64,000 nucleotides of DNA from Paenibacillus cellulositrophicus (lineage in GTDB: Bacteria > Bacillota > Bacilli > Paenibacillales > Paenibacillaceae), in NCBI RefSeq assembly GCF_009363095.1, contig NZ_CP045296.1, forward strand, positions 62,001 through 126,000. The letters are read 5' to 3'. Below the pieces are notes generated by a model. It ran no database searches, was not told where the DNA came from, and saw nothing but the letters and a program-made list of their open reading frames with translations. Both the position numbers and the translations under genes were made by a program. Shown in pieces: positions 1 to 64,000 of the stretch. The first letter of the stretch is position 1; each line of letters opens with the position of its first letter.

Positions 1-972
1 ACCGAGCGGGAGATCCGCAAGCTGTTCGACGTCATTGCCGCCTTGAAAAAGGAAGGCGTTTCCATCGTCTATATTTCACACCGGATGGAAGAAATATTTG
101 AAATCTGCGACCGGATCACCGTCATGCGCGACGGTAAAACGGTGGATACGAAGGACATACCGCATACCAACTTTGACGAAGTCGTGAAAAAAATGGTCGG
201 TCGCGAGCTGACCGAGCGCTACCCGCAGCGGAACCCGTCGCCCGGCGATGTGGTGCTCGAAGTGAAGAACGCCACCCGCAAGGGGCTGTTCGAGAACGTC
301 AGCTTCCAGGTGCGTTCCGGCGAGATTGTCGGCTTCTCCGGCCTGATGGGTTCGGGGCGGACCGAGATCATGCGCGCGCTGTTCGGGCTCGATCACTTGG
401 ACAGCGGCGAAATATGGATTAAGGGCAAAAAAGCCCATATCCGCAAGCCTGACGATGCGGTCAAACGCGGCATCGGCTTTATTACCGAGGACCGGAAGGA
501 TGAAGGGCTGCTGCTCGATTTTTCGATCCGGGAAAATATGGTTCTGCCAAGCTTGTCCGGCTTTACGTCCAAAGGCTTTATCAACGGGAAACGGGAAAAA
601 GACTTCGTCGACATGCTGGTCAAACGGCTGCAGATCAAAACGCAGTCTGCGGAAACCGCGGCAGGCGACCTGTCGGGCGGTAACCAGCAAAAGGTCGTCA
701 TCGCCAAATGGGTCGGCATCGGTCCGAAAGTGCTCATCCTGGACGAGCCGACACGCGGGGTCGACGTTGGGGCGAAGCGGGAAATTTACCAACTGATGAA
801 CGAATTAACCGAACGCGGCGTTGCGATTATTATGGTTTCCTCCGAGCTGCCCGAGGTGCTGGGCATGAGCGACCGGATCCTGGTCGTCCATGAAGGCGAA
901 ATCAGCGGGGAACTGAGCAGCGAAGAAGCCACGCAGGAAAAAATAATGACGTTAGCAACAGGAGGACAGTAA
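1..972 (+). CDS. rbsA: Ribose import ATP-binding protein, 5' partial
   Basis: This is the C-terminal two thirds of the double-ATPase subunit that powers ribose uptake at the inner face of the membrane. The reading frame is open from base 1, so the start lies outside the window. The end of the first ATPase domain is visible, then the second domain with a degenerate Walker A (GLMGSGRTE), the signature LSGGNQQK and Walker [17 protein letters not shown], as usual for RbsA/MglA-type proteins. Its stop is 1 bp before rbsC, so the genes are co-transcribed and probably translationally coupled. The ribose call rests mainly on the very RbsB-like partner two genes downstream. Confidence 0.93.
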
Positions 973-973
973 C

Positions 974-1942
974 ATGACAACCATTCAAGACGCTAAAAAA
1001 CCAAAAGGCTTCCAACTATCGCAAGTGACGCAAAAGCTGGGCCCGCTGCTGGGGCTGATCATCCTGATCATCATCGTGTCGGTGCTGAATCCGAGCTTTT
1101 TGGAACCGCTTAACATTCTGAACCTACTCCGTCAGGTGTCGATCAACGCGCTTATCGCGTTTGGTATGACCTTCGTCATCTTGACAGGCGGCATCGATTT
1201 GTCCGTCGGTTCGATTCTTGCATTGTCCAGTGCGTTTGTCGCCAATATGCTGGTGTCGGGCTTTGATCCGATCCTGGCGATCATCATCGGCTGTCTTCTC
1301 GGCGGTGTGATGGGTATGGTGAACGGCCTGCTCATTACAAAAGGTAAAATGGCGCCGTTTATCGCGACACTGGCGACCATGACGGTATTCAGAGGCTTGA
1401 CGATGGTGTACACGGACGGTAACCCGATTACAGGACTTGGCGACAGCCGTCTGTTCCAGCTGTTCGGGCGCGGATACGAGCTCGGTATCCCGGTACCGGC
1501 GATCACGATGATCATTACGTTTGTGATTCTGTGGGTCATTCTTAATAAAACGCCATTTGGCCGTAAAACCTATGCCATCGGCGGTAACGAAAAAGCATCG
1601 ATCGTATCCGGTATCAAGGTACCGCGCGTAAAAATCATGATCTATTCCTTGGCAGGACTGCTGTCGGCTCTGGCCGGCGCTATCCTGACCTCCCGCCTGA
1701 ACTCGGCGCAGCCGACGGCGGGCACATCCTACGAGCTTGACGCCATCGCGGCGGTCGTCCTCGGCGGCACGAGCTTGTCCGGCGGACGTGGACGCATCGT
1801 CGGCACCCTGATCGGCGCGCTCATCATCGGTACATTGAACAACGGTCTGAATTTGCTCGGCGTTTCTTCCTTTTACCAAATGGTCGTCAAAGGGATCGTC
1901 ATTCTGATCGCCGTCCTGATCGACCGGAAGAAATCCGCATAA
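974..1942 (+). CDS. rbsC: Ribose ABC transporter permease
   Basis: Integral membrane channel subunit of the ribose importer, 322 residues, the normal length for RbsC. It is strongly hydrophobic, with repeated membrane segments from about residue 20 to 320. It carries the conserved stretches FGMTFVILTGGIDLSVGS and VVLGGTSLSGGRG of the branched-chain/monosaccharide permease family. The ATG follows the GGAGG at the end of rbsA. It sits between rbsA and rbsB in one operon. Confidence 0.94.
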   Translation: MTTIQDAKKPKGFQLSQVTQKLGPLLGLIILIIIVSVLNPSFLEPLNILNLLRQVSINALIAFGMTFVILTGGIDLSVGSILALSSAFVANMLVSGFDPILAIIIGCLLGGVMGMVNGLLITKGKMAPFIATLATMTVFRGLTMVYTDGNPITGLGDSRLFQLFGRGYELGIPVPAITMIITFVILWVILNKTPFGRKTYAIGGNEKASIVSGIKVPRVKIMIYSLAGLLSALAGAILTSRLNSAQPTAGTSYELDAIAAVVLGGTSLSGGRGRIVGTLIGALIIGTLNNGLNLLGVSSFYQMVVKGIVILIAVLIDRKKSA

Positions 1943-1958
1943 GAAGGAGTAGATCATC

Positions 1959-2882
1959 ATGAAAAAATTAACGCTAATCGCAGCTGCACTCTTGTTGATT
2001 CTGACCACAGGCTGTTCGCTGGAACCGCCGGAATGGGCCAAGCCCAAAACGGGCGGCGATATTAAGGAAATGAAAATCGGCTTGTCCGTCTCCACGTTGA
2101 ACAATCCGTTCTTCGTCTCGCTGAAGGACGGCGTGGTGGCCGAAGCCAAGAAGCAGGGTATGGAAACGATCGTCGTCGACGCCCAGAACGACTCGGCCAA
2201 GCAGAGCAATGACGTGGACGACCTAATCCAAAAAGGGGTCAACGTGCTCCTGATCAACCCGACGGATTCCGCCGCAATTTCTACTGTCGTTCAGAACGCC
2301 AACGATTTGGGGATTCCGGTTATTACGCTGGACCGTTCTTCAGACAAAGGGGACGTCAAAGCGCTGGTTGCATCGGATAACGTCAAGGGCGGCAAAATGG
2401 CGGCCGAATACATCGTGAAGATGCTCGGCAAAGATGCCAAAGTCATCGAGCTGGAAGGCGTGCCGGGGGCATCCGCAACCCGCGAACGCGGCAAAGGCTT
2501 CCACGAAGTGGCCGACACCGAATTGAACGTCATTGCCAAGCAGGCGGCCGATTTTGACCGGACCAAAGGTCTGAACGTCATGGAAAACCTGCTGCAGGGC
2601 AACCCTGACGTGCAAGCCGTCTTCGCCCACAACGACGAGATGGCGCTCGGCGCGATCGAAGCGATCCAAAGCTCCGGCAAAAATATCCCGGTCATCGGGT
2701 TCGACGGCAACGAGGACGCGCTGAACTCGATCAAAGCCGGCAAGCTGACCGCCACTGTGGCGCAGCAGCCTGAGCTGATCGGCCAAATGGCCGTGCAGGC
2801 GGCAAAGGACGTGCTGCAGGGCAAAACGGTCGACAAGTCGATCCCGGCGCCACTGAAGCTGGTGACGAAGGATCAGCAGTAA
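1959..2882 (+). CDS. rbsB: D-ribose-binding lipoprotein
   Basis: Extracytoplasmic binding protein that delivers ribose to RbsAC. A signal peptide ends in the lipobox LTTGC (lipidated Cys19), as expected for a Gram-positive binding protein tethered to the membrane. The mature part matches the RbsB pattern throughout: STLNNPFFVSLKDG, LLINPTDS, VITLDR, ADFDRTKGLNVMENLL, AHNDEMALGA and VIGFDG. Length is 307 residues. The RBS AAGGAG lies in the 16-bp gap after rbsC. It is the last gene of the operon, before a terminator. Confidence 0.95.
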   Translation: MKKLTLIAAALLLILTTGCSLEPPEWAKPKTGGDIKEMKIGLSVSTLNNPFFVSLKDGVVAEAKKQGMETIVVDAQNDSAKQSNDVDDLIQKGVNVLLINPTDSAAISTVVQNANDLGIPVITLDRSSDKGDVKALVASDNVKGGKMAAEYIVKMLGKDAKVIELEGVPGASATRERGKGFHEVADTELNVIAKQAADFDRTKGLNVMENLLQGNPDVQAVFAHNDEMALGAIEAIQSSGKNIPVIGFDGNEDALNSIKAGKLTATVAQQPELIGQMAVQAAKDVLQGKTVDKSIPAPLKLVTKDQQ

Positions 2883-2970
2883 GATCGCAAAGAGGTAACG
2901 AATAAACAGATCAGCAAAGAGATGGATTTTTATATTAAAATGATAGAATAAAGCATCTGAGAACGGTGAC

Positions 2971-3023
2971 GCCCCTCGTCTGTCTTACGCCAATGCTGCG
3001 TAGGAAGGACGGGGGCTTTTTTT
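2971..3023 (+). terminator. Rho-independent terminator after rbs operon
   Basis: Imperfect stem of GCCCCTCGTC against GACGGGGGC, followed by a run of seven T. It closes the rbsACB transcript. Confidence 0.75.
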
Positions 3024-3297
3024 ATGTTTAACGATTGCTCCAGGCACAGCGTGCATGAAATTTGGGAAGACGATAGAGAGGCAGCAACCGCCGCCGACAT
3101 TATATCAGCATGGCACAGAGTGCACTCCGCGAACCGGAACGGAGATGTCAGCGTATCTGCACCAATTGGTTTAATGACTCTTCCATGTGGGTTGGGTTAT
3201 TCCTGGGCTAACGCTGAGGCAGCACGGCAAAGGCACACCAATGCGGGCGATGTCACATATTCTATCAGGAATACATCCTCCAAATGAGGTGCATACA
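3024..3297. other. Intergenic stretch without a supported gene
   Basis: Together with the rbs terminator this leaves 415 bp between rbsB and the protease start. An 87-codon open frame (3024-3287) exists, but it has no RBS, starts inside the terminator T-run and has no protein-like composition. A leader for the protease is likely here, but I cannot place a clear promoter. Confidence 0.5.
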
Positions 3298-4566
3298 GTG
3301 AAGCAGCTGGAGAAGTTATTGAAAAAAACGGCCGTAAGCCGTCCGAGCAAAACAACAAGTCGTCAGATCGTCGTGTTCAAAACGCAGCAGGATTACCGGC
3401 AGTGCCTTGATATGCTCAACGCAAATGGAATCAAACCGGTGAAGGCCGTGGACAGCCACCGGCTGATCTGCTGCCATTTTCACCGCTCCACGGATATCGA
3501 AAAAATAAAACAGCATCCCCGTGTCGCCTATGTCCAGCGGGACGCCAAAGTAAAGGCGCACGCGATCAAGCCTGCTGCCGCCGCCAAACGCGGCGGTGCG
3601 AACAAGGCCACCAAGAAAAGCGAATTGGTGGACACGGCCAAAATCCCCTGGAATGTCAGCAGGGTGAAGTCCCCCCAGCTGTGGAACCGGACGAAGGGCC
3701 GAGGAGTAAAGGTGGCCATCATCGACACGGGCATCGCCAAACATCCGGATCTGTGTATCGCGGGCGGTGTAAATACGATTACCGGCGGATCGTTTCAGGA
3801 TGACAACGGCCACGGCACGCATGTGGCCGGAATCGCGGCAGCCACCGGGAGGCAAAAAATTTTCGGCAATGCGCCCAAAGTCAAGCTGTTCGCCGTGAAG
3901 GTGCTGGACCAAAACGGAAACGGCTTTGTTTCCGACATCGTGGAAGGGATCGACTGGTGCCTCAAACGGGGAATCAAAGTGATGAACATGAGCTTCGGGC
4001 TGACCGGATCAGGCAATAACAAGGCGCTGCAGGACGCCATTAAACGGGCAGCCAAGCAGGGGGCTGTCATTTCGGCGTCCGCGGGAAACGAGGGGACGAT
4101 GTTCAGCCCGCTGATCGACGCACCGGCCCGTTATCATGAGACCATCGCCGTTGCGGCGACGGATCGAGCGAACCGGGTTGCCGATTTTTCGAGCCGGGGG
4201 AACGGCATTTCCGTCGCGGCGCCGGGCGTCGATATTTTGTCGACCCTGCCCGGAGGAACGTATGGCAAGATGTCGGGAACTTCGATGGCAGCTCCTCATG
4301 TGACGGGGGGAGCTGCGTTGTTACGGGCGCTGTTCCCAAGGATGAGGCCGGCCGAAATTAAGCGCCGTTTCGAAGCCAGCGCGCTTCAGATTCCGGGAGG
4401 CAGGCAGGCGGTAGGCGCCGGACTGCTGCAGGTCGCACCCGCAGCGGTCATACCTGCTGCGGGTGCTTCAGGGAGCCGGTTCCCAAGCAAGACGCGGCGC
4501 TTGAAGAAGGCAAAGTCTGCGTCCCGGCCGGTGCTGTTTACCCCTTCCGGACGGAGCAAACGGTAA
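3298..4566 (+). CDS. Subtilisin-like serine protease (peptidase S8)
   Basis: Endoprotease with a complete catalytic triad. Counting from the GTG at 3298, Asp143 is in VAIIDTG, His172 in NGHGTHVAG and Ser329 in SGTSMAAPH. The oxyanion Asn is in SASAGNEG. Residues about 20-85 look like an I9-type propeptide (RVAYVQRDAKVKAH). I chose the GTG because GAGGTG lies 6 bp upstream; ATG 3241 and the frame upstream of it lack a good RBS. The product is 422 residues. No signal peptide is visible at either start, which is odd for a propeptide-bearing subtilase. It could be an intracellular or non-classically exported enzyme. Monocistronic, with its own terminator. Confidence 0.88.
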   Translation: MKQLEKLLKKTAVSRPSKTTSRQIVVFKTQQDYRQCLDMLNANGIKPVKAVDSHRLICCHFHRSTDIEKIKQHPRVAYVQRDAKVKAHAIKPAAAAKRGGANKATKKSELVDTAKIPWNVSRVKSPQLWNRTKGRGVKVAIIDTGIAKHPDLCIAGGVNTITGGSFQDDNGHGTHVAGIAAATGRQKIFGNAPKVKLFAVKVLDQNGNGFVSDIVEGIDWCLKRGIKVMNMSFGLTGSGNNKALQDAIKRAAKQGAVISASAGNEGTMFSPLIDAPARYHETIAVAATDRANRVADFSSRGNGISVAAPGVDILSTLPGGTYGKMSGTSMAAPHVTGGAALLRALFPRMRPAEIKRRFEASALQIPGGRQAVGAGLLQVAPAAVIPAAGASGSRFPSKTRRLKKAKSASRPVLFTPSGRSKR

Positions 4567-4568
4567 GA

Positions 4569-4599
4569 AGGAGCAGGCGGGATGCCTGCTCCTTTTTTC
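4569..4599 (+). terminator. Terminator after the S8 protease
   Basis: Perfect stem GGAGCAGGC/GCCTGCTCC with a short loop, followed by six T. Confidence 0.88.
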
Positions 4600-4611
4600 A
4601 TGGATAGCCGG

Positions 4612-4640
4612 GGTGGTGGATGAATGTTTCATCCACCACC
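4612..4640. repeat. Perfect 13-bp inverted repeat, 3-nt loop
   Basis: GGTGGTGGATGAA and its exact complement are separated by TGT. The hairpin has no T-run on either side and follows directly after a normal terminator, so it is not an obvious second terminator. The function is unknown. Confidence 0.7.
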
Positions 4641-4829
4641 ATTGGAGTATTGTAGCGGCACGGTAGACCGCAGGGGAGTCTAGAATGAATGGGCTTTTGG
4701 GTTTAATTTATGGCGAAGCCTATAGATGTTTGGGCGGACTATGTGCTTTTTGGATCATGGGTAAAAGGCAGACTTTATTTGAAAAATATGGTATATAGTA
4801 AAGGATGGAGCTGTGAAAGGAGCAGTGGA

Positions 4830-5111
4830 ATGGAAACTAGTAAATATCGGATCCTCTATGTCTGTTCCATGACCGCGGGGCTGATGCTCCTTCTCTGGGG
4901 ACTGGCACTCTGGATACCCAGAACGACGCGATCGGATACGCCCGATGCGTATTATATTGTAAGGGACTGCCTGAAACTCCTCCTTCCCACCGCAGGCTTA
5001 CTGCTGATGGTAATCGGATCCTTCGTTTATTCCGCTTACAAGGACTTATACCGGGAGATTCGGGAACTGAGAGACCATGTCCGATCGCTGGAGAAAAAAA
5101 TATCCGGTTAA
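4830..5111 (+). CDS. Small membrane protein, two TM segments
   Basis: Product of 93 residues that I do not recognise. Two hydrophobic segments (about 9-29 and 50-70) are followed by a charged, probably coiled-coil tail (EIRELRDHVRSLEKK). This gives a hairpin topology with a cytoplasmic helix. I chose ATG 4830 because AAAGGAG lies 7 bp upstream. The frame is open further upstream to 4710, but that part has no RBS and unlikely composition. It lies 76 bp before a lipoprotein gene on the same strand and may share its transcript. Confidence 0.6.
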   Translation: METSKYRILYVCSMTAGLMLLLWGLALWIPRTTRSDTPDAYYIVRDCLKLLLPTAGLLLMVIGSFVYSAYKDLYREIRELRDHVRSLEKKISG

Positions 5112-5187
5112 AATGGAACGGAGGGCAGAAGGTTTACGAGAAAATCCCTTTATCCAGCCCCTGACTCAAAATAAGGAGGAGTGCATT

Positions 5188-5697
5188 TTGCGATTGATAT
5201 GGGCAACGTTCCTGGTTGTCTTCCTGCTGTCCGGCTGCAGTGAAGTTAAGAAAGAAACAGCAGGGGGATACGAAGATTGGCAGCAGAGCCCCTCGTTTAC
5301 GATTTCCAAATCCGGACCTGATGGGAATCCGGTGCCGTACGGGCTCAAGGGAAGCAAAGACAGATTTGCCATCGTAGACGGCTTAGTACAGGCGAATTCG
5401 AGCAACAAGCAGCTCCTCCACTTTTGGGGTGACTCGCCGGAAGAAACCGGGCGGCTGCTGGATAAAGAAGTGAAAGTCATCGGAACCAGCCGGGAGACGG
5501 GAGAGCAGGTGACGGCTTTTGAAGGGAAGACGCAAATCCAGAATGACGATCCTGTGAAGGAGCCGCGGGAGTACGTCGAATCTGTTGGCTATCTGAATCT
5601 GCCGGCCAAAGGATTATGGAAGCTGGACGCCTACATCGACGGGAAAGCAAGTGGAAGCATTGTCATTGAGGTACATGACAAGCCCGGGCAGCAGTGA
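5188..5697 (+). CDS. Lipoprotein of unknown function
   Basis: Starts at TTG 5188, 8 bp after a strong AAGGAGG; this start gives a proper lipoprotein signal (MRLIWATFLVVFLLSGC, lipidated Cys17). The frame extends upstream over the end of the preceding membrane protein gene, but that would bury the signal peptide. The mature part of about 150 residues is polar and has no domain I recognise. It contains a DUF4871-like pattern (YGLKGSKDRFAI, then a late KGLWKLDAYIDGK), which suggests a small beta-rich extracellular domain. That family suggestion is tentative. Confidence 0.7.
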   Translation: MRLIWATFLVVFLLSGCSEVKKETAGGYEDWQQSPSFTISKSGPDGNPVPYGLKGSKDRFAIVDGLVQANSSNKQLLHFWGDSPEETGRLLDKEVKVIGTSRETGEQVTAFEGKTQIQNDDPVKEPREYVESVGYLNLPAKGLWKLDAYIDGKASGSIVIEVHDKPGQQ

Positions 5698-5874
5698 CCC
5701 GTGGTTCCACACCACTTCAACAAACCAAGCTATAATCTTTCGTTCTACTTGAAAGGCAGCGGTATAAAACGGGTATATTTTTATTTTCCATTGTACTCCC
5801 GCGCGCTATATGAGTAAATGAAATAGCCGTTTAGGCATGAATGACAAAGACAGATTCCGTTACGAAAGAGGAGA

Positions 5875-6363
5875 TTGCTCATTAAAACGTTATTCCAATA
5901 TAATTGGCAGGTTCGTGAAGATTGGTTCCGCTGGTGTGAGAGCGTGCCGGAGGAGGAGCTGCTTCGCACCCGCACAGGCGGAGTAGGCGGAATTCTGCAC
6001 ACCCTGTTTCATATCGTCGATGTGGAATGGAGCTGGGTTCGCTGCCTGCAGGGAAAACCTGATTTTCAAGAAAGCTTTGACGGATACCGCAGCCTGGATA
6101 AGGTGCTGAAATTGCAGGAAGCGTTCAAGCCGGAAGTGGAGGAATTTGTTTATTCCTGGAATGATGCTTGGGAATACAACGTATTCCGCGATGTCCATCC
6201 GGACGGCCACCCTGTTGAGGACAAATGGGGCGAAGTGGTCCGGCATATGATCGCTCACGAGATTCACCATGTCGGGCAGCTGTCCGTCTGGTCCAGGGAA
6301 CTCGGGATCAAACCCGTCTCCGCCAATTTGATCGGCCGGGGCTTGATGAATCGTCAAGCCTAA
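5875..6363 (+). CDS. DinB-family protein
   Basis: Four-helix-bundle DinB/YfiT-like protein; such proteins are predicted metal-dependent enzymes, some being thiol S-transferases. The metal triad is readable as His46 (LHTLFHIVDVEW) plus His128 and His132 (MIAHEIHHVGQ), numbered from TTG 5875. The start is awkward: the GAGGAG at 5868-5873 is only 1 bp from that TTG. A rare in-frame ATT at 5881 sits at ideal spacing and would give MKTLFQYNWQ. Length is about 160 residues, normal for the family. Monocistronic by position. Confidence 0.85.
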   Translation: MLIKTLFQYNWQVREDWFRWCESVPEEELLRTRTGGVGGILHTLFHIVDVEWSWVRCLQGKPDFQESFDGYRSLDKVLKLQEAFKPEVEEFVYSWNDAWEYNVFRDVHPDGHPVEDKWGEVVRHMIAHEIHHVGQLSVWSRELGIKPVSANLIGRGLMNRQA

Positions 6364-6446
6364 CTGCCGCTTTCTACAAACTATGAATCCCTCGTCACCA
6401 TCCGTTATAATAGAATGAGAACACACATTCGGATGGAGGGGACTTA

Positions 6447-6749
6447 ATGAAAAGCTTTTTGGTGTTATTAGGGAATAAACAAACCGGGAGTCTCTGCACT
6501 GATTTATTAGAGCAGCATGTTCAGCACCTTGAGGCGATGAGCCGGTTAGGCTGTCTGCGGTTATGCGGACCTTTTACAGACGGGGATGGTGCGGTGATGG
6601 TCTTCAGCGGACGCAGCGCCGAAGAGGTTGAGGTCTGGGTTAAACAGGATCCTTTTATTAAGGAGCGTTACTATGGTTCCTACAACATCAAGGAATTTAC
6701 GGAAGCGAACGAGTCTAACCGCTGGCTGATGGGTGAGCCCGAGGCGTGA
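6447..6749 (+). CDS. YciI-like (YCII) domain protein
   Basis: Small single-domain protein of 100 residues with a ferredoxin-like fold. The YCII pattern is visible: His24 in EQHVQHLEAMSRLG, then CGPFTDGDGAVMVF and the C-terminal DPF..ERYYGSYNIKEF. The family is thought to be enzymatic (dehydrochlorinase-like in a few members), but the substrate here is unknown. The RBS GGAGGGG is 6 bp from the ATG. A TATAAT lies at 6405-6410. A 7-bp inverted repeat (6398-6404/6430-6436) spans the leader and touches the RBS. Confidence 0.85.
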   Translation: MKSFLVLLGNKQTGSLCTDLLEQHVQHLEAMSRLGCLRLCGPFTDGDGAVMVFSGRSAEEVEVWVKQDPFIKERYYGSYNIKEFTEANESNRWLMGEPEA

Positions 6750-6778
6750 CGCGCAAGTTTGAGAGCGTGCGGGATAAC

Positions 6779-6824
6779 AACCGTGTTTCTATCCGCGTAT
6801 GACGGTAGAATTCACGGTTTTTTC
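6779..6824 (+). terminator. Terminator after the YCII gene
   Basis: Long interrupted stem: AACCGTG/CACGGTT outside, TTCTA/TAGAA and CCG/CGG inside, then a run of six T. Confidence 0.8.
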
Positions 6825-7003
6825 GTGTTGTGGGGAATTTGACGTGTCTAAACAACGTCTCCAGGATGTGCGATGCCGAAGCTGATTCTGTCCTATGGGA
6901 TAGCCCGGAGCTGCCAATATTCTTATCGGTCGACCGCGGCAAATATCGGTGCAAATACGGGGCATATCCGGTATACTGCTTGGTATGAAGGAGGATGAAA
7001 CCG

Positions 7004-7972
7004 ATGGGCTACACGGACGAGGTGTCGAAGGAACTGTACAGTTACCTTCCCCCTCTCACCAAGAAAGACGATTTCGACGAGTTTTGGGAGACGACCATCA
7101 GACAGGCCAAGGAGGTTCCGCTGGACCCGGAGCGTACGCTGATCGAATACCCGGCGCGGCATGTGAAGGTATACGACATTTCGTATTGCGGAATGGATGA
7201 GACGAGAATTTACGGCTGGCTGATCGTTCCCGCTTTTGAGAACAAAGAGAAATATCCCTGCCTGATCCATTACCATGGCTTTACCGGCAGCAGGGGCAAG
7301 CCTTCCGAGCTGATGCACTGGGTGATGATGGGGATGGCTGTATTATCGGTAGACTGCCGTGACCAAGGCGGACGGACCGGCAACAGCGCTTCATACTCGC
7401 ACGGATATGTGGCGAACGTGGCCAGCAAAGGCGTACATAACAAATGGGAATATTATTACCGTTATGCATACATGGATGCGCTGAAGGCGATCGATTTTGC
7501 CTGCGCTCAAGCGGATATCGACGCTTCAAAAATCGTGATCGAGGGCGGCAGCCAAGGCGGTGCGCTCGGGACGGCGGTATCCGCCCTGGACGACCGTCCT
7601 GTGCTGGCGATGGTTGACGTGCCGAGCAACAGCAACCTCGTCTGCCGGATCGAAGGCAACCACGGGGCTTTCGCAGCGGTAGCCGAGTACTTAAACCGCC
7701 ACCCGGAGCAGACGGATCTTGTGATGGACAACCTGAGCTATTTTGACACGATGAATATGGCCAATCGTATCGCGTGCCGGGTATTAGCCAGCGTTGGACT
7801 CAAGGATGAAACCTGTCCTCCCCAGATGTATTTCGCGACCTATAACCGGATCCAAAGCGACAAGGACATTGTCATCTATCCGTTCAACGGACATGAAGGC
7901 GGAGGGGCAGGCCAGACCGAGGTTAAGCTGCAGTATTTGCGGAAGCATTTCCCGGAGTGGTTCACGGCATAG
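7004..7972 (+). CDS. Acetyl-ester hydrolase, CE7 family (acetyl xylan esterase / cephalosporin-C deacetylase)
   Basis: Alpha/beta hydrolase that removes acetyl groups from xylo-oligosaccharides and related small esters in the cytoplasm. The CE7 signatures are complete: nucleophile Ser183 in EGGSQGG, Asp268 in VGLKDETCPP and His297 in FNGHEGG, plus the family RGQ-like motif as CRDQGG. Length is 322 residues, typical. I use ATG 7004 (9 bp after AAGGAGG), not the ATG at 6995 that abuts the RBS. No signal peptide. It would fit the plant-polymer diet suggested by the island at 19-34 kb, but it is not linked to it. Confidence 0.92.
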   Translation: MGYTDEVSKELYSYLPPLTKKDDFDEFWETTIRQAKEVPLDPERTLIEYPARHVKVYDISYCGMDETRIYGWLIVPAFENKEKYPCLIHYHGFTGSRGKPSELMHWVMMGMAVLSVDCRDQGGRTGNSASYSHGYVANVASKGVHNKWEYYYRYAYMDALKAIDFACAQADIDASKIVIEGGSQGGALGTAVSALDDRPVLAMVDVPSNSNLVCRIEGNHGAFAAVAEYLNRHPEQTDLVMDNLSYFDTMNMANRIACRVLASVGLKDETCPPQMYFATYNRIQSDKDIVIYPFNGHEGGGAGQTEVKLQYLRKHFPEWFTA

Positions 7973-7984
7973 CATAATTCCGCA

Positions 7985-8013
7985 TTGACCAGGAACATAT
8001 GTTCCGGTATGAT
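7985..8013 (+). promoter_or_regulatory. Promoter with embedded LexA/SOS-box-like palindrome
   Basis: TTGACC, a 17-bp spacer, then TATGAT. The spacer holds the perfect palindrome GGAACATATGTTCC (7992-8005), which matches the Gram-positive LexA (DinR) core GAAC-N4-GTTC. A repressor bound there would block RNA polymerase. It drives the isochorismatase-type gene at 8080. Confidence 0.7.
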
Positions 8014-8079
8014 AATTTCAATACAGCATGCGGATTGAACACAGAGCCAATGAATTCCATCCTGGAAGGGGAAAGCAAA

Positions 8080-8604
8080 ATGAGCAGCGGTACCGCATTA
8101 TTGGTCATTGACGTGCAGGAAGGCATGTTTGTACCGGAGTATCCCGTTTTTGACGGCGAAGCTTTGTTGGACAAGATCCAAGGTCTTATCATGGAGGCGC
8201 GCTCAAGCGGTGTACCTGTCGTGTACATTCAGCATAACGAAGAACCGGGCGAGCAGTTGGAGCCGAACAGCTTTGCATGGCAGATCCAGTCCCGAATCGC
8301 TCCTGCCGAAGGGGAGATCGTCGTGCAGAAATTTACGCCCGATGGGTTTCACGAGACGGACCTGCAGGAGAAACTGTCGTCACTTGGTGTAAAGAGGCTG
8401 ATCGTGTCCGGTATTCAAACCGACTTGTGCGTTGAAGCTACCAGCAAGCGCGCTGGACAGCTGGGCTACGAGGTGGTGGTCGTTGAAGACGCGCACACGA
8501 CGTATGACCAAGGCGGCAGGACTGCCCGGGAGATTATCGAGGAATACAACGGGATGTTCCGCGATTTTGCGAAGGTTCAGCCAGCAGCAGCCATTGCGTT
8601 CTAA
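8080..8604 (+). CDS. Cysteine hydrolase, isochorismatase family
   Basis: Cytoplasmic hydrolase of the isochorismatase/nicotinamidase superfamily, 174 residues. The triad is readable as Asp11 (LLVIDVQ), Lys84 (VVQKF) and Cys117 (GIQTDLCVEAT), with the cis-peptide region before the Cys. It lacks features that would identify a nicotinamidase, so the substrate is open. ATG 8080 has GGAAGGGG about 8 bp upstream and begins the conserved core; the longer frame from 7999 starts inside the promoter. It probably belongs to the SOS response, given the LexA-like box between its -35 and -10 elements. Confidence 0.9.
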   Translation: MSSGTALLVIDVQEGMFVPEYPVFDGEALLDKIQGLIMEARSSGVPVVYIQHNEEPGEQLEPNSFAWQIQSRIAPAEGEIVVQKFTPDGFHETDLQEKLSSLGVKRLIVSGIQTDLCVEATSKRAGQLGYEVVVVEDAHTTYDQGGRTAREIIEEYNGMFRDFAKVQPAAAIAF

Positions 8605-8667
8605 GGAAGTCCGGATCCCGGCTGGAATGAAACAGTCAGCACTTACAAAGTTTATGGTATGGTTGGG

Positions 8668-8704
8668 AAAGAGCCCCCGTTGATGGTAATGGGGCTCTTT
8701 TTTT
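8668..8704 (+). terminator. Terminator after the isochorismatase-family gene
   Basis: Stem AAAGAGCCCC/GGGGCTCTTT with a loop of about 13 nt and a T-run. Confidence 0.85.
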
Positions 8705-8773
8705 CTGTTGCGGCGCATGAATAGTGGGGAGGGAAACCTCCAGCTTTCCTGATCGGATGCCGTGGATCACAGT

Positions 8774-8827
8774 TGTTATAGTTAAAAACTATTATATCTA
8801 TACGATTTATATATTAGAACTATAACA
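8774..8827 (+). promoter_or_regulatory. AT-rich leader with 10-bp inverted repeat
   Basis: TGTTATAGTT (8774-8783) and AACTATAACA (8818-8827) are exact complements. A further AACTAT at 8787 makes a compact ATAGTT-AAA-AACTAT dyad with the first arm. The region is the promoter zone of the methyltransferase gene and looks like an operator pair. No adjacent regulator gene points to a binding protein. Confidence 0.5.
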
Positions 8828-8888
8828 GTCCTTTGTGTAAGCTTAATCTGAAAATAATTATCCGGTAATGAACAGGAGGCGGCAGCAA

Positions 8889-9707
8889 ATGAATAATGAG
8901 CCGATGACCCGGCGTACCGAATTATCCGGCAAACTGACGAATGTTCTTCAGGCCAGAACGCTGGCATTATCGCATCCCATCCTGCAAGGAATGTTAACGA
9001 AGGGCATGTCGGTCCTGGATGTTGGATGCGGCACGGGAGCCATTACCCGAGGCATCGCGGAAGCCCTAGGTCCGGAAGGCAGCGTAGTCGGGGTGGATCA
9101 AAACCCCCATTTGATTAAGCAGGCGCAGCAAACGCATGGAAAGGTTGCCGGATTGTCGTTTATGGATGGGGATATCTATTCGCTTGAGGAAGCTATGGAA
9201 GGTTGTCCTAGGTTTGATATCGTCACCTGCTCAAGGCTCATGGTCTGGCTCCCCGATCCATTGACGGCGCTCAAGGCTATGGTAAAGGCTATAAAGCCTG
9301 GCGGGAGGATCGTCATTGCCGACTATAACCACGAAAAAATCGCCTGGTCGCCGCAGCCGCCTGCCAGCATGCTCGTGTTCTATTCCGCATATCTAGACTG
9401 GCGGGAGGATGCCGGCCTAAACAACCGGATTGCGGACGATCTCCCGGACTTATTGCAGCAGGCAGGACTTGCACAGATCAAGGCCACGCCCTGCCATGAA
9501 GAGGTGCGGCGGGATGATCCCGATTATGCGCAGCGGTCTGGCCTGTGGGCGGATACCGCTTCCAGCCGGGGCCCGCAAATGGAGCGGGACGGATTCATAA
9601 CACGCGGGGAATACGAACGGGCGGAGCGGGAGTACCGCCAATGGGTTCAGTCTGAGGCTGAATCCATAACGATGTACATGCTTACCGTCGTTGGCGTCAA
9701 GCCTTAG
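8889..9707 (+). CDS. Class I SAM-dependent methyltransferase
   Basis: Predicted small-molecule methyltransferase of 272 residues. Motif I is VLDVGCGTG (residues 42-50), followed by the acidic loop GVDQNP, FDIVTCSRLMVWLPDP as motif II and KPGGRIVIADYN as motif III. This is the UbiE/Methyltransf_11-like arrangement. The start is ATG 8889, 9 bp after AGGAGG; an upstream in-frame ATG at 8868 precedes that RBS. Its last 11 bp overlap the end of the convergent TetR gene. The substrate is unknown. Confidence 0.85.
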   Translation: MNNEPMTRRTELSGKLTNVLQARTLALSHPILQGMLTKGMSVLDVGCGTGAITRGIAEALGPEGSVVGVDQNPHLIKQAQQTHGKVAGLSFMDGDIYSLEEAMEGCPRFDIVTCSRLMVWLPDPLTALKAMVKAIKPGGRIVIADYNHEKIAWSPQPPASMLVFYSAYLDWREDAGLNNRIADDLPDLLQQAGLAQIKATPCHEEVRRDDPDYAQRSGLWADTASSRGPQMERDGFITRGEYERAEREYRQWVQSEAESITMYMLTVVGVKP

Positions 9708-10320
9708 GATCCGATACGGCGGCTATGCCTGCGGCAAAGAAAGGACCCCGGAACGTGAGCAGCGACAGAATGCGTGCCATCTCTGCCGGCGTTTCCTGTC
9801 TTCCGCTCATCAGCCACTGCTGGATAATGCCGAGATGGGCGGAAGACACATATGACAGGAAGTATTCGGCAGGGACCTGCAGATTCTCTTTGCGGATCAG
9901 CGGCGATAAATTTTTTTCCAGCAGATTTTTCCGGAACATCGCTTTCAGCTGCGATTGGAAAGACACGTCTCCCTTTGGCCCCAATATGGCTTTGAGAAAA
10001 GCCGCATGCTCCTCGATATATTCGAACACGGTAACGATCAGGGAGACCGAAATGCCGGTTTCCCGGTACGTTTCCAGATCCTCTGATGTCGCCTTCGTAA
10101 TGATCGCGATGATCCCCTCAATCACTTCGGCTTCGCTCTGCTCGAGCAGGTCGAATTTGTCACGGTAATGCAAATAAAACGTTCCACGGTTAATATTTGC
10201 CCGAGTCGTAATATCCTTTACAGATACGGCTTCAAAGCCCTTCTCCTCAATCAGCTCCGTCAGCGCATCGCGGATGACCAGCCGCGTCCGCACGATCCGC
10301 CGGTCTGTGTTCCCGTCCAT
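9697..10320 (-). CDS. TetR/AcrR-family repressor
   Basis: One-component repressor of 207 residues. The N-terminal helix-turn-helix is clear (AVSVKDITTRANINRGTFYLHY), followed by a helical ligand domain whose C-terminal half resembles the TetR_C_7/YhgE-linked type. It is divergent from the membrane exporter gene at 10497. Two palindromes with GTTCA/TGAAC arms lie in the shared region, so it very likely controls that gene and possibly itself. It converges on the methyltransferase gene with an 11-bp overlap. Confidence 0.9.
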   Translation of the reverse strand: MDGNTDRRIVRTRLVIRDALTELIEEKGFEAVSVKDITTRANINRGTFYLHYRDKFDLLEQSEAEVIEGIIAIITKATSEDLETYRETGISVSLIVTVFEYIEEHAAFLKAILGPKGDVSFQSQLKAMFRKNLLEKNLSPLIRKENLQVPAEYFLSYVSSAHLGIIQQWLMSGRQETPAEMARILSLLTFRGPFFAAGIAAVSDPKA

Positions 10321-10388
10321 GTGATCACTCCTTGAAAGGTAGACACTTTAAAAGAATGTGTCGAGTAATGCGCACATTCCGGATTATT

Positions 10389-10465
10389 GTTCATTGAACC
10401 GTCTATGCGCTCTTATTATAATGAGTTTGCCCGAGATAATCAACGCGATGTTCATTATCTTGAAC
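10389..10465 (+). promoter_or_regulatory. Promoter and two candidate TetR operators
   Basis: TTGAAC (10394-10399), a 17-bp spacer, then TATAAT (10417-10422), reading toward the exporter. The -35 is half of the palindrome GTTCATTGAAC (10389-10399). A second palindrome GTTCATTATCTTGAAC lies at 10450-10465, downstream of the expected transcription start. A third dyad, GAATGTG/CACATTC (10354-10379), sits nearer the tetR start and may serve autoregulation. Confidence 0.7.
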
Positions 10466-10496
10466 AAACTATAAAGGCATAGGAGTGATAGGTGAA

Positions 10497-11708
10497 ATGA
10501 CTTTGATGAAGCAAAAGCTGGTGTGGGTGCTGCCGCTGATCGTAGCCGCCGTTATATTTGTGTTTAGTTTGGCGATGATTCCGACCATTAATCCGACCCC
10601 GGTCCGGCTGCCGATCGCATTGGTCAGCGAGGATCAAGGCGTAACGCTGCCGAACGGAACCGCGACGAATATGGGAGAAACGCTGACCGGTATGATCAAA
10701 CAGCAGACCTCATCCACGGCTTCAGCAGATGGACCGGCGATTGAATGGGTACATGTAAACACGGAAAAGGAAGCGATGTCCGGTTTGGATGAACAGAAAT
10801 ATTATGCTGCGCTGGTGGTTCCGGCCGATTTCAGCCAGAATCAAGCGACGCTGCTCACGGAAAAACCGGTGCAGCCTCAGCTGCGCATTTACGTGAACCA
10901 AGGCATGAGCGCTTCGGCTTCCACTATGGCCGGTCAGGTGCTGAACCAAATCGTCGACACGATGAATGCGAAGATCCGCGCTGACCTGCTGGCTGCAGCC
11001 GGTAAGCAGAGCGGCAAGGTTACGGTGCAGCAGGCATCCGTGCTGGCGGCGCCTATTGCGAAGGACGTAAAAAATGTCCATGAGACAGGCACCCATACGG
11101 CGAACGGCAACGCGCCGGTGTCGTTATTCCAGCCGATCTGGATGGGCAGCATCTTGGGCGGGGTTATGTTCTATCTCGTCATCAGCAAGCTGAACTTCGC
11201 CTACCGCCGATCTCTGCTCACTGCCCGAGTAGTCCAGACCGTCGCGGGAGCTGTTCTGGCACTCATTGCCGGGTTCGGCCTGACCTGGTTTGCCGGGAGC
11301 TGGGGACTCCATATTCCGGACGGAACCGCTACGGCGATGTTTTTGTCACTATGCTACTTTGCCTTTTTCCTGATGATCTCCGCCGTACTGTCCTGGGCAG
11401 GGCTCAAGTCGATGGTGCTGTTTGTCCTGCTGCTCTTCTTCGGGGCTCCCCTGCTGAGCCTTCCTGCCGAGATGATGGGATCGTTCTACCGCGACTACGT
11501 GTTCCCTTGGCTGCCAATGCGGTTTATGGTGGAAGGGCTGCGTGAAATGTTCTTCTTCGGCCGGGGCCTGGATTGGAATCATTCGACAGCCGTATTAACC
11601 GGTATTGCCGCGGTTAGTCTGGTTGTTCTGCTTGGCTCGGCTCTGAAGGTTCGGCAAAACCGGAAAACGGTAAGAGGTACCGTCGAGACGCAGACCGTGG
11701 AGGCGTAA
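10497..11708 (+). CDS. YhgE/ABC-2-type membrane exporter
   Basis: Membrane protein of 403 residues with the architecture of YhgE/Pip-like and ABC-2-type permeases. One N-terminal TM (about 8-28) is followed by a large outside domain (about 30-205), then a block of five TM segments to residue 395. Conserved outside-domain features include IALVSEDQGVTLPNG and YYAALVVPADFS. Such proteins often pair with TetR regulators and are linked to export or envelope stress. ATG 10497 has AGGAG 11 bp upstream; GTG 10485 overlaps that RBS. No ATPase gene is adjacent, so it may work alone. Confidence 0.75.
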   Translation: MTLMKQKLVWVLPLIVAAVIFVFSLAMIPTINPTPVRLPIALVSEDQGVTLPNGTATNMGETLTGMIKQQTSSTASADGPAIEWVHVNTEKEAMSGLDEQKYYAALVVPADFSQNQATLLTEKPVQPQLRIYVNQGMSASASTMAGQVLNQIVDTMNAKIRADLLAAAGKQSGKVTVQQASVLAAPIAKDVKNVHETGTHTANGNAPVSLFQPIWMGSILGGVMFYLVISKLNFAYRRSLLTARVVQTVAGAVLALIAGFGLTWFAGSWGLHIPDGTATAMFLSLCYFAFFLMISAVLSWAGLKSMVLFVLLLFFGAPLLSLPAEMMGSFYRDYVFPWLPMRFMVEGLREMFFFGRGLDWNHSTAVLTGIAAVSLVVLLGSALKVRQNRKTVRGTVETQTVEA

Positions 11709-11753
11709 AGAAGGCGGCCCATGTCGAAATCGCGCTCATTCTGCTAAATATTT

Positions 11754-11783
11754 TTGCGCTGAAGAAGTACCGTAAATTATAAT
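11754..11783 (+). promoter_or_regulatory. Candidate promoter for the WYL regulator
   Basis: TTGCGC, an 18-bp spacer, then a perfect TATAAT (11778-11783), about 60 bp before the start at 11847. Confidence 0.45.
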
Positions 11784-11846
11784 GAGGCGTAGAGAACCGC
11801 TAACCGTTTGAAGAACGGCGGCGAACAGGTGCAGGAGGAAAACGCA

Positions 11847-12767
11847 TTGAAGCTCGAACGCATCATATCGATGATTTACATGCTGCTGAATCACGAAATT
11901 ATTACCGCGTCGGCGCTGGCCGAGAAGTACAACGTTTCGCAGCGGACCATATACCGGGATATCGATGTCATCTGCGCGGCTGGCATTCCAGTGGTGTCCT
12001 ACCAAGGGGTCAAAGGCGGTTTCGGCATTATCAAGGATTATAAAATGGAAAAAAGCCTGCTTGGATCGTATGACGTCGGGTCGCTCGTGACGCTGCTCTC
12101 CAGCATGTCGACCGTGTTCGAGGACGAAAAGGCGGCCGAAACGATTCAAAAGCTGAAGACCATCCAGCACGAAAAGGATTCGCCGGTGTTGTCGATGAAT
12201 CTAGCGAGCCGGCAGCTGTATAATGACTCTCTGCGGCTGCTGCGGGCGGCGATCACGGAATGCTGTGTCGTGCGCTTCAAATATATCAACGCCAGAAATG
12301 AGAAGACCGAGCGAATCGTGGAGCCGGTGCGGCTGATTTACGAATACGACGTCTGGTACTTGTTCGCCTACTGCCGGGACCGCCAGGATTACCGGAAATT
12401 CCGGCTGTCCCGGATGGCCGACCTGCAGGCGATGGGCGAGCATTTTACGAAGCATAAGCATGCGGCTCCCGAGGAAGTGACGTTTAAGCAACTGCATAAC
12501 CAAGGGAACCCGGTGCATGCGGTGATTCATTTTTCCGCCGACTGCCTGGCGAGAGCGATGGATTATTTCTATGGAGCGGAGAAAACGTATCTCGACGACG
12601 GTTCGTTCCTGCTTAGCATTACCCTGGAGCATATGGAGCGAACGCAGTGGCTCATCCCGATGCTGCTCAGCTTCGGCGACGGTGCCGAGGTGAAGGAGCC
12701 CCCGGAGCTTCGGGAAGCTGTCCACGCCAAATTAAAAAAAATGATTCGGAAATACTCAGAAGTATGA
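11847..12767 (+). CDS. Helix-turn-helix regulator with WYL domain (YafY-type)
   Basis: Transcription regulator of 306 residues. Residues 1-55 form an HTH_11 domain (ALAEKYNVSQRTIYRDID), and about 125-215 a WYL domain (IVEPVRLIYEYDVWYLFAYCRDRQDYRKFRLSRM), a presumed ligand sensor. The start is TTG 11847, 8 bp after AGGAGG; the frame is open upstream to 11808 without an RBS. It lies directly upstream of a DHA2 exporter with a terminator-like dyad between them, so it may govern that exporter (inference). Confidence 0.9.
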   Translation: MKLERIISMIYMLLNHEIITASALAEKYNVSQRTIYRDIDVICAAGIPVVSYQGVKGGFGIIKDYKMEKSLLGSYDVGSLVTLLSSMSTVFEDEKAAETIQKLKTIQHEKDSPVLSMNLASRQLYNDSLRLLRAAITECCVVRFKYINARNEKTERIVEPVRLIYEYDVWYLFAYCRDRQDYRKFRLSRMADLQAMGEHFTKHKHAAPEEVTFKQLHNQGNPVHAVIHFSADCLARAMDYFYGAEKTYLDDGSFLLSITLEHMERTQWLIPMLLSFGDGAEVKEPPELREAVHAKLKKMIRKYSEV

Positions 12768-12789
12768 CATACAGTTGTCATACTTTTTT
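12761..12789 (+). terminator. Terminator overlapping the WYL gene stop
   Basis: Stem AGTATGACA/TGTCATACT with a 6-nt loop and a T-run. The stop codon lies in the left arm. The same dyad could double as an operator for the exporter just downstream. Confidence 0.65.
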
Positions 12790-12846
12790 GTTTACACTCA
12801 GAATCGGTTACAGAGAAATCAGAAATTTAAAGGAGTGTTTGAGAAC

Positions 12847-14427
12847 GTGAAACCTGCACAAAAGAGCAGTCTTCCGGTCGTCATCGCCGGCCTGCTGCTG
12901 GGCATCCTGATGGCCTCGATGGATAACACCATCGTCGCCACGGCCATGGGAAATATCGTGGGTGAGCTCGGCGGCATGGATAAGTTTGTATGGGTCACCT
13001 CGGCCTACATGGTGGCGGAAATGGCCGGGATGCCGATCTTCGGAAAGCTGTCGGATATGTACGGCCGTAAAAAGTTTTTTGTCTTCGGGATTATTCTGTT
13101 CATGCTGGGGTCTGCGCTGTGCGGCACGGCGACCACGATCACGGAACTGGCCTTGTACCGGGCGGTTCAGGGTATTGGCGGCGGAGCGCTGGTCCCGATC
13201 GCGTTTACGATCATGTTCGATGCCGTCCCGCTGGAGAAGCGCGGCAGCCTCGGCGGTTTGTTCGGCGCCGTGTTCGGCATGTCCAGCATTTTCGGACCGC
13301 TTCTCGGGGCGTACATAACGGATCATATCGCCTGGGAGTGGATTTTCTACATCAACCTGCCGCTGGGCGTCATCGCCTTCATCATGGTGGCGTTTTTCTA
13401 CAAGGAGTCGCATGAGCATTCCAAGCAGCCGATCGACTGGTTCGGCGCCTTTACGCTGCTGGGAGCGGTCATCTGCCTCATGTTCGCCCTGGAGCTGGGC
13501 GGCAAGGAAATCGCCTGGGATTCCTGGGAGATCCTCTCCTTGTTCGGAGGATTTGCAGTGCTGCTGATCGCCTTCCTGTATGCTGAGACTAAAGCGAAAG
13601 AGCCGGTCATTTCGTTCGGATTGTTTAAAAACCGGCTGTACGCCACCAGCGTCCTTGTCGGACTGTTCAGCGGGGCGGCGTTTATCGCGGCTTCGGTGTA
13701 CATTCCGATCTTTATCCAGGGTGTGCTGGGCGGTTCGGCTACCAATTCAGGGCTGGTGCTGCTGCCGATGATGGTCGGCTCGGTCGTCACCGCGACGCTG
13801 GGCGGCAGTCTGATGAACAAAATGCCGTACCGGAACATTTTGATTCCGACGCTGCTGTTATTCCTGGTCGGCACGGCCTTGGTCGCCACCTTATCGGTGA
13901 ACTCGACCCGGCTGATCGTGACGATCTATATGATTCTGATCGGGCTTGGAATCGGCGCGTCGTTTTCGGTGCTCGGAAACGCAGCCATTCATGGCCTGGA
14001 CTACCGCCAAAGGGGAACGGCCAGCTCGACGCTGAACTTCCTGCGCTCGCTCGGCATGACGATCGGGATCACAACCTTCGGATTGATTCAGAGCCATTCG
14101 TTTACACATGAAATGACGAAAGGGTTCGGCTCTGCGGGGGCTGGCGCAGCAAACGCGGGAGGAGCAGCGGCAATGCCGGCGGGGCTCGATATCAAGGATC
14201 CGCATGCGCTGCTGGCTCCGGAGACACGCTCGCTGATTCCGCCTGAAGTGCTGCATAACATTTCCGAGATGCTCGCCTCTTCGATCGTCCAGACGTTCGC
14301 ATGGGCCTGCGTACCAGCGATTCTGGCCCTGCTTGCGGCACTGTTTATGGGCAGCAAGAAGCTGGATCATACGGCGGAGGTTGCTCCTGCAGGCGGCGAA
14401 GGGAAGGAATATTCTCCGGTTCACTAA
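12847..14427 (+). CDS. DHA2-family (EmrB/QacA) multidrug exporter
   Basis: Drug:proton antiporter of the major facilitator superfamily, 526 residues with 14 predicted membrane segments. Family motifs are present: MDNTIVATAMGNIVGELGG in TM1 and FGKLSDMYGRKKFF in loop 2-3, then YRAVQGIGGGALVPIAF. GTG 12847 follows AAGGAGTG by about 10 bp; the open frame upstream to 12775 runs through the terminator. An Ala/Gly-rich insert (AGAANAGGAAAMPAG) sits in the last outside loop. Its own terminator follows. Confidence 0.92.
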   Translation: MKPAQKSSLPVVIAGLLLGILMASMDNTIVATAMGNIVGELGGMDKFVWVTSAYMVAEMAGMPIFGKLSDMYGRKKFFVFGIILFMLGSALCGTATTITELALYRAVQGIGGGALVPIAFTIMFDAVPLEKRGSLGGLFGAVFGMSSIFGPLLGAYITDHIAWEWIFYINLPLGVIAFIMVAFFYKESHEHSKQPIDWFGAFTLLGAVICLMFALELGGKEIAWDSWEILSLFGGFAVLLIAFLYAETKAKEPVISFGLFKNRLYATSVLVGLFSGAAFIAASVYIPIFIQGVLGGSATNSGLVLLPMMVGSVVTATLGGSLMNKMPYRNILIPTLLLFLVGTALVATLSVNSTRLIVTIYMILIGLGIGASFSVLGNAAIHGLDYRQRGTASSTLNFLRSLGMTIGITTFGLIQSHSFTHEMTKGFGSAGAGAANAGGAAAMPAGLDIKDPHALLAPETRSLIPPEVLHNISEMLASSIVQTFAWACVPAILALLAALFMGSKKLDHTAEVAPAGGEGKEYSPVH

Positions 14428-14451
14428 GCAATTTTGAGCTAAGCTCACCGC

Positions 14452-14499
14452 GGCTGCAATCTGGAGGCATCATGGATGCCCTGGACTGCAGCCTTTTTT
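14452..14499 (+). terminator. Terminator after the DHA2 exporter
   Basis: Outer stem GGCTGCA/TGCAGCC and inner stem GGCATC/GATGCC, then six T. Confidence 0.8.
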
Positions 14500-14536
14500 G
14501 GCAGTGCAGAATGGTTAGGTGTTTACCAATCCCTAA

Positions 14537-14565
14537 TTGACGCAGCTGCTGTACCTCCATACAAT
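14537..14565 (+). promoter_or_regulatory. Promoter of the MerR-type regulator
   Basis: TTGACG, a 17-bp spacer containing the palindrome GCAGCTGC, then TACAAT. It lies about 40 bp before ATG 14603. Confidence 0.6.
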
Positions 14566-14602
14566 GAAGCTGAGATCTTACCTCGGAAGGGAAACGAAGA
14601 GC

Positions 14603-15448
14603 ATGTTTAAAATCAGCGCTTTTGCCAAAATGAGCGGGATATCGATCAAAACGCTGCGTTATTACGATGAGCTGGGGATTCTGAAACCGTCTGCTGTGGA
14701 TGAGAGTTCCGGCTATCGATATTATTCCGCCGATCATCTGCTGACGGTGGAACGCATCCGCGCTTATAAAGAGCTTGGGCTGACACTGGAGCAGATCGCT
14801 CCGCTGCTTCAAGAGGAGGGAACGCCCGGTACGGCTGCGGATACGCTCGCCATGAAGCGGGCTGATCTGGAGACCGCCATCGAGGAAGCACAGCGTCAGC
14901 TAAAAGAAATCGACCGGAGAATGCAGCGTCTGGAACAAGTCGGGGCGGCTGCGGTGGATGGACCCGAAGCCGTAACGCTCCGTGAGCTGCAGCCGCAATG
15001 GGCCGCCTCGGTCAGGGATACGATCCCGCGGCAGGATCTCTGCCTGCTGGTCAATGAGGTCAGGGACTACGTCATGACTGGCGGCTGTGGAACACCGGAC
15101 GGGCCGCTGATTCTTCTCTGGCATGACGCGGGCGGGGAAGGCGAAAGGGAAGTCATTGACATCGAGGTGGCATTTCCGCTGGAGGAACCAACCCCGGAGC
15201 GCGGGCGCGTCCGCATCGTAGAACTGCCCGGCTTTGAAACCGCCGCATCCCTGATTCATGACTGCAACCCCTATGCCGCCCACTGTCCTGCAGCAGCGCA
15301 CGTCATGGCATGGGCCGCATCGCAGGGATATGAACCGTTACCCGGTGAGCCGGTCCGTGAAGTCTATATTGCCGCCGAACAAGACATGTACGGAAAATTC
15401 CGCAGGTCGGAAGTAATCCTCCCGCTGCGCGGTACTCTGAGCCCTTGA
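14603..15448 (+). CDS. MerR-family regulator with GyrI-like effector domain
   Basis: Activator/repressor of the BmrR/BltR kind, 281 residues. The winged helix is at the N-terminus (KTLRYYDELGILKPS, then SGYRYYSADHL). A long dimerisation helix at about 75-115 (ADLETAIEEAQRQLKEID) precedes a GyrI-like ligand-binding domain from about 120 to the end. The start at ATG 14603 opens the conserved HTH; the longer frame from 14537 begins inside the promoter. The next gene carries a classic MerR operator, so this is almost certainly its regulator. Ligands of the family are usually lipophilic cations or drugs; here the ligand is unknown. Confidence 0.92.
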   Translation: MFKISAFAKMSGISIKTLRYYDELGILKPSAVDESSGYRYYSADHLLTVERIRAYKELGLTLEQIAPLLQEEGTPGTAADTLAMKRADLETAIEEAQRQLKEIDRRMQRLEQVGAAAVDGPEAVTLRELQPQWAASVRDTIPRQDLCLLVNEVRDYVMTGGCGTPDGPLILLWHDAGGEGEREVIDIEVAFPLEEPTPERGRVRIVELPGFETAASLIHDCNPYAAHCPAAAHVMAWAASQGYEPLPGEPVREVYIAAEQDMYGKFRRSEVILPLRGTLSP

Positions 15449-15483
15449 TTTTGGTGTTGTTGAACGAAGGCTCACTCCAGGTG

Positions 15484-15515
15484 TTGACTCTCCCCTCAAG
15501 GGGAGGGTGTACAGT
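15484..15515 (+). promoter_or_regulatory. MerR-type promoter/operator
   Basis: TTGACT and TACAGT are separated by an over-long 20-bp spacer that carries a dyad: ACTCTCCCCT (15487-15496) against AGGGGAGGGT (15499-15508), with one mismatch. The long spacer with a central dyad is the hallmark of promoters untwisted by MerR-family activators. Confidence 0.85.
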
Positions 15516-15550
15516 AGGTTTACAAACCACAGAAGAAGGAGTGAGCAGGT

Positions 15551-16315
15551 ATGAAAAGATTGGAAGGAAAAACAGCTCTCGTGACCGGAGGAAGCCGGGG
15601 GATAGGAAGGGGCATCGCACTGCGTCTTGCCTCTGAGGGCGCGCTTGTCGCGGTTCACTACGGCAGCCGCAGGGATGCAGCGGACGAGGTCGTACGGATG
15701 ATTGAGGAACAGGGAGGCCAGGCGTTTGCCATCGGTGCCGATCTTCACGACATCCAAGGCGTCCATCGTCTGCTTGAATCACTGGATGCCGAACTGACCC
15801 GGCGGACAGGCAGCCGCCAGTATGACATTCTGGTGAACAATGCCGGCATCGGAACATCGAAAGCGATGGAAGAAACAACGGAGGCAGACTTCGACGAGGT
15901 GTTTGCCGTGAATGTGAAAGCGCCGTTCTTTCTCGTGCAGCAGTCGATGGATCGGCTGCGGGACGGAGGGCGGATTATCAATATTTCTTCAGGCGTGACC
16001 CGAATCGCATTTCCGCATATCATGTCCTACAACATGACCAAGGGGGCAGTGAACACCTTTACGCTGCACCTTGCGAAGCTGCTGGGTCCGCGCAGCATTA
16101 CCGTCAACGCCGTGCTTCCCGGCATTATCGACACCGATGTGAACGCCTCTTGGCTGAACACGCCGGAAGCCCGTCAGGGAGCGGCGGAAATGTCCGCTCT
16201 TGGACGAATCGGAGAGGCCGCGGACGTCGCGGATGCCGTCGCTTTCCTGGCTTCGCCGGACGGCCGCTGGGTGACGGGGCAAATGCTCGATGCGACCGGA
16301 GGTTCGCATTTATAA
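15551..16315 (+). CDS. Short-chain dehydrogenase/reductase (SDR)
   Basis: NAD(P)-dependent oxidoreductase with a Rossmann fold, 254 residues, the classical SDR length. Visible motifs are the cofactor loop TGGSRGIGRG, NNAGIG, the catalytic Ser in NISSGV and Tyr/Lys in SYNMTKGAVN, then the LPGIIDTDVN segment. The Arg-rich start of the second strand (YGSRRD) suggests NADPH. The RBS AAGGAG is 9 bp from the ATG. A MerR-type promoter indicates induction by a small molecule via the upstream regulator. The substrate is unknown. Confidence 0.92.
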   Translation: MKRLEGKTALVTGGSRGIGRGIALRLASEGALVAVHYGSRRDAADEVVRMIEEQGGQAFAIGADLHDIQGVHRLLESLDAELTRRTGSRQYDILVNNAGIGTSKAMEETTEADFDEVFAVNVKAPFFLVQQSMDRLRDGGRIINISSGVTRIAFPHIMSYNMTKGAVNTFTLHLAKLLGPRSITVNAVLPGIIDTDVNASWLNTPEARQGAAEMSALGRIGEAADVADAVAFLASPDGRWVTGQMLDATGGSHL

Positions 16316-16376
16316 ATGACCCGCGGTCATCGTTTTCCGTTCGGCGCCATGGTTGCCACAAACAACCCAGAACCTC

Positions 16377-16417
16377 AAAGAAACAAGCGGCTGGATTTTA
16401 GCCGCTTGTTTCTTTTT
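16377..16417. terminator. Bidirectional terminator
   Basis: Perfect 16-bp stem (16377-16392/16400-16415) with a 7-nt loop, A-rich on the left and T-rich on the right. It serves the SDR gene and the convergent gene ending at 16398. Confidence 0.9.
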
Positions 16418-16748
16418 CCAAACTGATGCCATCTATCTTTTTCACCAGGTATTCATACTTGAAGCGCAAAAGTTCAACTGCGTTGGTCATGTCCCTTTCA
16501 GACTTCAAATGAATGGATACCCAACCCGAATGAGGGAACATATGATGCGGGTTGGCAAGACCGGTGGCTACCACGTCATCCCGTTTCGATTTGGGCAAGA
16601 GCAAATCAATCAGATGGTCCCCATGTAAATGACCTATTTCTTTTCCCCCATAAAGAAACTCAATTCCGCCGAATCGGTGGGGGTTAACCGTAACTCCTGT
16701 CCATGACAGCAATTCTTCGGATAAAACTTCCCTTCGCGAAATGGTCAT
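16398..16748 (-). CDS. Luciferase-domain (DUF5519-like) protein
   Basis: Small protein of 116 residues with the pattern I associate with the DUF5519 'luciferase domain' family: FGGIEFLYGGKEIGHLHGD, then DLLLPKSKRDDVV, NPHHMFPHSGWVSIHL and a C-terminal ELLRFKYE helix. The name does not imply light production, and the function is not known. I start at ATG 16748, 11 bp after GAGGAG; a frame from 16787 is open without an RBS. Its stop is in the loop of the shared terminator. It lies 42 bp downstream of the haloalkane dehalogenase gene on the same strand, so the two are likely co-transcribed. Confidence 0.75.
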   Translation of the reverse strand: MTISRREVLSEELLSWTGVTVNPHRFGGIEFLYGGKEIGHLHGDHLIDLLLPKSKRDDVVATGLANPHHMFPHSGWVSIHLKSERDMTNAVELLRFKYEYLVKKIDGISLEKETSG

Positions 16749-16790
16749 CTGATCATGTTCTCCTCTCCACAAGCAGATTTGGTTCAAGCT

Positions 16791-17672
16791 CTATTTCAGC
16801 CTTTTCAACCAAGAGGCAAGGGCCTCCCCAACCTTATCGGGGGCATCTTCCATCGGGTAATGAAGCCCTGGCACCGTCACTTCGGTCTGCTGGGGCCAAC
16901 TGCGGCAAAAATCCAGTTGGGACTGCGAAGTTCTTCCCGGTTCTGCATGGATGAATAATTTGGGGACGTGGCTGTGTGCCAGCCAGTGGCCATAAGCCGC
17001 GACAATTTCATTCACCTCCGTCGTTGACCCGTCGTCAAAAGGTAGCTGCCTGGCCCAGGAGAGCATCGGACGACGACCTTCCCCTGGTTCGACAAAGGGG
17101 CGGTGATACTGCTCCTGCTCTTCCTTCGTTAACTGACGAATGACATTAACGGGAAGATTGACATTCAGGAACGAGTTTTGTTCCAGGATCATCTGTTCAC
17201 CTTCTTCAGACCGAAGCGCTTGAAATATTTTACGCCCTTGTTCCGGCATTTCGCTCCAGCTGCTGGATTTGATAATCGCTTCCATGTACACGATACCGTC
17301 CACAGCGCCAGGATGCCGCCGCGCCCAATCAAATCCCAAAGCAGAGCCCCAGTCGTGTACGACGAAGGTGATCTTCTCATGAATCCCAAGTTTGTTAAGA
17401 AGCTCGTCGAGGTATTCCCGGTGCTGGGCGAAGGTGTAGGTGTCCGGACCGCTAACCGGCAGTTTATCGGAATCTCCCATCCCGACTAAATCGGGGGCAA
17501 TGCAGCGCCCGGCGTTTTGTGCGTAAGGAATAATGTTGCGCCATAGATAAGAGGAGGAAGGGTTACCATGCAGGAAAACGATCGGATCACCACTGCCGAC
17601 CTCTACATAAGCCATCTCTAAATCATAAACCCGTTGACGCTTTTTTTCGTAAGGAAATGCTCCGCTAACCAT
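16791..17672 (-). CDS. dhaA: Haloalkane dehalogenase (HLD-II type)
   Basis: Alpha/beta hydrolase that cleaves carbon-halogen bonds of haloalkanes to alcohol plus halide. The diagnostic set is complete: nucleophile Asp107 with halide-binding Trp108 (VVHDWGSALG), second halide ligand Asn37 (FLHGNPSSSY), catalytic acid Glu131 at the HLD-II position (VYMEAI) and His271 (GLHYPMED). Its 293 residues equal the usual length of DhaA. Cytoplasmic, no signal. It has its own promoter with two palindromes and is followed by the DUF5519-like gene. The symbol is by family similarity. Confidence 0.9.
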   Translation of the reverse strand: MVSGAFPYEKKRQRVYDLEMAYVEVGSGDPIVFLHGNPSSSYLWRNIIPYAQNAGRCIAPDLVGMGDSDKLPVSGPDTYTFAQHREYLDELLNKLGIHEKITFVVHDWGSALGFDWARRHPGAVDGIVYMEAIIKSSSWSEMPEQGRKIFQALRSEEGEQMILEQNSFLNVNLPVNVIRQLTKEEQEQYHRPFVEPGEGRRPMLSWARQLPFDDGSTTEVNEIVAAYGHWLAHSHVPKLFIHAEPGRTSQSQLDFCRSWPQQTEVTVPGLHYPMEDAPDKVGEALASWLKRLK

Positions 17673-17723
17673 ACTTATCTCACCCTTCTGCTCACACCGC
17701 TGCTGTTGGGCATCGAGTGTGTA

Positions 17724-17790
17724 TTTTAGTTGACTTGTAAACTTAATATACGGAAATGATAACTCGATAATGTTGAGTTGTCAACTAAAA
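17724..17790 (-). promoter_or_regulatory. Promoter/operator of the haloalkane dehalogenase
   Basis: On the minus strand, TTGACA (17779-17784) and TATCAT (17756-17761) are separated by 17 bp. The -35 lies in the palindrome AGTTGTCAACT (17776-17786), and a related dyad, AGTTGACTTGTAAACT, lies at 17728-17743 just downstream of the -10. The outer arms TTTTAGTTGAC/GTCAACTAAAA form an 11-bp perfect repeat 67 bp across. This looks like a two-site repressor operator; no regulator is adjacent. Confidence 0.7.
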
Positions 17791-17834
17791 AATTACCGAG
17801 ATTTCTCTTTGCCTCCCATTCATTTATCCAGCCC

Positions 17835-17882
17835 AAAGAAAAAAGCAATCCACCCACAAAATTCCTGTGGATGGATTGCTTT
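17835..17882 (-). terminator. Terminator of the permease gene
   Basis: Stem of about 16 bp (17842-17858/17866-17882) with one mismatch, followed on the minus strand by a T-rich run. Confidence 0.85.
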
Positions 17883-17906
17883 GATTTTATATGCGTTTCG
17901 CCGCAA

Positions 17907-18956
17907 TTACAGCAGCCAAGCGCCCAGCAGGCCGCTGATTAGTCCGGTCACGATGACCGCGCCGAACACGAACAGCAGGACTTTCCGCGGGAACGACTTG
18001 GCCACGATCAGCATGGACGGCAGGCTGACTGCCGGAAGCGTCACGAGGAGCGCAGCGGCTGGGCCCGAACCGACGCCCAGGGACAGAAAGGACTGGATGA
18101 TCGGAATTTCGGCAGCCGTCGGAATGACGAACAGCGTTCCGACGACGGCGAACAGGATAATAGCAGCGATCCCGCCACCTACCCATACCGGGAACAGGGT
18201 GGACTGGAAAGCACCCAGCAGCAGGACGGCAATCAGGTATGCCGGAACGACGCTGAGAATCATCAAGCCGAGGCTCTTGGCCCAGCGGACCAGGAAAGGT
18301 CCGCGGTCCGTTTCCTTGATGGCCGCTGCTTCTTCCAGCGGTTCTGGCACTTCGGAGGAACCGGCAAAGCGGTTCGCGAAGTAGCTCACGCCGAACGTCA
18401 GGGCCAGTCCCAGAACAATGCGCAGCAGTGTGAACTTCCAGGACAGCACGAAAGCCATGAAGATAAGCGTTGCCGGATTCAGCAGCGGGTTGCCGAGCCA
18501 GAAAGCGAGCGCCGCCCCGACGGACACGTTGCGCTTGCGCAGACCGCTCGCAATCGGGGCGGCACAGCAGGTGCACATCATGCCGGGCAGGGAGGCGACC
18601 CCGCCGATCAGGGTGCTCTTAAACGTCGTTTTGCCAAGCAGTTTATACAGCCACTGGACGGGCAGCAGCACCTGGACCAGCGAACCAAGCAGAATGCCGA
18701 GAACGGCCGCTTTCCACACCGACTTGAAGTACGTCTCCGCATAGGAAACCGCCGAGTGCCAGGATGGCGCCGATCCGCCCGCTCCAAGAATGGACGATCC
18801 GATGCTGTGCTCGGCTGCGGCTTTAAATGCTTTTTGATAGTACGGCCACCATTTGACATAAGACAAGCCGATGGCGGCAATGAGAATAAACAGAACCACA
18901 AGCCAAATCGTTTTTCTGTGATTCTGACGATGAATATTTGGACTAGCGGGTGACAT
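17907..18956 (-). CDS. DUF318/ArsP-like permease
   Basis: Polytopic membrane protein of 349 residues with about 9 hydrophobic segments. It carries the cysteine signature MCTCCAAP typical of the DUF318 (YraQ/ArsP) permeases, some of which export trivalent organoarsenicals. A second family motif, WLGNPLLNPATL, is present. An N-terminal TM (about 16-35) precedes a short outside stretch. The start has GGAGG 10 bp upstream. It is alone between its own terminator and a divergent sensor kinase. The substrate is uncertain; a metal or organometal efflux role is inference. Confidence 0.8.
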   Translation of the reverse strand: MSPASPNIHRQNHRKTIWLVVLFILIAAIGLSYVKWWPYYQKAFKAAAEHSIGSSILGAGGSAPSWHSAVSYAETYFKSVWKAAVLGILLGSLVQVLLPVQWLYKLLGKTTFKSTLIGGVASLPGMMCTCCAAPIASGLRKRNVSVGAALAFWLGNPLLNPATLIFMAFVLSWKFTLLRIVLGLALTFGVSYFANRFAGSSEVPEPLEEAAAIKETDRGPFLVRWAKSLGLMILSVVPAYLIAVLLLGAFQSTLFPVWVGGGIAAIILFAVVGTLFVIPTAAEIPIIQSFLSLGVGSGPAAALLVTLPAVSLPSMLIVAKSFPRKVLLFVFGAVIVTGLISGLLGAWLL

Positions 18957-19250
18957 GGTGATCTATCCTCCAAGCGTATTTAAAATGTGTGATGAAGCAA
19001 TTCCTGCATATCAACCTAAGTTGCAAGCAATCCATTATATCATAAAACAGGATAAAACGGGGTAAAGGTCTGTGGGTTAGCCGGGACGGAGGACATTTAT
19101 CATTCAAAAATGGAACAAGAGAAGGATGTGGACTGTTTTTGCTGAATTATTGTTCCAGGAGAAAAAAGAAGAATTTTATCGAAAAAAGTAAGTTTTATGA
19201 GTATGCTGAGGGCATGCTTATCGGCGACATTGGACTAACGGGGGTAGAGC

Positions 19251-20984
19251 ATGAAGCTGCAATCTGCGGGAAAAGCATCGCGATGGTACGTGTATCAGAA
19301 AATCGTCATCGTTTTTATTTTATTTTTGCTTCCACTCATTTCGATGAATATCTGGCTTAACTATAAGGGGATGTCCATCACCAAGGATGCGATTTTGAAC
19401 TCATCTTTGGCAGGTGCGTCCTTCTACAGCAAGCAGCTCGATAAAGAAATGTACTTCATCCGAAACCTGCAGCTCCAGCTGTTAAATGACAAAGATTTGC
19501 AGAAGCTCAGCTTCCGCGGCAGCATGCTGGAAAATTATGAAGAGGTGGAGCTGATCGATCAGGTCCGGGACCGGCTTGCGACACTGACCGTTTCCAGCGA
19601 ATACGTAGTGAATGCGGGCGTGTACGTCGAAGCCATCGGCAAAACGATTTCCACGGACTCGGGTGTGACCAATACGCCCAATGAGGAACTGAAGCTGATC
19701 TCGTCGCTCATGGACGTTACGCCCAAACCATCGTTCTATAGGAGCGGAAGCCGGATTTTTTTCATCGAAACGGAAAATAACGGCGCGGTCTGGTCTTATA
19801 TCGAAATTTCCAGACCCAAGCTGCTGGAGGCTTTGAGGGAAATCGCCAATTTGTATCCGCAATCCGAAGTGCTGCTCGGGGATAAAGAGGCGGGAACCGT
19901 TCTGACGACAGCGCAGGAGCAGGGGGAGTCCGCTGCGGTTTTGGGGCTTTTTGATGATGAAAGCCTTCATAATTCGAGTATGCCTGAGATGCGGAAGATG
20001 CACGGCGTGAACTATTTTATTACACCCAATGACGTCAGTTCGCTGCATTTATCGCTCATCATGTATGTGAATCAAAATGAGATCACGCGCCCGTTGAGCC
20101 AATTTATTACATGGTTCTACACCCTGTTCATCATCGCGATCATCGTGATGATTCTGTACTCTTTTTCCGTCAATCTAATGATCCACAGGCCCTTATCCAA
20201 ACTCGTCAAGGCGTTTCATATGATTGAGACCGACAATTTGAACATTATGATCGAATCCAAAACGAAGGATGAGTTCCATTACGTCTTCAACAGCTTTAAC
20301 AATATGGCACGCAAGCTCAAAAATTCGATCGAGGATAACTATGAGCAAAAAATATCGCTGCAGCGCTCCCAGCTGAAGCAGCTTCAATCCCAGATCAATC
20401 CGCATTTTCTGTACAACAGCTTTTTTAATATTTACATGATGTGCAAAGTAGGCGATTCGGACAGCGCCGCCGAGCTCTCCCAGCGTCTCGGCAGCTATTA
20501 CCAGTACATTACGAGAAGCGGTGCGGACGAGGTGCCTTTCGATAAAGAGTACCGTCATGCGCTCGATTATTGCGATATTCAGTGCATTCGTTTTTCCAAT
20601 CGGGTACATTTCGAATACGAGGAGCAGACGGAAGTCCCCGCTACAATCACGGTGCCGCGGCTGATCATTCAGCCGATCGTGGAAAATGTGTTTGAGCACG
20701 CCTTTGAAGACGGGATGATGGAGGGAAAGGTCTACATCCGGACGGAATACCGGGAAGGGAAACTGTGCGTGACGGTCGAAGATAACGGGAATTTGGCTGC
20801 CGATGCCATGATCGAACAGTTGAACACCAAGCTCGCCAGGGATTCAAAATCGATCGAGAACACGGGTTTGATCAACGTCAATAATCGCCTCAAGCTCAAG
20901 TACGGGCCGGAGAGCGGCTTAACGGCGTCAAGAAGCATGCATGGCGGCTTAAAAATCAACCTGACCATTATACCAGAGACATAA
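19251..20984 (+). CDS. YesM-type sensor histidine kinase
   Basis: Membrane sensor of 577 residues. TM1 (about 12-34) and TM2 (about 283-305) enclose an outside sensory domain of roughly 250 residues. HAMP follows (306-358), then the His_kinase domain with phospho-acceptor His385 in QSQINPHFLYNSFFNIYMM, then the ATPase domain (VEDNG; NTGLINVNNRL). This class senses extracellular oligosaccharides or cell-surface cues and phosphorylates a YesN-type regulator. The partner follows after 14 bp and the ABC transporter genes just beyond. The RBS is weak (GGGGGTAGAGC before the ATG). Confidence 0.92.
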   Translation: MKLQSAGKASRWYVYQKIVIVFILFLLPLISMNIWLNYKGMSITKDAILNSSLAGASFYSKQLDKEMYFIRNLQLQLLNDKDLQKLSFRGSMLENYEEVELIDQVRDRLATLTVSSEYVVNAGVYVEAIGKTISTDSGVTNTPNEELKLISSLMDVTPKPSFYRSGSRIFFIETENNGAVWSYIEISRPKLLEALREIANLYPQSEVLLGDKEAGTVLTTAQEQGESAAVLGLFDDESLHNSSMPEMRKMHGVNYFITPNDVSSLHLSLIMYVNQNEITRPLSQFITWFYTLFIIAIIVMILYSFSVNLMIHRPLSKLVKAFHMIETDNLNIMIESKTKDEFHYVFNSFNNMARKLKNSIEDNYEQKISLQRSQLKQLQSQINPHFLYNSFFNIYMMCKVGDSDSAAELSQRLGSYYQYITRSGADEVPFDKEYRHALDYCDIQCIRFSNRVHFEYEEQTEVPATITVPRLIIQPIVENVFEHAFEDGMMEGKVYIRTEYREGKLCVTVEDNGNLAADAMIEQLNTKLARDSKSIENTGLINVNNRLKLKYGPESGLTASRSMHGGLKINLTIIPET

Positions 20985-20998
20985 AAGGAGGCAGCATC

Positions 20999-22333
20999 AT
21001 GTACCGATTGTTGATCGTGGATGACGAGCCGGTTATCGTTAACGGGCTAATTCAGCTTTTTCAGGAAAATACGGAATTCGAACTCGATGTATGTAAAGCC
21101 TATTCAGCCGCGCAGGCGCTGAGCATCGCCAAGAAGATGAAGCTCGACATTTTGGTCAGCGATATCCGGATGCCCCAAAAAACCGGACTGCAGCTGGTCG
21201 ACGAAATTGCTTATTATTGGCCGCACTGCAGAATCATTTTTCTGACCGGTTACAGCGAATTCGATTACGTGCAGGCTGCACTGCGGAAGAGTGCGGACAA
21301 TTACATATTAAAAACCGAGGGTATCGACCCGATTTTTCGGGCCGTTGGGGAAGCCTGCCATAAGCTTGACGAGGAGAACAGCCGTAGAATCCGGGAAGAA
21401 AAGGCCAGCATGCATTTTCAAATCGCCGCTCCCGTCTTGAAAAATGAACGCATCAGAAGGATGCTGAAGGGGGAACCTGCTGCTTCGCTTCTGGCCGATC
21501 CCCGGTACGAGGAGCTGGATTTCCGGCTGAACGCGGAAGAACCGGCATTTGTAGTCATCGGCAGGATCGACAACCCGGAGGATTTGAAACCGCAGGAAGC
21601 GCTGGAATCCGTGCAAAGGGCGTTTCATAATAACCTGCCTGACTCGATCACCTGTGAGTCCTCCATATCGGATGAACATATCGTTGTGTGGCTGCTTCAG
21701 CCGCAGGCGGAACTGCTCGGCCGTTTCCTTCACCCTGATCCGGAGGCACAGGCTTGGAAAGGATTCATGGCGTATATGAAGGGGATTCTGGAACTGGTGC
21801 AAAATGAATGCGAAGGCCTGCTTGGCGCATCCGTGTCTTTCGGCGTTTCCGGCGATTTAAGCAAGGGCTGGGAGACGATCCGCGACCAATACAGCGCGCT
21901 GATCGGTGCACTGGAGTCCCGAGTCTCGTTCGGCCACAAGATGATCGTGATTGATATTGAGCAGGCCCATCAAGAATTTTCGCCGGAATCCGGGCAAATG
22001 AAGCAGGAAGACATGAAATCCTGGGTGATCAACCAAATTCAGAGCTTCATCCAGCACCATCTGTCCGGTGATGTGTCCCTGACCGCGATTGCGGAGCATG
22101 TCCATTTCAATCCGTCTTACTTGTCGCGTTACTACAAACAGATGACCGGACAAAATTTGCAGGATTACATTCAGTCGAAAAAACTGGAATGCGCGCTTCA
22201 TCTGATGCAGCACACCAATCTTAAGTTAATCGAAATCGCCGCCCGGGTCGGCTTCGATTCGCATTCCTATTTTACGACCTTTTTCAAGAAAAAGATGGGG
22301 GTTTCTCCCCAGGAATACCGGAACTCCAAATAA
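20999..22333 (+). CDS. YesN-type response regulator (REC + AraC HTH)
   Basis: Response regulator of 444 residues. The receiver is at 1-120 with acidic pair DDE (10-12), phospho-acceptor Asp55 (LVSDIRMP) and Lys104 (NYILKTEG). A linker domain follows, then a C-terminal AraC-type double helix-turn-helix (about 345-444: LTAIAEHVHFNPSYLSRYYKQ and LIEIAARVGFDSHSYFTTFFKK). The RBS AAAGGAGG is ideal. It is the likely binder of the three-part elements found upstream of 22453 and 29452. Confidence 0.93.
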   Translation: MYRLLIVDDEPVIVNGLIQLFQENTEFELDVCKAYSAAQALSIAKKMKLDILVSDIRMPQKTGLQLVDEIAYYWPHCRIIFLTGYSEFDYVQAALRKSADNYILKTEGIDPIFRAVGEACHKLDEENSRRIREEKASMHFQIAAPVLKNERIRRMLKGEPAASLLADPRYEELDFRLNAEEPAFVVIGRIDNPEDLKPQEALESVQRAFHNNLPDSITCESSISDEHIVVWLLQPQAELLGRFLHPDPEAQAWKGFMAYMKGILELVQNECEGLLGASVSFGVSGDLSKGWETIRDQYSALIGALESRVSFGHKMIVIDIEQAHQEFSPESGQMKQEDMKSWVINQIQSFIQHHLSGDVSLTAIAEHVHFNPSYLSRYYKQMTGQNLQDYIQSKKLECALHLMQHTNLKLIEIAARVGFDSHSYFTTFFKKKMGVSPQEYRNSK

Positions 22334-22398
22334 GTAAAAAAAGTGAAAGCAAAGTAAAAAACTCAAAATTGATAGCGCTTTCCTTCGGAATCTATAAT
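22334..22398 (+). promoter_or_regulatory. Three-part activator element plus promoter (copy 1)
   Basis: GTAAA, GTGAAAG and GTAAA begin at 22334, 22343 and 22354 (steps of 9 and 11 bp). They are followed by a weak -35 TTGATA (22369-22374), an 18-bp spacer starting with GCGCTTTCCTTCGG, and TATAAT (22393-22398). The layout is repeated nearly base for base at 29315-29378. GATAGCGCTTTCC is also cre-like. Confidence 0.7.
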
Positions 22399-22452
22399 GA
22401 TGACGTGAAGCGATAACAAGATGACAGCATACAAAGGGGGAAGGCCATCAAT

Positions 22453-24183
22453 ATGAAATTACACAAGCCATGGAAATTGCTTTTGCTCGCCACGATTTCT
22501 CTTTCGTTATTCACGGCATGCTCGAGCCAGGGGAACGATTCGGCGGCAACCTCAGCCGCAGACCCGGCAGCCAAGGAAGAAACCAAGAGCACAGACGCAC
22601 CGCCCGAGCCGCTTGGTAAATACCCTGAAACGGTAACTGTAACGGAGGTGCTGGGGTATAACCCGCCAGAGGACCCGCGGACGCCGAAAGGCATTACGCC
22701 TGACCAAAATGCTTATCTCAAAGATTTGAAAGACATGTTAAACATCGAAGTCAAGTACAAATGGACCGTTCCATCCAGCCAATTCGAGCAAAAATTCTCG
22801 CTCGCGATGGCTTCGGCCGACCTGCCGGACATTATGGAGCTGGACCAGAAAAACTTCGAAAAGCTGAAGAAGCAGGGCATGCTTGCTGATTTGACCGCAG
22901 CTTACAACGATTACGCTTCGCCGGAATTGAAGAAATACATGGAGTCCGACGGCGGCTTTGCGATGAAGACGTTCTCCGAAGACGGTAAGCTGCTCGGTAT
23001 CCCTGCATTCGAAGACCCGTTTCTGTCGACGCAGCTGCTATGGCTTCGTAAAGACTGGCTCGATAACCTGAAGCTGCAGCCGCCAGCGACGATGGATGAT
23101 CTGGATAAGGTCGCGAAGGCATTTGTTGAGAACGACCCGGACCAAAACGGACAAAACGATACGTACGGCGTATCGCTGCAAAAAAATCTGTTCTTCTGGG
23201 CTTATGATCTGCGAGGCTTCTTTAACGGCTTCGGGGCGTATCCGTCGATTGGCGACAATCAATCCGCCTGGATCAAGGACAGCAGCGGCAAGCTGATTCC
23301 CGGCTTGATTCAACCGGAAGTGAAGAATGCGCTTGGCAAGCTGCAATCCTGGTATAAAGACGGCATTTTGGACAAAGAGTTCGCTTTGAAGGACGAAAAC
23401 AAGGCTGTCGAAGACATTACAGCAGGCAAAGTCGGCATCGTCTACGGGGAATGGTGGTATCCGAACTATCCGCTGAACCTGAACGTGGACAAGGATCCGA
23501 AGGCAGAGTGGATCGCCATTCAAATTCCGGGTCTGGACGGTCCGGGCAAATCGCTGGTGCCTAAGATCCGGAGCGGAAAAGTGTATGCCGTCAACAAAAA
23601 AATGAAAAATCCGGAAGCTGCCATCAAAATGATCAACTTCTATATCGAAAAAGGCAAAAAGAAATACATGGAACAAAACAAAGCGGAAAACGGATACGTC
23701 TATAACTGGTTTAATCCGCGGATCTATAACCCGGCCCAGATCGATACGATCTACACGGAAGTCAACAAGGCACTCGATGCGAAGCAGACCGAAATTACGC
23801 TGGATGACGAGAACTACAAAAATGTGGCCGATGTGTTCAAAGCAGCCCAGGATTACCTTGCAGGCAACACGGCTAACGCTTCCAAAGGCGTAAACTGGGG
23901 CCAATACTTCAGCCGCGCGGCGAAAGACGGCGGTTGGGGGATGACACGGAAGATCAAGGAAAGCGGAGCTTTCGTGAACAACGAGTTCTTCGGATTGCCG
24001 ACGGAAACGCAGGTCGAAAAGGGCGCCCAGCTCGATAAGCTGATGCAGGAAGCGTTTACGAAGATCATTTTAGGCGGATCCCTGGACGATTTCGACAAGT
24101 TCGTTCAGAGCTGGAAATCCCTTGGCGGCGATCAAATTACCAAAGAGGTTAACGACTGGTACAGTCAGCAGGCTGCGAAATAA
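22453..24183 (+). CDS. LplA-type extracellular solute-binding lipoprotein
   Basis: Sugar-binding protein of the LplA/YtcQ type, 576 residues, anchored by Cys23 (lipobox FTAC). A low-complexity linker (about 24-52) rich in Ser, Ala, Asp and Glu precedes the two-lobed binding domain, with a calcium-site-like DPDQNGQNDTYG loop near residue 225 and a YGEWWYPNYPLN ligand-lobe segment. It feeds the two permeases downstream. In Paenibacillus such large binding proteins usually serve oligosaccharides from plant or fungal walls. Transcribed from the promoter with the three-part element. Confidence 0.9.
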   Translation: MKLHKPWKLLLLATISLSLFTACSSQGNDSAATSAADPAAKEETKSTDAPPEPLGKYPETVTVTEVLGYNPPEDPRTPKGITPDQNAYLKDLKDMLNIEVKYKWTVPSSQFEQKFSLAMASADLPDIMELDQKNFEKLKKQGMLADLTAAYNDYASPELKKYMESDGGFAMKTFSEDGKLLGIPAFEDPFLSTQLLWLRKDWLDNLKLQPPATMDDLDKVAKAFVENDPDQNGQNDTYGVSLQKNLFFWAYDLRGFFNGFGAYPSIGDNQSAWIKDSSGKLIPGLIQPEVKNALGKLQSWYKDGILDKEFALKDENKAVEDITAGKVGIVYGEWWYPNYPLNLNVDKDPKAEWIAIQIPGLDGPGKSLVPKIRSGKVYAVNKKMKNPEAAIKMINFYIEKGKKKYMEQNKAENGYVYNWFNPRIYNPAQIDTIYTEVNKALDAKQTEITLDDENYKNVADVFKAAQDYLAGNTANASKGVNWGQYFSRAAKDGGWGMTRKIKESGAFVNNEFFGLPTETQVEKGAQLDKLMQEAFTKIILGGSLDDFDKFVQSWKSLGGDQITKEVNDWYSQQAAK

Positions 24184-24223
24184 TTCGATTCGCGATTGCC
24201 GCTAGCAATCCTGAAATGAAGTG

Positions 24224-24269
24224 AAACGGGAGGAGGAGCCTGCTTTAGTCCTGGCGATTCCTCCTGTTT
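24224..24269 (+). other. Intercistronic mRNA hairpin
   Basis: A 12-bp stem (two G-U pairs), a 2x2 internal loop and a 3-bp top stem, without a T-run, lie between the binding-protein and permease genes. This is the usual place for a 3'-end stabiliser that keeps binding-protein mRNA in excess over permease mRNA. Confidence 0.55.
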
Positions 24270-24293
24270 ACGATTGAACGGGGAGGTCCATCT

Positions 24294-25184
24294 GTGAGAA
24301 CGCTGAAAAAGGAATATATCCTTCATCTCATGCTGCTGCCCGGCGTTATCGTGACGCTGATTTATGCCTACGGCCCCATGGCCGGTCTCGTCATGGCTTT
24401 CCAGCAGTTTGAGCCGCTGTCCGGCTTTTTTCATTCGAAGTTCGTTGGTTTTGACAATTTCAAATATGTATTTGCCATGCCTGATTTCAAGCAGGTGCTG
24501 TGGAATACGATTGTGATCGCGGTTATTAAAATGGTGTTGTTCCTGTTAGTTCCGCTAATTCTGGCATTGCTGCTGAATGAAGTCACCAAGCGGTGGTTTT
24601 CCCGCTTTATCCAATCGGCCGTATTTCTGCCTTTTTTTCTGTCATGGACCGTTCTAGGCGGTGTCATTATCGAGCTGTTTTCCTTGAGTGGACCCGTTAA
24701 CGGACTGATGACAGCCATGGGACTGAAGCCGATCATGTTTATGCTGGATAACGAGTGGTTCCGCGGCATCGTGATCGGGTCCGACGTCTGGAAAGGGATG
24801 GGCTATAACATGATCGTCATGCTCGCCGCCATCACCGGAATCAATGCCACGCTGTACGAAGCGGCCGAGGTTGACGGTGCGGGAAGATGGAAACAGATGA
24901 TTCATATCACGCTGCCGGGCATGGCACCGATATTGATATTACTCGGAGTGCTCAGCCTTGGCGGGATTTTGAACGCCGGATTTGAGCAAATCCTGATCAT
25001 GTATAACCCGACCGTGTATGAGGGAGCGGATATCATCGATACGTTCGTATACCGGCTTGGTATGTTCAGCCAGCAATTCGGACCTGCCGCCGCCGTCGGA
25101 CTGTTTAAATCCGCGATATCTTTGGTTTTGGTGTCGCTAACCTATTACGCGGCTTACAAATACAACAATTATCGCATTTTTTAA
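24294..25184 (+). CDS. LplB-type sugar ABC permease
   Basis: First membrane subunit of the importer, 296 residues and six TM segments. The ATPase-contact EAA loop reads LYEAAEVDGAGRWKQMIHITLPGM. Family features QFEPLSGFFHSKFVGFDNF and YNPTVYEGADIIDTFVYRLG mark the LplB group. The GTG start is 7 bp after GGGGAGG. No ATPase gene is present in the cluster; a shared MsmX-type ATPase elsewhere would be needed, as is normal for this group. Confidence 0.92.
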   Translation: MRTLKKEYILHLMLLPGVIVTLIYAYGPMAGLVMAFQQFEPLSGFFHSKFVGFDNFKYVFAMPDFKQVLWNTIVIAVIKMVLFLLVPLILALLLNEVTKRWFSRFIQSAVFLPFFLSWTVLGGVIIELFSLSGPVNGLMTAMGLKPIMFMLDNEWFRGIVIGSDVWKGMGYNMIVMLAAITGINATLYEAAEVDGAGRWKQMIHITLPGMAPILILLGVLSLGGILNAGFEQILIMYNPTVYEGADIIDTFVYRLGMFSQQFGPAAAVGLFKSAISLVLVSLTYYAAYKYNNYRIF

Positions 25185-25199
25185 GCTGGAGGCAGAGAG

Positions 25200-26087
25200 A
25201 TGCACAAACCAACTTTGAGCAGAAAAATGTTCGTCATTTTCAATTCGGCGCTGCTGACGGCGATTACGCTTCTTGGCATTATTCCGTTTATCCACCTTCT
25301 GTCCGTGTCCCTCAGTTCGAATACGGCGGCGATGGCCGGCGAGGTTAAACTGTGGCCGGTCGGCTTCAACTTTGACGCATACCGGTACCTTGGGCAAAAG
25401 GTAGAGTTTTTCCGTTCGTTTGGGGTTTCGATTGAGCGGGTAGCACTTGGCACGGCGGTCAACATGTTCCTGTGCTTTATTTCGGCTTATCCGCTATCCA
25501 AGTCGGTCGACCAGTTTAAGTATCGGACGGTCTATGTCTGGTTTTTTGCGATTACGATGTTTTTCGGCGGAGGTCTCATTCCTACGTATATCATCGTGAA
25601 AAATACAGGTTTGATCGATTCCATCTGGGCGCTGATATTGCCGGGCGCGCTGAACGTATGGAACATGGTGCTGATGCTGAATTTCTTCCGCACCATTCCG
25701 CGGGAGCTGGACGAGGCGGCCACGATCGACGGCGCGGGACACTGGAGAATTTTATGGCGGATCTATTTGCCGGTCTCTTTACCTTCCATTGCGACCATCG
25801 GCCTGTTTACGATCGTTGGCCACTGGAACTCATGGTTCGATGGCATCTTATACTTGAATTCGCCGGAGAAATACCCGCTGCAGACCTATTTGTCCACGCT
25901 CATTATGTCGATCAATTCCCAAATGACGTCCGTTTCCATTGAACAAATCAAAGCAATGGAAAATTTGAGTGAGAAAACGCTGCAGACGGCGCAGATATTT
26001 ATGGGGGCGCTGCCGATCATGGTCGTATATCCGTTCCTGCAAAAATACTTCGTCAAAGGGATGACCGTCGGAAGCGTCAAGGAATAA
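25200..26087 (+). CDS. LplC-type sugar ABC permease
   Basis: Second membrane subunit of the importer, 295 residues. EAA loop ELDEAATIDGAGHWRILWRI; GGGLIPTYIIVKNTGLIDSIWALILPGALNVWNM is the typical LplC/YtcP core, and the C-terminal KYFVKGMTVGSVKE is conserved. It lies 15 bp after the first permease, with GGAGG upstream, so the two are co-expressed. Confidence 0.93.
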   Translation: MHKPTLSRKMFVIFNSALLTAITLLGIIPFIHLLSVSLSSNTAAMAGEVKLWPVGFNFDAYRYLGQKVEFFRSFGVSIERVALGTAVNMFLCFISAYPLSKSVDQFKYRTVYVWFFAITMFFGGGLIPTYIIVKNTGLIDSIWALILPGALNVWNMVLMLNFFRTIPRELDEAATIDGAGHWRILWRIYLPVSLPSIATIGLFTIVGHWNSWFDGILYLNSPEKYPLQTYLSTLIMSINSQMTSVSIEQIKAMENLSEKTLQTAQIFMGALPIMVVYPFLQKYFVKGMTVGSVKE

Positions 26088-26105
26088 CGAAAGGGGAAAG
26101 AAGAC

Positions 26106-27383
26106 GTGAAAAAAGTAAAAGTCGCCTTGATCGGAGCGGGCCTGCGCGGCATCAATTACCTGGAATATGCGCTGTCGCATCCGCATGAGCTTGAGGTAGT
26201 TGCCGTGGCGGAGCCGGTCAAGGAACGGAGGGAAAGCTTTCAAGCGAGGCACGGGCTGCAGGATTCGATGTGCTTTGAGCATTGGGACGATCTGTTCCAA
26301 GCTCCGAAGCTGGCCGACGCCGTGCTGATCTGTACCCAGGATCAACAGCATTTCGAGCCGACCATGCAGGCGCTGCAGGCGGGCTATCACGTGCTGCTGG
26401 AAAAACCGATGTCACCCGATCCCGGGGAATGCATCCGGATGGGGGAGATGGCTTCGCAAGCCGGACTTGTGTTTTCCATCTGTCATGTCCTCCGGTATAC
26501 GCCGTTTTTCCAGACGCTGAAAAGCTTGCTGGCAGATGGTGCGATCGGGCGGCTGATGTCGATCCAGCATAATGAGAATGTGGGGTACTGGCATCAAGCG
26601 CACAGCTTTGTCAGAGGGAATTGGCGCCGCAAGGAGGACTCCAGTCCGATGATTCTGGCCAAGTCCTGCCATGACCTGGATATTCTGCTGTGGCTTGCCG
26701 GTGCGGACTGCGTCAAAGTATCTTCCTTCGGCACGCTCAGCCATTTTACGGCATCCGAAGCGCCTGAAGGAGCTCCGCTCCGCTGTCTGGACGGCTGTCC
26801 GGTCGCGGATGAATGCCTCTATTATGCGCCCGATCAATATTTAACCGATAATACGAACTGGCCGACTTCGGCCATCAGTGACGACATGAGCTACGAAGCC
26901 CGTTACAAAGCGCTGCAGGAAGGGCCATACGGCAGATGCGTATATCACTGCGATAACGACGTCGTCGACCATCAGGTCGTGAATCTCGAGTTTGAGGGCG
27001 GTATCACGGCTGCGTTTACGATGAGCGCATTTACAAGAGACGTCAGCCGCACGATCAAGCTGATGGGCACGACCGGGGAAATACGCGGAGCGATGGAGAA
27101 AAACGAAATCGAAATCATTCACTTCGGCAGCGGCAAAGTCGAACGGATTACGTTCGGGGACATGGGCGGCCATGTGGGCCATGGCGGCGGTGATATGAAG
27201 CTGATGAGCGATTTCCTCAAGCTGGTACGGGCGGACGCCAAGGCTCAAGGCCTTACATCTGCAGACCATTCCGTCCAGGGCCATCTGATGGCGTTCGCCG
27301 CTGAAGAGTCCAGAATTGCGGGCGAGATCATCCGTTTGAAGGAGTTCGAACAGCGTTACGCCGTCCGCGAGCCATCAGTTTAA
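26106..27383 (+). CDS. Gfo/Idh/MocA-family oxidoreductase
   Basis: NAD(P)-dependent sugar or inositol dehydrogenase of 425 residues, cytoplasmic. The Rossmann loop is VALIGAGLRGINY, followed by HVLLEKPMS and the C-terminal alpha/beta domain with GNWRRKEDSSPMILAKSCHDLDIL. A cysteine cluster (CLDGCPVADECLYYAPDQY, about residues 233-251) marks a subgroup whose cysteines may bind metal. The GTG start follows AAGGGGAAAG. In the operon it probably modifies a sugar released by the GH35 enzyme. Confidence 0.9.
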   Translation: MKKVKVALIGAGLRGINYLEYALSHPHELEVVAVAEPVKERRESFQARHGLQDSMCFEHWDDLFQAPKLADAVLICTQDQQHFEPTMQALQAGYHVLLEKPMSPDPGECIRMGEMASQAGLVFSICHVLRYTPFFQTLKSLLADGAIGRLMSIQHNENVGYWHQAHSFVRGNWRRKEDSSPMILAKSCHDLDILLWLAGADCVKVSSFGTLSHFTASEAPEGAPLRCLDGCPVADECLYYAPDQYLTDNTNWPTSAISDDMSYEARYKALQEGPYGRCVYHCDNDVVDHQVVNLEFEGGITAAFTMSAFTRDVSRTIKLMGTTGEIRGAMEKNEIEIIHFGSGKVERITFGDMGGHVGHGGGDMKLMSDFLKLVRADAKAQGLTSADHSVQGHLMAFAAEESRIAGEIIRLKEFEQRYAVREPSV

Positions 27384-27418
27384 TACGATACCTTCAACCT
27401 AATCCACAGGAGGAACTT

Positions 27419-29167
27419 ATGTCTACGTTTCGATATTCGGGATCTGCTTTTTGTATGAATGATGAGCCGGTTCAAATTTTGTCGGGAGCGATTCACTACT
27501 TCCGTGTCGTACCGGAGTATTGGGAGGACCGGCTCATCAAACTGAAAGCCTGCGGTTTGAACACCGTGGAAACGTATGTGCCGTGGAATTTGCATGAACC
27601 GCAGAAAGGGGAATTCCAGTTTGAGGGCATCGCTGATTTGGTGAAGTTTATCGAACTGGCTGGCAGCCTCGGACTTTATGTTATCGTTCGGCCATCACCG
27701 TACATTTGCGCGGAATGGGAATTCGGGGGGCTGCCTTCCTGGCTGCTGGCGGATTCGGATATGCGCCTGCGCTGTTACCATCAGCCGTTCCTCGACCATG
27801 TCGATGATTATTATGATGTGCTCCTTCCTAAGCTGAAGCCTCTGCTCTGTACCCAGGGAGGCCCTGTGATTGCGCTGCAAATCGAAAACGAATACGGGAG
27901 TTACGGCAACGACAAGCAGTACCTGAACTATTTGAAAAATGCGATGATCAGCCGGGGGATGGACGTGCTTCTGTTTACTTCGGATGGTCCGGAAGACGCC
28001 ATGCTCCAGGGCGGGATGGTGGAAGACGTCCTGGCAACGGTCAATTTCGGCTCCCGTGCCCGGGAATCTTTCGAGAAGCTGCGGGAGTATCAGCCGGATG
28101 CGCCGGTCATGTGTATGGAATTCTGGGACGGCTGGTTTGACCACTGGCGTGAGGAGCATCATACCCGTCCGGCGGAAGACGCCGCTTTTGTTCTGGATGA
28201 AATGCTCAGCCTGGGAGCCTCCGTTAACTTTTATATGTTCCATGGGGGAACGAATTTCGGCTTCTGGAGCGGAGCCAACGGCCATACGGAAGACAGCTAT
28301 GAGCCAACAGTCACCAGCTACGATTATGATGCGCTGCTAAACGAAAACGGTGAGCCGACGGACAAATATTTTGCCGTTCGTGACATCATCGCAAAGTATA
28401 AGGCGCTTGCAGCGGACGGGCTGCCGGACCCCATCGCCAAGAAAGCATACGGTAAAGTGGCAATGACGGAGCTTGCTCCCTTGGCCGGCAATCTGGACCG
28501 GATTTCAACGGCGGTGCGCTCTCCCTATCCCGAACCGATGGAGAAGCTCGGCCAGAACTACGGTTTTATTCAGTACAGTACGTTGATCCCCGGCCCGAGG
28601 CCTAAGGAGGAGTTGTTCGTTCAGGACCTCCGCGACCGCGCTCTGGTCTATCTGAATGGGGAACTTGCCGGGACATTGGACCGCAGCGAGCCCGGTACGA
28701 AAATCGAGTTCGCGGTTCCGCAGGGCGGCGTCCAGCTTACGCTGCTCGTGGAGAATATGGGCCGGATCAATTATGGCCCGTACATGAAAGACAGGAAGGG
28801 AATCACCGAGGGCGTGCGGCACGGAAGGCAGTTTTTATCGGAATGGACGACGTACCCGCTGCCGTTAAACGACTTGTCCGGTCTCGATTTTCACGCGCTG
28901 CAGCCGCAGCAAGGCCCTGCCTTTTACCGTGGACAGCTGCAGGTTCACGAACCGGCAGACACCTTTCTGAGCTTGAACGGCTGGAACAAAGGCGTCGTAT
29001 TTATCAACGGCTTCAACCTGGGCCGGTATTGGAACTTCGGGCCGCAAAAAACGCTGTATGTACCGGGGCCGCTGCTGCGGCAGGGTGCCAACGAAATCGT
29101 CGTTTTCGAATTGTACGGTACGGAGCTGCCGGAAATTGATTTTGGTGAGCAGCCGGATTTAGGATAG
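27419..29167 (+). CDS. Beta-galactosidase, glycoside hydrolase family 35
   Basis: Exo-acting beta-galactosidase of 582 residues without a signal peptide, so it acts on imported oligosaccharides. The GH35 signature GGPVIALQIENEYGSYG holds the acid/base Glu158, and MCMEFWDGWFDHW holds nucleophile Glu234. The C-terminal half (about 390-582) has two jelly-roll modules ending in WNKGVVFINGFNLGRYWNFGPQ, as in the short bacterial GH35 enzymes. It is the last gene before a strong terminator. With the transporter it suggests uptake of galactose-containing oligomers, such as galactan side chains of pectin. Confidence 0.95.
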   Translation: MSTFRYSGSAFCMNDEPVQILSGAIHYFRVVPEYWEDRLIKLKACGLNTVETYVPWNLHEPQKGEFQFEGIADLVKFIELAGSLGLYVIVRPSPYICAEWEFGGLPSWLLADSDMRLRCYHQPFLDHVDDYYDVLLPKLKPLLCTQGGPVIALQIENEYGSYGNDKQYLNYLKNAMISRGMDVLLFTSDGPEDAMLQGGMVEDVLATVNFGSRARESFEKLREYQPDAPVMCMEFWDGWFDHWREEHHTRPAEDAAFVLDEMLSLGASVNFYMFHGGTNFGFWSGANGHTEDSYEPTVTSYDYDALLNENGEPTDKYFAVRDIIAKYKALAADGLPDPIAKKAYGKVAMTELAPLAGNLDRISTAVRSPYPEPMEKLGQNYGFIQYSTLIPGPRPKEELFVQDLRDRALVYLNGELAGTLDRSEPGTKIEFAVPQGGVQLTLLVENMGRINYGPYMKDRKGITEGVRHGRQFLSEWTTYPLPLNDLSGLDFHALQPQQGPAFYRGQLQVHEPADTFLSLNGWNKGVVFINGFNLGRYWNFGPQKTLYVPGPLLRQGANEIVVFELYGTELPEIDFGEQPDLG

Positions 29168-29198
29168 CTTCTTTATGGGGCTGGAACCAGCTCTTTGC

Positions 29199-29239
29199 AA
29201 CTCTAAGCTTGATCATTGATCAGGCTTAGAGTTTTTTTT
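29199..29239 (+). terminator. Terminator after the GH35 gene
   Basis: Long stem AACTCTAAGC...GCTTAGAGTT with TGATCA/TGATCA inside, then eight T. Confidence 0.9.
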
Positions 29240-29314
29240 CGTTGAGCCGGCCTTAATGTTGAATCCAAAGTTTAAGAGATCCCCTGATGATGTATCCACT
29301 ACCGGATCCATGAG

Positions 29315-29378
29315 GTAAAGAAAGTGAAAGGTTTGTAAAGATCGAGAAATGGATGCGCTTTCTTTCGGGCTTTATAAT
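29315..29378 (+). promoter_or_regulatory. Three-part activator element plus promoter (copy 2)
   Basis: GTAAA, GTGAAAG and GTAAA begin at 29315, 29324 and 29335, the same 9- and 11-bp steps as copy 1. They are followed by GCGCTTTCTTTCGG at the start of an 18-bp spacer and TATAAT at 29373-29378. The -35 (ATGGAT) is poor, which fits dependence on an activator. Confidence 0.7.
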
Positions 29379-29451
29379 GATATAACACGTCAAAGATTAA
29401 AGGCGATGTTGATTACAGCATCGATAAAAAATAGGCTGGCGAGGGATGCAT

Positions 29452-30201
29452 ATGGTTAAAATCATTCATCATTTTGGCAGTCCCAAATGGTTGTTTACGG
29501 CCGGATTGTTGGTCATAGGTTCTGTGATCGTTATATTCACTGCGGGGTCCGGGTTTTCCAAGACGAAGCATCACGCTGAGGTGATCGCGACGGTTAACGG
29601 TGTACCCGTTCATATCAACGAATTCCGCAGAGCCATCACTGCAAATAAAGCTGGAGTCATCAGCTATTTTCATGAAAAATATGGCGCAGAGCCGTCGCCT
29701 GCGTTTTGGACCACGTCTTACGGAGGGCAAATTCCGCTGGAGATGATCAAACAAAGAGCGCTGGAAACGAGTGTGAACATCAAAATTCAGCAAATCATTG
29801 CGAAGGAGCAGGGAGTGCTGCGGGATATCGATGAGGACAGTTTTGAACAATCCCTCGAGCGTGAAAACAAGAGAAGGCAAAAAGCGATCCGCGATCATCA
29901 GGTTGTTTTCGGACCCGCCTCCTACAGTGAGGATGCTTATTTTGAATACGTCATGACAAACGCAATCGTATCCGTCAAAAACCATCTGATGGAGCAGGAT
30001 TGGAAGCCCGATGAACAGCAGCTGAAACTGTTTTACGAGTCTCGAAAAAGCGCGGAAACGAAGGATCAGTCATTTGAAGCTGTCAAAGACCAAGTAGTCA
30101 AAGACTACATCGACTATAAATACGCGGGCTATGTCCGCGAACGCATCTCCGAAGCAAAGGTCGTCGTGAACCAGGGACCATACGATTCGTTTCAAATGTA
30201 A
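29452..30201 (+). CDS. PrsA/SurA-like membrane-anchored stub without PPIase domain
   Basis: Product of 249 residues with one N-terminal membrane segment (about 12-32), so membrane-anchored outside. The rest resembles the chaperone part of SurA/PrsA foldases (VIATVNGVPVHINEFRRAI, then QIPLEMIKQRALE), but the parvulin isomerase domain is absent. ATG 29452 sits 6 bp after GAGGG; ATG 29446 touches it. It precedes the 1070-residue secreted protein by 55 bp on one transcript. A dedicated folding helper for that protein is a reasonable inference. Confidence 0.72.
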   Translation: MVKIIHHFGSPKWLFTAGLLVIGSVIVIFTAGSGFSKTKHHAEVIATVNGVPVHINEFRRAITANKAGVISYFHEKYGAEPSPAFWTTSYGGQIPLEMIKQRALETSVNIKIQQIIAKEQGVLRDIDEDSFEQSLERENKRRQKAIRDHQVVFGPASYSEDAYFEYVMTNAIVSVKNHLMEQDWKPDEQQLKLFYESRKSAETKDQSFEAVKDQVVKDYIDYKYAGYVRERISEAKVVVNQGPYDSFQM

Positions 30202-30256
30202 CGATGTAACGCCTAATGGGCTTTACATACATGATAAAACGAAAGGATGATGCTTT

Positions 30257-33200
30257 TTGAGGAAATGGGGAGGTAAAGTGTTCTGCATGACTTTGATTGT
30301 CTCCATGTTTTGTTCTTTCTTCACCGCTTTGCCGCAGGCCGCGATGGCATCCGGAACGACTTATTACGTAGACAGTACAGGAGGGGACGACGGGAATAAC
30401 GGAACAAGCGAAGGTTCTGCCTGGAAGACATTGGACAAAGTCAATGCGACTACTTTTTCCCCGGGTGACAAGATTCTGTTTAAAGCCGGGGAAAGCTGGA
30501 ATGGCAGGCTGTGGCCCAAAGGCTCAGGCGAACAGGGAAATCCCATCATCATTGATAAGTATGGGGAAGGCAGCAAGCCGTTAATCGCCGGCGTGACGTC
30601 AGAACTGGAAGCTGTTTTTTTGAAAAATCAGCAGTATTGGGAGATCAGCAACCTGGAAGTGTCGAACAGCTCCCCACTGCCATTTGACAGAGACTGGGAA
30701 AACCCGCGCGGACAACGGCGGGGCGTCTACATCTTAAACGAAGAAGCGGGACTGCTGCACCATATTCATATTAAAAATTTAAACATTCATGATGTAGACG
30801 GTTCTTATACGACACGATCCGGCGGAATTATTGTCGACTCGGTCGGGTCAACGACGCCAAGCGCTTTTGACGACGTCCTGATTGACGGGAATACGCTGAC
30901 GGACGTGGATGCGTATGGCATTTACATCGGTTCCAACTGCATCCTGCGTAACGGAATGGGCGATTTATGGCCGTGGGTGCCGAAGCCTTATGGGCCTTGG
31001 ACGCCTTCGACTCGTGTGAAAATATCCAACAACACCGTCCTCAGAGCCGCAACGGGAGGAATTGCCTGGAACGTAACCGATGGAGCGGTTGTCGAGCGCA
31101 ATACGGTAGGGCAGGCTACATATCTGGCGACGAATGCTTCCATTTGGTGGGCCTATTCGGACAACAATTTGGTCCAATTCAACGAATCATTTGCCAGCGT
31201 CAACGGCGCTGAAGACGGTCACGGCTTCGACGTGGACGCAGGAAACATCGGTTCGCTCGTCCAGTACAACTACAGCCATGATAACGCAGGCGGATTTATG
31301 CTGTTTGTAAACGATACGTATGACACGATCAATACGGTCGTAAGGTATAACATCAGCCAGAATGACCGGAAAAGCATTTTCCGGTACAGCGGATCGATCG
31401 ATAACGTGTATAACTACAATAATACGGTGTATGTCGGCAAATCATCCGGGAACCCGGTTATGAGCGATTATTTCACCAAGGCTTCCGGCGCTCCGCGCAA
31501 CATCAAAAATTATAACAATGTCTATTACAGCTTAGGGGATAAAGGCTGGGATTTGAGGGGGCAAACGTTCGATTATAACGCGTATTACGGCGGGAACACG
31601 CTCGTTCAGGCCGATGCCCATGGGGTAACCGGCGATCCGAAATTTGCTAACCCCGGCAGCGGAGCGGAAGGGATGAATACCGTCGACGGTTATAAGCTGC
31701 TGGCCGATTCTCCTTTGATCGGTGCAGGCATTCGCATCAATGAAAACGGAGGAAGGGACTACTTCGGCAATCGGTTATACAATGAGGCTCCGGATATCGG
31801 CGCACACGAATACGAAGGCAGCGTGCCTCCAGCCGGTTCTATGCCAGATCCCATCGACGTCGTTCAGATCCGGCCAGTCAGCACGCCTGTCGATGACTTG
31901 GCTCCGCAGGCTGCCGCAAGCACGACATTTCGTTCGTCGTCTTCACAGGCGATTGAAAACATCAACGATAAGTTTTATGACACCGCTTGGTCTACTGAGG
32001 GTTCGCCTTCTTTTCCGGGATATATCACGCTTGACTTCGGCGGTCAAACCATTTCTGCCAATCAATTGAAGCTCAATACGAGATTCGGGCAGGAATCGGG
32101 GATCACGGACTTCGATCTGGAATACGACAACGGTTCAGGATGGGTGCCTATCCGGACGAATATTCATCTGTCCTGGGATTTGAATAACGGCGCCAATGAG
32201 ATCAAATCCATAGAGTTTCCGCTCACCCGTTTTTCCAAGATCCGCTTGAAGGTGCATGGAGGAAATGCGCTGTCCGGCAGGACCACGCTGAACGAACTAG
32301 AACTATATAACAATCCGGATTTATCCAAAGACATGGTCACCACGTCCTTCCCAACTGGTGCGGGCACGATCACAAACATTATCGACAACAATTTGAACTC
32401 GGCATGGGGAAGCGACGTTAACGTATCTTTTCCGGGCTATATCACGCTCGATTACGGACATGATCCGGTACCTGTCAACAAGGTCACGTTGGTTACCTTT
32501 TTCGGCATTGGTCAAGGGATTACCAAGTTTGACGTGGAGTATTACGACGGCAGCGGCTGGCTAACCGCATTGCCTGGTGCATCGGTCGAATGGAAGCTTA
32601 ACGACAGCACCAAAGAAAGCCAAACCGTCACGTTTCCGACTGTGCATGCTTATAAACTGCGGCTGAAAGTGAATGATGCGAACCGGGTATGGGGCAATAT
32701 CGCGCTGAATGAGCTTATCGTTGAGCATACCCCTGAACATGTACCTGTCACCGGTATTTCGATCGACCGACCGGAGATCGTTTTTAATGCGTCTTCCGAC
32801 CGCAGTGCAGCACTGCAGGCTGCCGTTAGTCCCAGCAACGCGACCAATAAAAAAGTCAAATGGAGTACCGATGATGATCAGGTGGTTGAGGTAGACGCTG
32901 AAGGGCGGGTGAAGGTAGTAGGGGAGGGGAAGGCTGTTATTACGGCAACGACGGAAGATGGGAATTTTCAGGCTGCGAGCCAAATAACCGTCGATTGGAC
33001 AGCCCCTGAGATCAGGCTGGGCCCTGTGACTACATCTGAATTAACGTCTGGTACGTTCCAACCTCGATTTGAAATATCGGATGCCTGGACTGGTGTCGAT
33101 AACGCGAAAACGGAAATCCTGCTGGATGGAAAAGTTCTGACGGATGTAAAAGACACGCCAATGTACGAGCTGGCTCTGGGAGCGCATACGTTCACCGTGA

Positions 33201-33469
33201 AAGCCAGCGATTTGGCGGGGAATACCAGCGCAAAGTCCGTTGACTTTGATGTGAAAACAAGCAACGCGGCTCTTGAGGAGTTGGTTCAGCGTTTCGCAGA
33301 AGCCGGCTGGATTGACAACAAAGGGATTGCGAATAGCTTGCTGAAAAAGCTGCAGAATCATAATGTAAGCAGTTTTATTCATGAAGTCAACGCTCAAAAG
33401 GGAAAACATGTATCTGCCGACGCTGCGGAGTATCTGCTTCGCGATGCGGAATCGCTTCTTCATGAATAG
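30257..33469 (+). CDS. Large secreted beta-helix protein with discoidin-like, Big_2 and FIMAH domains
   Basis: Secreted protein of 1070 residues from TTG 30257. A signal peptide ends near AMA-SG (residue about 32). Residues about 35-520 form a right-handed parallel beta-helix of the pectate-lyase/DUF1565 type (TYYVDSTGGDDGNNGT start, many Asn-rich turns). Two F5/8-type-C-like modules follow (about 549-688 and 690-826), each with FPGYITLD[FY]G. Next come a Big_2 Ig-like domain (828-914), a second Ig-like module (914-1003) and a C-terminal FIMAH helical domain (1004-1070). The likely role is binding or cleaving a plant polysaccharide at the cell surface; catalytic residues cannot be assigned by eye. 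Confidence 0.88.
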   Translation: MRKWGGKVFCMTLIVSMFCSFFTALPQAAMASGTTYYVDSTGGDDGNNGTSEGSAWKTLDKVNATTFSPGDKILFKAGESWNGRLWPKGSGEQGNPIIIDKYGEGSKPLIAGVTSELEAVFLKNQQYWEISNLEVSNSSPLPFDRDWENPRGQRRGVYILNEEAGLLHHIHIKNLNIHDVDGSYTTRSGGIIVDSVGSTTPSAFDDVLIDGNTLTDVDAYGIYIGSNCILRNGMGDLWPWVPKPYGPWTPSTRVKISNNTVLRAATGGIAWNVTDGAVVERNTVGQATYLATNASIWWAYSDNNLVQFNESFASVNGAEDGHGFDVDAGNIGSLVQYNYSHDNAGGFMLFVNDTYDTINTVVRYNISQNDRKSIFRYSGSIDNVYNYNNTVYVGKSSGNPVMSDYFTKASGAPRNIKNYNNVYYSLGDKGWDLRGQTFDYNAYYGGNTLVQADAHGVTGDPKFANPGSGAEGMNTVDGYKLLADSPLIGAGIRINENGGRDYFGNRLYNEAPDIGAHEYEGSVPPAGSMPDPIDVVQIRPVSTPVDDLAPQAAASTTFRSSSSQAIENINDKFYDTAWSTEGSPSFPGYITLDFGGQTISANQLKLNTRFGQESGITDFDLEYDNGSGWVPIRTNIHLSWDLNNGANEIKSIEFPLTRFSKIRLKVHGGNALSGRTTLNELELYNNPDLSKDMVTTSFPTGAGTITNIIDNNLNSAWGSDVNVSFPGYITLDYGHDPVPVNKVTLVTFFGIGQGITKFDVEYYDGSGWLTALPGASVEWKLNDSTKESQTVTFPTVHAYKLRLKVNDANRVWGNIALNELIVEHTPEHVPVTGISIDRPEIVFNASSDRSAALQAAVSPSNATNKKVKWSTDDDQVVEVDAEGRVKVVGEGKAVITATTEDGNFQAASQITVDWTAPEIRLGPVTTSELTSGTFQPRFEISDAWTGVDNAKTEILLDGKVLTDVKDTPMYELALGAHTFTVKASDLAGNTSAKSVDFDVKTSNAALEELVQRFAEAGWIDNKGIANSLLKKLQNHNVSSFIHEVNAQKGKHVSADAAEYLLRDAESLLHE

Positions 33470-33504
33470 AAGTCGTTATCTAACCTTTGAAGGGAGAGTT
33501 AATC

Positions 33505-34323
33505 ATGAAAAAACATTTCATCACATCGATCGTCAGCCTGCTGATCGTATCCTTGTTTTCAACGAGCGCCATGGCGGCTGGTCACGGGAATGGCAAGGAG
33601 ATTCGCACAACCGTGATGTCGTACAACGTACATCATGGCGTCGGTTTGGATGAACAGCTTAGCCTGAAACGAATTGCGGATGTGATCCGGGATTCCCGCG
33701 CGGAGATCGTTGGCCTTCAGGAAGTGGACCGGTTTTTCGGAGAGCGGAGCGACTTTCAGGACCAAGCCAAGGAATTAGCAGGCTTGCTCGGCTATCACTA
33801 CGCGTATGGTGCCAATCTGGATTTGGAACCGGCGGATGGCCAGGCGGATAACCGCCAATATGGGACCGCCATCCTGAGCAAGTATCCGATCCTCCGCTCT
33901 GACAATGTGCTGCTCAGCAGCTTCGGCGATGAGCAGCGGGGCGTTCTGCATGCGGTGATCAATTTACGGGGAGTTCATGTGGATGTGTATAATACGCATC
34001 TGGGACTCGATGCCGCAAGCCGTAAGGCGCAAGTGCAGGAAATCGTTAACCTGGCTTCCACGGTGAAGGGACCAAAGCTTCTCACGGGCGATTTTAATGC
34101 GGAACCTGACAGTTCGGAGGTTCAAGCTCTGTTAGACAGCGGTTTATTCGTCAACAGCTTTCAAGGCGTTGAGGATGCCTATACGTTTCCGGCCGACCAG
34201 CCTACCGAAACGATCGATTACATCGTAACATCGCCTCAAGTTCAGCATTGGAATCCACGAGTGATCGCTACGGAAGCTTCAGACCACCGGCCGATCGCTG
34301 TCGACGTTGTGTTCAAGCGATAA
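33505..34323 (+). CDS. Secreted endonuclease/exonuclease/phosphatase-family protein
   Basis: Secreted hydrolase of 272 residues with the EEP fold. The signal peptide ends at SAMA-AGHG (about residue 26). Metal and catalytic positions are visible: SYNVHHG, EIVGLQEVD, LTGDFNAEPDS and the final SDHRPIAVD. The family includes DNases, sphingomyelinases and phosphatases, so the substrate is open. ATG 33505 follows AGGGAGAG. It is only 35 bp behind the beta-helix gene and ends that operon at a strong terminator. Confidence 0.9.
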   Translation: MKKHFITSIVSLLIVSLFSTSAMAAGHGNGKEIRTTVMSYNVHHGVGLDEQLSLKRIADVIRDSRAEIVGLQEVDRFFGERSDFQDQAKELAGLLGYHYAYGANLDLEPADGQADNRQYGTAILSKYPILRSDNVLLSSFGDEQRGVLHAVINLRGVHVDVYNTHLGLDAASRKAQVQEIVNLASTVKGPKLLTGDFNAEPDSSEVQALLDSGLFVNSFQGVEDAYTFPADQPTETIDYIVTSPQVQHWNPRVIATEASDHRPIAVDVVFKR

Positions 34324-34356
34324 TGGCCCCGTGATATACCTGCTTATAAAAAGCGT

Positions 34357-34386
34357 GAAAACCCGCCCGAATGGGCGGGTTTTCCT
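34357..34386. terminator. Bidirectional terminator
   Basis: Perfect 12-bp stem (GAAAACCCGCCC and complement) with the 4-nt loop GAAT. It separates the endonuclease gene from the minus-strand transporter operon. Confidence 0.85.
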
Positions 34387-34476
34387 TGTCCTATTTGCAA
34401 TGCTTTTTTTGACAGAAGCCCGCAGTTTATCGGGACCGGCATATGACTTCCTTTTCCATAAGTACTGGCAAGCCTG

Positions 34477-35301
34477 TCAGCTTTTGATCGCCCCGGCAGC
34501 GATGTCGGAAATAAACTGCTTGCTGACGAACAGGAACAATATGATGAGCGGAATGACCGCGAGCAGCGTGCCCGCGATGACCATTGCATAATCGGTCACA
34601 TAAATTCCGTTCAGGGAGGAAAGCGCAACCTGCAGCGTAAATTTACGCTCGTCGTTTAAAATGATCAGCGGCCAGAGGTAATCGTTCCAGGAACCGATGA
34701 AGGTGAACGCTCCCAGAAATGACAGCGCCGGGCGAAGAATTGGAATCGCGACGTTCCAATAGAGCCGGAAGAAGCCGCAGCCGTCGATGCGGCCGGCATC
34801 CAGCAGTTCGGATGGAACGGATTCCTCCGCGTACTGGCGGATCCAGAAAATGCCGAAGGCGTTGGCCATGCCGGGAATGATCAGCGCCTTGAAGGAGCCT
34901 ACCCACCCGAACTTCGCCATGATGACGAAGGAAGGAACGAGCGAGAGCTGCGACGGCGCCATCATCGTGGCGAGCAGCAGGACGAACAGCCACTTTTTGC
35001 CGGGAAATTTGAATTTCGCAAACGTAAAGCCTGCAAGGGAATCAAAGAACAGGACCAGCAAAGTACTGCAGCCGGCCACAAACAGCGTGTTGAGAAACGC
35101 GCCGAAGAAATCGATGTTCTGAAACACCCGCGTCACATTGCTGATAAACTGCGTCCCGAACCAGAACTTGGGCGGGAAGCTGTAGATTTCCGCAGTCGTA
35201 CGCGTGGCCATAACGGCCAGCCAGTAAAAAGGAAAGATGGAAACGATGAGTCCGACGATCAATCCGAAATACAGCAGGATAGAAGACTTCCTTTTAACCA
35301 T
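34477..35301 (-). CDS. Sugar ABC transporter permease, MalG type
   Basis: Second permease of a CUT1 importer, 274 residues, six TM segments. The EAA-loop equivalent reads ELLDAGRIDGCGFFRLYWNVAIP. I start at ATG 35301 with GGGGTG 6 bp upstream; a GTG at 35310 overlaps that RBS. It is the last gene of a three-gene operon, 14 bp after the partner permease. Confidence 0.9.
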   Translation of the reverse strand: MVKRKSSILLYFGLIVGLIVSIFPFYWLAVMATRTTAEIYSFPPKFWFGTQFISNVTRVFQNIDFFGAFLNTLFVAGCSTLLVLFFDSLAGFTFAKFKFPGKKWLFVLLLATMMAPSQLSLVPSFVIMAKFGWVGSFKALIIPGMANAFGIFWIRQYAEESVPSELLDAGRIDGCGFFRLYWNVAIPILRPALSFLGAFTFIGSWNDYLWPLIILNDERKFTLQVALSSLNGIYVTDYAMVIAGTLLAVIPLIILFLFVSKQFISDIAAGAIKS

Positions 35302-35315
35302 GCGTATCACCCCGT

Positions 35316-36278
35316 TTATTCATCTTTGGCACCGCCGCCCTGAACTACCCGCCAGTTGAAGATCGAGATGAGGGCAATCAATATGAACATGCCCCAGCCG
35401 ACGGCCGAGCCGTAGCCGAAGTAATTGTTCACGAATGCCTCGCGGTACAGGTAGAGAACGATCGTCAGACCTCCGCCGCTGACGCCGCCGTCGTTGCCGA
35501 CGAGCACCTGCGATTCGGTGAAGATCTGCATGCCTCCGATGGTTGAAGTAATGACGGTAAAAAGAATAATCGGCCGTAAATTCGGGATCGTGATGCGGAA
35601 GAAGGACTGGATGCCGGTGGCTCCGTCAATTTTGGCGGCCTCATAGAGGACGGTAGGTATGCTCTGGAGTCCTGCCAAATAAATGATCGCATTGTAACCG
35701 ACCCAGCGCCAGATGACCATAATGGATACGGCCAGCTGGATACCCCAGGTTTTGTTCAGCCATTCCACGGGGGAAATCCCGAACAGGGACAGGAAATAAT
35801 TCAAAAGTCCGTAGTTGTTGGAGAATACGGTACTGAACACAATCGCCACCGCAACGAGTGAAGTGACGTTCGGCAGAAAGTAACCGATCCGGAAGAAGGT
35901 ACGGAACCGCACGAACGACGCATTCAGCAAAAACGCAATGATGAGCGCGAAGAACAGCATCGGAATGGTCGAATAAATCCAGATCAAAAGTGTGTTGCCG
36001 ACCGCCTTCCAAAATTCCGGATCGGTGACCATGAACTGATAATTGTTCAGACCGTTAAAGGTCATTACGCCGATGCCGTCCCACTTCTGGAAAGAAAGAT
36101 ACATCGAGAACAGGATCGGGAACAAGCCGAAGACGGCAAACAAAATATAGAAAGGGGAGATGGCCAGGTATTCTTTCCGGTGCTTCCATATTTCAGACCC
36201 CAATCCCCGCTTCCGCTCCGGCACCTGCATGGAGCTGCCGGGATCGAATTGAGTTCGCTTCTGTAATGGTTGACCCAT
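35316..36278 (-). CDS. Sugar ABC transporter permease, MalF type
   Basis: First permease of the CUT1 importer, 320 residues, with an extended cytoplasmic N-terminus (about 1-38) before the first TM. EAA loop LYEAAKIDGATGIQSFFRITIPNL. GGAGG lies 9 bp upstream of the ATG. It sits between the binding protein and MalG-type permease genes. No ATPase gene is present in this operon either. Confidence 0.92.
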   Translation of the reverse strand: MGQPLQKRTQFDPGSSMQVPERKRGLGSEIWKHRKEYLAISPFYILFAVFGLFPILFSMYLSFQKWDGIGVMTFNGLNNYQFMVTDPEFWKAVGNTLLIWIYSTIPMLFFALIIAFLLNASFVRFRTFFRIGYFLPNVTSLVAVAIVFSTVFSNNYGLLNYFLSLFGISPVEWLNKTWGIQLAVSIMVIWRWVGYNAIIYLAGLQSIPTVLYEAAKIDGATGIQSFFRITIPNLRPIILFTVITSTIGGMQIFTESQVLVGNDGGVSGGGLTIVLYLYREAFVNNYFGYGSAVGWGMFILIALISIFNWRVVQGGGAKDE

Positions 36279-36314
36279 AAGACTCTACCTCCATTGTCGG
36301 GATGGTATGACCGT

Positions 36315-37574
36315 TTAACGCAGCAGCTCCTTTTTCACTCTGGATAGTGCATCTTCCCATGCTTTATCCGGGTTTTTGCCTTGAAGGGCGACCGATGACA
36401 GCTCGCGGCTCACGATCCCGTTCAGGTTGGCGTATTTCGTGCCGAAATAGGAGGGCTTCACGTTGCGCGCGGACTCCGTAAAAATTTCACCGGTAGCCTG
36501 CCCGCCGAAAAAGTCCTCTTTCTGCTTCATGACGTCCGAATCGAGCGCCTTGGAGGCGGAAGGGAACAAGTTGAGTTCCTTGAAGCTGGTCACCTGGTTT
36601 TCGGGATTCAGGAGCCAGCTCATCACCTCGAAGGATTCTTTCGGGTATTTGCTCGTTTTCATAATGGCGAGGAAGGAACCGCCGTTGTTGCCGTCTCCAC
36701 CCGGAGCTCTTGCGACGCGCCACTTGCCCTTCGTATCCGGGGCCGCGTCCATCAAGATTTGCTTCGCCCATACCGCGCTCACGAAGGAAGCGATCTTGCC
36801 ATTGTTCATCGCGGCGTTCCACTCGGAGGAGAACGTGCTGGCATTGGCGAGCAGCCCCATTTGGGAGGCTTTGACCGCCAGGTCCCATGCCTTCTTCATG
36901 GAAGAGGAAGGATCCTCGCCGATGAAATTTTCATTTTTATCAAAATAAATTTTATCCGACTGCGCGTTGACCTGGGTGTAAACTTGGCCGATGTTGTCGA
37001 GCAGCTTCACCTTGCCGCCGAGCGCCTTCTGCAGCTTCTCGCCTGCGGCGAAATAGTCCTCCCAAGTGCCCATCATCTGATGAACCTCTTCCGGATCGGT
37101 CGGGAGACCCGCTTGCTCGAACAGGTCCGCACGGTAAAATAATGCGGTCGGGCCCGTGTCGATCGGCATGGCGATCATTTCGCCTTTCGGCGTGACCCCA
37201 AGCTGCCATTTCCAGTCCAGGTAGTCCCCTTCGATGTCCTTCGCTCCGAGATCATACAGGTTGTAGAAGCGGTCGGCGCTTGGGAACAGCTCGGTGACCC
37301 AGTCGTTAAAGGCCACGATATCCGGACCGCCGCTGCCAGCAGCGAGCGTCGTTTTCAGCTTGGATTTGAAGTCGCCCCCGATTTTTTGGGCGTTGATGCG
37401 AATTCCCGGAAACTGCTTCTGGACCGCGTTGATCAAATTATCGTCCAGACTCCGGTTCCAGTACCAAAGAGTAAGCGTTTTCACTTTGCTATTAGATGAA
37501 GACCCGCTAGAACATCCGCTAACCATGAAAGCAACAAGCAATAAACACGTTAATAAGATTCGGTATTTTGCCAT
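36315..37574 (-). CDS. Sugar-binding lipoprotein of ABC transporter
   Basis: Extracytoplasmic binding protein (SBP family 1), 419 residues, lipidated at Cys21 (FMVSGC), with a Ser-rich linker after it. Typical features are LTLWYWNRSLDD at the start and GSGGPDIVAFNDWV in the first lobe. The ligand is a mono- or oligosaccharide that cannot be named from sequence alone. It heads a three-gene minus-strand operon under a promoter with a cre-like site. Confidence 0.92.
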   Translation of the reverse strand: MAKYRILLTCLLLVAFMVSGCSSGSSSNSKVKTLTLWYWNRSLDDNLINAVQKQFPGIRINAQKIGGDFKSKLKTTLAAGSGGPDIVAFNDWVTELFPSADRFYNLYDLGAKDIEGDYLDWKWQLGVTPKGEMIAMPIDTGPTALFYRADLFEQAGLPTDPEEVHQMMGTWEDYFAAGEKLQKALGGKVKLLDNIGQVYTQVNAQSDKIYFDKNENFIGEDPSSSMKKAWDLAVKASQMGLLANASTFSSEWNAAMNNGKIASFVSAVWAKQILMDAAPDTKGKWRVARAPGGDGNNGGSFLAIMKTSKYPKESFEVMSWLLNPENQVTSFKELNLFPSASKALDSDVMKQKEDFFGGQATGEIFTESARNVKPSYFGTKYANLNGIVSRELSSVALQGKNPDKAWEDALSRVKKELLR

Positions 37575-37660
37575 CGTTTTCGGCCTCCCATCGCGGCTAT
37601 ATGGTACTGCAGCAGCATCATCACTCCTTTAAATCCCTAAAATGTGTCCGTTCTACGAAC

Positions 37661-37689
37661 ATTATAAACGCTTACAATACATTTTGGAA
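37661..37689 (-). promoter_or_regulatory. Promoter with overlapping cre-like site
   Basis: On the minus strand, TTCCAA (37684-37689), a 17-bp spacer, then TATAAT (37661-37666). The sequence TGTAAGCGTTTATA (37663-37676) overlaps the -10 and closely resembles the CcpA operator. Glucose repression of the transporter is expected. Confidence 0.6.
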
Positions 37690-37779
37690 CCGCTTGCTTG
37701 AAATAAGACGGTCGTAGGACATCGCCCCCGCGCCATATATTGAATATGGGTTTACCATCTGAAGGGAGGGAGTTCGCCA

Positions 37780-38676
37780 CTGTCAGTCCGCAGCCTTTAT
37801 CGCCGTTATGCCGCGGCAGCACTCGTTCTAGTTCTATCCTTTTGCTGGATGTTTCCGGCCGGGGCCGAGGCAAAAATCGCCTCGCAAGACCTCATTATCG
37901 TCAATAAAAAGACGAATAAACTGGCATATTTTAGCAGCGGAAAGTTGGTTAAGGAGTTCAGGGTGGCGACGGGCAAGTCACCAGACCTGACGCCGGAAGG
38001 AACGTTTGAAATCGTCAACAAGATTAAAAACCGTCCCTATTACAAGGAAAAGATCCCGGGGGGCGATCCCCGCAATCCGCTCGGTGACCGTTGGATCGGC
38101 CTCAATGTCAATGGGACGATGGGGACGACGTACGCCATCCACGGCAACAGCAACAAAAACTCGATCGGAAAGTACGTCAGCGCGGGATGCATCCGCATGT
38201 ACAATGACGAGATCCACTGGCTGTTCGAGCAGGTGCCCCTGCATACGATGGCTATTATAACAACCTCCAGCCAAAGTTTTGAAACGATCGCCCAAAATCA
38301 CGGCTATGCGGTGGGTGTGCAGTCGTTTGACGGTAAGCTGGTAGTGAATGGAAAGGAAGCTCAGCTGAAGCAGGATTTGATCATGGTCGATTCCCGCATC
38401 TACATTCCACTTCGCGCCTGCTTCGAGGTGCTGGGCGGGACGGTTGAATGGAACGCCAGTACCCAAACGGTGACGGTCTACACGGGAAATCGCAAGATTA
38501 CCCATAAGGCGCTCTCCGGCAAGGCTGTCGTGAACGGCAAAACGGTTAACATTACCGCCTCCCGGTTCCAGGGGAATTCACTGATGCTTCCGCTTCGCAA
38601 CATGTCAGAAATATCCGGTTACTCGGTCGTGTGGGACGGAGCCTCCAATACGGTGAACCTAACAACGGGCAAATAA
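37780..38676 (+). CDS. L,D-transpeptidase (YkuD) with copper-amine-oxidase-like domain
   Basis: Secreted cell-wall enzyme. The YkuD domain (about 35-155) has His121 (YAIHGNS) and catalytic Cys137 (SAGCIRM), which forms 3-3 cross-links or attaches proteins to peptidoglycan. A copper-amine-oxidase-N-like module follows (about 180-298: VVNGKEAQL, IPLRACFEVLGGTVEW). The first ATG in frame (37849) would cut the signal peptide in half. The frame is open upstream, and a CTG at 37780 lies 9 bp after GGGAGGG. From it the protein has a proper signal peptide (VRSLYRRYAAAALVLVLS, cleavage near AEA). No ATG, GTG or TTG exists in that stretch. Confidence 0.85.
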   Translation: MSVRSLYRRYAAAALVLVLSFCWMFPAGAEAKIASQDLIIVNKKTNKLAYFSSGKLVKEFRVATGKSPDLTPEGTFEIVNKIKNRPYYKEKIPGGDPRNPLGDRWIGLNVNGTMGTTYAIHGNSNKNSIGKYVSAGCIRMYNDEIHWLFEQVPLHTMAIITTSSQSFETIAQNHGYAVGVQSFDGKLVVNGKEAQLKQDLIMVDSRIYIPLRACFEVLGGTVEWNASTQTVTVYTGNRKITHKALSGKAVVNGKTVNITASRFQGNSLMLPLRNMSEISGYSVVWDGASNTVNLTTGK

Positions 38677-38681
38677 GCCCG

Positions 38682-38707
38682 AGCCGCGCGCATGCGCGGC
38701 TTTTTTT
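38682..38707 (+). terminator. Terminator after the L,D-transpeptidase
   Basis: Perfect stem AGCCGCGC/GCGCGGCT with a 4-nt loop, then seven T. Confidence 0.88.
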
Positions 38708-38833
38708 GCGCGGTTAGCCTGGGGAAACAGGGTTGGAGCTGCCGGCTGGGGTGTGTATGATGGAAAGGCACGGAAGCGGCCGCGGCGAAGGTCCGGCCGT
38801 TGGAGGGCAAAACATACGAAAGAGGTGTGGGTG

Positions 38834-39373
38834 ATGGACTGCGTAATCGAAATTGTGGATTATTTGCCGGAATGGGCGGAAGAGTTCGCTATGGAGAAAG
38901 AACGGCTGTCCGGAATAGCGGGCTTGGATGCGGTCGTGTTCGAGCATGTCGGCAGTACGGCCATTCCCGGCCAGCTGGCCAAGCCAGTGGTCGATATGTT
39001 CGTCGGCGTGAATCCGTTCCGTTCGGCTGCATATTACAAAGACCTGCTGGATCCAGCCAGCTATTCTTACGTGGAGACCGGAATGCGAGGAAGGCATTTA
39101 TTTGCTAAATCGACAGAAGGAATCTGGACGCACAATGTTCATCTGATGCCTTATGACGAACAGTTCCATACCCGCAATGAGATTCTGCTCCGCGATTACT
39201 TGCGCCGCCATCCGGAGCTCGTAGAGGAGTACGGAGCCATTAAAATGCAGGCGGCCCGAATCGCTGAATCGATGAATGCTTACACCCGGGCCAAAACGAC
39301 ATTTATTCAGTCGGTCGTCGATGCGGCCAGAGAGGAGAAAGGGCTTCCCCTGGAAGACGTATGGGAGGAATAA
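38834..39373 (+). CDS. GrpB family (UPF0157) protein
   Basis: Product of 179 residues from the GrpB/UPF0157 family, which has a nucleotidyltransferase-like fold of unproven function. Typical motifs are YLPEWAEEFAMEKERL, FEHVGSTAIPGQLAKPVVDM and THNVHLMPYDEQFHTRNEILLRDYLR. The GSTA...KPVVD pattern matches the nucleotidyltransferase catalytic loop. ATG 38834 has AGAGGTG 6 bp upstream; the frame is open to 38753 without family resemblance there. It converges on the TetR gene. Confidence 0.9.
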   Translation: MDCVIEIVDYLPEWAEEFAMEKERLSGIAGLDAVVFEHVGSTAIPGQLAKPVVDMFVGVNPFRSAAYYKDLLDPASYSYVETGMRGRHLFAKSTEGIWTHNVHLMPYDEQFHTRNEILLRDYLRRHPELVEEYGAIKMQAARIAESMNAYTRAKTTFIQSVVDAAREEKGLPLEDVWEE

Positions 39374-39382
39374 GCTGTCTGC

Positions 39383-40003
39383 TTACGCCCGGACGGCCCG
39401 ATGAATGATACGGACAAGTTCGCTGCTGTAGGTCTCCAGGTCGACCCTGCCGATGACCGCCGGGTTCAGCATATATTCCCCGATCGCGCCTTGAATCATG
39501 TTGGACATGACGGAAAGGTGAAAGTCCCCGAAAACGCCATGCTCCTGACCCTCACGCAGGATAGTCCCCAATGTCTGCAGCAGAGGGTCTTCCTCCTCCT
39601 CATCAAGCTTGTAATACGGGACGTTATCAGGCGTCCTTGCATTAAACACGATTTCGACCAAAGCCGTGTTGTGGGCGGGATGCGTTCCCTGATACGCCAA
39701 ACTGGCAGTGATGAACGCGCTGAGCTTCTCCTGCGGCGTGCTTGCCTGTTCAACCCTATCCAAAATATAAGACGTTGACTGCTCCACCAGCTTCATCAGC
39801 AGATGATTCATTAAATCCTGTTTGTCGGAAAAATGATACGAGATCAAGGCCGTGCTGATGCCCGCGCGTTTGGCGATTTGGGACAAACTAGCGCTGACGT
39901 AGCCGATTTCGTCCAGGGTGCGGATGGCAGCTTCCATGATCTGCTCCCTTCTCGCTTCGGCGATAAACGATGATTTTCCTTGCGTTTTGGTTTCTTCCTT
40001 CAT
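39383..40003 (-). CDS. TetR-family repressor
   Basis: Repressor of 206 residues. The helix-turn-helix is SASLSQIAKRAGISTALISYHF, and the C-terminal domain resembles TetR_C_6-like ligand domains. ATG 40003 has AAGGAG 6 bp upstream; the start lies 15 bp beyond the stop of the membrane protein gene that precedes it on the same strand, so the two form an operon. A 15-bp inverted repeat before that operon is the probable autoregulatory site. Confidence 0.9.
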   Translation of the reverse strand: MKEETKTQGKSSFIAEARREQIMEAAIRTLDEIGYVSASLSQIAKRAGISTALISYHFSDKQDLMNHLLMKLVEQSTSYILDRVEQASTPQEKLSAFITASLAYQGTHPAHNTALVEIVFNARTPDNVPYYKLDEEEEDPLLQTLGTILREGQEHGVFGDFHLSVMSNMIQGAIGEYMLNPAVIGRVDLETYSSELVRIIHRAVRA

Positions 40004-40017
40004 GTGATCTCCTTCAG

Positions 40018-40488
40018 TCATTCTTTGTTCTTGTTTTCCATTTTACTGAGCGAACCGAGCAATCCGAGCGCAATGACGATGACGGGAATCATCAGGTTCT
40101 TGGGATTGGTAAACAAATGCTCCAGCAAGGGCATCGCTTTCCCCTGAAACAAACCGGTGACCGCGCGGCTGGCCGCAATGACCAGATTGGACATCAGCAT
40201 GAGCGGGACAAGAGATAAACCGCCCTTCAGCAAGTGCCAAGCGGAATTCCGGCCAAGCAGAAATAACAGGGCGGAAATCAGACACATCCATCCGATCACC
40301 AGCGTAAATGAAGGCCGTATCCATTCATACCATGGAACGTCTGCAGTATTCAACATTTCGTGACCTCTAAACCAAGTATACCAAAGAGCTGCGGCGCCGA
40401 GAAACAGGCTGACGAGCGGCATGATTCTTGCCAGCCAATCGGGGAATACCTCCGTTTCCTGAGGGGATGGATCTGTTTGATCATTCAT
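40018..40488 (-). CDS. Four-TM membrane protein in tetR operon
   Basis: Integral membrane protein of 156 residues that I do not recognise. Four hydrophobic segments (about 20-40, 58-80, 84-108 and 128-148) and a basic C-terminus (KMENKNKE) are visible. The RBS GGAGGAG lies 8 bp before the ATG. It heads the operon with the TetR gene and is likely its target. The opposite side of the shared operator faces the DHA2 exporter terminator, so no other gene is controlled there. Confidence 0.75.
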   Translation of the reverse strand: MNDQTDPSPQETEVFPDWLARIMPLVSLFLGAAALWYTWFRGHEMLNTADVPWYEWIRPSFTLVIGWMCLISALLFLLGRNSAWHLLKGGLSLVPLMLMSNLVIAASRAVTGLFQGKAMPLLEHLFTNPKNLMIPVIVIALGLLGSLSKMENKNKE

Positions 40489-40513
40489 TGTAAGACTCCT
40501 CCATTTCTAAAAA

Positions 40514-40549
40514 TTGATCATTTAATCAAAAAACTGATTGAATGATCAA
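40514..40549 (-). promoter_or_regulatory. Probable TetR operator/promoter, 15-bp inverted repeat
   Basis: Left arm 40514-40528 and right arm 40535-40549 pair with one mismatch across a 6-bp A-rich gap. TTGATCATTTAATCA against TGATTGAATGATCAA. The minus-strand right arm can supply a -35 (TTGATC) and the left arm a -10 (TTAAAT). Confidence 0.65.
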
Positions 40550-40599
40550 ATCCTATCATATCAAAATGGAGGAAGTCAATCCGCGTCGGCCCGCATGCC

Positions 40600-40641
40600 A
40601 AAAAAGCATGCCAGCGGAATAAAACTGCTGGCACGCTTTTT
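40600..40641 (-). terminator. Terminator of the second DHA2 exporter
   Basis: Stem AAAAAGC-TGCCAGC / GCTGGCA-GCTTTTT with an 11-nt loop, T-run on the minus strand. Confidence 0.85.
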
Positions 40642-40646
40642 GACGA

Positions 40647-42059
40647 TTAGCGGTTTCGAGATGTATTGGTGGATGTGCCCCCGATATAGCGGAAAACGAG
40701 CACGCTTCCAGCCAGGCACAAAATGCCTGTCAGCAGCAAGGACCTCATGACGCCATGGGACAAATCGGGGGCTGCGGCCATGAGGACGCCGGGCAGCGCC
40801 ACTCCCAGCGTAGCACCGAGCTGACGGAAGGCATTCAGCGCGCCGGAAGCCGTTCCCGTCTTGCCTTGCGGCGCTGCACTCATCACCACGGAGACGAGCG
40901 GCGGCAGGATGAATGAGATGCCGCAGCCGATCAGCAGCAGCGAAATTCCAGTGGGAATATACCCTGTATCTGCAGGAAGGAGAGCCTGGATCAGCATTCC
41001 GGTGCATGCCAGGAGAAATCCTGTACCGATGGTGCGAGCTGCTCCATACCTGCTGATCAGTCTGCTCATCAGCATGGGATTCACCGCCATGGGGAGCGTC
41101 AGCGAAAGAAATGCAAGGCCCGTCCCCATAGCTGAATAACGATGGAGCTGCTGGAAATACAGCGTCATGACAAACAGCACGCCGGAAAGGCCAAAATTAA
41201 TAAGCAACCCGGCCGCTAATCCGGTCACGAGCACACGGCTTTTGAACAAGGACAGAGGCAGCATCGGCGAATGGCTTCGCTTTTCGATCCAGATGAACAA
41301 GCCGATCAGCAGGGCGGCGGCGGCAAACAGAACAAGAATGACGGGTGATCCCCACCCGAGGTCTTCGCTTTCCATAAAAGCGCTCGTCAGTACCGCCACG
41401 CCCAGCAGGCCGGTAAGCTGACCGACCGGATCCATGCCGGACGGTGCGGGTTTCCGGGCTGAAAAGTCCACGTTCGCCCGCGTCCACAGCCAGCTGAGGA
41501 TGCCCACGGGGATATTCAGCAGAAAAATGCTCTGCCACCCCAGAGTGTCGACCAGAATGCCGCCGATGATCGGACCGGCGGCAAGCGCCAAGCCCGACAC
41601 GGCCGCCCAAATGCCGAGCGCCTTGGCCCGGCGGGCGGGGTCCGTAAAGGTCTCCGCAATGATCGTCAGAGAAGACGGCAGCAGTGCCGCTCCGCCGACG
41701 CCGAGCAGCGCCCGGAAGCCGATCAGCCAGCCGATGGCAGGCGAAACGGCGCAGAGGACCGAAGCCAGCATAAACAGGACAATCCCGCCCAAGAAAACAC
41801 GGGCTGCCCCCCATCGATCAGCCAGCGCACCCATGCCCAGCAGCATGCTGGCAAATACCATCGTATACGCGCCCGTTACCCAGCTCATTCCGCTGAGTCC
41901 GCCGCCAAGCGTATCCCGGATGGCAGGGAGTGCGACCGTGACGACCGTCGTGTCCAGCAGCACGATGAAGTAGCCGAGGGACAGCCCTGCAAGCAGCCAG
42001 GAAGACCAGTTTCTTTGGTTGGCCGGCTTGGTCCCGGCCGTGATGGATGTTCCATTCAT
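40647..42059 (-). CDS. DHA2-family (EmrB/QacA) drug exporter
   Basis: Proton-driven exporter of 470 residues with 14 predicted TM segments. Motifs: LLDTTVVTVALPAIRDTLGG (TM1), LGMGALADRWGAARVFL and GFRALLGVGGAALLPSSL. ATG 42059 is 8 bp after GGAGGGG; the frame upstream to 42095 precedes that RBS. It is divergent from the XRE/MmyB regulator at 42218, an arrangement in which the regulator usually represses the exporter. Confidence 0.92.
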   Translation of the reverse strand: MNGTSITAGTKPANQRNWSSWLLAGLSLGYFIVLLDTTVVTVALPAIRDTLGGGLSGMSWVTGAYTMVFASMLLGMGALADRWGAARVFLGGIVLFMLASVLCAVSPAIGWLIGFRALLGVGGAALLPSSLTIIAETFTDPARRAKALGIWAAVSGLALAAGPIIGGILVDTLGWQSIFLLNIPVGILSWLWTRANVDFSARKPAPSGMDPVGQLTGLLGVAVLTSAFMESEDLGWGSPVILVLFAAAALLIGLFIWIEKRSHSPMLPLSLFKSRVLVTGLAAGLLINFGLSGVLFVMTLYFQQLHRYSAMGTGLAFLSLTLPMAVNPMLMSRLISRYGAARTIGTGFLLACTGMLIQALLPADTGYIPTGISLLLIGCGISFILPPLVSVVMSAAPQGKTGTASGALNAFRQLGATLGVALPGVLMAAAPDLSHGVMRSLLLTGILCLAGSVLVFRYIGGTSTNTSRNR

Positions 42060-42150
42060 TCCATAAACCCCTCCAATGATCTTTTTCAAACCCATCGATG
42101 TGTTGTATAGTGTATATTCAGAAGAAACGGGAATGAAGAGAGCGGTTTAT

Positions 42151-42171
42151 CCTAGGAATGGTTCTCCTAGG
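42151..42171. promoter_or_regulatory. Two CCTAGG palindromes between exporter and regulator
   Basis: CCTAGG at 42151-42156 and 42166-42171 are separated by 9 bp (15-bp centre-to-centre). They lie in the divergent region and are good candidates for the site bound by the MmyB-type regulator. Confidence 0.5.
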
Positions 42172-42217
42172 TATCGGTCATCTTGCCCACTTCGGATAGA
42201 AAATGGAGGGTCTTTAC

Positions 42218-43048
42218 ATGGAGACAACGCATCAGCGTACGAGCCAGCTTGCCGAATTTTTGCAGACCCGGCGGGCCCGTCTGACTCCGGAACAGGCGGG
42301 TCTCCCCGGCGGAGGGAGACGAAGAACGCCCGGCCTTCGGCGGGCGGAGGTGGCGCTGCTTGCTGGCGTGAGTGTCGATTGGTACACCTGGCTTGAACAG
42401 GGAAGGGACATCTCTGTGTCCACTCAGGTGCTCGAGAGCATCGCCAGGGCGCTGCAGCTGGATGAGAATGAAACGAAGCATCTGTTTCTGCTGGCTTCGA
42501 GACTTCTGCCGTTTCATTATCAGCAGCCGGAAATGTCGATCAGCCCGCTCCTGCAGACGTTCCTGGACGAACAGGGGGAACATCCGGCGTTTGTGGCCAA
42601 TTCCCGCTGGGATATCGTCGGCTGGAACAGGGCGGCACGGCTCGTGTTCGGCGATTATGAGCAGATGACGGTCAGGGAGCGGAACTCGGTTTGGAGAATG
42701 TTCGTTTCTTCCTATACGAAGGAGCTTCTGGGCGAGGGCTGGGAGAAAAACGCCCGGCTCCGGCTCGCCCAGTTTCGTGCGGGATACGGACTCAATGTCG
42801 AGGATCCATGGTGGAGCGGGATGATTGAAGATTTGAACAAGGAAAGCGAGGAATTCAGGGCATGGTGGCCCCAGCATGATGTGCTGAACGTCAAGGAAGG
42901 CCGGAAAAAAATCTACCATCCGCGCGTGGGGCTGCTTGAATTCAGCCATATTACGTTCCAGGTGGAGGATTCTTATGATCTTCGTGCCACGGTGAACCTG
43001 CCTTACAATGACGAGACCATACAGAGAATGAAACAGCTGCTTCAATAA
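42218..43048 (+). CDS. XRE-family regulator with MmyB-like ligand domain
   Basis: Regulator of 276 residues. An N-terminal helix-turn-helix (about 10-75: LRRAEVALLAGVSVDWYTWLEQGRD) is followed by an MmyB-like PAS-type domain (about 105-270) with WDIVGWNRAARLVFGDY. Such domains bind fatty-acid-like ligands in the family. ATG 42218 has GGAGGG 7 bp upstream, and an earlier ATG (42203) precedes it. Divergent from the DHA2 exporter. Confidence 0.92.
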   Translation: METTHQRTSQLAEFLQTRRARLTPEQAGLPGGGRRRTPGLRRAEVALLAGVSVDWYTWLEQGRDISVSTQVLESIARALQLDENETKHLFLLASRLLPFHYQQPEMSISPLLQTFLDEQGEHPAFVANSRWDIVGWNRAARLVFGDYEQMTVRERNSVWRMFVSSYTKELLGEGWEKNARLRLAQFRAGYGLNVEDPWWSGMIEDLNKESEEFRAWWPQHDVLNVKEGRKKIYHPRVGLLEFSHITFQVEDSYDLRATVNLPYNDETIQRMKQLLQ

Positions 43049-43054
43049 TGAGCA

Positions 43055-43088
43055 AAAGGCAGAAACCCACGTGGTTTCTGCCTTTTTT
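43055..43088 (+). terminator. Terminator after the XRE/MmyB gene
   Basis: Stem AAAGGCAGAAACC/GGTTTCTGCCTTT with a short loop, then seven T. Confidence 0.88.
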
Positions 43089-43221
43089 TGCTGAGTCGGT
43101 CCAATATTTCACCCCCTCCCGTAACTAGCGGCTCTGCGCTGGAATATGATCGTATAGGACGTAATTCAATTGCGGCGGCTGGCGGGCTGGATTCCAGCCA
43201 GAAGCCTGACAGGAGGCGAGG

Positions 43222-44181
43222 ACGGTCGAAAAGCATCTGCTTATTTACGATGTCGACTGGTGGATCCTGGGTAAGACGGCCAAGATCATTCAACAGCATC
43301 ATCCCTGCCTGGATATCATGTCCGCCAAACAACTGGAGGAGAGCATCGGGAGCAGGGGCAGCGAGGCGCTGAACCGGGAATATTCCCGCATCTCCGCCAT
43401 GTGCCTGGGCCTGGCGGCATTTGCCATCTTTAAGCATATCCGGATCGATTCATCCGCTGCGGTCTCCTATTATTATTTCAGCAAAAATTACGACACGTTC
43501 CGTGAATGGGCTGACAAGCCGGAACCCGATCCCGATTTTTTGCGTCTGGTGATTCCCCGCATCGGCTCGATCGGGGCGATGAATCTGAAGCTGACCGAGT
43601 GCCTCGCAGCGATGGCACCGGCTGCTTCCGTCCGCCATATCGGACACTTTGTCGACCATGCGCTGTTCCATCCCGTTCCTGCGGATGGGGAGCCCTTGGA
43701 GCAGGAAGGCCGGCCGCTCGTCATCGGGTGGGCGGGAGATCCGGGAAAGGCATCCAAACGTTATGCGGCTCTGTACGAGCCAGTCAAACGTCATTTTGCC
43801 GGCCGGCCGGAAGTGCGCTTCGTTGAAACGGCCGGAGCATATGCGCACGAAGAGATGCCGCGCTTCTATCGGGATATTGACCTGCTTCTGATCACGTCGG
43901 CGAATGAAGGGGGCGGAGCAACGGCGCTTGAGGCTTTTGCCAGCGGCAAACCGGTGCTGTCAACCAACGTCGGATACGTAAAGGAAGCGGCCCATCCCAG
44001 CGGGCATCATTTAATTTTGGACCGTGACGATCCCGGGGCATTTATCCAGGCCATTGACGGCTGCCTGCAGGAAAGATCGCGTTTAAGGGAAATCGGGCGT
44101 CTGTGCAGAACGGAAATCGAAGCGCGCTGGACCATCGAGGCAGGCGTGAAACGCTGGCTCGCCGTCTTGTTTGGAATATAG
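43222..44181 (+). CDS. GT4-like glycosyltransferase with non-canonical start
   Basis: Transferase with a GT-B-like C-terminal half: LVIGWAGDPGKASKRY, then the donor-site segment LLITSANEGGGATALEAFASGKPVLSTNVGYV. The first ATG in frame is 43318, but the frame is protein-like upstream (LLIYDVDWWILGKTAKIIQQ) back to a TGA at 43207. AGGAGG (43211-43216) is 5 bp before an ACG at 43222 that would read as M-VEKHLLIYDVDW. I give that as the start: either a rare ACG start or an ATG lost by mutation or sequencing error. Expected product is 319 residues. First gene of the glycosylation island; the next gene starts 15 bp downstream. Confidence 0.75.
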   Translation, partial: TVEKHLLIYDVDWWILGKTAKIIQQHHPCLDIMSAKQLEESIGSRGSEALNREYSRISAMCLGLAAFAIFKHIRIDSSAAVSYYYFSKNYDTFREWADKPEPDPDFLRLVIPRIGSIGAMNLKLTECLAAMAPAASVRHIGHFVDHALFHPVPADGEPLEQEGRPLVIGWAGDPGKASKRYAALYEPVKRHFAGRPEVRFVETAGAYAHEEMPRFYRDIDLLLITSANEGGGATALEAFASGKPVLSTNVGYVKEAAHPSGHHLILDRDDPGAFIQAIDGCLQERSRLREIGRLCRTEIEARWTIEAGVKRWLAVLFGI

Positions 44182-44196
44182 GAGGTGACGACTCAC

Positions 44197-44712
44197 ATGG
44201 GCACATCCAACTGGCAGAACCTGTCTTATTGCGTGGAACTCATCCGGAAGGAGGCCCCGTCCAGCGTTCTTGACATCGGGGTCGGGTTCGGCCGGTGGGG
44301 CATGCTCTGCAGGGAATTTCTCGACGTCTGGCAGGGGCGCGTCTTTCGTGAGCAGTGGCAGACGAGGATCGAGGGGGTCGAGGTTTTTCCGAAAAATGTG
44401 GACGACTATCATCCATACTTTTACAACCATATATATATTGGGGACGCCTATGAACTGATGATGAAACGGCGGATTGGAGCCTATGATTTGATCATTATGG
44501 GCGATGTCCTTGAGCATATCGAGAAGGAGCGGGGGACCGCGCTCCTAGAAGCCTGTCTGAAGCAATGCCGCAGCCTGCTCTTGAACGTTCCGATTGGGCC
44601 TGATTGGCCGCAGGGCGCCGAATACGGCAACGAATACGAAACCCATCGCAGCGTTTGGACGGAGGAATCCGACCGCCTCCAAGCGCATGTTCAAGGATTA
44701 TATCCAGCGTGA
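44197..44712 (+). CDS. SAM-dependent methyltransferase, probable C-terminal frameshift
   Basis: Class I methyltransferase of 171 residues as read. Motif I is VLDIGVGFGRWG (about 25-36), followed by IEGVEVFPKNVDDY and YDLIIMGDVLEHIEKE. ATG 44197 is 9 bp after AGGAGGTG. The last dozen codons (DRLQAHVQGLYPA) look unlike protein. The +1 frame carries on in family style as MFKDYIQRDFATYLFQGAQ to a TAA at 44753-44755. A 1-bp insertion or 2-bp deletion near 44665-44685 would explain it. Probably modifies glycans of the island's target; substrate unknown. Confidence 0.75.
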   Translation: MGTSNWQNLSYCVELIRKEAPSSVLDIGVGFGRWGMLCREFLDVWQGRVFREQWQTRIEGVEVFPKNVDDYHPYFYNHIYIGDAYELMMKRRIGAYDLIIMGDVLEHIEKERGTALLEACLKQCRSLLLNVPIGPDWPQGAEYGNEYETHRSVWTEESDRLQAHVQGLYPA

Positions 44713-44803
44713 CTTTGCCACTTATTTGTTCCAGGGCGCACAGCCGCACGGTTAAAAGTCAGAGGCTTTGGTCAATATCAACACCGAATGGGGGAAGCGC
44801 CAT

Positions 44804-45919
44804 ATGACAGGGCATGGTGCCAGCAGAGATTATGTAGTAACTGAAATCCCTGTTGAGCTGCTGTTCACCGAATTGGATGTTCGATCGGCCCGTACCGATC
44901 ATCTGATCAAATCGTTTACTGACCGTTGGTACGAACACCATCTTCAGTATGCCGACATTTCCATCATGCGGCTCGTTCCGCACCGGGAGCTGTACCGTTA
45001 CTTTGCCGGGGAGCCGGGGGCTGCGCCGGATGCTTACCTGGATTGGTATGAGCAGATTCATGTAACTCGGGGAATAGCCCCTCCAATGTCCCGCAAAGGG
45101 CTGTTGATTCAAAGACGGATGGAATACGAAAATATGCAGTCTGAGCTCCGCAGCGGATCGGACTTTTTTTTCGATCATCCGATCAAAGCGAAATGGAATC
45201 CGGCCGGATATTTCAATGTTTTGGACGGACATCACAGGGCTTGTTTTTTGTACTGCCTCGGCTTTCGGAGGATTCCGGTCCGAATCCCGCTTCAGGATTA
45301 TAAGGTCTGGCTTCACTCCGCGGCAGCGGCTGACGTCGAGCAAACGATGAAGGACCAGCATCGAACGCTGATTTATACGCCGATCTTACACCCGCAGTTT
45401 TATGATATGCGCAGCGAGCGGGACGAGACATATCCAACGAGGCTTGACCATATTGCCCGGTTTTTGGGGCCAGGGAAGTTGAAAGGCAGGAGCATCCTGG
45501 ACATCGGCTGCAACATTGGATACTATTCCAGGCATTTTGTCAGGGAAGGGGCGGACGTCACCGGGGTGGAACCGGATCCGGACCACCATTCCCTCCTTCA
45601 CAAGCTGAACGCGATGGAGCGGACGGCATTTTCCGTCATCACGGAGCGATTTGAAGAATCTGATGCCGTGCAGCAATACGATATCGGACTATTGCTGACC
45701 GTTTTTTATCACATCATGAAAGATCCGGAAGCTTGCAGGCGGTTTCTTGCCCAGCTGGACCGGAGCGTCTGCGGTCTGCTCTTCTGGGAATCCGGGGATG
45801 CCATTGAATCGGAGAAGAAGATGCTGATGGAGAATACCGGTTTTAAGCATTATGAAAAGCTGGCGGATACGTTCGGCACGGGGAAATACCGGGAACTCGG
45901 TGTTTTTCGTAAAGCATAG
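44804..45919 (+). CDS. Fusion of ParB/Srx-like domain and methyltransferase
   Basis: Product of 371 residues in two parts. The N-terminal about 165 residues end in KWNPAGYFNVLDGHHRACFL, which resembles the GHHR nucleotide-binding loop of the ParB/sulfiredoxin fold. Residues about 210-371 form a class I methyltransferase (RSILDIGCNIGYYSRHFV, VEPDPDH). The ATG at 44804 has GGGGGAAG 8 bp upstream; TTG 44768 is an alternative with an AGAGG only 2 bp away. It lies between another methyltransferase and glycosyltransferase genes, suggesting work on the same glycan or glycolipid. The function is not known. Confidence 0.7.
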   Translation: MTGHGASRDYVVTEIPVELLFTELDVRSARTDHLIKSFTDRWYEHHLQYADISIMRLVPHRELYRYFAGEPGAAPDAYLDWYEQIHVTRGIAPPMSRKGLLIQRRMEYENMQSELRSGSDFFFDHPIKAKWNPAGYFNVLDGHHRACFLYCLGFRRIPVRIPLQDYKVWLHSAAAADVEQTMKDQHRTLIYTPILHPQFYDMRSERDETYPTRLDHIARFLGPGKLKGRSILDIGCNIGYYSRHFVREGADVTGVEPDPDHHSLLHKLNAMERTAFSVITERFEESDAVQQYDIGLLLTVFYHIMKDPEACRRFLAQLDRSVCGLLFWESGDAIESEKKMLMENTGFKHYEKLADTFGTGKYRELGVFRKA

Positions 45920-45963
45920 ACCGGCAAGCCGGTTAATCTATCGGAAGCAGAGGTGAGATGTGG

Positions 45964-46656
45964 ATGCATGACGAATTGTCCGTACTGATCCCATACCAGC
46001 CGGACGGCGGGCCGAGGGATGAGGCGCTGTCCTTTGTTCTTCGGTTTTACAAGCATATTCTGCCCTCGGCGGATATTTGCATCGGGGAGATCGGCGCGGA
46101 CGAACCTTTCAGCAGATCCAGGGCGATCAACCGGGCGGCGTCCCGGGCAAGCGGCAGCATCTTCATTATTGCCGACGGTGATATCGTCTACGACCCGCAG
46201 CTGGTGGCCGATTCGGTCCGCTGGATCGAGCAGGGGCGGTGGGTCATTCCGTTCAGCCGGATCAACCGGCTGACACAGCGCGTCTCCAGGTTGGTCATAG
46301 AGGGAGAAGCCATCTGGCCCCTGGAAACCGAACCGGATACCAGGGAAGAACATGCCGCCTTTTTCGTCGGGGGATTAAATATTGTCGGCCGGAGCGCATT
46401 TGAACAAATTGGCGGTTACGATGAGCGTTTCATCGGCTGGGGCGGCGAGGACGAGGCTTTTGCTTATACGATGGATACACTGGTGGGCGAGCATATCCGT
46501 CTCGATGGACTGATGTACCATTTCTGGCATCCTTTCGTTGGTCCGCAGGGCAACCCCCATTATGAGCATAATTACAGGCTTTTTCAACGATACAGAGCTG
46601 CTCGCGGTGACAGGGAGTCGATGAACGAGCTGATTCGGGAAAAAGCAGGCGGGTAA
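45964..46656 (+). CDS. GT-A-type glycosyltransferase (GT2/GT7-like)
   Basis: Transferase of 230 residues. N-terminal strand LSVLIPYQPDGG, a metal-binding DGD in IFIIADGDIVYD, and a C-terminal GT7C-like block FVGGLNIVGRSAFEQIGGYDERFIGWGGEDE. ATG 45964 has AGAGGTG 8 bp upstream; ATG 45958 is too close to it. The short length means one catalytic domain only. Cytoplasmic or membrane-peripheral. Confidence 0.85.
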   Translation: MHDELSVLIPYQPDGGPRDEALSFVLRFYKHILPSADICIGEIGADEPFSRSRAINRAASRASGSIFIIADGDIVYDPQLVADSVRWIEQGRWVIPFSRINRLTQRVSRLVIEGEAIWPLETEPDTREEHAAFFVGGLNIVGRSAFEQIGGYDERFIGWGGEDEAFAYTMDTLVGEHIRLDGLMYHFWHPFVGPQGNPHYEHNYRLFQRYRAARGDRESMNELIREKAGG

Positions 46657-46727
46657 GCCATGACTGTGAGGCGTTCCGTTGTAACAAGGCCAGCATGGGA
46701 TGAACAGGAAAGGAAGGAGCAGAATCT

Positions 46728-47501
46728 ATGACATTATCGGTCATTGTCCCGATCCTGAATGAAGAGACCTTTGTTCCTTTGTATTTGGAGAGCGTGGCAG
46801 CCTTTGCCGATGAAATCATTATCGTGGATGGGGGAAGCACGGACGGAAGCCTGGAGCATATTGCCCGGCTGGAGACAAAGTATCCGATCAAGCTGTTTAC
46901 GATGCCGCAGACAGGTCTTCCTTATACCGAGGACTGGAACGAATCGGAAGTACGGAACTTTTTGATCGGTCAGGCCACCGGAGACTGGATTATGAACCTC
47001 GATATCGATGAAATGATGGACGACAGGTTCCGGGATTTGCTGCCTGAGCTGATGGCGAACACCGCCGTTGATGTCTATCAATTTCCGTTTGTGAACTTTT
47101 GGAGGGATCCGAACACGATCCGGGTCAACAGTCCAGGGGATGAGCGCTGGTCCAATGACATCACCCGGATGTGGCGGGCCGGCAAAGGCATCCGTTACCG
47201 GGACGAGAAGCATCACTGCACTTTGGAAGCGGCCGGCGGAGCCAGCATTTGGAGCCTTCCGCGCGGACGGTCCGACGTCAACGTATACCATTACCACTAT
47301 GCGATTGGCAAGCGGATCAAATATAACGACAACCGCAGAGGAGATGTCAATCTGCTGAACAATGAAGGGGAACCGGACTGGAATTACAGCCATAAGGAGT
47401 ACCAAATTGCCACGGTCCCTTTTCAAGGAGAGCATCCGGCCGTCATTCGGCGCTATTTGGAGCAGCTGAATAGCAATGGTAAGAGCACTCCAAACCTTTG
47501 A
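46728..47501 (+). CDS. Family 2 glycosyltransferase
   Basis: Single GT2 domain, 257 residues: LSVIVPILNEETFVPLYLES, then IIIVDGGSTDGS and the DxD-type MNLDIDEMMDD. The C-terminal half has a conserved HHCTLEA and YHYHYAIGKRIKYNDNRR segment that resembles the SPBc2/SunS-like and LgtF groups. RBS GGAAGGAG upstream. Last gene of the plus-strand glycosylation operon, before a bidirectional terminator. Confidence 0.9.
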   Translation: MTLSVIVPILNEETFVPLYLESVAAFADEIIIVDGGSTDGSLEHIARLETKYPIKLFTMPQTGLPYTEDWNESEVRNFLIGQATGDWIMNLDIDEMMDDRFRDLLPELMANTAVDVYQFPFVNFWRDPNTIRVNSPGDERWSNDITRMWRAGKGIRYRDEKHHCTLEAAGGASIWSLPRGRSDVNVYHYHYAIGKRIKYNDNRRGDVNLLNNEGEPDWNYSHKEYQIATVPFQGEHPAVIRRYLEQLNSNGKSTPNL

Positions 47502-47515
47502 AGCATGAAAAGAAC

Positions 47516-47568
47516 TAAAGCCCTCACTGCCGAACCGGGAATAATCCGGGATCCGGGTGAGGGCTTTA
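47516..47568. terminator. Bidirectional terminator between convergent genes
   Basis: Stem TAAAGCCCTCAC/GTGAGGGCTTTA with an inner CCGG stem. It separates the plus-strand operon from the large minus-strand glycosyltransferase. Confidence 0.75.
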
Positions 47569-47624
47569 TCGTGACATCCCATTTGCCTCGAAACGAATGA
47601 TTCAGCCATCGACGTAAAGGCCTA

Positions 47625-50249
47625 TCATGCAAGCGACTGCTGAACGATCCGGGACGCTTCAGGCTCATCGTACAGCTGAACTTCCGGTAATTTGGCGGCC
47701 AGCAGCTCGAATTGACTAACCTGGTAGCATTTTCTATCCACCGCATAACGATCGGCATGAATCTCTTCGAACACCTGCTGCGACCCGCAATAAACGGCTA
47801 AATCGAAGCTGACCTGGCTGAACAAATCGATCCGGTTGGTCAAATACAGCCGGGGGCCTGCCTTGCGGATGCCGACGACAGGATGCTGAAGATATGTCAG
47901 CGTGTAGACAATCACGGTGCAGTCGTCCCTTTGGGCGAACTGCTTCACCAGCTGCTGCCATCTTGCAGGTTCGTCACTCCAGGACAATTCACCAAGCAGC
48001 AGCACCCGCTTTTCTCCAGGATGGAGAGCATCGGCCTGTTCCCGGACTTCTTCCGGGGTTGCGGACAGGTTAAAAGGGTTCAACGGACCTTTGGGCAGCT
48101 GCCACGACTTGGTCCACTTTGCTTCATAATAATGCTTGTTTCGTTCCCACAGCGATTGATATTCCTGGTTTTTCAGCTTCTTGATCGTTGCGCTGCCGTG
48201 ATGGTACACAAAGGCGTCTTCAACGATCACCATCCGGTAACCCGCTTGCTTGACCCGTTCACAGTAATCGTCGTCTTCAAACATACCGATGCCGTAATGA
48301 CGGTCCAGCGGCCCGATCTCTTCAAATGCGCTGCGCCGGATGGCCACACAGAAAAATCCGAGCAGTCCGGTTTCGCGGGTGCGTCCGCGGTAATTTTCAT
48401 AAAACTCCTGCAGCCAGCCGGGATCCGCTCCCTGTACGGGGTCACCGATAAAAAAGTCAAGCGCCTGATCATTCCCTACGTGGTTGGACATCGGTCCGGT
48501 CATGGCGATATCGCTGTGTTCCTGCATCGGCCGGATCAGCTTGGGAACCCAGGTCGAGTCGGGGACAATCGTATCGTTATTAAGAAGGATCAGATATTCG
48601 CCGGTGGCACAGCTTGCTCCCAATGAGTTCCCCTCGGCAAACCCCAGATTGATGGGTGAAAAGACGGTCTGCACCGGTTTCTGCGCCAACGTCGCAAGCT
48701 GAACACGGGTCTGATCGGTGGAGCCGTTATCGACTACAATGATCTCCATGTTCGGATAGGCGTCTTTCCGAAGCAGGCTTTTCAGACACTGCCGGGTGAA
48801 CGACCAGTTGTTATGGGTCACGATGACGATGCTAACCTTCGGAAAAATATGCTGCACAATGGCCCGATGCAGCATTTCGTATCGATGCCCCCACGTATTG
48901 CACATGGCAAATTTACGCCGGATTCTCGCGGCTTCCGGCTGCGCCGCCTCGATGCTGAGCGTCCGCTCCACCGCCGCCTCGAACGCTGCAGGGGAATCCG
49001 CGATCTCCACCATGTCCGAGGCGATTTCGGTCAGCTCGGGCAAGGGGGTGGAAACGACCGGCTTGCCCGCCGCCAAATATTCATAAAGCTTGACGGGGTT
49101 TGTCGCCTGGGTCAAGTTGTTCTGGACGAACGGAATGATCGCGCAGTCAAATCGGTGAAGATAGCCGGGAAGCTCCTCATAGGGCTTCTCCCCGAGCAGC
49201 AGGACGTTCGGCAGCTGTTCCACCCCGGAGGTGTCACAGCCGAACGTATGGCCGATTAAGGCAAAGGTCCATTCCGGCCTGTTCCGGGCCATCGTTTCAA
49301 TCAAACTGATATCAAACCAATCCGAGATCGCGCCGTAATAACCGATCACCGGGCCGGTAATGCCGCTGAGTTCTGCGGGGCCGCTGCCCGCCCAGCCGGC
49401 GAAATGGCTGACATCGGCAGCGTTGCGCACCAGAATCGATGAGGGATTCAGCTCAAGGACACGCTGATGAAGAACTTGCGAGGAAGTGATCACCACATTT
49501 GCTTTTTGGATCAGCAGGTCTTCCTGATGAATAACGTCGGCATGATTGGTCGAAAACCCGGCATGATCGTCCATGCAGTCATACATGATGTTGTGCTGGT
49601 TCATCGCCGTGACAAGCGGAGTCCAAAACGGAAGGTCGACGATGGATACATACGAGGTGACCGTAAATTTGGCAAGGACATGTTCCAGTGACCATTTCAA
49701 ATATTGGATATCCAAATCGTCCATTTGGTCCTGATACAAGTTTAGACGTCTATGGGCACAGAGGGTCACCAGCCATACGTTCCGGTCTACCTTTTTGAAT
49801 TTGACATAGCGGCAGACCTCATCCCTGGCGGCATGCTCCTTTGAGATGCAGACGACGTCCGTCGTTATATAAAAAACGCGGTGATCTCGTGCGGCGAACT
49901 GCCGGGACACCTGCTGCGGGCGCTGCCAGCGGAAGTCCCAGTCAATAACGGGAAACCGGATGATGTCATAGGGTACCGCCGAATCCTGGCCGGGTTTTGC
50001 TGTTCGAAGATCCTGCATGGGCTCCATTGCAGGAGGGGCCGTGTTTGGGAAGCGAGGGGGCGAATACGCCCCAAGGTGCTGCCCTGGAAAAGGCTCCATC
50101 GGCAGAGAATTGCGCGGTGAAGCAAGTGCGGTTAATTTGAGGTCGAGGGCACGGTTTGGCTTTGCGGAATGAATGCTTTTTGATCTATGGACCATGGAAG
50201 CAGACAATTGACGGGGTGTCTTTCTGGATCGATTCCTCGGTTTATTCAA
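47625..50249 (-). CDS. Two-domain glycosyltransferase (GT4-like plus GT2)
   Basis: Large transferase of 874 residues with two catalytic modules. After a basic, probably disordered N-terminus (1-90) comes a GT-B-like domain (about 93-440; FPVIDWDFRWQRPQQVSRQF, then IIPFVQNNLTQATNPVKLYEYLAAG). A GT2 domain follows (about 473-745; VSIVIVTHNNWSFTRQCLKS, DNGSTDQT, LLNNDT as the DxD-like site, ED..C). A third small Rossmann-like region ends the protein. The TTG start is 8 bp after GGGAGGAG. Such fusions build repeated sugar chains on spore or cell-surface proteins. Confidence 0.88.
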   Translation of the reverse strand: MNKPRNRSRKTPRQLSASMVHRSKSIHSAKPNRALDLKLTALASPRNSLPMEPFPGQHLGAYSPPRFPNTAPPAMEPMQDLRTAKPGQDSAVPYDIIRFPVIDWDFRWQRPQQVSRQFAARDHRVFYITTDVVCISKEHAARDEVCRYVKFKKVDRNVWLVTLCAHRRLNLYQDQMDDLDIQYLKWSLEHVLAKFTVTSYVSIVDLPFWTPLVTAMNQHNIMYDCMDDHAGFSTNHADVIHQEDLLIQKANVVITSSQVLHQRVLELNPSSILVRNAADVSHFAGWAGSGPAELSGITGPVIGYYGAISDWFDISLIETMARNRPEWTFALIGHTFGCDTSGVEQLPNVLLLGEKPYEELPGYLHRFDCAIIPFVQNNLTQATNPVKLYEYLAAGKPVVSTPLPELTEIASDMVEIADSPAAFEAAVERTLSIEAAQPEAARIRRKFAMCNTWGHRYEMLHRAIVQHIFPKVSIVIVTHNNWSFTRQCLKSLLRKDAYPNMEIIVVDNGSTDQTRVQLATLAQKPVQTVFSPINLGFAEGNSLGASCATGEYLILLNNDTIVPDSTWVPKLIRPMQEHSDIAMTGPMSNHVGNDQALDFFIGDPVQGADPGWLQEFYENYRGRTRETGLLGFFCVAIRRSAFEEIGPLDRHYGIGMFEDDDYCERVKQAGYRMVIVEDAFVYHHGSATIKKLKNQEYQSLWERNKHYYEAKWTKSWQLPKGPLNPFNLSATPEEVREQADALHPGEKRVLLLGELSWSDEPARWQQLVKQFAQRDDCTVIVYTLTYLQHPVVGIRKAGPRLYLTNRIDLFSQVSFDLAVYCGSQQVFEEIHADRYAVDRKCYQVSQFELLAAKLPEVQLYDEPEASRIVQQSLA

Positions 50250-50426
50250 GCGCTATACTCCTCCCTAAACATTTGTCTATGTACAAAATATGTACCGGGT
50301 CAGATTTGCGTTTGGGTATAACACCATACAAGGGGATCATTTTTAGGGAAATTGCCCGGGTAAAGGCTTACCGCTGGGCATTTTGATCAACTTCCACTTG
50401 GCCTGGTCCCCATCGTTATCTACCTA

Positions 50427-50435
50427 CATATTGTA
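50427..50435 (+). promoter_or_regulatory. Possible sigma-K -10 element
   Basis: CATATTGTA matches the mother-cell consensus CATANNNTA and lies 28 bp before the start of the Pro/Gly-repeat protein gene. No convincing -35 could be placed, so this is tentative. Confidence 0.25.
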
Positions 50436-50462
50436 CCAATGACTATAAAGGAGGTAGGTCAA

Positions 50463-50975
50463 GTGAAATTGGTATTCATGAATAAGCACATGAAGGATTA
50501 CGGAACACATGTCCATCACAAAAAGAAGCGGCATCACCATCGGAAAAGAACGTGGCGGCTTCTGAAAGTGATCCATGATATCAAGCACCGGCTGTTGAAA
50601 CTGAAGCAGCAGTTTGAGAGCGTGGCAGGTACTGTGGCGGAGCTTTCGGCCCGGGTAAGCACGCTGGAGCAGCAGGTCGCCACGCTGAACAGCCGATTGG
50701 GCATTGGTCCAGGACCGGCACCAGGCCCGACACCAGGACCAGCACCGGCACCAGGCTCAGATCCAGGACCGGGCCCAGATCCGGCACCGGGTACGGGACC
50801 TACAGGCATCGTTGCTCTGCTGACTCCACGGATTAATACACGCGTCACGCTGGAAACGCCGGTAGGAACCATATTCGGCACCTTGATTCTGATTGGCGAA
50901 GACTATGTCCAGGTTCTTGAACCGGATGGAAGCAACGTATTGATACCGTTCCGCAGCTTGTTGGCCGTTTCATAA
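50463..50975 (+). CDS. Spore-surface-like protein with coiled coil and Pro/Gly repeat
   Basis: Product of 170 residues in four parts. A strongly basic, His-rich N-terminus (about 15-30, KKKRHHHRKR) is followed by a coiled coil (about 35-78, heptads around LKQQFESVAGTVAELSARV) and a Pro/Gly/Ala repeat of PGP and PAP units (about 80-115). The last 55 residues (LLTPRINTRVTLETPVGTIF...) resemble the DUF2642 beta domain of the next gene. GTG 50463 is 7 bp after AAAGGAGGT. No signal peptide, as usual for proteins assembled on the spore by the mother cell. Role as a coat or exosporium protein is inference. Confidence 0.75.
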   Translation: MKLVFMNKHMKDYGTHVHHKKKRHHHRKRTWRLLKVIHDIKHRLLKLKQQFESVAGTVAELSARVSTLEQQVATLNSRLGIGPGPAPGPTPGPAPAPGSDPGPGPDPAPGTGPTGIVALLTPRINTRVTLETPVGTIFGTLILIGEDYVQVLEPDGSNVLIPFRSLLAVS

Positions 50976-51002
50976 CCTTTGTGACTTCAGGAGGGAAAGC
51001 AT

Positions 51003-51206
51003 ATGAATTTTGAGGAAGCACTTGCCGTTTTTGTTGGCAGACATGTCGAAGTGCAGCAGACCAACCAGTTTATCCAGGGCACCCTGGCATCTTCTTCTGG
51101 GGGGATCCTGGCCGTGGATACAGTCAGTACAAATTACATCCCGACGGCGCAGCGCGTAAATATATCCACGAACAGCGTGGCGCTGGTCCGCATCCTGCCT
51201 CTGTAA
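51003..51206 (+). CDS. DUF2642-like small protein
   Basis: Protein of 67 residues forming one small beta domain (GRHVEVQQTNQFIQGTLASSSGGILAVDTV, then VNISTNSVALVRIL). This LSm-like pattern is common in Bacillaceae spore coat proteins (CotP/YuzF-like groups). It repeats the C-terminal domain of the preceding gene, so the two may assemble together. GGAGGG precedes the ATG, and the gap between the genes is 27 bp. Its stop is 4 bp from the end of the convergent glycosyltransferase. Confidence 0.75.
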   Translation: MNFEEALAVFVGRHVEVQQTNQFIQGTLASSSGGILAVDTVSTNYIPTAQRVNISTNSVALVRILPL

Positions 51207-51210
51207 TCAT

Positions 51211-52515
51211 TCATATTTCCGGTGCCGCCCCATTGTCTCCGGCGTTCATCCAGTTCAGCCATTCCGAGTAATGATCTGCATGGCGGTGCGTAATGCTGTG
51301 CAGCCGGATACGCCGGTGGTACAGCGCCCTATCGACATACAAAAATTCGGCGGACCCCGACATTCTGGCGAGGATCTCGATATCTTCGTACAGACGGCCG
51401 CCAAACGGGGAATCCGTGTTCCAGCCGGACAACGATCTAAGCTTGGCTGTATTGAACATCCGCGGGGCAATGGGAATGCCGGCTTTGATTACACGGGCAG
51501 TAGAGAAAGGATGAGTCGCGGTACGTACGCCCTGATAGATCAGCTGCTTGTTTTTTCGTTCCTCCCACTGAACGTGATCGGCATATATAACGCCTGCCTG
51601 CCTGTGCAGGCTAGCCTTGCTGCATAACTGTTCCAGGCAGTCGGGAGACAGCCAGTCGTCGGCATCGAGCTCGAGCAGCCAGCTTCCTTTCGCGATGGAC
51701 AATCCCGAATTCAGAGCATGGGCCTTGCCCGTATTGCGCTCCAGCCGGCAGGTTCGGATGCGGCGGTCCGGATACAGCGAATCCAAAATATGCTCCGTAT
51801 GATCGGTCGACCCGTCATCGATGATCAAGAGTTCCCAATCGGGCAGCGTTTGTGCCATGACCGAACGGACAGCCCAGGGAATATAATCGGCATCATTATA
51901 AGTACATAACAGAATGGTTACCAGCGGCACTTTATGTGACGCGTCCGTCCTCGGCTCAACCTGGATCGGTACAGCGAGCAGCGGACACAGCAGCTCCCAT
52001 TCCTCACGCTTTTTTTGCCAGGGTAACGGGGAGGAGACAGCCGGAACCACCGGACAATTACTGGTAGAAGTCCAGTTAAAAGCGGTGTTAAGCTGGTATT
52101 GTTTGTCTAACAGGATGTAGGATTCGAAAGGCAGCAGCGCTGTTTCCGTGAAACCTGGTGAAGGCGGCGCCATGACAGCGTCCGTTCGCCAGATCAGCGG
52201 GCCTCTTGGCAGCTGGAACCGTTCGCGTCCGCCCTCATCTGGGGTTGTGGGGCTGAAGAGGCAGCCGGCCGACGCTTCGGGAAGATGGCAGAGCTCTGTG
52301 CGCAGGAAGGCAGCCATGCCCGGAAGCAGCTGCTCCCCCGCGTGCAGCGTCAGAAAGTAGGGCTCCTGGTACGAGGCAAGCTCCTGGTTCATCCGGGAAC
52401 CGAGGCTGCCATGTTCCAGCACGACGACATTCGAATCAGGGAGCTCCTGCTGTACGGAACAGGCGGTTGATTGTGCGTGGCGCAGGTGGAGGGAAGGCAG
52501 AATGAAGACGAGCAT
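51211..52515 (-). CDS. Family 2 glycosyltransferase with N-terminal extension
   Basis: Transferase of 434 residues. The GT2 catalytic domain is C-terminal (about 197-430): VTILLCTYNDADYIPWAVRS, IIDDGSTDHTE, ELDADDW as the metal site. The first 190 residues look like a degenerate second glycosyltransferase or glycan-binding domain (SNVVVLEHGSLGSRMNQEL). ATG 52515 has AAAGGAG 6 bp upstream; the longer frame to 52671 lacks one and is Cys/Ser-rich. It faces the coat-like genes and completes the glycosylation island. Confidence 0.85.
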   Translation of the reverse strand: MLVFILPSLHLRHAQSTACSVQQELPDSNVVVLEHGSLGSRMNQELASYQEPYFLTLHAGEQLLPGMAAFLRTELCHLPEASAGCLFSPTTPDEGGRERFQLPRGPLIWRTDAVMAPPSPGFTETALLPFESYILLDKQYQLNTAFNWTSTSNCPVVPAVSSPLPWQKKREEWELLCPLLAVPIQVEPRTDASHKVPLVTILLCTYNDADYIPWAVRSVMAQTLPDWELLIIDDGSTDHTEHILDSLYPDRRIRTCRLERNTGKAHALNSGLSIAKGSWLLELDADDWLSPDCLEQLCSKASLHRQAGVIYADHVQWEERKNKQLIYQGVRTATHPFSTARVIKAGIPIAPRMFNTAKLRSLSGWNTDSPFGGRLYEDIEILARMSGSAEFLYVDRALYHRRIRLHSITHRHADHYSEWLNWMNAGDNGAAPEI

Positions 52516-52679
52516 GGCGGGCTCCTTTCCCAAATCCGTCGTTAACATAGCGTATGTAACAATGGCCCAAGTGCCACTGCGAAATTGACAAATCGGCATG
52601 GCCGAAGGAAGAGCCGTAACGAAGAAGCGCAAAGAAGAGGCGCAAAGAGGAAGCGTTAAGAAGACGGCCACAGATACAC

Positions 52680-52710
52680 AAAGCAGCCGCGGGGGATCCC
52701 ACGGCTGCTG
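52680..52710 (-). terminator. Terminator of the que operon
   Basis: Stem AGCAGCCG...CGGCTGCT with further GC pairs inside, followed on the minus strand by a short T-rich stretch. Confidence 0.55.
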
Positions 52711-52729
52711 CGTATATCGGTTTATTGCC

Positions 52730-53227
52730 TTAACGGTTGTCGATTTTCTCCGGATACAGGTCGTGGTTGATCATGCGCTGCTCCGCCCACTGCTCATACT
52801 TGGTTCCCGGGCGTCCGTAATTACAGTACGGATCGATGGAAATGCCGCCCCGCGGCGTGAATTTCCCCCATACCTCAATATAGCGCGGATCCATCAGCTT
52901 GATCAGATCGTTCACAATAATGTTCATGCAGTCCTCATGGAAGTCTCCATGGTTCCGGAAGCTGAACAGGTACAGCTTCAGCGACTTGCTCTCGACCATT
53001 TTCTGGTCGGGAATGTAGCTGATATGAAGCGTGGCGAAATCGGGTTGTCCCGTGATCGGGCACAAGCTGGTAAACTCGGGAAAATTAAATTTAACGAAAT
53101 AATCGCGGTAGGCATGCTTGTTATCAAAGCTCTCGAGCAGCTCAGGGTCATATTGGAACACATACTTGGTCCCCTGGTTGCCGAGAAGCGTCAAATCCTT
53201 CATTTCGTGCGGCTGTCTTCCAGACAT
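52730..53227 (-). CDS. queF: NADPH-dependent 7-cyano-7-deazaguanine reductase
   Basis: Reduces preQ0 nitrile to preQ1 amine in queuosine synthesis, the step that forms the riboswitch ligand. This is the short (YkvM) type, 165 residues. The thioimide-forming Cys56 and proton donor Asp63 are in [11 protein letters not shown]; the NADPH motif [14 protein letters not shown] and the HEDC end motif are present. The RBS AGGAGG is clear. It is the last gene of queCDEF, 100 bp after queE. Confidence 0.97.
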
Positions 53228-53327
53228 ATCGTTATTCCTCCTGGATCGTTTCTAATTTGTTCAATAGGAAAGTGTTTTCAGCTGGCATCCGCCCGAATCT
53301 GCGCGCTTAAGGCAGCTGCAGATTTGG

Positions 53328-54053
53328 TCAAACGCCGCGCTTATTTCCCCACACCAGCGCGTGAAGCTGGGGCAGCACGCGGACCGCGTTCAGCTCGGGG
53401 GAAGCGACCACGGCGTCGATGAGCCGCTCATAGCGGGCGAGCAGGTCGGCGGCATGGCCCGCGATATCCATCCGCTTCAGGTCGGGGTTGCCGACCTGAA
53501 GATACATCGGCGCCTGCGGGTACCGGGCATGGACTTTGGCGGCATAGGCCAGATCGGCATCGTCAAAGACGACGACTTTCAAGCTGTACGTATAAGCGGC
53601 CGGTCTGGCCGCAAGCCGGGTCACAATGCTGTCCAGCATCTCCCAGTCGGTCTCCATGCCGGAGCTCGGCGGCTTCGGCGACAGCGTGACTTCGTGAATG
53701 TCGTCGAGCCAATCCTGCCAGCGGGAGCCCTGGGTTTCGACGGCTATCCGGATCCCTTTGCTTTCCAGCAGGCTCACAAGCGAGCCGAGCTGGGGCAGCA
53801 GAGCGGGATTGCCGCCGGACAGGGTGACGTGGGAGAAGCGTTCGCCACCGATCCGCTGAAGCTCCTCCCAGATGTCGCCAGCACTCATTTGGCGGATGTC
53901 CGCCTTGGCACTGCCGTCCCATGTAAATGCGGAGTCGCACCAGGAGCAGCGGTAATCGCAGCCCGCAGTGCGCACGAACATCGTCTTCTGGCCGATGACC
54001 ATGCCTTCGCCCTGAACCGTCGGGCCGAAAATTTCAAGCACGGGAATGTTCAT
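53328..54053 (-). CDS. queE: 7-carboxy-7-deazaguanine synthase
   Basis: Radical SAM enzyme that turns 6-carboxytetrahydropterin into 7-carboxy-7-deazaguanine, 241 residues. The cluster motif CDYRCSWC gives Cys32, Cys36 and Cys39; EIFGPTVQGEG is the QueE N-terminal signature and TLSGGNPAL the glycine motif. ATG 54053 overlaps the queD stop by 4 bp (ATGA), so translation is coupled. An in-frame GTG at 54065 is less likely. Confidence 0.96.
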   Translation of the reverse strand: MNIPVLEIFGPTVQGEGMVIGQKTMFVRTAGCDYRCSWCDSAFTWDGSAKADIRQMSAGDIWEELQRIGGERFSHVTLSGGNPALLPQLGSLVSLLESKGIRIAVETQGSRWQDWLDDIHEVTLSPKPPSSGMETDWEMLDSIVTRLAARPAAYTYSLKVVVFDDADLAYAAKVHARYPQAPMYLQVGNPDLKRMDIAGHAADLLARYERLIDAVVASPELNAVRVLPQLHALVWGNKRGV

Positions 54054-54535
54054 TCGTACATCCACTCCCGTCTCGCCTCGGCATAACTCGTCGGCGTTTC
54101 GAACAGACGGACGAATTCGGTCCGGCCGCCTTCGATTCGGTAATCCCCGCAGTTAAGTGCCTCTTCCATCCGCTCAAACAGCCAAACGACTATATTCTCG
54201 GCAGTCGTATTCATCGGAGGCAGCGTTTCGTTCAAATAGCGGTGGTCCAAGGAAGGTTCGATCCGCTCCTTCCAGATTTGCTTGATCAGGCCGAAATCGG
54301 CGGTAATGCCGACCTCGTCCGGAAAGGCGCTGATCCCAAAAACGGCTTTATACGTATGGCCGTGCAAGTTTTTGCATTTGCCCTCATAGGCATGCAGGTG
54401 ATGCGCGGCGTCGAAGGTAAATTCTTTGCTGACAAGCACTCTCTTATGATGATAGCGCAGGTCGGTTGGCTGGATGTCTTCCCCCAGCTTTTGCAGCCGG
54501 TCCACGATGCGGAATTCGCCGGGAGTCTTGGTCAT
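54050..54535 (-). CDS. queD: 6-carboxy-5,6,7,8-tetrahydropterin synthase
   Basis: Zinc enzyme that converts dihydroneopterin triphosphate to 6-carboxytetrahydropterin. The zinc ligands are His45 (FDAAHHL) and His58/His60 (NLHGHTYK); Cys54 is the catalytic thiol. ETPTSYAEA and the C-terminal Glu region are typical. 161 residues with an N-terminal extension of about 30 over the shortest homologues. Its ATG overlaps the queC stop by 4 bp. Confidence 0.96.
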
Positions 54536-55200
54536 GGCTGCAGCGCCTCCGCCTTGGATTGAAGGTACTTGTCAAGACCAGCCTTGCGCAGCCGGCAGGC
54601 AGGGCATTCGCCGCACCCGTCGCCGATGATGCCGTTATAGCAGGTCAGCGTGCGTTCGCGTACAAACGGGAAGGCGCCCAGATCGTCGGCAAGCTTCCAG
54701 GTCTCCGCTTTGTCGAGCCACATCAGCGGCGTATGGATGACAAAGTCGTAGTCCATGGCGAGGTTCAGCGTCACGTTCAGGGACTTGACGAAAGCATCCC
54801 GGCAGTCGGGGTAACCGCTGAAGTCCGTTTCGCATACGCCGGTGACCAGATGTCTGGCGCCGGATTGCTTGCCCAGCACGGCGGCGAAGCTCAGGAACAG
54901 ATGGTTCCGGCCGTCCACGAATGTGCTGGGAAGTTCGCCTTCCTCCTGCGTGATTTCAATGTCGCTTCGCGTCAGCGCGTTCGGGGCGAGCTGATTGAGT
55001 AGGCTCATGTCCAGCACGGTGTTCTTCACGCCAAGCTCCGCGGCGATCGACTGCGCACATTCGATTTCAAGCCGGTGACGCTGACCGTAGTCAAACGTAA
55101 CCGTTTCGACTTCCTTGAACTGCCGGAGCGCCCAGAACAGGCAGGTCGTACTGTCTTGGCCGCCGCTGAACACGACGACCGCTTTTTCGTTTTTGAGCAT
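54532..55200 (-). CDS. queC: 7-cyano-7-deazaguanine (preQ0) synthase
   Basis: ATP-dependent enzyme that makes the nitrile of preQ0 from 7-carboxy-7-deazaguanine, 222 residues. The PP-loop SGGQDS is at 12-17, the family motif [13 protein letters not shown] follows, and the zinc site is CYNG...[10 protein letters not shown]. First gene of the operon, behind a preQ1 riboswitch. Good RBS GGAGAGG. Confidence 0.97.
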
Positions 55201-55293
55201 AAAAAAACCTCTCCTTCATGATTTGGTCCGGAAGCGCAGGGCTGGAAAGCACCTGATCTCCGGCAGAAGAGAGAGGATTCTTGAACTGATCCG

Positions 55294-55331
55294 TAAAAAA
55301 ACAAGCCCGGTCTTTATGGCCAAAGAGGGCA
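55294..55331 (-). terminator. Riboswitch-linked terminator
   Basis: On the minus strand, GCCC-TCTTT pairs with AAAGA-CC-GGGC, followed by a run of seven T, between the preQ1 aptamer and queC. It is the expression platform for transcription control. Confidence 0.75.
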
Positions 55332-55334
55332 GTC

Positions 55335-55367
55335 TTAGTTTTTTATAGAGGGAGTTCGCGAACCTCT
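55335..55367 (-). ncRNA. PreQ1-I riboswitch aptamer
   Basis: On the minus strand: AGAGGTTC, a GC-rich loop, CCCTCTATAAAAAACTAA. The P1 stem (AGAGG/CCTCT) followed by an A-rich tail and the CUAA pseudoknot strand fits the class I preQ1 consensus. A GC-rich hairpin (55369-55385) lies upstream and a TATAAT-like -10 (minus-strand TATAAT at 55423-55428) sits at the stop of the AraC gene. High preQ1 should favour termination before queC. Confidence 0.92.
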
Positions 55368-55423
55368 CCCGCGCGCGACGCGCGGATTTTCTTCAATTAA
55401 GCGCAGGGTGCTGCGCCGGACTA

Positions 55424-56359
55424 TTATATCATATCTTTGCGGATGAGGGAGTTTTGGATTTCAACATTTTCGCTGCTGACCTTTTTACGGAACTGGCTCG
55501 GCGAAATGTTCTTGTACTGCTTGAACTGCTGGATAAAGTAGCTCGAGCTCGAAAATCCCGTCTCCTGGGCGATTTCCGTCATGGTCATCTCGGTGGTCAG
55601 GAGCAGCTTCTCCGCCTCGGTAATCCGTATATAGTTCAAATAATTGGTAAACGTTTTGCCCATGATCGCTTTGAAGCGGCGCGAAAAATAGCTGTAGCTC
55701 AGGTTGCAGATCCGCGCGGCCGCTTGGGCGTTGATGTCGAAGCGGTAGTTGTCGTCGATGTACTCGAACACTTTCTGCAGCATCTGGATGTCCATCTCCT
55801 TTAGGGAGTGGGCAACATCCCAGTGGAGGCCGAGGTTTTTCGATTCGCGCAAAAACCACAGGAAGAGCCTGCAGATCAGCGTCCGGACTGCGAGCTCGAA
55901 GCCGTAAGACCGGCTCGTGAATTCGTCATAAATTTCGCGAACCAGGCCCGGGACGACCGTATCCTTGATTTCGGATTCGGCGAACATCCGCTGATTGTTC
56001 GATTCCGCCATCGTAAAGGGCAGCACGTACTTCGATTCGAATACGGTTCTGGATGTTGAGTACAAAATTTCAGGATCGAATTTAATGACAATATAAGAGA
56101 CCAGCTCCCCATCCAGCGCATAGATGGAGTGGGTTTCATGCGAGTGGATCACGATCAGATCGCCTTTGCTCAGGGTATGGGACTCTCCTCCCAGGAACAC
56201 CTTGGCTTTTCCCGTAAGAAAATAAAGAATCTCGATATACATGTGCCAGTGGGCGTGAACGATCCAGCGGCTGCCGGCGCTTTGATGGATCATGCATTCG
56301 TACGGATAGTGGATCGTCCCGATGGATGGGCGGTTCGACTCAAAATAAGGCTCGGTCAT
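55424..56359 (-). CDS. AraC-family regulator
   Basis: Regulator of 311 residues. An N-terminal cupin sensor (about 20-110; HAHWHMYIEILYFLTGKAKV, ESHTLSKGDLIVIHSHETHSI) precedes an AraC double helix-turn-helix (about 205-300: AAARICNLSYSYFSRRFKAIMG and MTEIAQETGFSSSSYFIQQF). It is divergent from the sugar isomerase and dehydrogenase genes, which it probably activates through the shared inverted repeat. RBS GGGAG at 9 bp. Confidence 0.93.
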   Translation of the reverse strand: MTEPYFESNRPSIGTIHYPYECMIHQSAGSRWIVHAHWHMYIEILYFLTGKAKVFLGGESHTLSKGDLIVIHSHETHSIYALDGELVSYIVIKFDPEILYSTSRTVFESKYVLPFTMAESNNQRMFAESEIKDTVVPGLVREIYDEFTSRSYGFELAVRTLICRLFLWFLRESKNLGLHWDVAHSLKEMDIQMLQKVFEYIDDNYRFDINAQAAARICNLSYSYFSRRFKAIMGKTFTNYLNYIRITEAEKLLLTTEMTMTEIAQETGFSSSSYFIQQFKQYKNISPSQFRKKVSSENVEIQNSLIRKDMI

Positions 56360-56373
56360 TTTCGCACGCTCCC

Positions 56374-56423
56374 GTTATACAATGACAAATATTTAATATA
56401 TTAGAATAGGTTCATTGTATAAC
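56374..56423. promoter_or_regulatory. 12-bp inverted repeat in the divergent promoter
   Basis: GTTATACAATGA (56374-56385) and TCATTGTATAAC (56412-56423) are exact complements around 26 bp of AT-rich DNA. Each arm carries TATAAC in the outward direction, so each can act as a -10. No good -35 is present, which suits AraC activation. Confidence 0.65.
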
Positions 56424-56476
56424 TTATCGAGGGATTTTGGTATCGTTACTTTGTATCAACGGAAGGGGTGCAAAGG

Positions 56477-57223
56477 ATGGAAAAGGTGGCATTGCAGTTA
56501 TATTCAATCAAGGAACTGACAGGAACTGATTTTCTCGGGACGCTCCGGAAGGTTGCGGAGACCGGCTACGATGGCGTCGAATTCGCCGGTTATTTCAATA
56601 CTTCCGCTTCGGATCTGAAGAAAGCGCTGGACGAGTATGGCCTGCAGGCGGCCGGCAGCCATATCGGCGTATCCGAGCTGACGGATCACCTGGATCGGAC
56701 GATCGAGTATTCGCAGGAAATTAATAGCGCTTACATCATCTGTCCCGGTCTTCCGGAGGAAATGAGAAACAGCGCTGACAGCTACAAGCGTACTGCAGAG
56801 CTGTTCAACCGCATCGGCGAACGCTGCAAGCAGAGCGGTATCCGCTTCGGTTACCACAATCACGGCATTGAATTTGAGAAATTCGATGGCGAATACGGGC
56901 TGGACCTGCTGGTGAACAATACGGACCCTGATCATCTGTTCATCGAGCTGGATACATATTGGGCGGAGCACGCCGGACTGCGCTCGGTGGACTTTATCAA
57001 CAAATACAAAGAGCGCTGCGCCATTCTGCACATCAAGGATATGAAGAGCCTGGAGGACAAGCGGAATACGGAAATCGGTTCCGGCATCATGGATTTCCGT
57101 GCCATTACGGCGGCAGGGAAGCAGTACGGCGTCAACTGGTTTACGGTCGAGCAGGAGGAATATGAAATTCCGCAGCTGGACAGCATCGGCCAGAGCCTGA
57201 AGTATTTACGGGAAATTTTGTAA
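56477..57223 (+). CDS. Sugar phosphate isomerase/epimerase family protein
   Basis: TIM-barrel protein of the xylose-isomerase-like AP-endonuclease-2 family, 248 residues. Metal-site segments are FGYHNHGIEFEKFDG, FIELDTYWAEHAG, ILHIKDMKS and FTVEQEEYE. Family members include IolE-like and hydroxypyruvate isomerase-like enzymes. ATG 56477 has GGAAGGGG 8 bp upstream. It pairs with the downstream dehydrogenase, an arrangement seen in inositol-like or unusual sugar catabolism. Which sugar is unknown. Confidence 0.9.
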   Translation: MEKVALQLYSIKELTGTDFLGTLRKVAETGYDGVEFAGYFNTSASDLKKALDEYGLQAAGSHIGVSELTDHLDRTIEYSQEINSAYIICPGLPEEMRNSADSYKRTAELFNRIGERCKQSGIRFGYHNHGIEFEKFDGEYGLDLLVNNTDPDHLFIELDTYWAEHAGLRSVDFINKYKERCAILHIKDMKSLEDKRNTEIGSGIMDFRAITAAGKQYGVNWFTVEQEEYEIPQLDSIGQSLKYLREIL

Positions 57224-57266
57224 TTCTGGTACAATCCCATTTTATATATGAAAAGGAGAATGAGTC

Positions 57267-58388
57267 ATGGCGCAAAATACCGATAGAGTATTGAAGGTAG
57301 CAATCGTTGGTTGTGGAGGCATCGCCAACGGCAAGCACATCCCGAACCTGGTTAACCAGAAAAACGTAGAGCTGGTGGCTTTTTGTGACATCATCGAAGA
57401 GCGTGCCATCGAGTCCGCCCGCAAAATCGGCAAAGAGGATACGATCAAAATTTACACTGACTACAAAGAACTGCTGAAGGATGAGAGCATTGACGTCGTG
57501 CATGTGTGCACACCGAACAAATCGCACTCCTTTATTACGATCGACGCCCTCGAAGCAGGCAAACACGTGATGTGTGAAAAGCCGATGGCCAAGACAGCCA
57601 AAGAGGCAAGAGCGATGGTCGAAACCGCCAAGCGGACCGGCAAGAAGCTCACGATCGGCTATGACAACCGCTATCGTCCGGATTCCCTGACCCTCAAGCA
57701 AATTTGCGAAAGAGGCGACCTCGGCGACATTTACTTTGCGAAAGCGCATGCGATCCGCAGACGCGCCGTGCCGACATGGGGTGTGTTCCTGAACGAGGAT
57801 GAGCAGGGAGGCGGACCGCTGATCGATATCGGTACGCACGCGCTGGACCTGACGCTCTGGCTTCTGGACAACTACAAGGTAAAGAGCGTCAAAGGCAACG
57901 TGTACTACAAACTCGGCGACAAGGAAAGCCCTGCCAACGCTTTTGGCCCATGGAAGGCGGAAGAATTTAATGTGGAAGACTCCGCGTTTGGCTTTATTAC
58001 GATGGAGAACGGCGCAACCGTCATTCTGGAAGCGAGCTGGGCGCTCAACACGCTTGACGTGGGCGAAGCTCAGGCTTCCCTGTCCGGTACGGAAGGCGGC
58101 GCGGACATGAAGGACGGCCTGCGCATCAACGGTGAGGACCTTGGCGTGCTGTATACGAAGAAGCCGGAGCTGAAGACAGGCGGAGTCGCCTACTTCGCTG
58201 GCAATTCCGAGAGCCAAGCCGGCAGAGAATGCCGTCTCTGGATCGAGAGCATTCTGAACGATACCGAGCCGATGGTCAAACCGGAACAGGCTCTGGTCGT
58301 AACGGAAGTTCTGGAGGCCATTTACGAGTCGGCCCGTACCGGCAAAACGGTATATTTCGACGACCAGCTTGTCACGGCCGAAGGATAA
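57267..58388 (+). CDS. Gfo/Idh/MocA-family dehydrogenase
   Basis: NAD(P)-dependent sugar or polyol dehydrogenase, 373 residues. Rossmann loop VAIVGCGGIANGKHIPNL, then HVMCEKPMAKTAKEA and the catalytic-domain signature GGPLIDIGTHALDLTLWLLDNY, which holds the conserved Asp and His. AAAAGGAG upstream of the ATG. Operon partner of the isomerase-like gene and last gene before a terminator. Confidence 0.93.
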   Translation: MAQNTDRVLKVAIVGCGGIANGKHIPNLVNQKNVELVAFCDIIEERAIESARKIGKEDTIKIYTDYKELLKDESIDVVHVCTPNKSHSFITIDALEAGKHVMCEKPMAKTAKEARAMVETAKRTGKKLTIGYDNRYRPDSLTLKQICERGDLGDIYFAKAHAIRRRAVPTWGVFLNEDEQGGGPLIDIGTHALDLTLWLLDNYKVKSVKGNVYYKLGDKESPANAFGPWKAEEFNVEDSAFGFITMENGATVILEASWALNTLDVGEAQASLSGTEGGADMKDGLRINGEDLGVLYTKKPELKTGGVAYFAGNSESQAGRECRLWIESILNDTEPMVKPEQALVVTEVLEAIYESARTGKTVYFDDQLVTAEG

Positions 58389-58426
58389 GTTCAGCCTGCC
58401 AAAAACAATACGCTACAATCAAGTAC

Positions 58427-58457
58427 AACCGTCCGGCTGCTGCCGGGCGGTTTTTTT
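58427..58457 (+). terminator. Terminator after the Gfo/Idh gene
   Basis: Stem AACCGTCCGGC/GCCGGGCGGTT with a 4-nt loop and seven T. Confidence 0.88.
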
Positions 58458-58525
58458 CGTTGAAAGGCTCGTCCGCAGGAGAGCTATTCCCACGCGCTGT
58501 CCCGGATCAGCGGTGATGTACGGGT

Positions 58526-58566
58526 AAAGGCTGGATTCTTGGTTTCCGAGGATCCGGCTTTTTTTG
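58526..58566 (+). terminator. Second, weaker terminator-like hairpin
   Basis: Imperfect stem AAAGGCTGGATTC...GGATCCGGCTTTTT with G-U pairs and a T-run. It sits 70 bp after the first terminator. Confidence 0.55.
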
Positions 58567-58845
58567 CCTGAAGGGGATGCGAGGCTTGTCCCCATAGGCG
58601 TCGTGTGTAGACGTTTGTACCTAATTTGTTGATCAATTTGTGTACAAATGCTAGAAGCTATTAAAAAATAGGAAAAATTGGCCGAATAGTAATAATGAAC
58701 GTTAGTTTTTTGTAGGAGGTTCAACCTAAACAAATCGATGAATTGGGGAAAATGTACTAGATTTCGCACCTTTCATTTTAGTAGCAAAAGCTGCTGTAAG
58801 CGGACCTGGTGATTACGAATGGAGCAACGTGCTCAGGAGGGCTTG
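58567..58845. other. Leader region before the phosphopantetheinyl transferase gene
   Basis: Contains a 7-bp inverted repeat TTTGTAC (58614-58620)/GTACAAA (58642-58648) around an AT-rich core with TTGATCAA. An orphan AGGAGG (58714-58719) has no start codon in reach except a distant ATG at 58738 that opens only 24 codons. I see no supported gene. The promoter of the PPTase should be here but no clear pair of boxes stands out. Confidence 0.45.
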
Positions 58846-59547
58846 ATGATCAAACTGTATATGCTTGGGATCAAGAATGTTTCTGCGGCGCATTTCGATC
58901 ATTTTATGAAACGGGTCTCTCCCGAACGAACCAGACAAGTACGACGAATCAGAAACAGGAGGGATGCTGTAAGAAGCCTGTTCGGCGAAGTCATGGTGCG
59001 CTGGGCGGTGAACCAAGTAAAGCCTGCTGCCGCCTTTTCCAAGCCATGGACACGCAGCGAATTTGGCAAACCGGCCTTTGCAGACGAACCGGATATTCAC
59101 TTTAATCTTTCCCATTCCGGAGATTGGGTGGTAGCCGCCCTCGGCCCGTCTGAACTTGGAGTGGATGTCGAGCAGGTGCTCCCTGTGAACCCGGGAATGG
59201 CTGAATTATGTTTTTCACCCGCTGAACTCGGAATGCTTCAACACTTGACCGAAGAAGAGCGGCTGAACCGGTTTTATGACATCTGGACGCTCAAAGAAAG
59301 CTATATCAAGTGCATCGGCAGAGGATTAAGTCAGCCGCTGGACTCATTTACGATCATGGTTCGTCCGGACGGAAAAATTGAGTACAGCGGTCCCGACATT
59401 GAAGCACGCAATTATCAGTTTATGCTGATCCCGATGGAAGGACCCTATAAGCTCGCGGTCTGTACGAAATCAAAGGGGCCGATCGAAATTTATACGCCGG
59501 AAATGGATCAACTCTTGGATATGAAGATGTTTCAGGTTAATTTCTGA
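58846..59547 (+). CDS. sfp: 4'-phosphopantetheinyl transferase, Sfp type
   Basis: Activates the carrier domains of peptide synthetases by adding phosphopantetheine from CoA, in the cytoplasm. 233 residues from ATG 58846, 5 bp after AGGAGG; an earlier ATG at 58819 lacks an RBS. The two core motifs are LGVDVEQV and FYDIWTLKESYIKCIGRGL, with FNLSHSGDWVVAA before them. It lies upstream of the NRPS gene, separated by the riboswitch and chemoreceptor. The symbol is by family, not by orthology. Confidence 0.92.
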   Translation: MIKLYMLGIKNVSAAHFDHFMKRVSPERTRQVRRIRNRRDAVRSLFGEVMVRWAVNQVKPAAAFSKPWTRSEFGKPAFADEPDIHFNLSHSGDWVVAALGPSELGVDVEQVLPVNPGMAELCFSPAELGMLQHLTEEERLNRFYDIWTLKESYIKCIGRGLSQPLDSFTIMVRPDGKIEYSGPDIEARNYQFMLIPMEGPYKLAVCTKSKGPIEIYTPEMDQLLDMKMFQVNF

Positions 59548-59649
59548 AATGAATGGAAATATCCATGAAAATTATGGTAGACTAGGTTTGCGAAATGAAC
59601 AATTTATAGTTACTAATTATTCATTAGTATCTATAAAAATGTATATGTA

Positions 59650-59735
59650 AAATCCATAGGCAAAACTGCTGAAAAGCAGTGACGCAAAGCTATAGGGACT
59701 ACTTCCGAAACGGGATATGTCAGCCAGTTGCAGAT
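59650..59735 (+). ncRNA. Cyclic di-GMP-I (GEMM) riboswitch aptamer
   Basis: Consensus blocks are visible in order: AGGCAAAACTGC, a GAAA-type capped stem, GTGACGCAAAGC, TATAGGG, a variable arm CCGAAACGGG and GTCAGCCAGTTGC. It lies 180 bp before the chemoreceptor start. Downstream a weak hairpin (CTGTGG/CCATAG, 59747-59767) and seven T at 59775-59781 may form the switch terminator. A further stem-loop and the gene's own RBS follow. Confidence 0.9.
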
Positions 59736-59914
59736 GAATTGGTGAGCTGTGGTTTGCATTCCCATAGGTTGCTATTTTTTTGCCCTGAACATGCTGTTTT
59801 CGCCACAGGGAGGTGTGATTCGTACAAAAACCAAGATCGTTTCTAGCATGGCCAGGTGGATAGGCGCCTGTAAGATTACATAACAGAGAGTCAGACAAAA
59901 GGAGAGAAACGAGA

Positions 59915-61687
59915 ATGAGCAAGTTTAAGCAATTTTTCAAGAAGTGGCGGTTTAAAAATTTAAGTATTGTAAGCAGAAGTATGCTGCTGACCAGTCTTTA
60001 TATTTTCATCACCGGGGCTGTCGTCATTGGCGCAAGCTTTTATATTCAGGGCACCGTTCTGACCGAGCAGCTGCAGTCGGATTCCGGTAAAACGATGGAT
60101 GCCCTGGTGAAGAGCGTATCGGTACAAGATGTCGAGCAGGCCAAGGATGTTAAGGATCCCAACGCCGCTGTCCAGCAAAAGCTAACGGGTATCTTTGACG
60201 AGCTGTCCCGTACGCATCCGAATATTGCCCAAGGGTATATTTTCGGGCCGGAGCTCGAAGGAGGCAATCAAACCTCGATTATTTCGATGCCGTCGGCTGT
60301 GCTGGAAATGTTCGCCAAAGATAATTTGCATCTGGGCGACCTGTACGAGCAGCCTAAAATTCATGCCGATGCCGTCCGCGAAATGCTGAAAACAAAAAAA
60401 CTGGTGTTTACCAAAGCATATACAGATAACTATGGTACATGGATCACGGTCCTGTATCCGTTCCAGGATGCAGGCGGCAACATCTTCGCCTACATGGGCA
60501 TCGACGTGGATGCCAGCCTGGTCTCTACCGGTCAGAATGATCTGCTGCGCAACACGCTGTTCGCCCTGCTGATTACGCTGGTGATCGTACTGGCGCTGCA
60601 GTATTACACGAACAGACGGACGTTTGCCCCGATCAAATCGTTAATGACGGCGCTGGACAAGCTCAGCAAAGGCGATTTTACCGTACAGCTGAAGGCTGGA
60701 GACGATGAGCTTGGGCAGGTTAACGCCAAATTCAACACGATGGTGAACCAAATCAACGAGCTGGTAGGGACGATTAAAAAAGTATCGGAGCAGTCGGCGG
60801 AGCAGTCGAAGTTCCTGTTCTCGGCTGTGGAGAACAATAACAAAAACTCGTTGGCCATTACGAAAAATATTGAACAAATGTCCGAGCGGGTTGCACTGCA
60901 AAGCACATCCATCACGGAGAGCGTCGTTTCGCTGGAGGAAATTTCGTCAGGCGTCAACACGATTGCCGGCAATACGTCCGAGCTGTCGGACATTTCGATG
61001 CAGATGAAGGATCAGTCGGAAAAAGGGAACGAGAACGTTGAGCAGGTTATCGAGCAGATGAATTCGATCAACCACTCGGTTAAAAATTCCGTGGACATTA
61101 TTGAGAAGCTGCAGGTCCGTTCCCAGGAAATCGGCCAAATTGTTCAGGTCATTACGGAGATTGCTTCCCAGACCAATCTACTGTCCCTGAACGCAAGCAT
61201 CGAAGCGGCGCGGGCCGGCGAGGAAGGCCGGGGATTTGCCGTGGTAGCCGATGAGGTCAAAAAATTGTCCGAAGAGTCCAGAAGATCCGCCACGCAAATT
61301 ATCGAGCTGATCCGCTTTATTCAGGATGAGACCGCACTGGCCGTCGAGGCCATTAGCGAAGGCGAGCAGAACGTCGCCAAAGGGATTGAGGTCGTCAAGG
61401 AAACCGGCTCCCTGTTTAAAGGCATGATGATCGCGACCGATTCGGTTACGAGCCAAATTCAGGAGGTATCTGCAGCGACGCAGCAGATGGTTGCCGAAAC
61501 CGAGCAAATAACGGCTTCCATTAAACAGCTTGCGGAACTGGCGGAGAAAAACTCAGCCGTATCCAGCGAGATCAAGACGAGCGCCCACGAGCAGCAGGCT
61601 TCCTTTGACAGAATTTATGATTCCGCCAATCAGATGAACCAGGTGGCTGACCAATTGGAAACCTTAGTCGATAAATTGCGGGTGTAA
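59915..61687 (+). CDS. Methyl-accepting chemotaxis protein
   Basis: Membrane chemoreceptor of 590 residues. TM1 (about 24-46) and TM2 (about 210-230) enclose a dCache/sCache-like sensing domain that reads an extracellular ligand. HAMP (about 231-283) and the long signalling coiled coil follow, with the hairpin tip IASQTNLLSLNASIEAARAGEEGRGFAVVADEVKKL that contacts CheA and CheW. The RBS AAAGGAGAG precedes the ATG. Expression is probably set by the c-di-GMP riboswitch. Its stop is 2-20 bp from the NRPS start, so the two may share a transcript. Confidence 0.94.
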   Translation: MSKFKQFFKKWRFKNLSIVSRSMLLTSLYIFITGAVVIGASFYIQGTVLTEQLQSDSGKTMDALVKSVSVQDVEQAKDVKDPNAAVQQKLTGIFDELSRTHPNIAQGYIFGPELEGGNQTSIISMPSAVLEMFAKDNLHLGDLYEQPKIHADAVREMLKTKKLVFTKAYTDNYGTWITVLYPFQDAGGNIFAYMGIDVDASLVSTGQNDLLRNTLFALLITLVIVLALQYYTNRRTFAPIKSLMTALDKLSKGDFTVQLKAGDDELGQVNAKFNTMVNQINELVGTIKKVSEQSAEQSKFLFSAVENNNKNSLAITKNIEQMSERVALQSTSITESVVSLEEISSGVNTIAGNTSELSDISMQMKDQSEKGNENVEQVIEQMNSINHSVKNSVDIIEKLQVRSQEIGQIVQVITEIASQTNLLSLNASIEAARAGEEGRGFAVVADEVKKLSEESRRSATQIIELIRFIQDETALAVEAISEGEQNVAKGIEVVKETGSLFKGMMIATDSVTSQIQEVSAATQQMVAETEQITASIKQLAELAEKNSAVSSEIKTSAHEQQASFDRIYDSANQMNQVADQLETLVDKLRV

Positions 61688-61707
61688 TCATGAAGGAGCT
61701 GAACATT

Positions 61708-64000
61708 TTGAACACAACATCGATAAGCGAGCGCAGCAAGGCATACTGGTCCCAGGAACTCGAGCTTCCTCTGCCCGGACTCAATCTCTACACGGATGAG
61801 CCGGTGCGGGAAATTCAGCCCGATTTGCTGCGGATCACGGAAACGCTGGACTTGGGACCGGAAGAGGCTGCTGAACTGAGCCGGCTGGGCAACCCTCGTG
61901 CCTGGTGGCTGGCTGGTTACGCGGTGTTCCTGTACAGGATGAGCGCCGATCAGGATTTGCTGCTTGGCGTGGTGAGCCGGCAAGGAGAACTGCTGCCGCT
62001 TCGCGCAGCGATCAGCGGACAAGATACGTTCCGGCAGGTCTATGCCCGGATCGAAGCCAAGCTGGGAGAGCTGGACGCTGCGGATTTGAGTCTGCAGGAG
62101 CTCGAAGAAATGATAGGCCAGCCCCTCGGCTATCAAGCGGTGTACGGCGAGGTTCATGAGAGCCGCCCTGCTTGGCTGGGCTGGAATGTTCAGGCGAAAT
62201 CCGGTCGTTGGACGATGAGCATTGCCTATGCACGCCAGCTGTTCCGGGAACAGACTGTGCGCAAGTTCAGCAGGCATTACGCTCAAATCGTTCGCGGTGC
62301 GCTGCGGAACGCGGATCTGGAAATCAGCCGCCAGCCTTTTCTGCTGGAGGAGGATCGGGCCGCTTATACTGCTTTGAATGATACGCAGATGGACCTTCCG
62401 GAACAGCCGACGATCGTCCGGATGATGGCTTCCACTGTAGCGAAGTATCCGGACCGGATCGCCGTCACTCAAGATGGGCAGCAGTTAACCTACAGGCAGC
62501 TTGACCGGCAGTCCAACCGGATTGCGAACATACTGCTGTCCAAAGGGCTGCAAAAAGGGCAGTTCGTGCCTATTTTCATGAAACGGAGCCTCGAAACGAT
62601 TGTTTGCATGCTTGGGGTTATTAAGGCAGGAGGGGCTTACATTCCGCTGGATCCTTCCCATCCGGATGAAAGAAACGCCTATATTATTGCTGACACGCAA
62701 ACCGGGATGATCCTGACACATGCTGAATATGTGGACCGTCTGGAAACGCTGCTTTCCGGTTTTGACAGGAAGCCGGAAATTCTCCCATTGGGAGAACAGG
62801 CGGACTCCTATCCGGAAGAAGCATCCCCGGTTGCCATTGAGCCGGATGATCTGGCCTATATCATTTATACGTCCGGTTCCACAGGCAAGCCGAAAGGAGC
62901 CCTGATCGCTCATCAAGGCGTCGTCAACTTGGCAGAGTCCACGCGCAGGGAGATGGATCTGACCGAGGAGGACGTGATTCTTCAGTACTCCACGTTCAGC
63001 TTTGACGCGTCGGTCTATGACATTTTCGGATCGCTGGCCTGCGGCAGCCGGCTGCATCTGCTCACCGATGAGGAGCGTTTCTCCATCGACGCCTTCACCG
63101 CGGCGGTGGTGAAGCAGCAGGCGACGCGCGTCGCCATTCTGCCGACCGTTTTCTTCAACCAGCTTGCCGCCCATTTGCCTGAAGAGGATGCGCCCAAATA
63201 CGGGAACATCAAGAGCATCATCGTCGGTGGCGAGGCGTTGTCGGGAGAGGCCGTACGCATGCTGCAGAAAAAGCTGCAGGTTCCGATCGTCAATCTTTAC
63301 GGTCCTACCGAGATTACGGCGGTGGCAACCTCCCATATCGTCGATTATCCGGTTCCGGACGATCTGACGACAGTATGTATCGGAACGCCGCTGAGCAATT
63401 ATGAATTGTACATTGTCAGCGAGCACGACGAGCTGTGCCCGATCGGAGTTACCGGCGAGCTCTTGATCAGCTCCGTCGGCGTGGGCAAGGGGTATTTGAA
63501 CCAGCCCGAAAAAACGAAGGAAGCCTTCATCACCGATCCGATTACGCCGGAGTCGGGCAAGAAATTTTACCGTTCGGGTGATATGGTCCGCCTTCTTCCG
63601 AGCGGACTGGTGGAATATCGGGGGAGAAAGGATGCCCAGGTAAAAATCCGGGGCTTCCGGATCGAGATCGGAGAGATTGAGGACAATCTGGCAAAGCATG
63701 AGTCCGTCAAGGATATCGCTGTCATTCCAAGAACCGAAGCGGACGGAACCAAAGTGCTCGCTGCCTTTTATACGTCAAATGACGGGCAGCCGGTTGCTTC
63801 CAAGGACCTCGCCCAATTTTTAGGCCAAAAGGTGCCCGGCTATATGGTTCCCAAATATATGTGTTTCGTGGATCAAATGCCGCTGTCACCGACAGGGAAA
63901 ATCGACCGCAAAAAGCTGGCGGCCTTCGAGATCGTGCCGGAAGAGGACGATTCGCCGTATGAAGCCCCGGTCACGGCTATTCAAAAGGAAGTGGCCGCTG
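61708..64000 (+). CDS. Non-ribosomal peptide synthetase, 3' partial
   Basis: First 764 residues of an NRPS that runs off the window. Residues about 1-215 look like only the C-terminal lobe of a condensation domain; the HHxxxDG active site is absent. A full adenylation domain follows (about 235-740) with YTSGSTGKPKG (A3), LYGPTE (A5), YRSGDMVR (A7), GRKDAQVKIRGFRIEIGEIE (A8) and PTGKIDRKKL (A10). The carrier domain begins at the end. Substrate-site residues start with D-A-Y (FDASVYD), which I do not translate into an amino acid. TTG 61708 has AAGGAG 10 bp upstream; ATG 61690 is in frame without an RBS. Confidence 0.9.
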   Translation, partial: MNTTSISERSKAYWSQELELPLPGLNLYTDEPVREIQPDLLRITETLDLGPEEAAELSRLGNPRAWWLAGYAVFLYRMSADQDLLLGVVSRQGELLPLRAAISGQDTFRQVYARIEAKLGELDAADLSLQELEEMIGQPLGYQAVYGEVHESRPAWLGWNVQAKSGRWTMSIAYARQLFREQTVRKFSRHYAQIVRGALRNADLEISRQPFLLEEDRAAYTALNDTQMDLPEQPTIVRMMASTVAKYPDRIAVTQDGQQLTYRQLDRQSNRIANILLSKGLQKGQFVPIFMKRSLETIVCMLGVIKAGGAYIPLDPSHPDERNAYIIADTQTGMILTHAEYVDRLETLLSGFDRKPEILPLGEQADSYPEEASPVAIEPDDLAYIIYTSGSTGKPKGALIAHQGVVNLAESTRREMDLTEEDVILQYSTFSFDASVYDIFGSLACGSRLHLLTDEERFSIDAFTAAVVKQQATRVAILPTVFFNQLAAHLPEEDAPKYGNIKSIIVGGEALSGEAVRMLQKKLQVPIVNLYGPTEITAVATSHIVDYPVPDDLTTVCIGTPLSNYELYIVSEHDELCPIGVTGELLISSVGVGKGYLNQPEKTKEAFITDPITPESGKKFYRSGDMVRLLPSGLVEYRGRKDAQVKIRGFRIEIGEIEDNLAKHESVKDIAVIPRTEADGTKVLAAFYTSNDGQPVASKDLAQFLGQKVPGYMVPKYMCFVDQMPLSPTGKIDRKKLAAFEIVPEEDDSPYEAPVTAIQKEVAA

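Follow-up and report, generated by a model that had tools for sequence, protein, structure and literature searches.

A c-di-GMP-I riboswitch ahead of a co-inherited chemoreceptor and A-T-R synthetase gene pair in Paenibacillus cellulositrophicus

The last part of the window (the whole stretch of 64,000 nucleotides of DNA from the soil bacterium Paenibacillus cellulositrophicus that was analysed) carries a c-di-GMP-I riboswitch with a terminator, followed by the genes for a chemotaxis receptor and a small NRPS-like synthetase, which are inherited together across the family. The reading that we favour, with slightly better than even confidence, is that of a motile-state operon turned off by c-di-GMP, in which the receptor would sense the product of the co-inherited enzyme. 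The features of the locus are the following.

58846..59547, + strand: Sfp-type 4'-phosphopantetheinyl transferase (PPTase) gene; reading frame open from 58819, in-frame ATG at 58846
59649..59735, + strand: c-di-GMP-I riboswitch aptamer (RF01051, 74.1 bits), at the same position in relatives
59687..59695, + strand: aptamer segment AAGCUAUAG, candidate antiterminator partner of 59747-59755 (CUGUGGUUU)
59740..59781, + strand: intrinsic-terminator-like hairpin (59740-59774) followed by a run of seven T (59775-59781)
59915..61687, + strand: methyl-accepting chemotaxis receptor gene, 590 aa, with sensor, HAMP and signalling domains
61708..64000, + strand: A-T-R synthetase gene, likely from TTG 61708 in a reading frame open from 61690; runs past the window to 65415

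All the parts named by the initial annotation (PPTase, c-di-GMP-I aptamer, chemoreceptor, NRPS start) are found in that order and on that strand, and the 20 bp that it gave between receptor and NRPS agrees with the 20 nt that separate the receptor stop at 61687 from TTG 61708. The longest synthetase reading frame opens at ATG 61690; TTG 61708 is favoured as the likely start by a Shine-Dalgarno-like AAGGAG and by the N-termini of relatives. A scan of the + strand detected no terminator-like site at the junction of the two genes, as the annotation had maintained, and listed one weak site at 60794, within the receptor gene (5 sites in total, against 4.2 by chance). The junction (61640-61720) folds more poorly than its shuffles (z +1.58). 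The PPTase (PF01648, 3.4e-18) could arm the synthetase carrier domain; it adjoins the synthetase locus in three of the 13 loci of the genus (the window genome, G046 and G067). The description of the receptor as "inserted in an NRPS locus" must therefore be given up: it is the receptor that is the conserved partner of the synthetase, in 65 of 66 loci, and the PPTase that adjoins in 3 of 13.

The conservation of the pair was followed in the loci that encode A-T-R enzymes (class 1), of which 66 from the family and a further 20 from other families were fetched. The receptor gene lies directly upstream on the same strand in 65/66 family loci, with gaps of -29 to 220 nt (median 43), and the order of receptor and enzyme is kept in 16 of the 20 loci from other families. 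Among 394 family genomes, sensor domain and enzyme occur together in 137, the enzyme alone in two, the sensor domain alone in one and neither in 254; thus 137 of the 140 genomes bearing either have both. Conservation of the link, on which the first proposal had been staked, is borne out by these counts, and the case that it had named against itself, relatives that have the NRPS without the receptor, is encountered in a single family locus, L116, where the riboswitch stands directly ahead of the enzyme; the other 65 keep the receptor. A distant relative in Polycladospora (L103, 41%) lacks the receptor as well. A second lineage (class 2) consists of two-module, reductase-ending NRPSs in the family, and riboswitch and receptor are present in 14 of its 16 fetched loci. 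Here the riboswitch lies upstream and the receptor downstream of the NRPS, and the first gene after the riboswitch is the NRPS or its PPTase.

The synthetase, followed to its end at 65415, is a protein of 1241 aa with a condensation remnant, an adenylation, a carrier and a thioester reductase domain, in this order, which make up one A-T-R module. PF00501, PF00550 and PF07993 score above their cut-offs, as does TIGR01746 (225.2 vs 213.35), and in the orthologs the carrier Ser (66/66) and the reductase Tyr (65/66) and Lys (66/66) are preserved. Only 57 C-terminal positions of the condensation profile PF00668 are matched, below cut-off, and 64/66 orthologs, the window synthetase included, lack the HH...D pattern in their first 260 aa. 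From its domains and catalytic residues the protein is classed as an A-T-R NRPS-like enzyme of the PvfC/AsaC type; a multimodular NRPS with an active condensation domain is ruled out, as no working one is present. The "synthesis of a peptide" proposed from the part inside the window is accordingly not what the complete gene indicates, since a single A-T-R module with a condensation remnant should release an amino-aldehyde instead of a peptide. The adenylation pocket code, DAYIIGLAVK, is not known to match any assigned code exactly. The code of the family majority, DAWITAVV(C/A)K, has up to seven of ten positions in common with the Phe code; because this match is partial, the predicted substrate is given as one hydrophobic or aromatic amino acid.

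The best NCBIfam matches of the window synthetase and PPTase are AusA and AusB, of Staphylococcus aureus aureusimine synthesis, with scores far under the cut-offs (591.9 vs 2500 and 75 vs 225, respectively). Release by a reductase is common to both synthetases, but AusA is an A-T-C-A-T-R protein with a condensation domain; the assignment as AusA (NF047350, an equivalog model) was rejected on its score and on the presence of one module, not two. In architecture the class-2 loci are nearer to AusA than the window synthetase is. PvfC, of the Pseudomonas fluorescens pvf cluster, and AsaC, of Aspergillus, are described as stand-alone A-T-R NRPS-like enzymes that make pyrazinones, and the pvf cluster as making autoinducers still to be identified (PMC10512218). 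The likeness is one of architecture, a single A-T-R module without a working condensation domain, whereas PvfC uses Leu (PMC10512218) and the substrate predicted here is hydrophobic or aromatic. No chemoreceptor or c-di-GMP riboswitch is mentioned with PvfC and AsaC in the passages of that article that describe them (PMC10512218).

The upstream gene is assigned to the methyl-accepting chemotaxis receptors, of which the window genome has 10, by MCPsignal (150.4 bits) and HAMP (37.8 bits) matches above the Pfam cut-offs. Its sensor is extracellular and single-Cache-like (about aa 42-208). The AF2 model of this domain alone is good (pLDDT 92.4), that of the whole receptor poor (70.9). The sensor model resembles domains of WalK, KinD, CitA and Tlp3 (Z 10-14), with no Pfam Cache match; LOV domains were among its Foldseek matches as well, which we take to reflect a common PAS-like fold. 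The enzyme-linked receptor gives the best sensor-domain match in all of 20 genomes, nine of them outside the family and absent from the profile. Within the family the domain appears to be nearly specific to the operon, and in the favoured reading the receptor most likely senses the product of the synthetase or a close relative of it.

It is possible, although on balance unlikely, that the receptor instead reads an outside cue, for instance the amino acid used as precursor or some organic acid, the synthetase then serving a separate motile-state function under the same switch. The nearest sensor folds do include Cache/PAS domains that bind amino acids or organic acids (Tlp3, CitA, KinD), and sensor domains of the family are found without the enzyme. 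Receptors of this kind occur alone in six genomes outside the family and in one within it (G171), and a second copy is present in 65/74 genomes of group g5; no synthetase adjoins any of the seven second-copy or solo receptors that were fetched. Among the enzyme-bearing genomes outside the family, 12 of 23 have no sensor match at E <= 1e-20. Since the sensor domain occurs without the enzyme, its ligand need not be self-made. Against the outside cue stand the near-perfect co-inheritance in the 394 genomes, which exceeds what shared regulation needs, and the persistence of the pair where no riboswitch is found.

The c-di-GMP-I riboswitch is assigned by a score above gathering (74.1 bits vs 35, E 1.1e-12), a full-length match (model positions 1-87 of 87) and a terminator directly downstream; it is one of two such aptamers in the 7.4 Mb genome. 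A riboswitch precedes 22 of the 66 class-1 loci of the family and 10 of the 20 loci from other families, and a hairpin and T-run follow the aptamer in relatives too. It is absent from the search results for the other 44 family loci; in 18 of them an Rfam search returned no c-di-GMP riboswitch, and the leaders of 11 riboswitch-less loci contained no other known RNA. The pair is kept there as well. The terminator hairpin behind the window aptamer is more stable than its shuffles (z -2.55). With a loop of 9 nt it is unlisted in the generic scan, where loops of 3-8 are allowed.

The direction of the switch was predicted from the complementarity of the terminator 5' strand to the aptamer segment. 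Over the 16 non-redundant leaders retained from 20 of the 22 class-1 leaders, the summed energy is -175.4, against a mean of -112.5 for letter shuffles, none of 500 being as low; singly, just 8/16 leaders are significant (p <= 0.05). This suggests that c-di-GMP turns the operon off. In class 2, pairing of the aptamer 3' end with the terminator is suggestive (single-locus p 0.014 to 0.33). A pairing of the window aptamer with the terminator 3' strand, spotted by eye, was dropped as it is not kept in relatives. The opposite sign, in which c-di-GMP would prevent termination and turn the operon on, so that compound and receptor would be features of settling or biofilm cells, has roughly one chance in four in our estimation. 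The aptamer abuts the terminator, and of eight leaders folded without ligand five favour the terminator (L078, L113, L116, L118, L121) and three the alternative. In the lowest-energy fold of the window's own leader, moreover, 59747-59755 pairs with the aptamer 5' end (59649-59659), not with 59687-59695, and such an antiterminator might tolerate the closing helix of the aptamer. Against this, complementarity between the aptamer core and the 5' strand of the terminator is seen in the class-1 leaders jointly, which is the usual off design, and sigma-D-like motility promoters are carried by a sister group, the riboswitch-less P. lautus/P. glucanolyticus loci (6/7); these promoters are significant in one clade and at about chance level elsewhere.

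No sigma-A promoter was found ahead of the aptamer. We infer that receptor and synthetase are co-transcribed. A riboswitch that governs the receptor alone, with a synthetase promoter inside the receptor gene, is improbable: c-di-GMP-I (GEMM-I) riboswitches are indeed known before motility and chemotaxis genes, a chemoreceptor gene included, but the gap is 20 nt here and -29 to 220 nt in relatives, no promoter-like site was found on the + strand in 58400-62200, and the riboswitch lies directly ahead of the enzyme in L116 and of NRPS genes in class 2. The locus shares with the known GEMM-I arrangements the aptamer family, the terminator platform and a chemoreceptor as first gene; it differs in adding a small-molecule synthetase, and class 2 in starting with NRPS or PPTase.

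That the two genes are mere chance neighbours, receptors being common (10 in the window genome), is already refuted by the conservation test, given the 65/66 linked loci, the 137/2/1/254 co-occurrence and the finding that none of 20 other NRPS clusters lies within 50 kb of a receptor. The latter comparison, made by eye on the same contig for a subset of clusters, some on short contigs, covers eight genomes with 11-22 receptors each, in which all five class-1 or class-2 genes adjoin a receptor; the nearest receptor to another NRPS cluster is about 51 kb away, in a draft genome. An earlier control found a receptor-like ORF or riboswitch in 0/22 other-NRPS regions and is weak, with at least 2 kb visible upstream in 4/22 and downstream in 11/22; one region, L088, is itself an A-T-R-like gene that ends at the contig end.

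In the favoured motile-state operon, a transcription-terminating c-di-GMP-I riboswitch would govern a dedicated receptor and a stand-alone A-T-R synthetase. At low c-di-GMP, in swimming cells, the terminator 5' strand would pair with the GCAAAGCUAUAGGG core segment or with the aptamer 5' end, termination would be avoided and both genes would be transcribed; at high c-di-GMP, in settling cells, the ligand would hold the aptamer, the terminator would form and both would be off. The synthetase would activate one hydrophobic or aromatic amino acid and load it onto its carrier, which the PPTase would have armed; the reductase would release an alpha-amino aldehyde, which may give rise to a pyrazine- or pyrazinone-type molecule or to an alcohol. 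The extracellular Cache-like domain would sense this product or a close relative, and motile cells would therefore follow or avoid a self-made signal.

LuxI/LuxR is a signalling pair of small-molecule synthase and cognate receptor, with solo receptors elsewhere. The present pair is like it in the co-inheritance of synthase and receptor genes and in the solo receptors; it differs in that its receptor serves chemotaxis instead of acting as a transcription factor, and in that the ligand is putative. No description of a receptor-synthetase pair was found in the literature searched, in which subscription journals are thinly covered. A broader view, held tentatively and at somewhat less than even confidence, is chemotactic self-signalling: low-c-di-GMP cells would make an aldehyde-derived molecule and navigate by it, solo receptors in other cells or species would eavesdrop, and enzymes for aldehydes from a single hydrophobic or aromatic amino acid, or of Leu-Pro-like or Ile-Val-like type, each teamed with a receptor of its own, would represent parallel, c-di-GMP-gated versions of "secrete and smell".

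To our knowledge, the natural ligand has been identified for few chemoreceptors, and what the small "NRPS-like" reductase genes of Bacilli are for is largely unknown. Here sensor family and enzyme family predict each other, which opens a direct route to the product and to the ligand, and the riboswitch would couple the pair to the decision to swim or settle. If the receptor reads the product, cells would have a chemotactic signal of their own making, and its synthase would be defined.

The initial annotation had read the locus as a c-di-GMP riboswitch and a chemoreceptor inserted in an NRPS locus. Its four elements, a PPTase, a c-di-GMP-I aptamer, the receptor, and the synthetase, are all present according to open reading frames, Pfam, and RF01051, and they are arranged in the following order.

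From 58846 (ATG; frame open from 58819), + strand: PPTase gene, Pfam phosphopantetheinyl transferase
59649-59735, + strand: c-di-GMP-I aptamer RF01051, 74.1 bits against a gathering score of 35
59740-59781, + strand: terminator hairpin followed by seven T, directly 3′ of the aptamer
59915-61687, + strand: chemoreceptor with HAMP and MCPsignal domains
61690-65415, + strand: synthetase frame, likely start TTG 61708, end past the window, 1241 aa

The terminator-like stretch 59736-59782 has a folding energy of −13.1 kcal/mol (z −2.55). Position 61708 is the likely start of the synthetase because AAGGAG precedes the TTG and relatives start similarly, and it matches the 20 bp gap annotated initially. 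The terminator scan found no terminator-like site on the + strand at the receptor-synthetase junction, and the two genes are probably cotranscribed. Elsewhere in the window, a PreQ1 riboswitch (55329-55372, minus strand, 47.2 bits) lies just upstream of minus-strand ORFs (55200-53328) that look queuosine-precursor-like by eye, an ordinary arrangement. Downstream of the pair and beyond the window is a 5-oxoprolinase pxpB-pxpC-pxpA operon (L003:11404-13887, window coordinates 67403-69886), which among the genus loci examined was seen next to the pair in L067 and L068 only, the two closest relatives.

The synthetase contains adenylation, carrier, and thioester reductase domains (Pfam) and only a condensation remnant covering 57 of 456 profile positions. 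With the gene traced to 65415, this A-T-R architecture led to the rejection of a peptide synthetase identity, and the peptide product initially proposed is not borne out. Of 66 aligned orthologs, 64 lack the HH...D pattern in their first 260 aa, and the carrier serine (66/66), the reductase tyrosine (65/66), and the reductase lysine (66/66) are conserved. The same architecture is found in PvfC and AsaC, A-T-R enzymes which, as described in PMC10512218, yield pyrazinones via reductive release of an amino-aldehyde; by analogy with such known enzymes, the window synthetase may form a product of this class. Its adenylation pocket code is DAYIIGLAVK, and that of the family's other main clade is mostly DAWITAVVCK or DAWITAVVAK. 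Up to 7 of the 10 positions of the latter codes match the Phe code. A genome-mining study (PMC7829367) describes an NRPS-like gene, its adenylation domain being of Phe type, in 23TSA30-6 and IHB B 3084, both Paenibacillus strains; it may encode this single-module A-T-R enzyme (class 1).

The receptor-NRPS link noted in the initial annotation is conserved within the Paenibacillaceae. A full-length ortholog with at least 55% identity occurs in 13 of 100 genus genomes, directly preceded by the receptor in all 13. Together with 53 loci from other genera, these form a set of 66 drawn from 139 class-1 family genomes, and the receptor lies upstream on the same strand in 65 of them (gaps −29 to 220 nt, median 43). 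In 16 named loci, most of which are the same records as the genome loci, the receptor is intact in 14, fragmented in L102, and missing in L103. In L102 (Paenibacillus sp. D2_2), receptor and synthetase are each split into two ORFs, by decay or sequencing errors. In a first control, none of the 22 regions surrounding other NRPS genes contained a receptor-like ORF, a weak result because only 4 of these regions include 2 kb of sequence in front of the NRPS block. The second control covered eight genomes with 11-22 receptors each, compared by eye, three of them being many-contig drafts or having clusters on small contigs: none of the 20 other NRPS clusters listed there lies within 50 kb of a same-contig receptor (nearest about 51 kb), and 5/5 class-1 or two-module (class-2) genes adjoin one. 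Receptor and enzyme belong together, and no description of such a pair was found in the literature searched.

Co-occurrence was assessed with a sensor-domain profile (E ≤ 1e-40) set against the enzyme search in 394 family genomes. Both were found in 137 genomes, the enzyme only in 2 (G161 and G167, the latter with a partial enzyme frame), the sensor only in 1 (G171), and neither in 254, the profile having been built from 58 of the class-1 loci counted and the class split made by hand (Fisher p 9e-104, which ignores shared ancestry). None of 38 genomes with a weaker enzyme match, two-module where the type was printed, had a sensor match. The best sensor match was the enzyme-linked receptor in 20/20 genomes checked, including 9 from outside the family and absent from the profile; matches were weak in three (G441, G501, G591).

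Outside the family, the enzyme was found at E ≤ 1e-200 in 23 genomes (348 genomes of the taxonomic class searched). Of the 20 loci fetched, 16 carry the receptor immediately upstream in the same orientation; it is downstream in L205 and divergent in L196, L197, and L200, each with a 2200-aa synthetase, and downstream again in a twenty-first locus, L213. A PPTase-like ORF stands beside the enzyme in ten of the 20 (L186, L187, L188, L193, L195, L198, L199, L202, L203, L204), and a riboswitch upstream of the receptor in 10, that of L186 overlapping the longest-ORF start. L187 holds two aptamers back to back: the second c-di-GMP-I-like match (9319-9409), in opposite orientation, immediately precedes a divergent gene of 226 aa. 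Strict pairing is counted against by the lack of a sensor match at 1e-20 in 12 of the 23 enzyme-bearing genomes and of the enzyme in 6 of 17 sensor-bearing ones. A second sensor copy occurs in 65 of 74 sensor-bearing g5 genomes. Solo receptors of the same sensor-domain family (L206:4902-6668 and L207-L212) had no synthetase alongside in the seven loci fetched, some in genomes without the enzyme, and are possible eavesdroppers.

The sensor domain, modelled from 58 sequences (pLDDT 92.4), looks like a single Cache/PAS-like domain, with WalK (Z 13.7), KinD (13.3), CitA (12.3), and Tlp3 (10.7) as structural neighbours. The ligand is not derivable from this fold alone. Sensing of the enzyme's own product would be the most interesting step of the reading and is its least supported one; alternatively, the receptor could sense a precursor or an outside cue.

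Class-2 synthetases (about 2240-2320 aa) end in a reductase and resemble AusA in architecture. The 16 loci (L079-L087, L157-L163) are part of the 38 weaker-match genomes. A c-di-GMP-I or I-GGC aptamer lies upstream in 9/9 genus loci and in 5/7 from other genera, where it precedes either the NRPS or a PPTase gene in front of it; the receptor is downstream on the same strand in 9/9 and 5/7, and both occur together in 14/16. These receptors match that of the window at only about 30%. The same trio in class 2 therefore indicates that the link between a synthetase ending in a reductase, a receptor, and a c-di-GMP switch extends past one gene family. The adenylation codes presumably specify Leu followed by Pro, or Ile followed by Val. 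In several loci, a ~119-aa protein that matches no Pfam family is encoded between the NRPS and receptor genes, and genes for bactofilin-like proteins and MFS transporters lie nearby. The aptamers L084:4419-4519 and L086:4354-4454 score best as the c-di-GMP-I-GGC variant RF03167 and could differ in ligand preference.

A covariance search including a model built for this analysis detected the riboswitch at 22 of the 66 class-1 loci of the family, in two groups of the enzyme tree requiring 4 changes. L116 has lost the receptor, and its aptamer stands directly before the enzyme; the switch is therefore tied to the operon rather than to the receptor alone. One other c-di-GMP-I riboswitch was found in the window genome (L006:6829-6928, minus strand, G000:C1:2651828-2651927), ~400 nt upstream of acylating acetaldehyde dehydrogenase and 4-hydroxy-2-oxovalerate aldolase genes, an unexpected target.

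Of 34 leaders from the two classes, 31 have a hairpin with a T-run no more than 110 nt behind the aptamer, and the remaining three have one within 220 nt; T-runs were also seen by eye in ten outside-family leaders. For 16 leaders together, the predicted pairing of the terminator 5′ strand with the aptamer core sums to −175.4 kcal/mol (shuffles average −112.5; 0/500 are as low), 8/16 single leaders reaching p 0.05. As a tendency across the 16, this complementarity suggests an OFF design, in which c-di-GMP would turn the operon off. Two results count against OFF: ligand-free folding favours the terminator in 5/8 leaders, and the window's lowest-energy alternative pairs 59747-59755 with the aptamer 5′ end (59649-59659).

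Of the seven leaders in the P. lautus/P. glucanolyticus group, which has no riboswitch, six carry a sigma-D site close to the consensus, with a mismatch at one of 12 positions (p ≤ 0.01 each, 100 resamplings), the best-scoring one in L073 being farther upstream than in other leaders of its group. In L070-L075, where no riboswitch was found, near-consensus promoters for this motility sigma factor lie ~300 nt upstream of the receptor, and in this clade one motility control has perhaps replaced another. No Rfam family was found in 11 other riboswitch-less leaders tested. The best explanation is that a dedicated receptor and an A-T-R synthetase form one operon gated by c-di-GMP. Presence, order, and conservation of the parts, along with aptamer and terminator, are established, and the OFF direction and cotranscription are deduced from sequence; the suggested OFF design and the sigma-D sites both point to the motile state.
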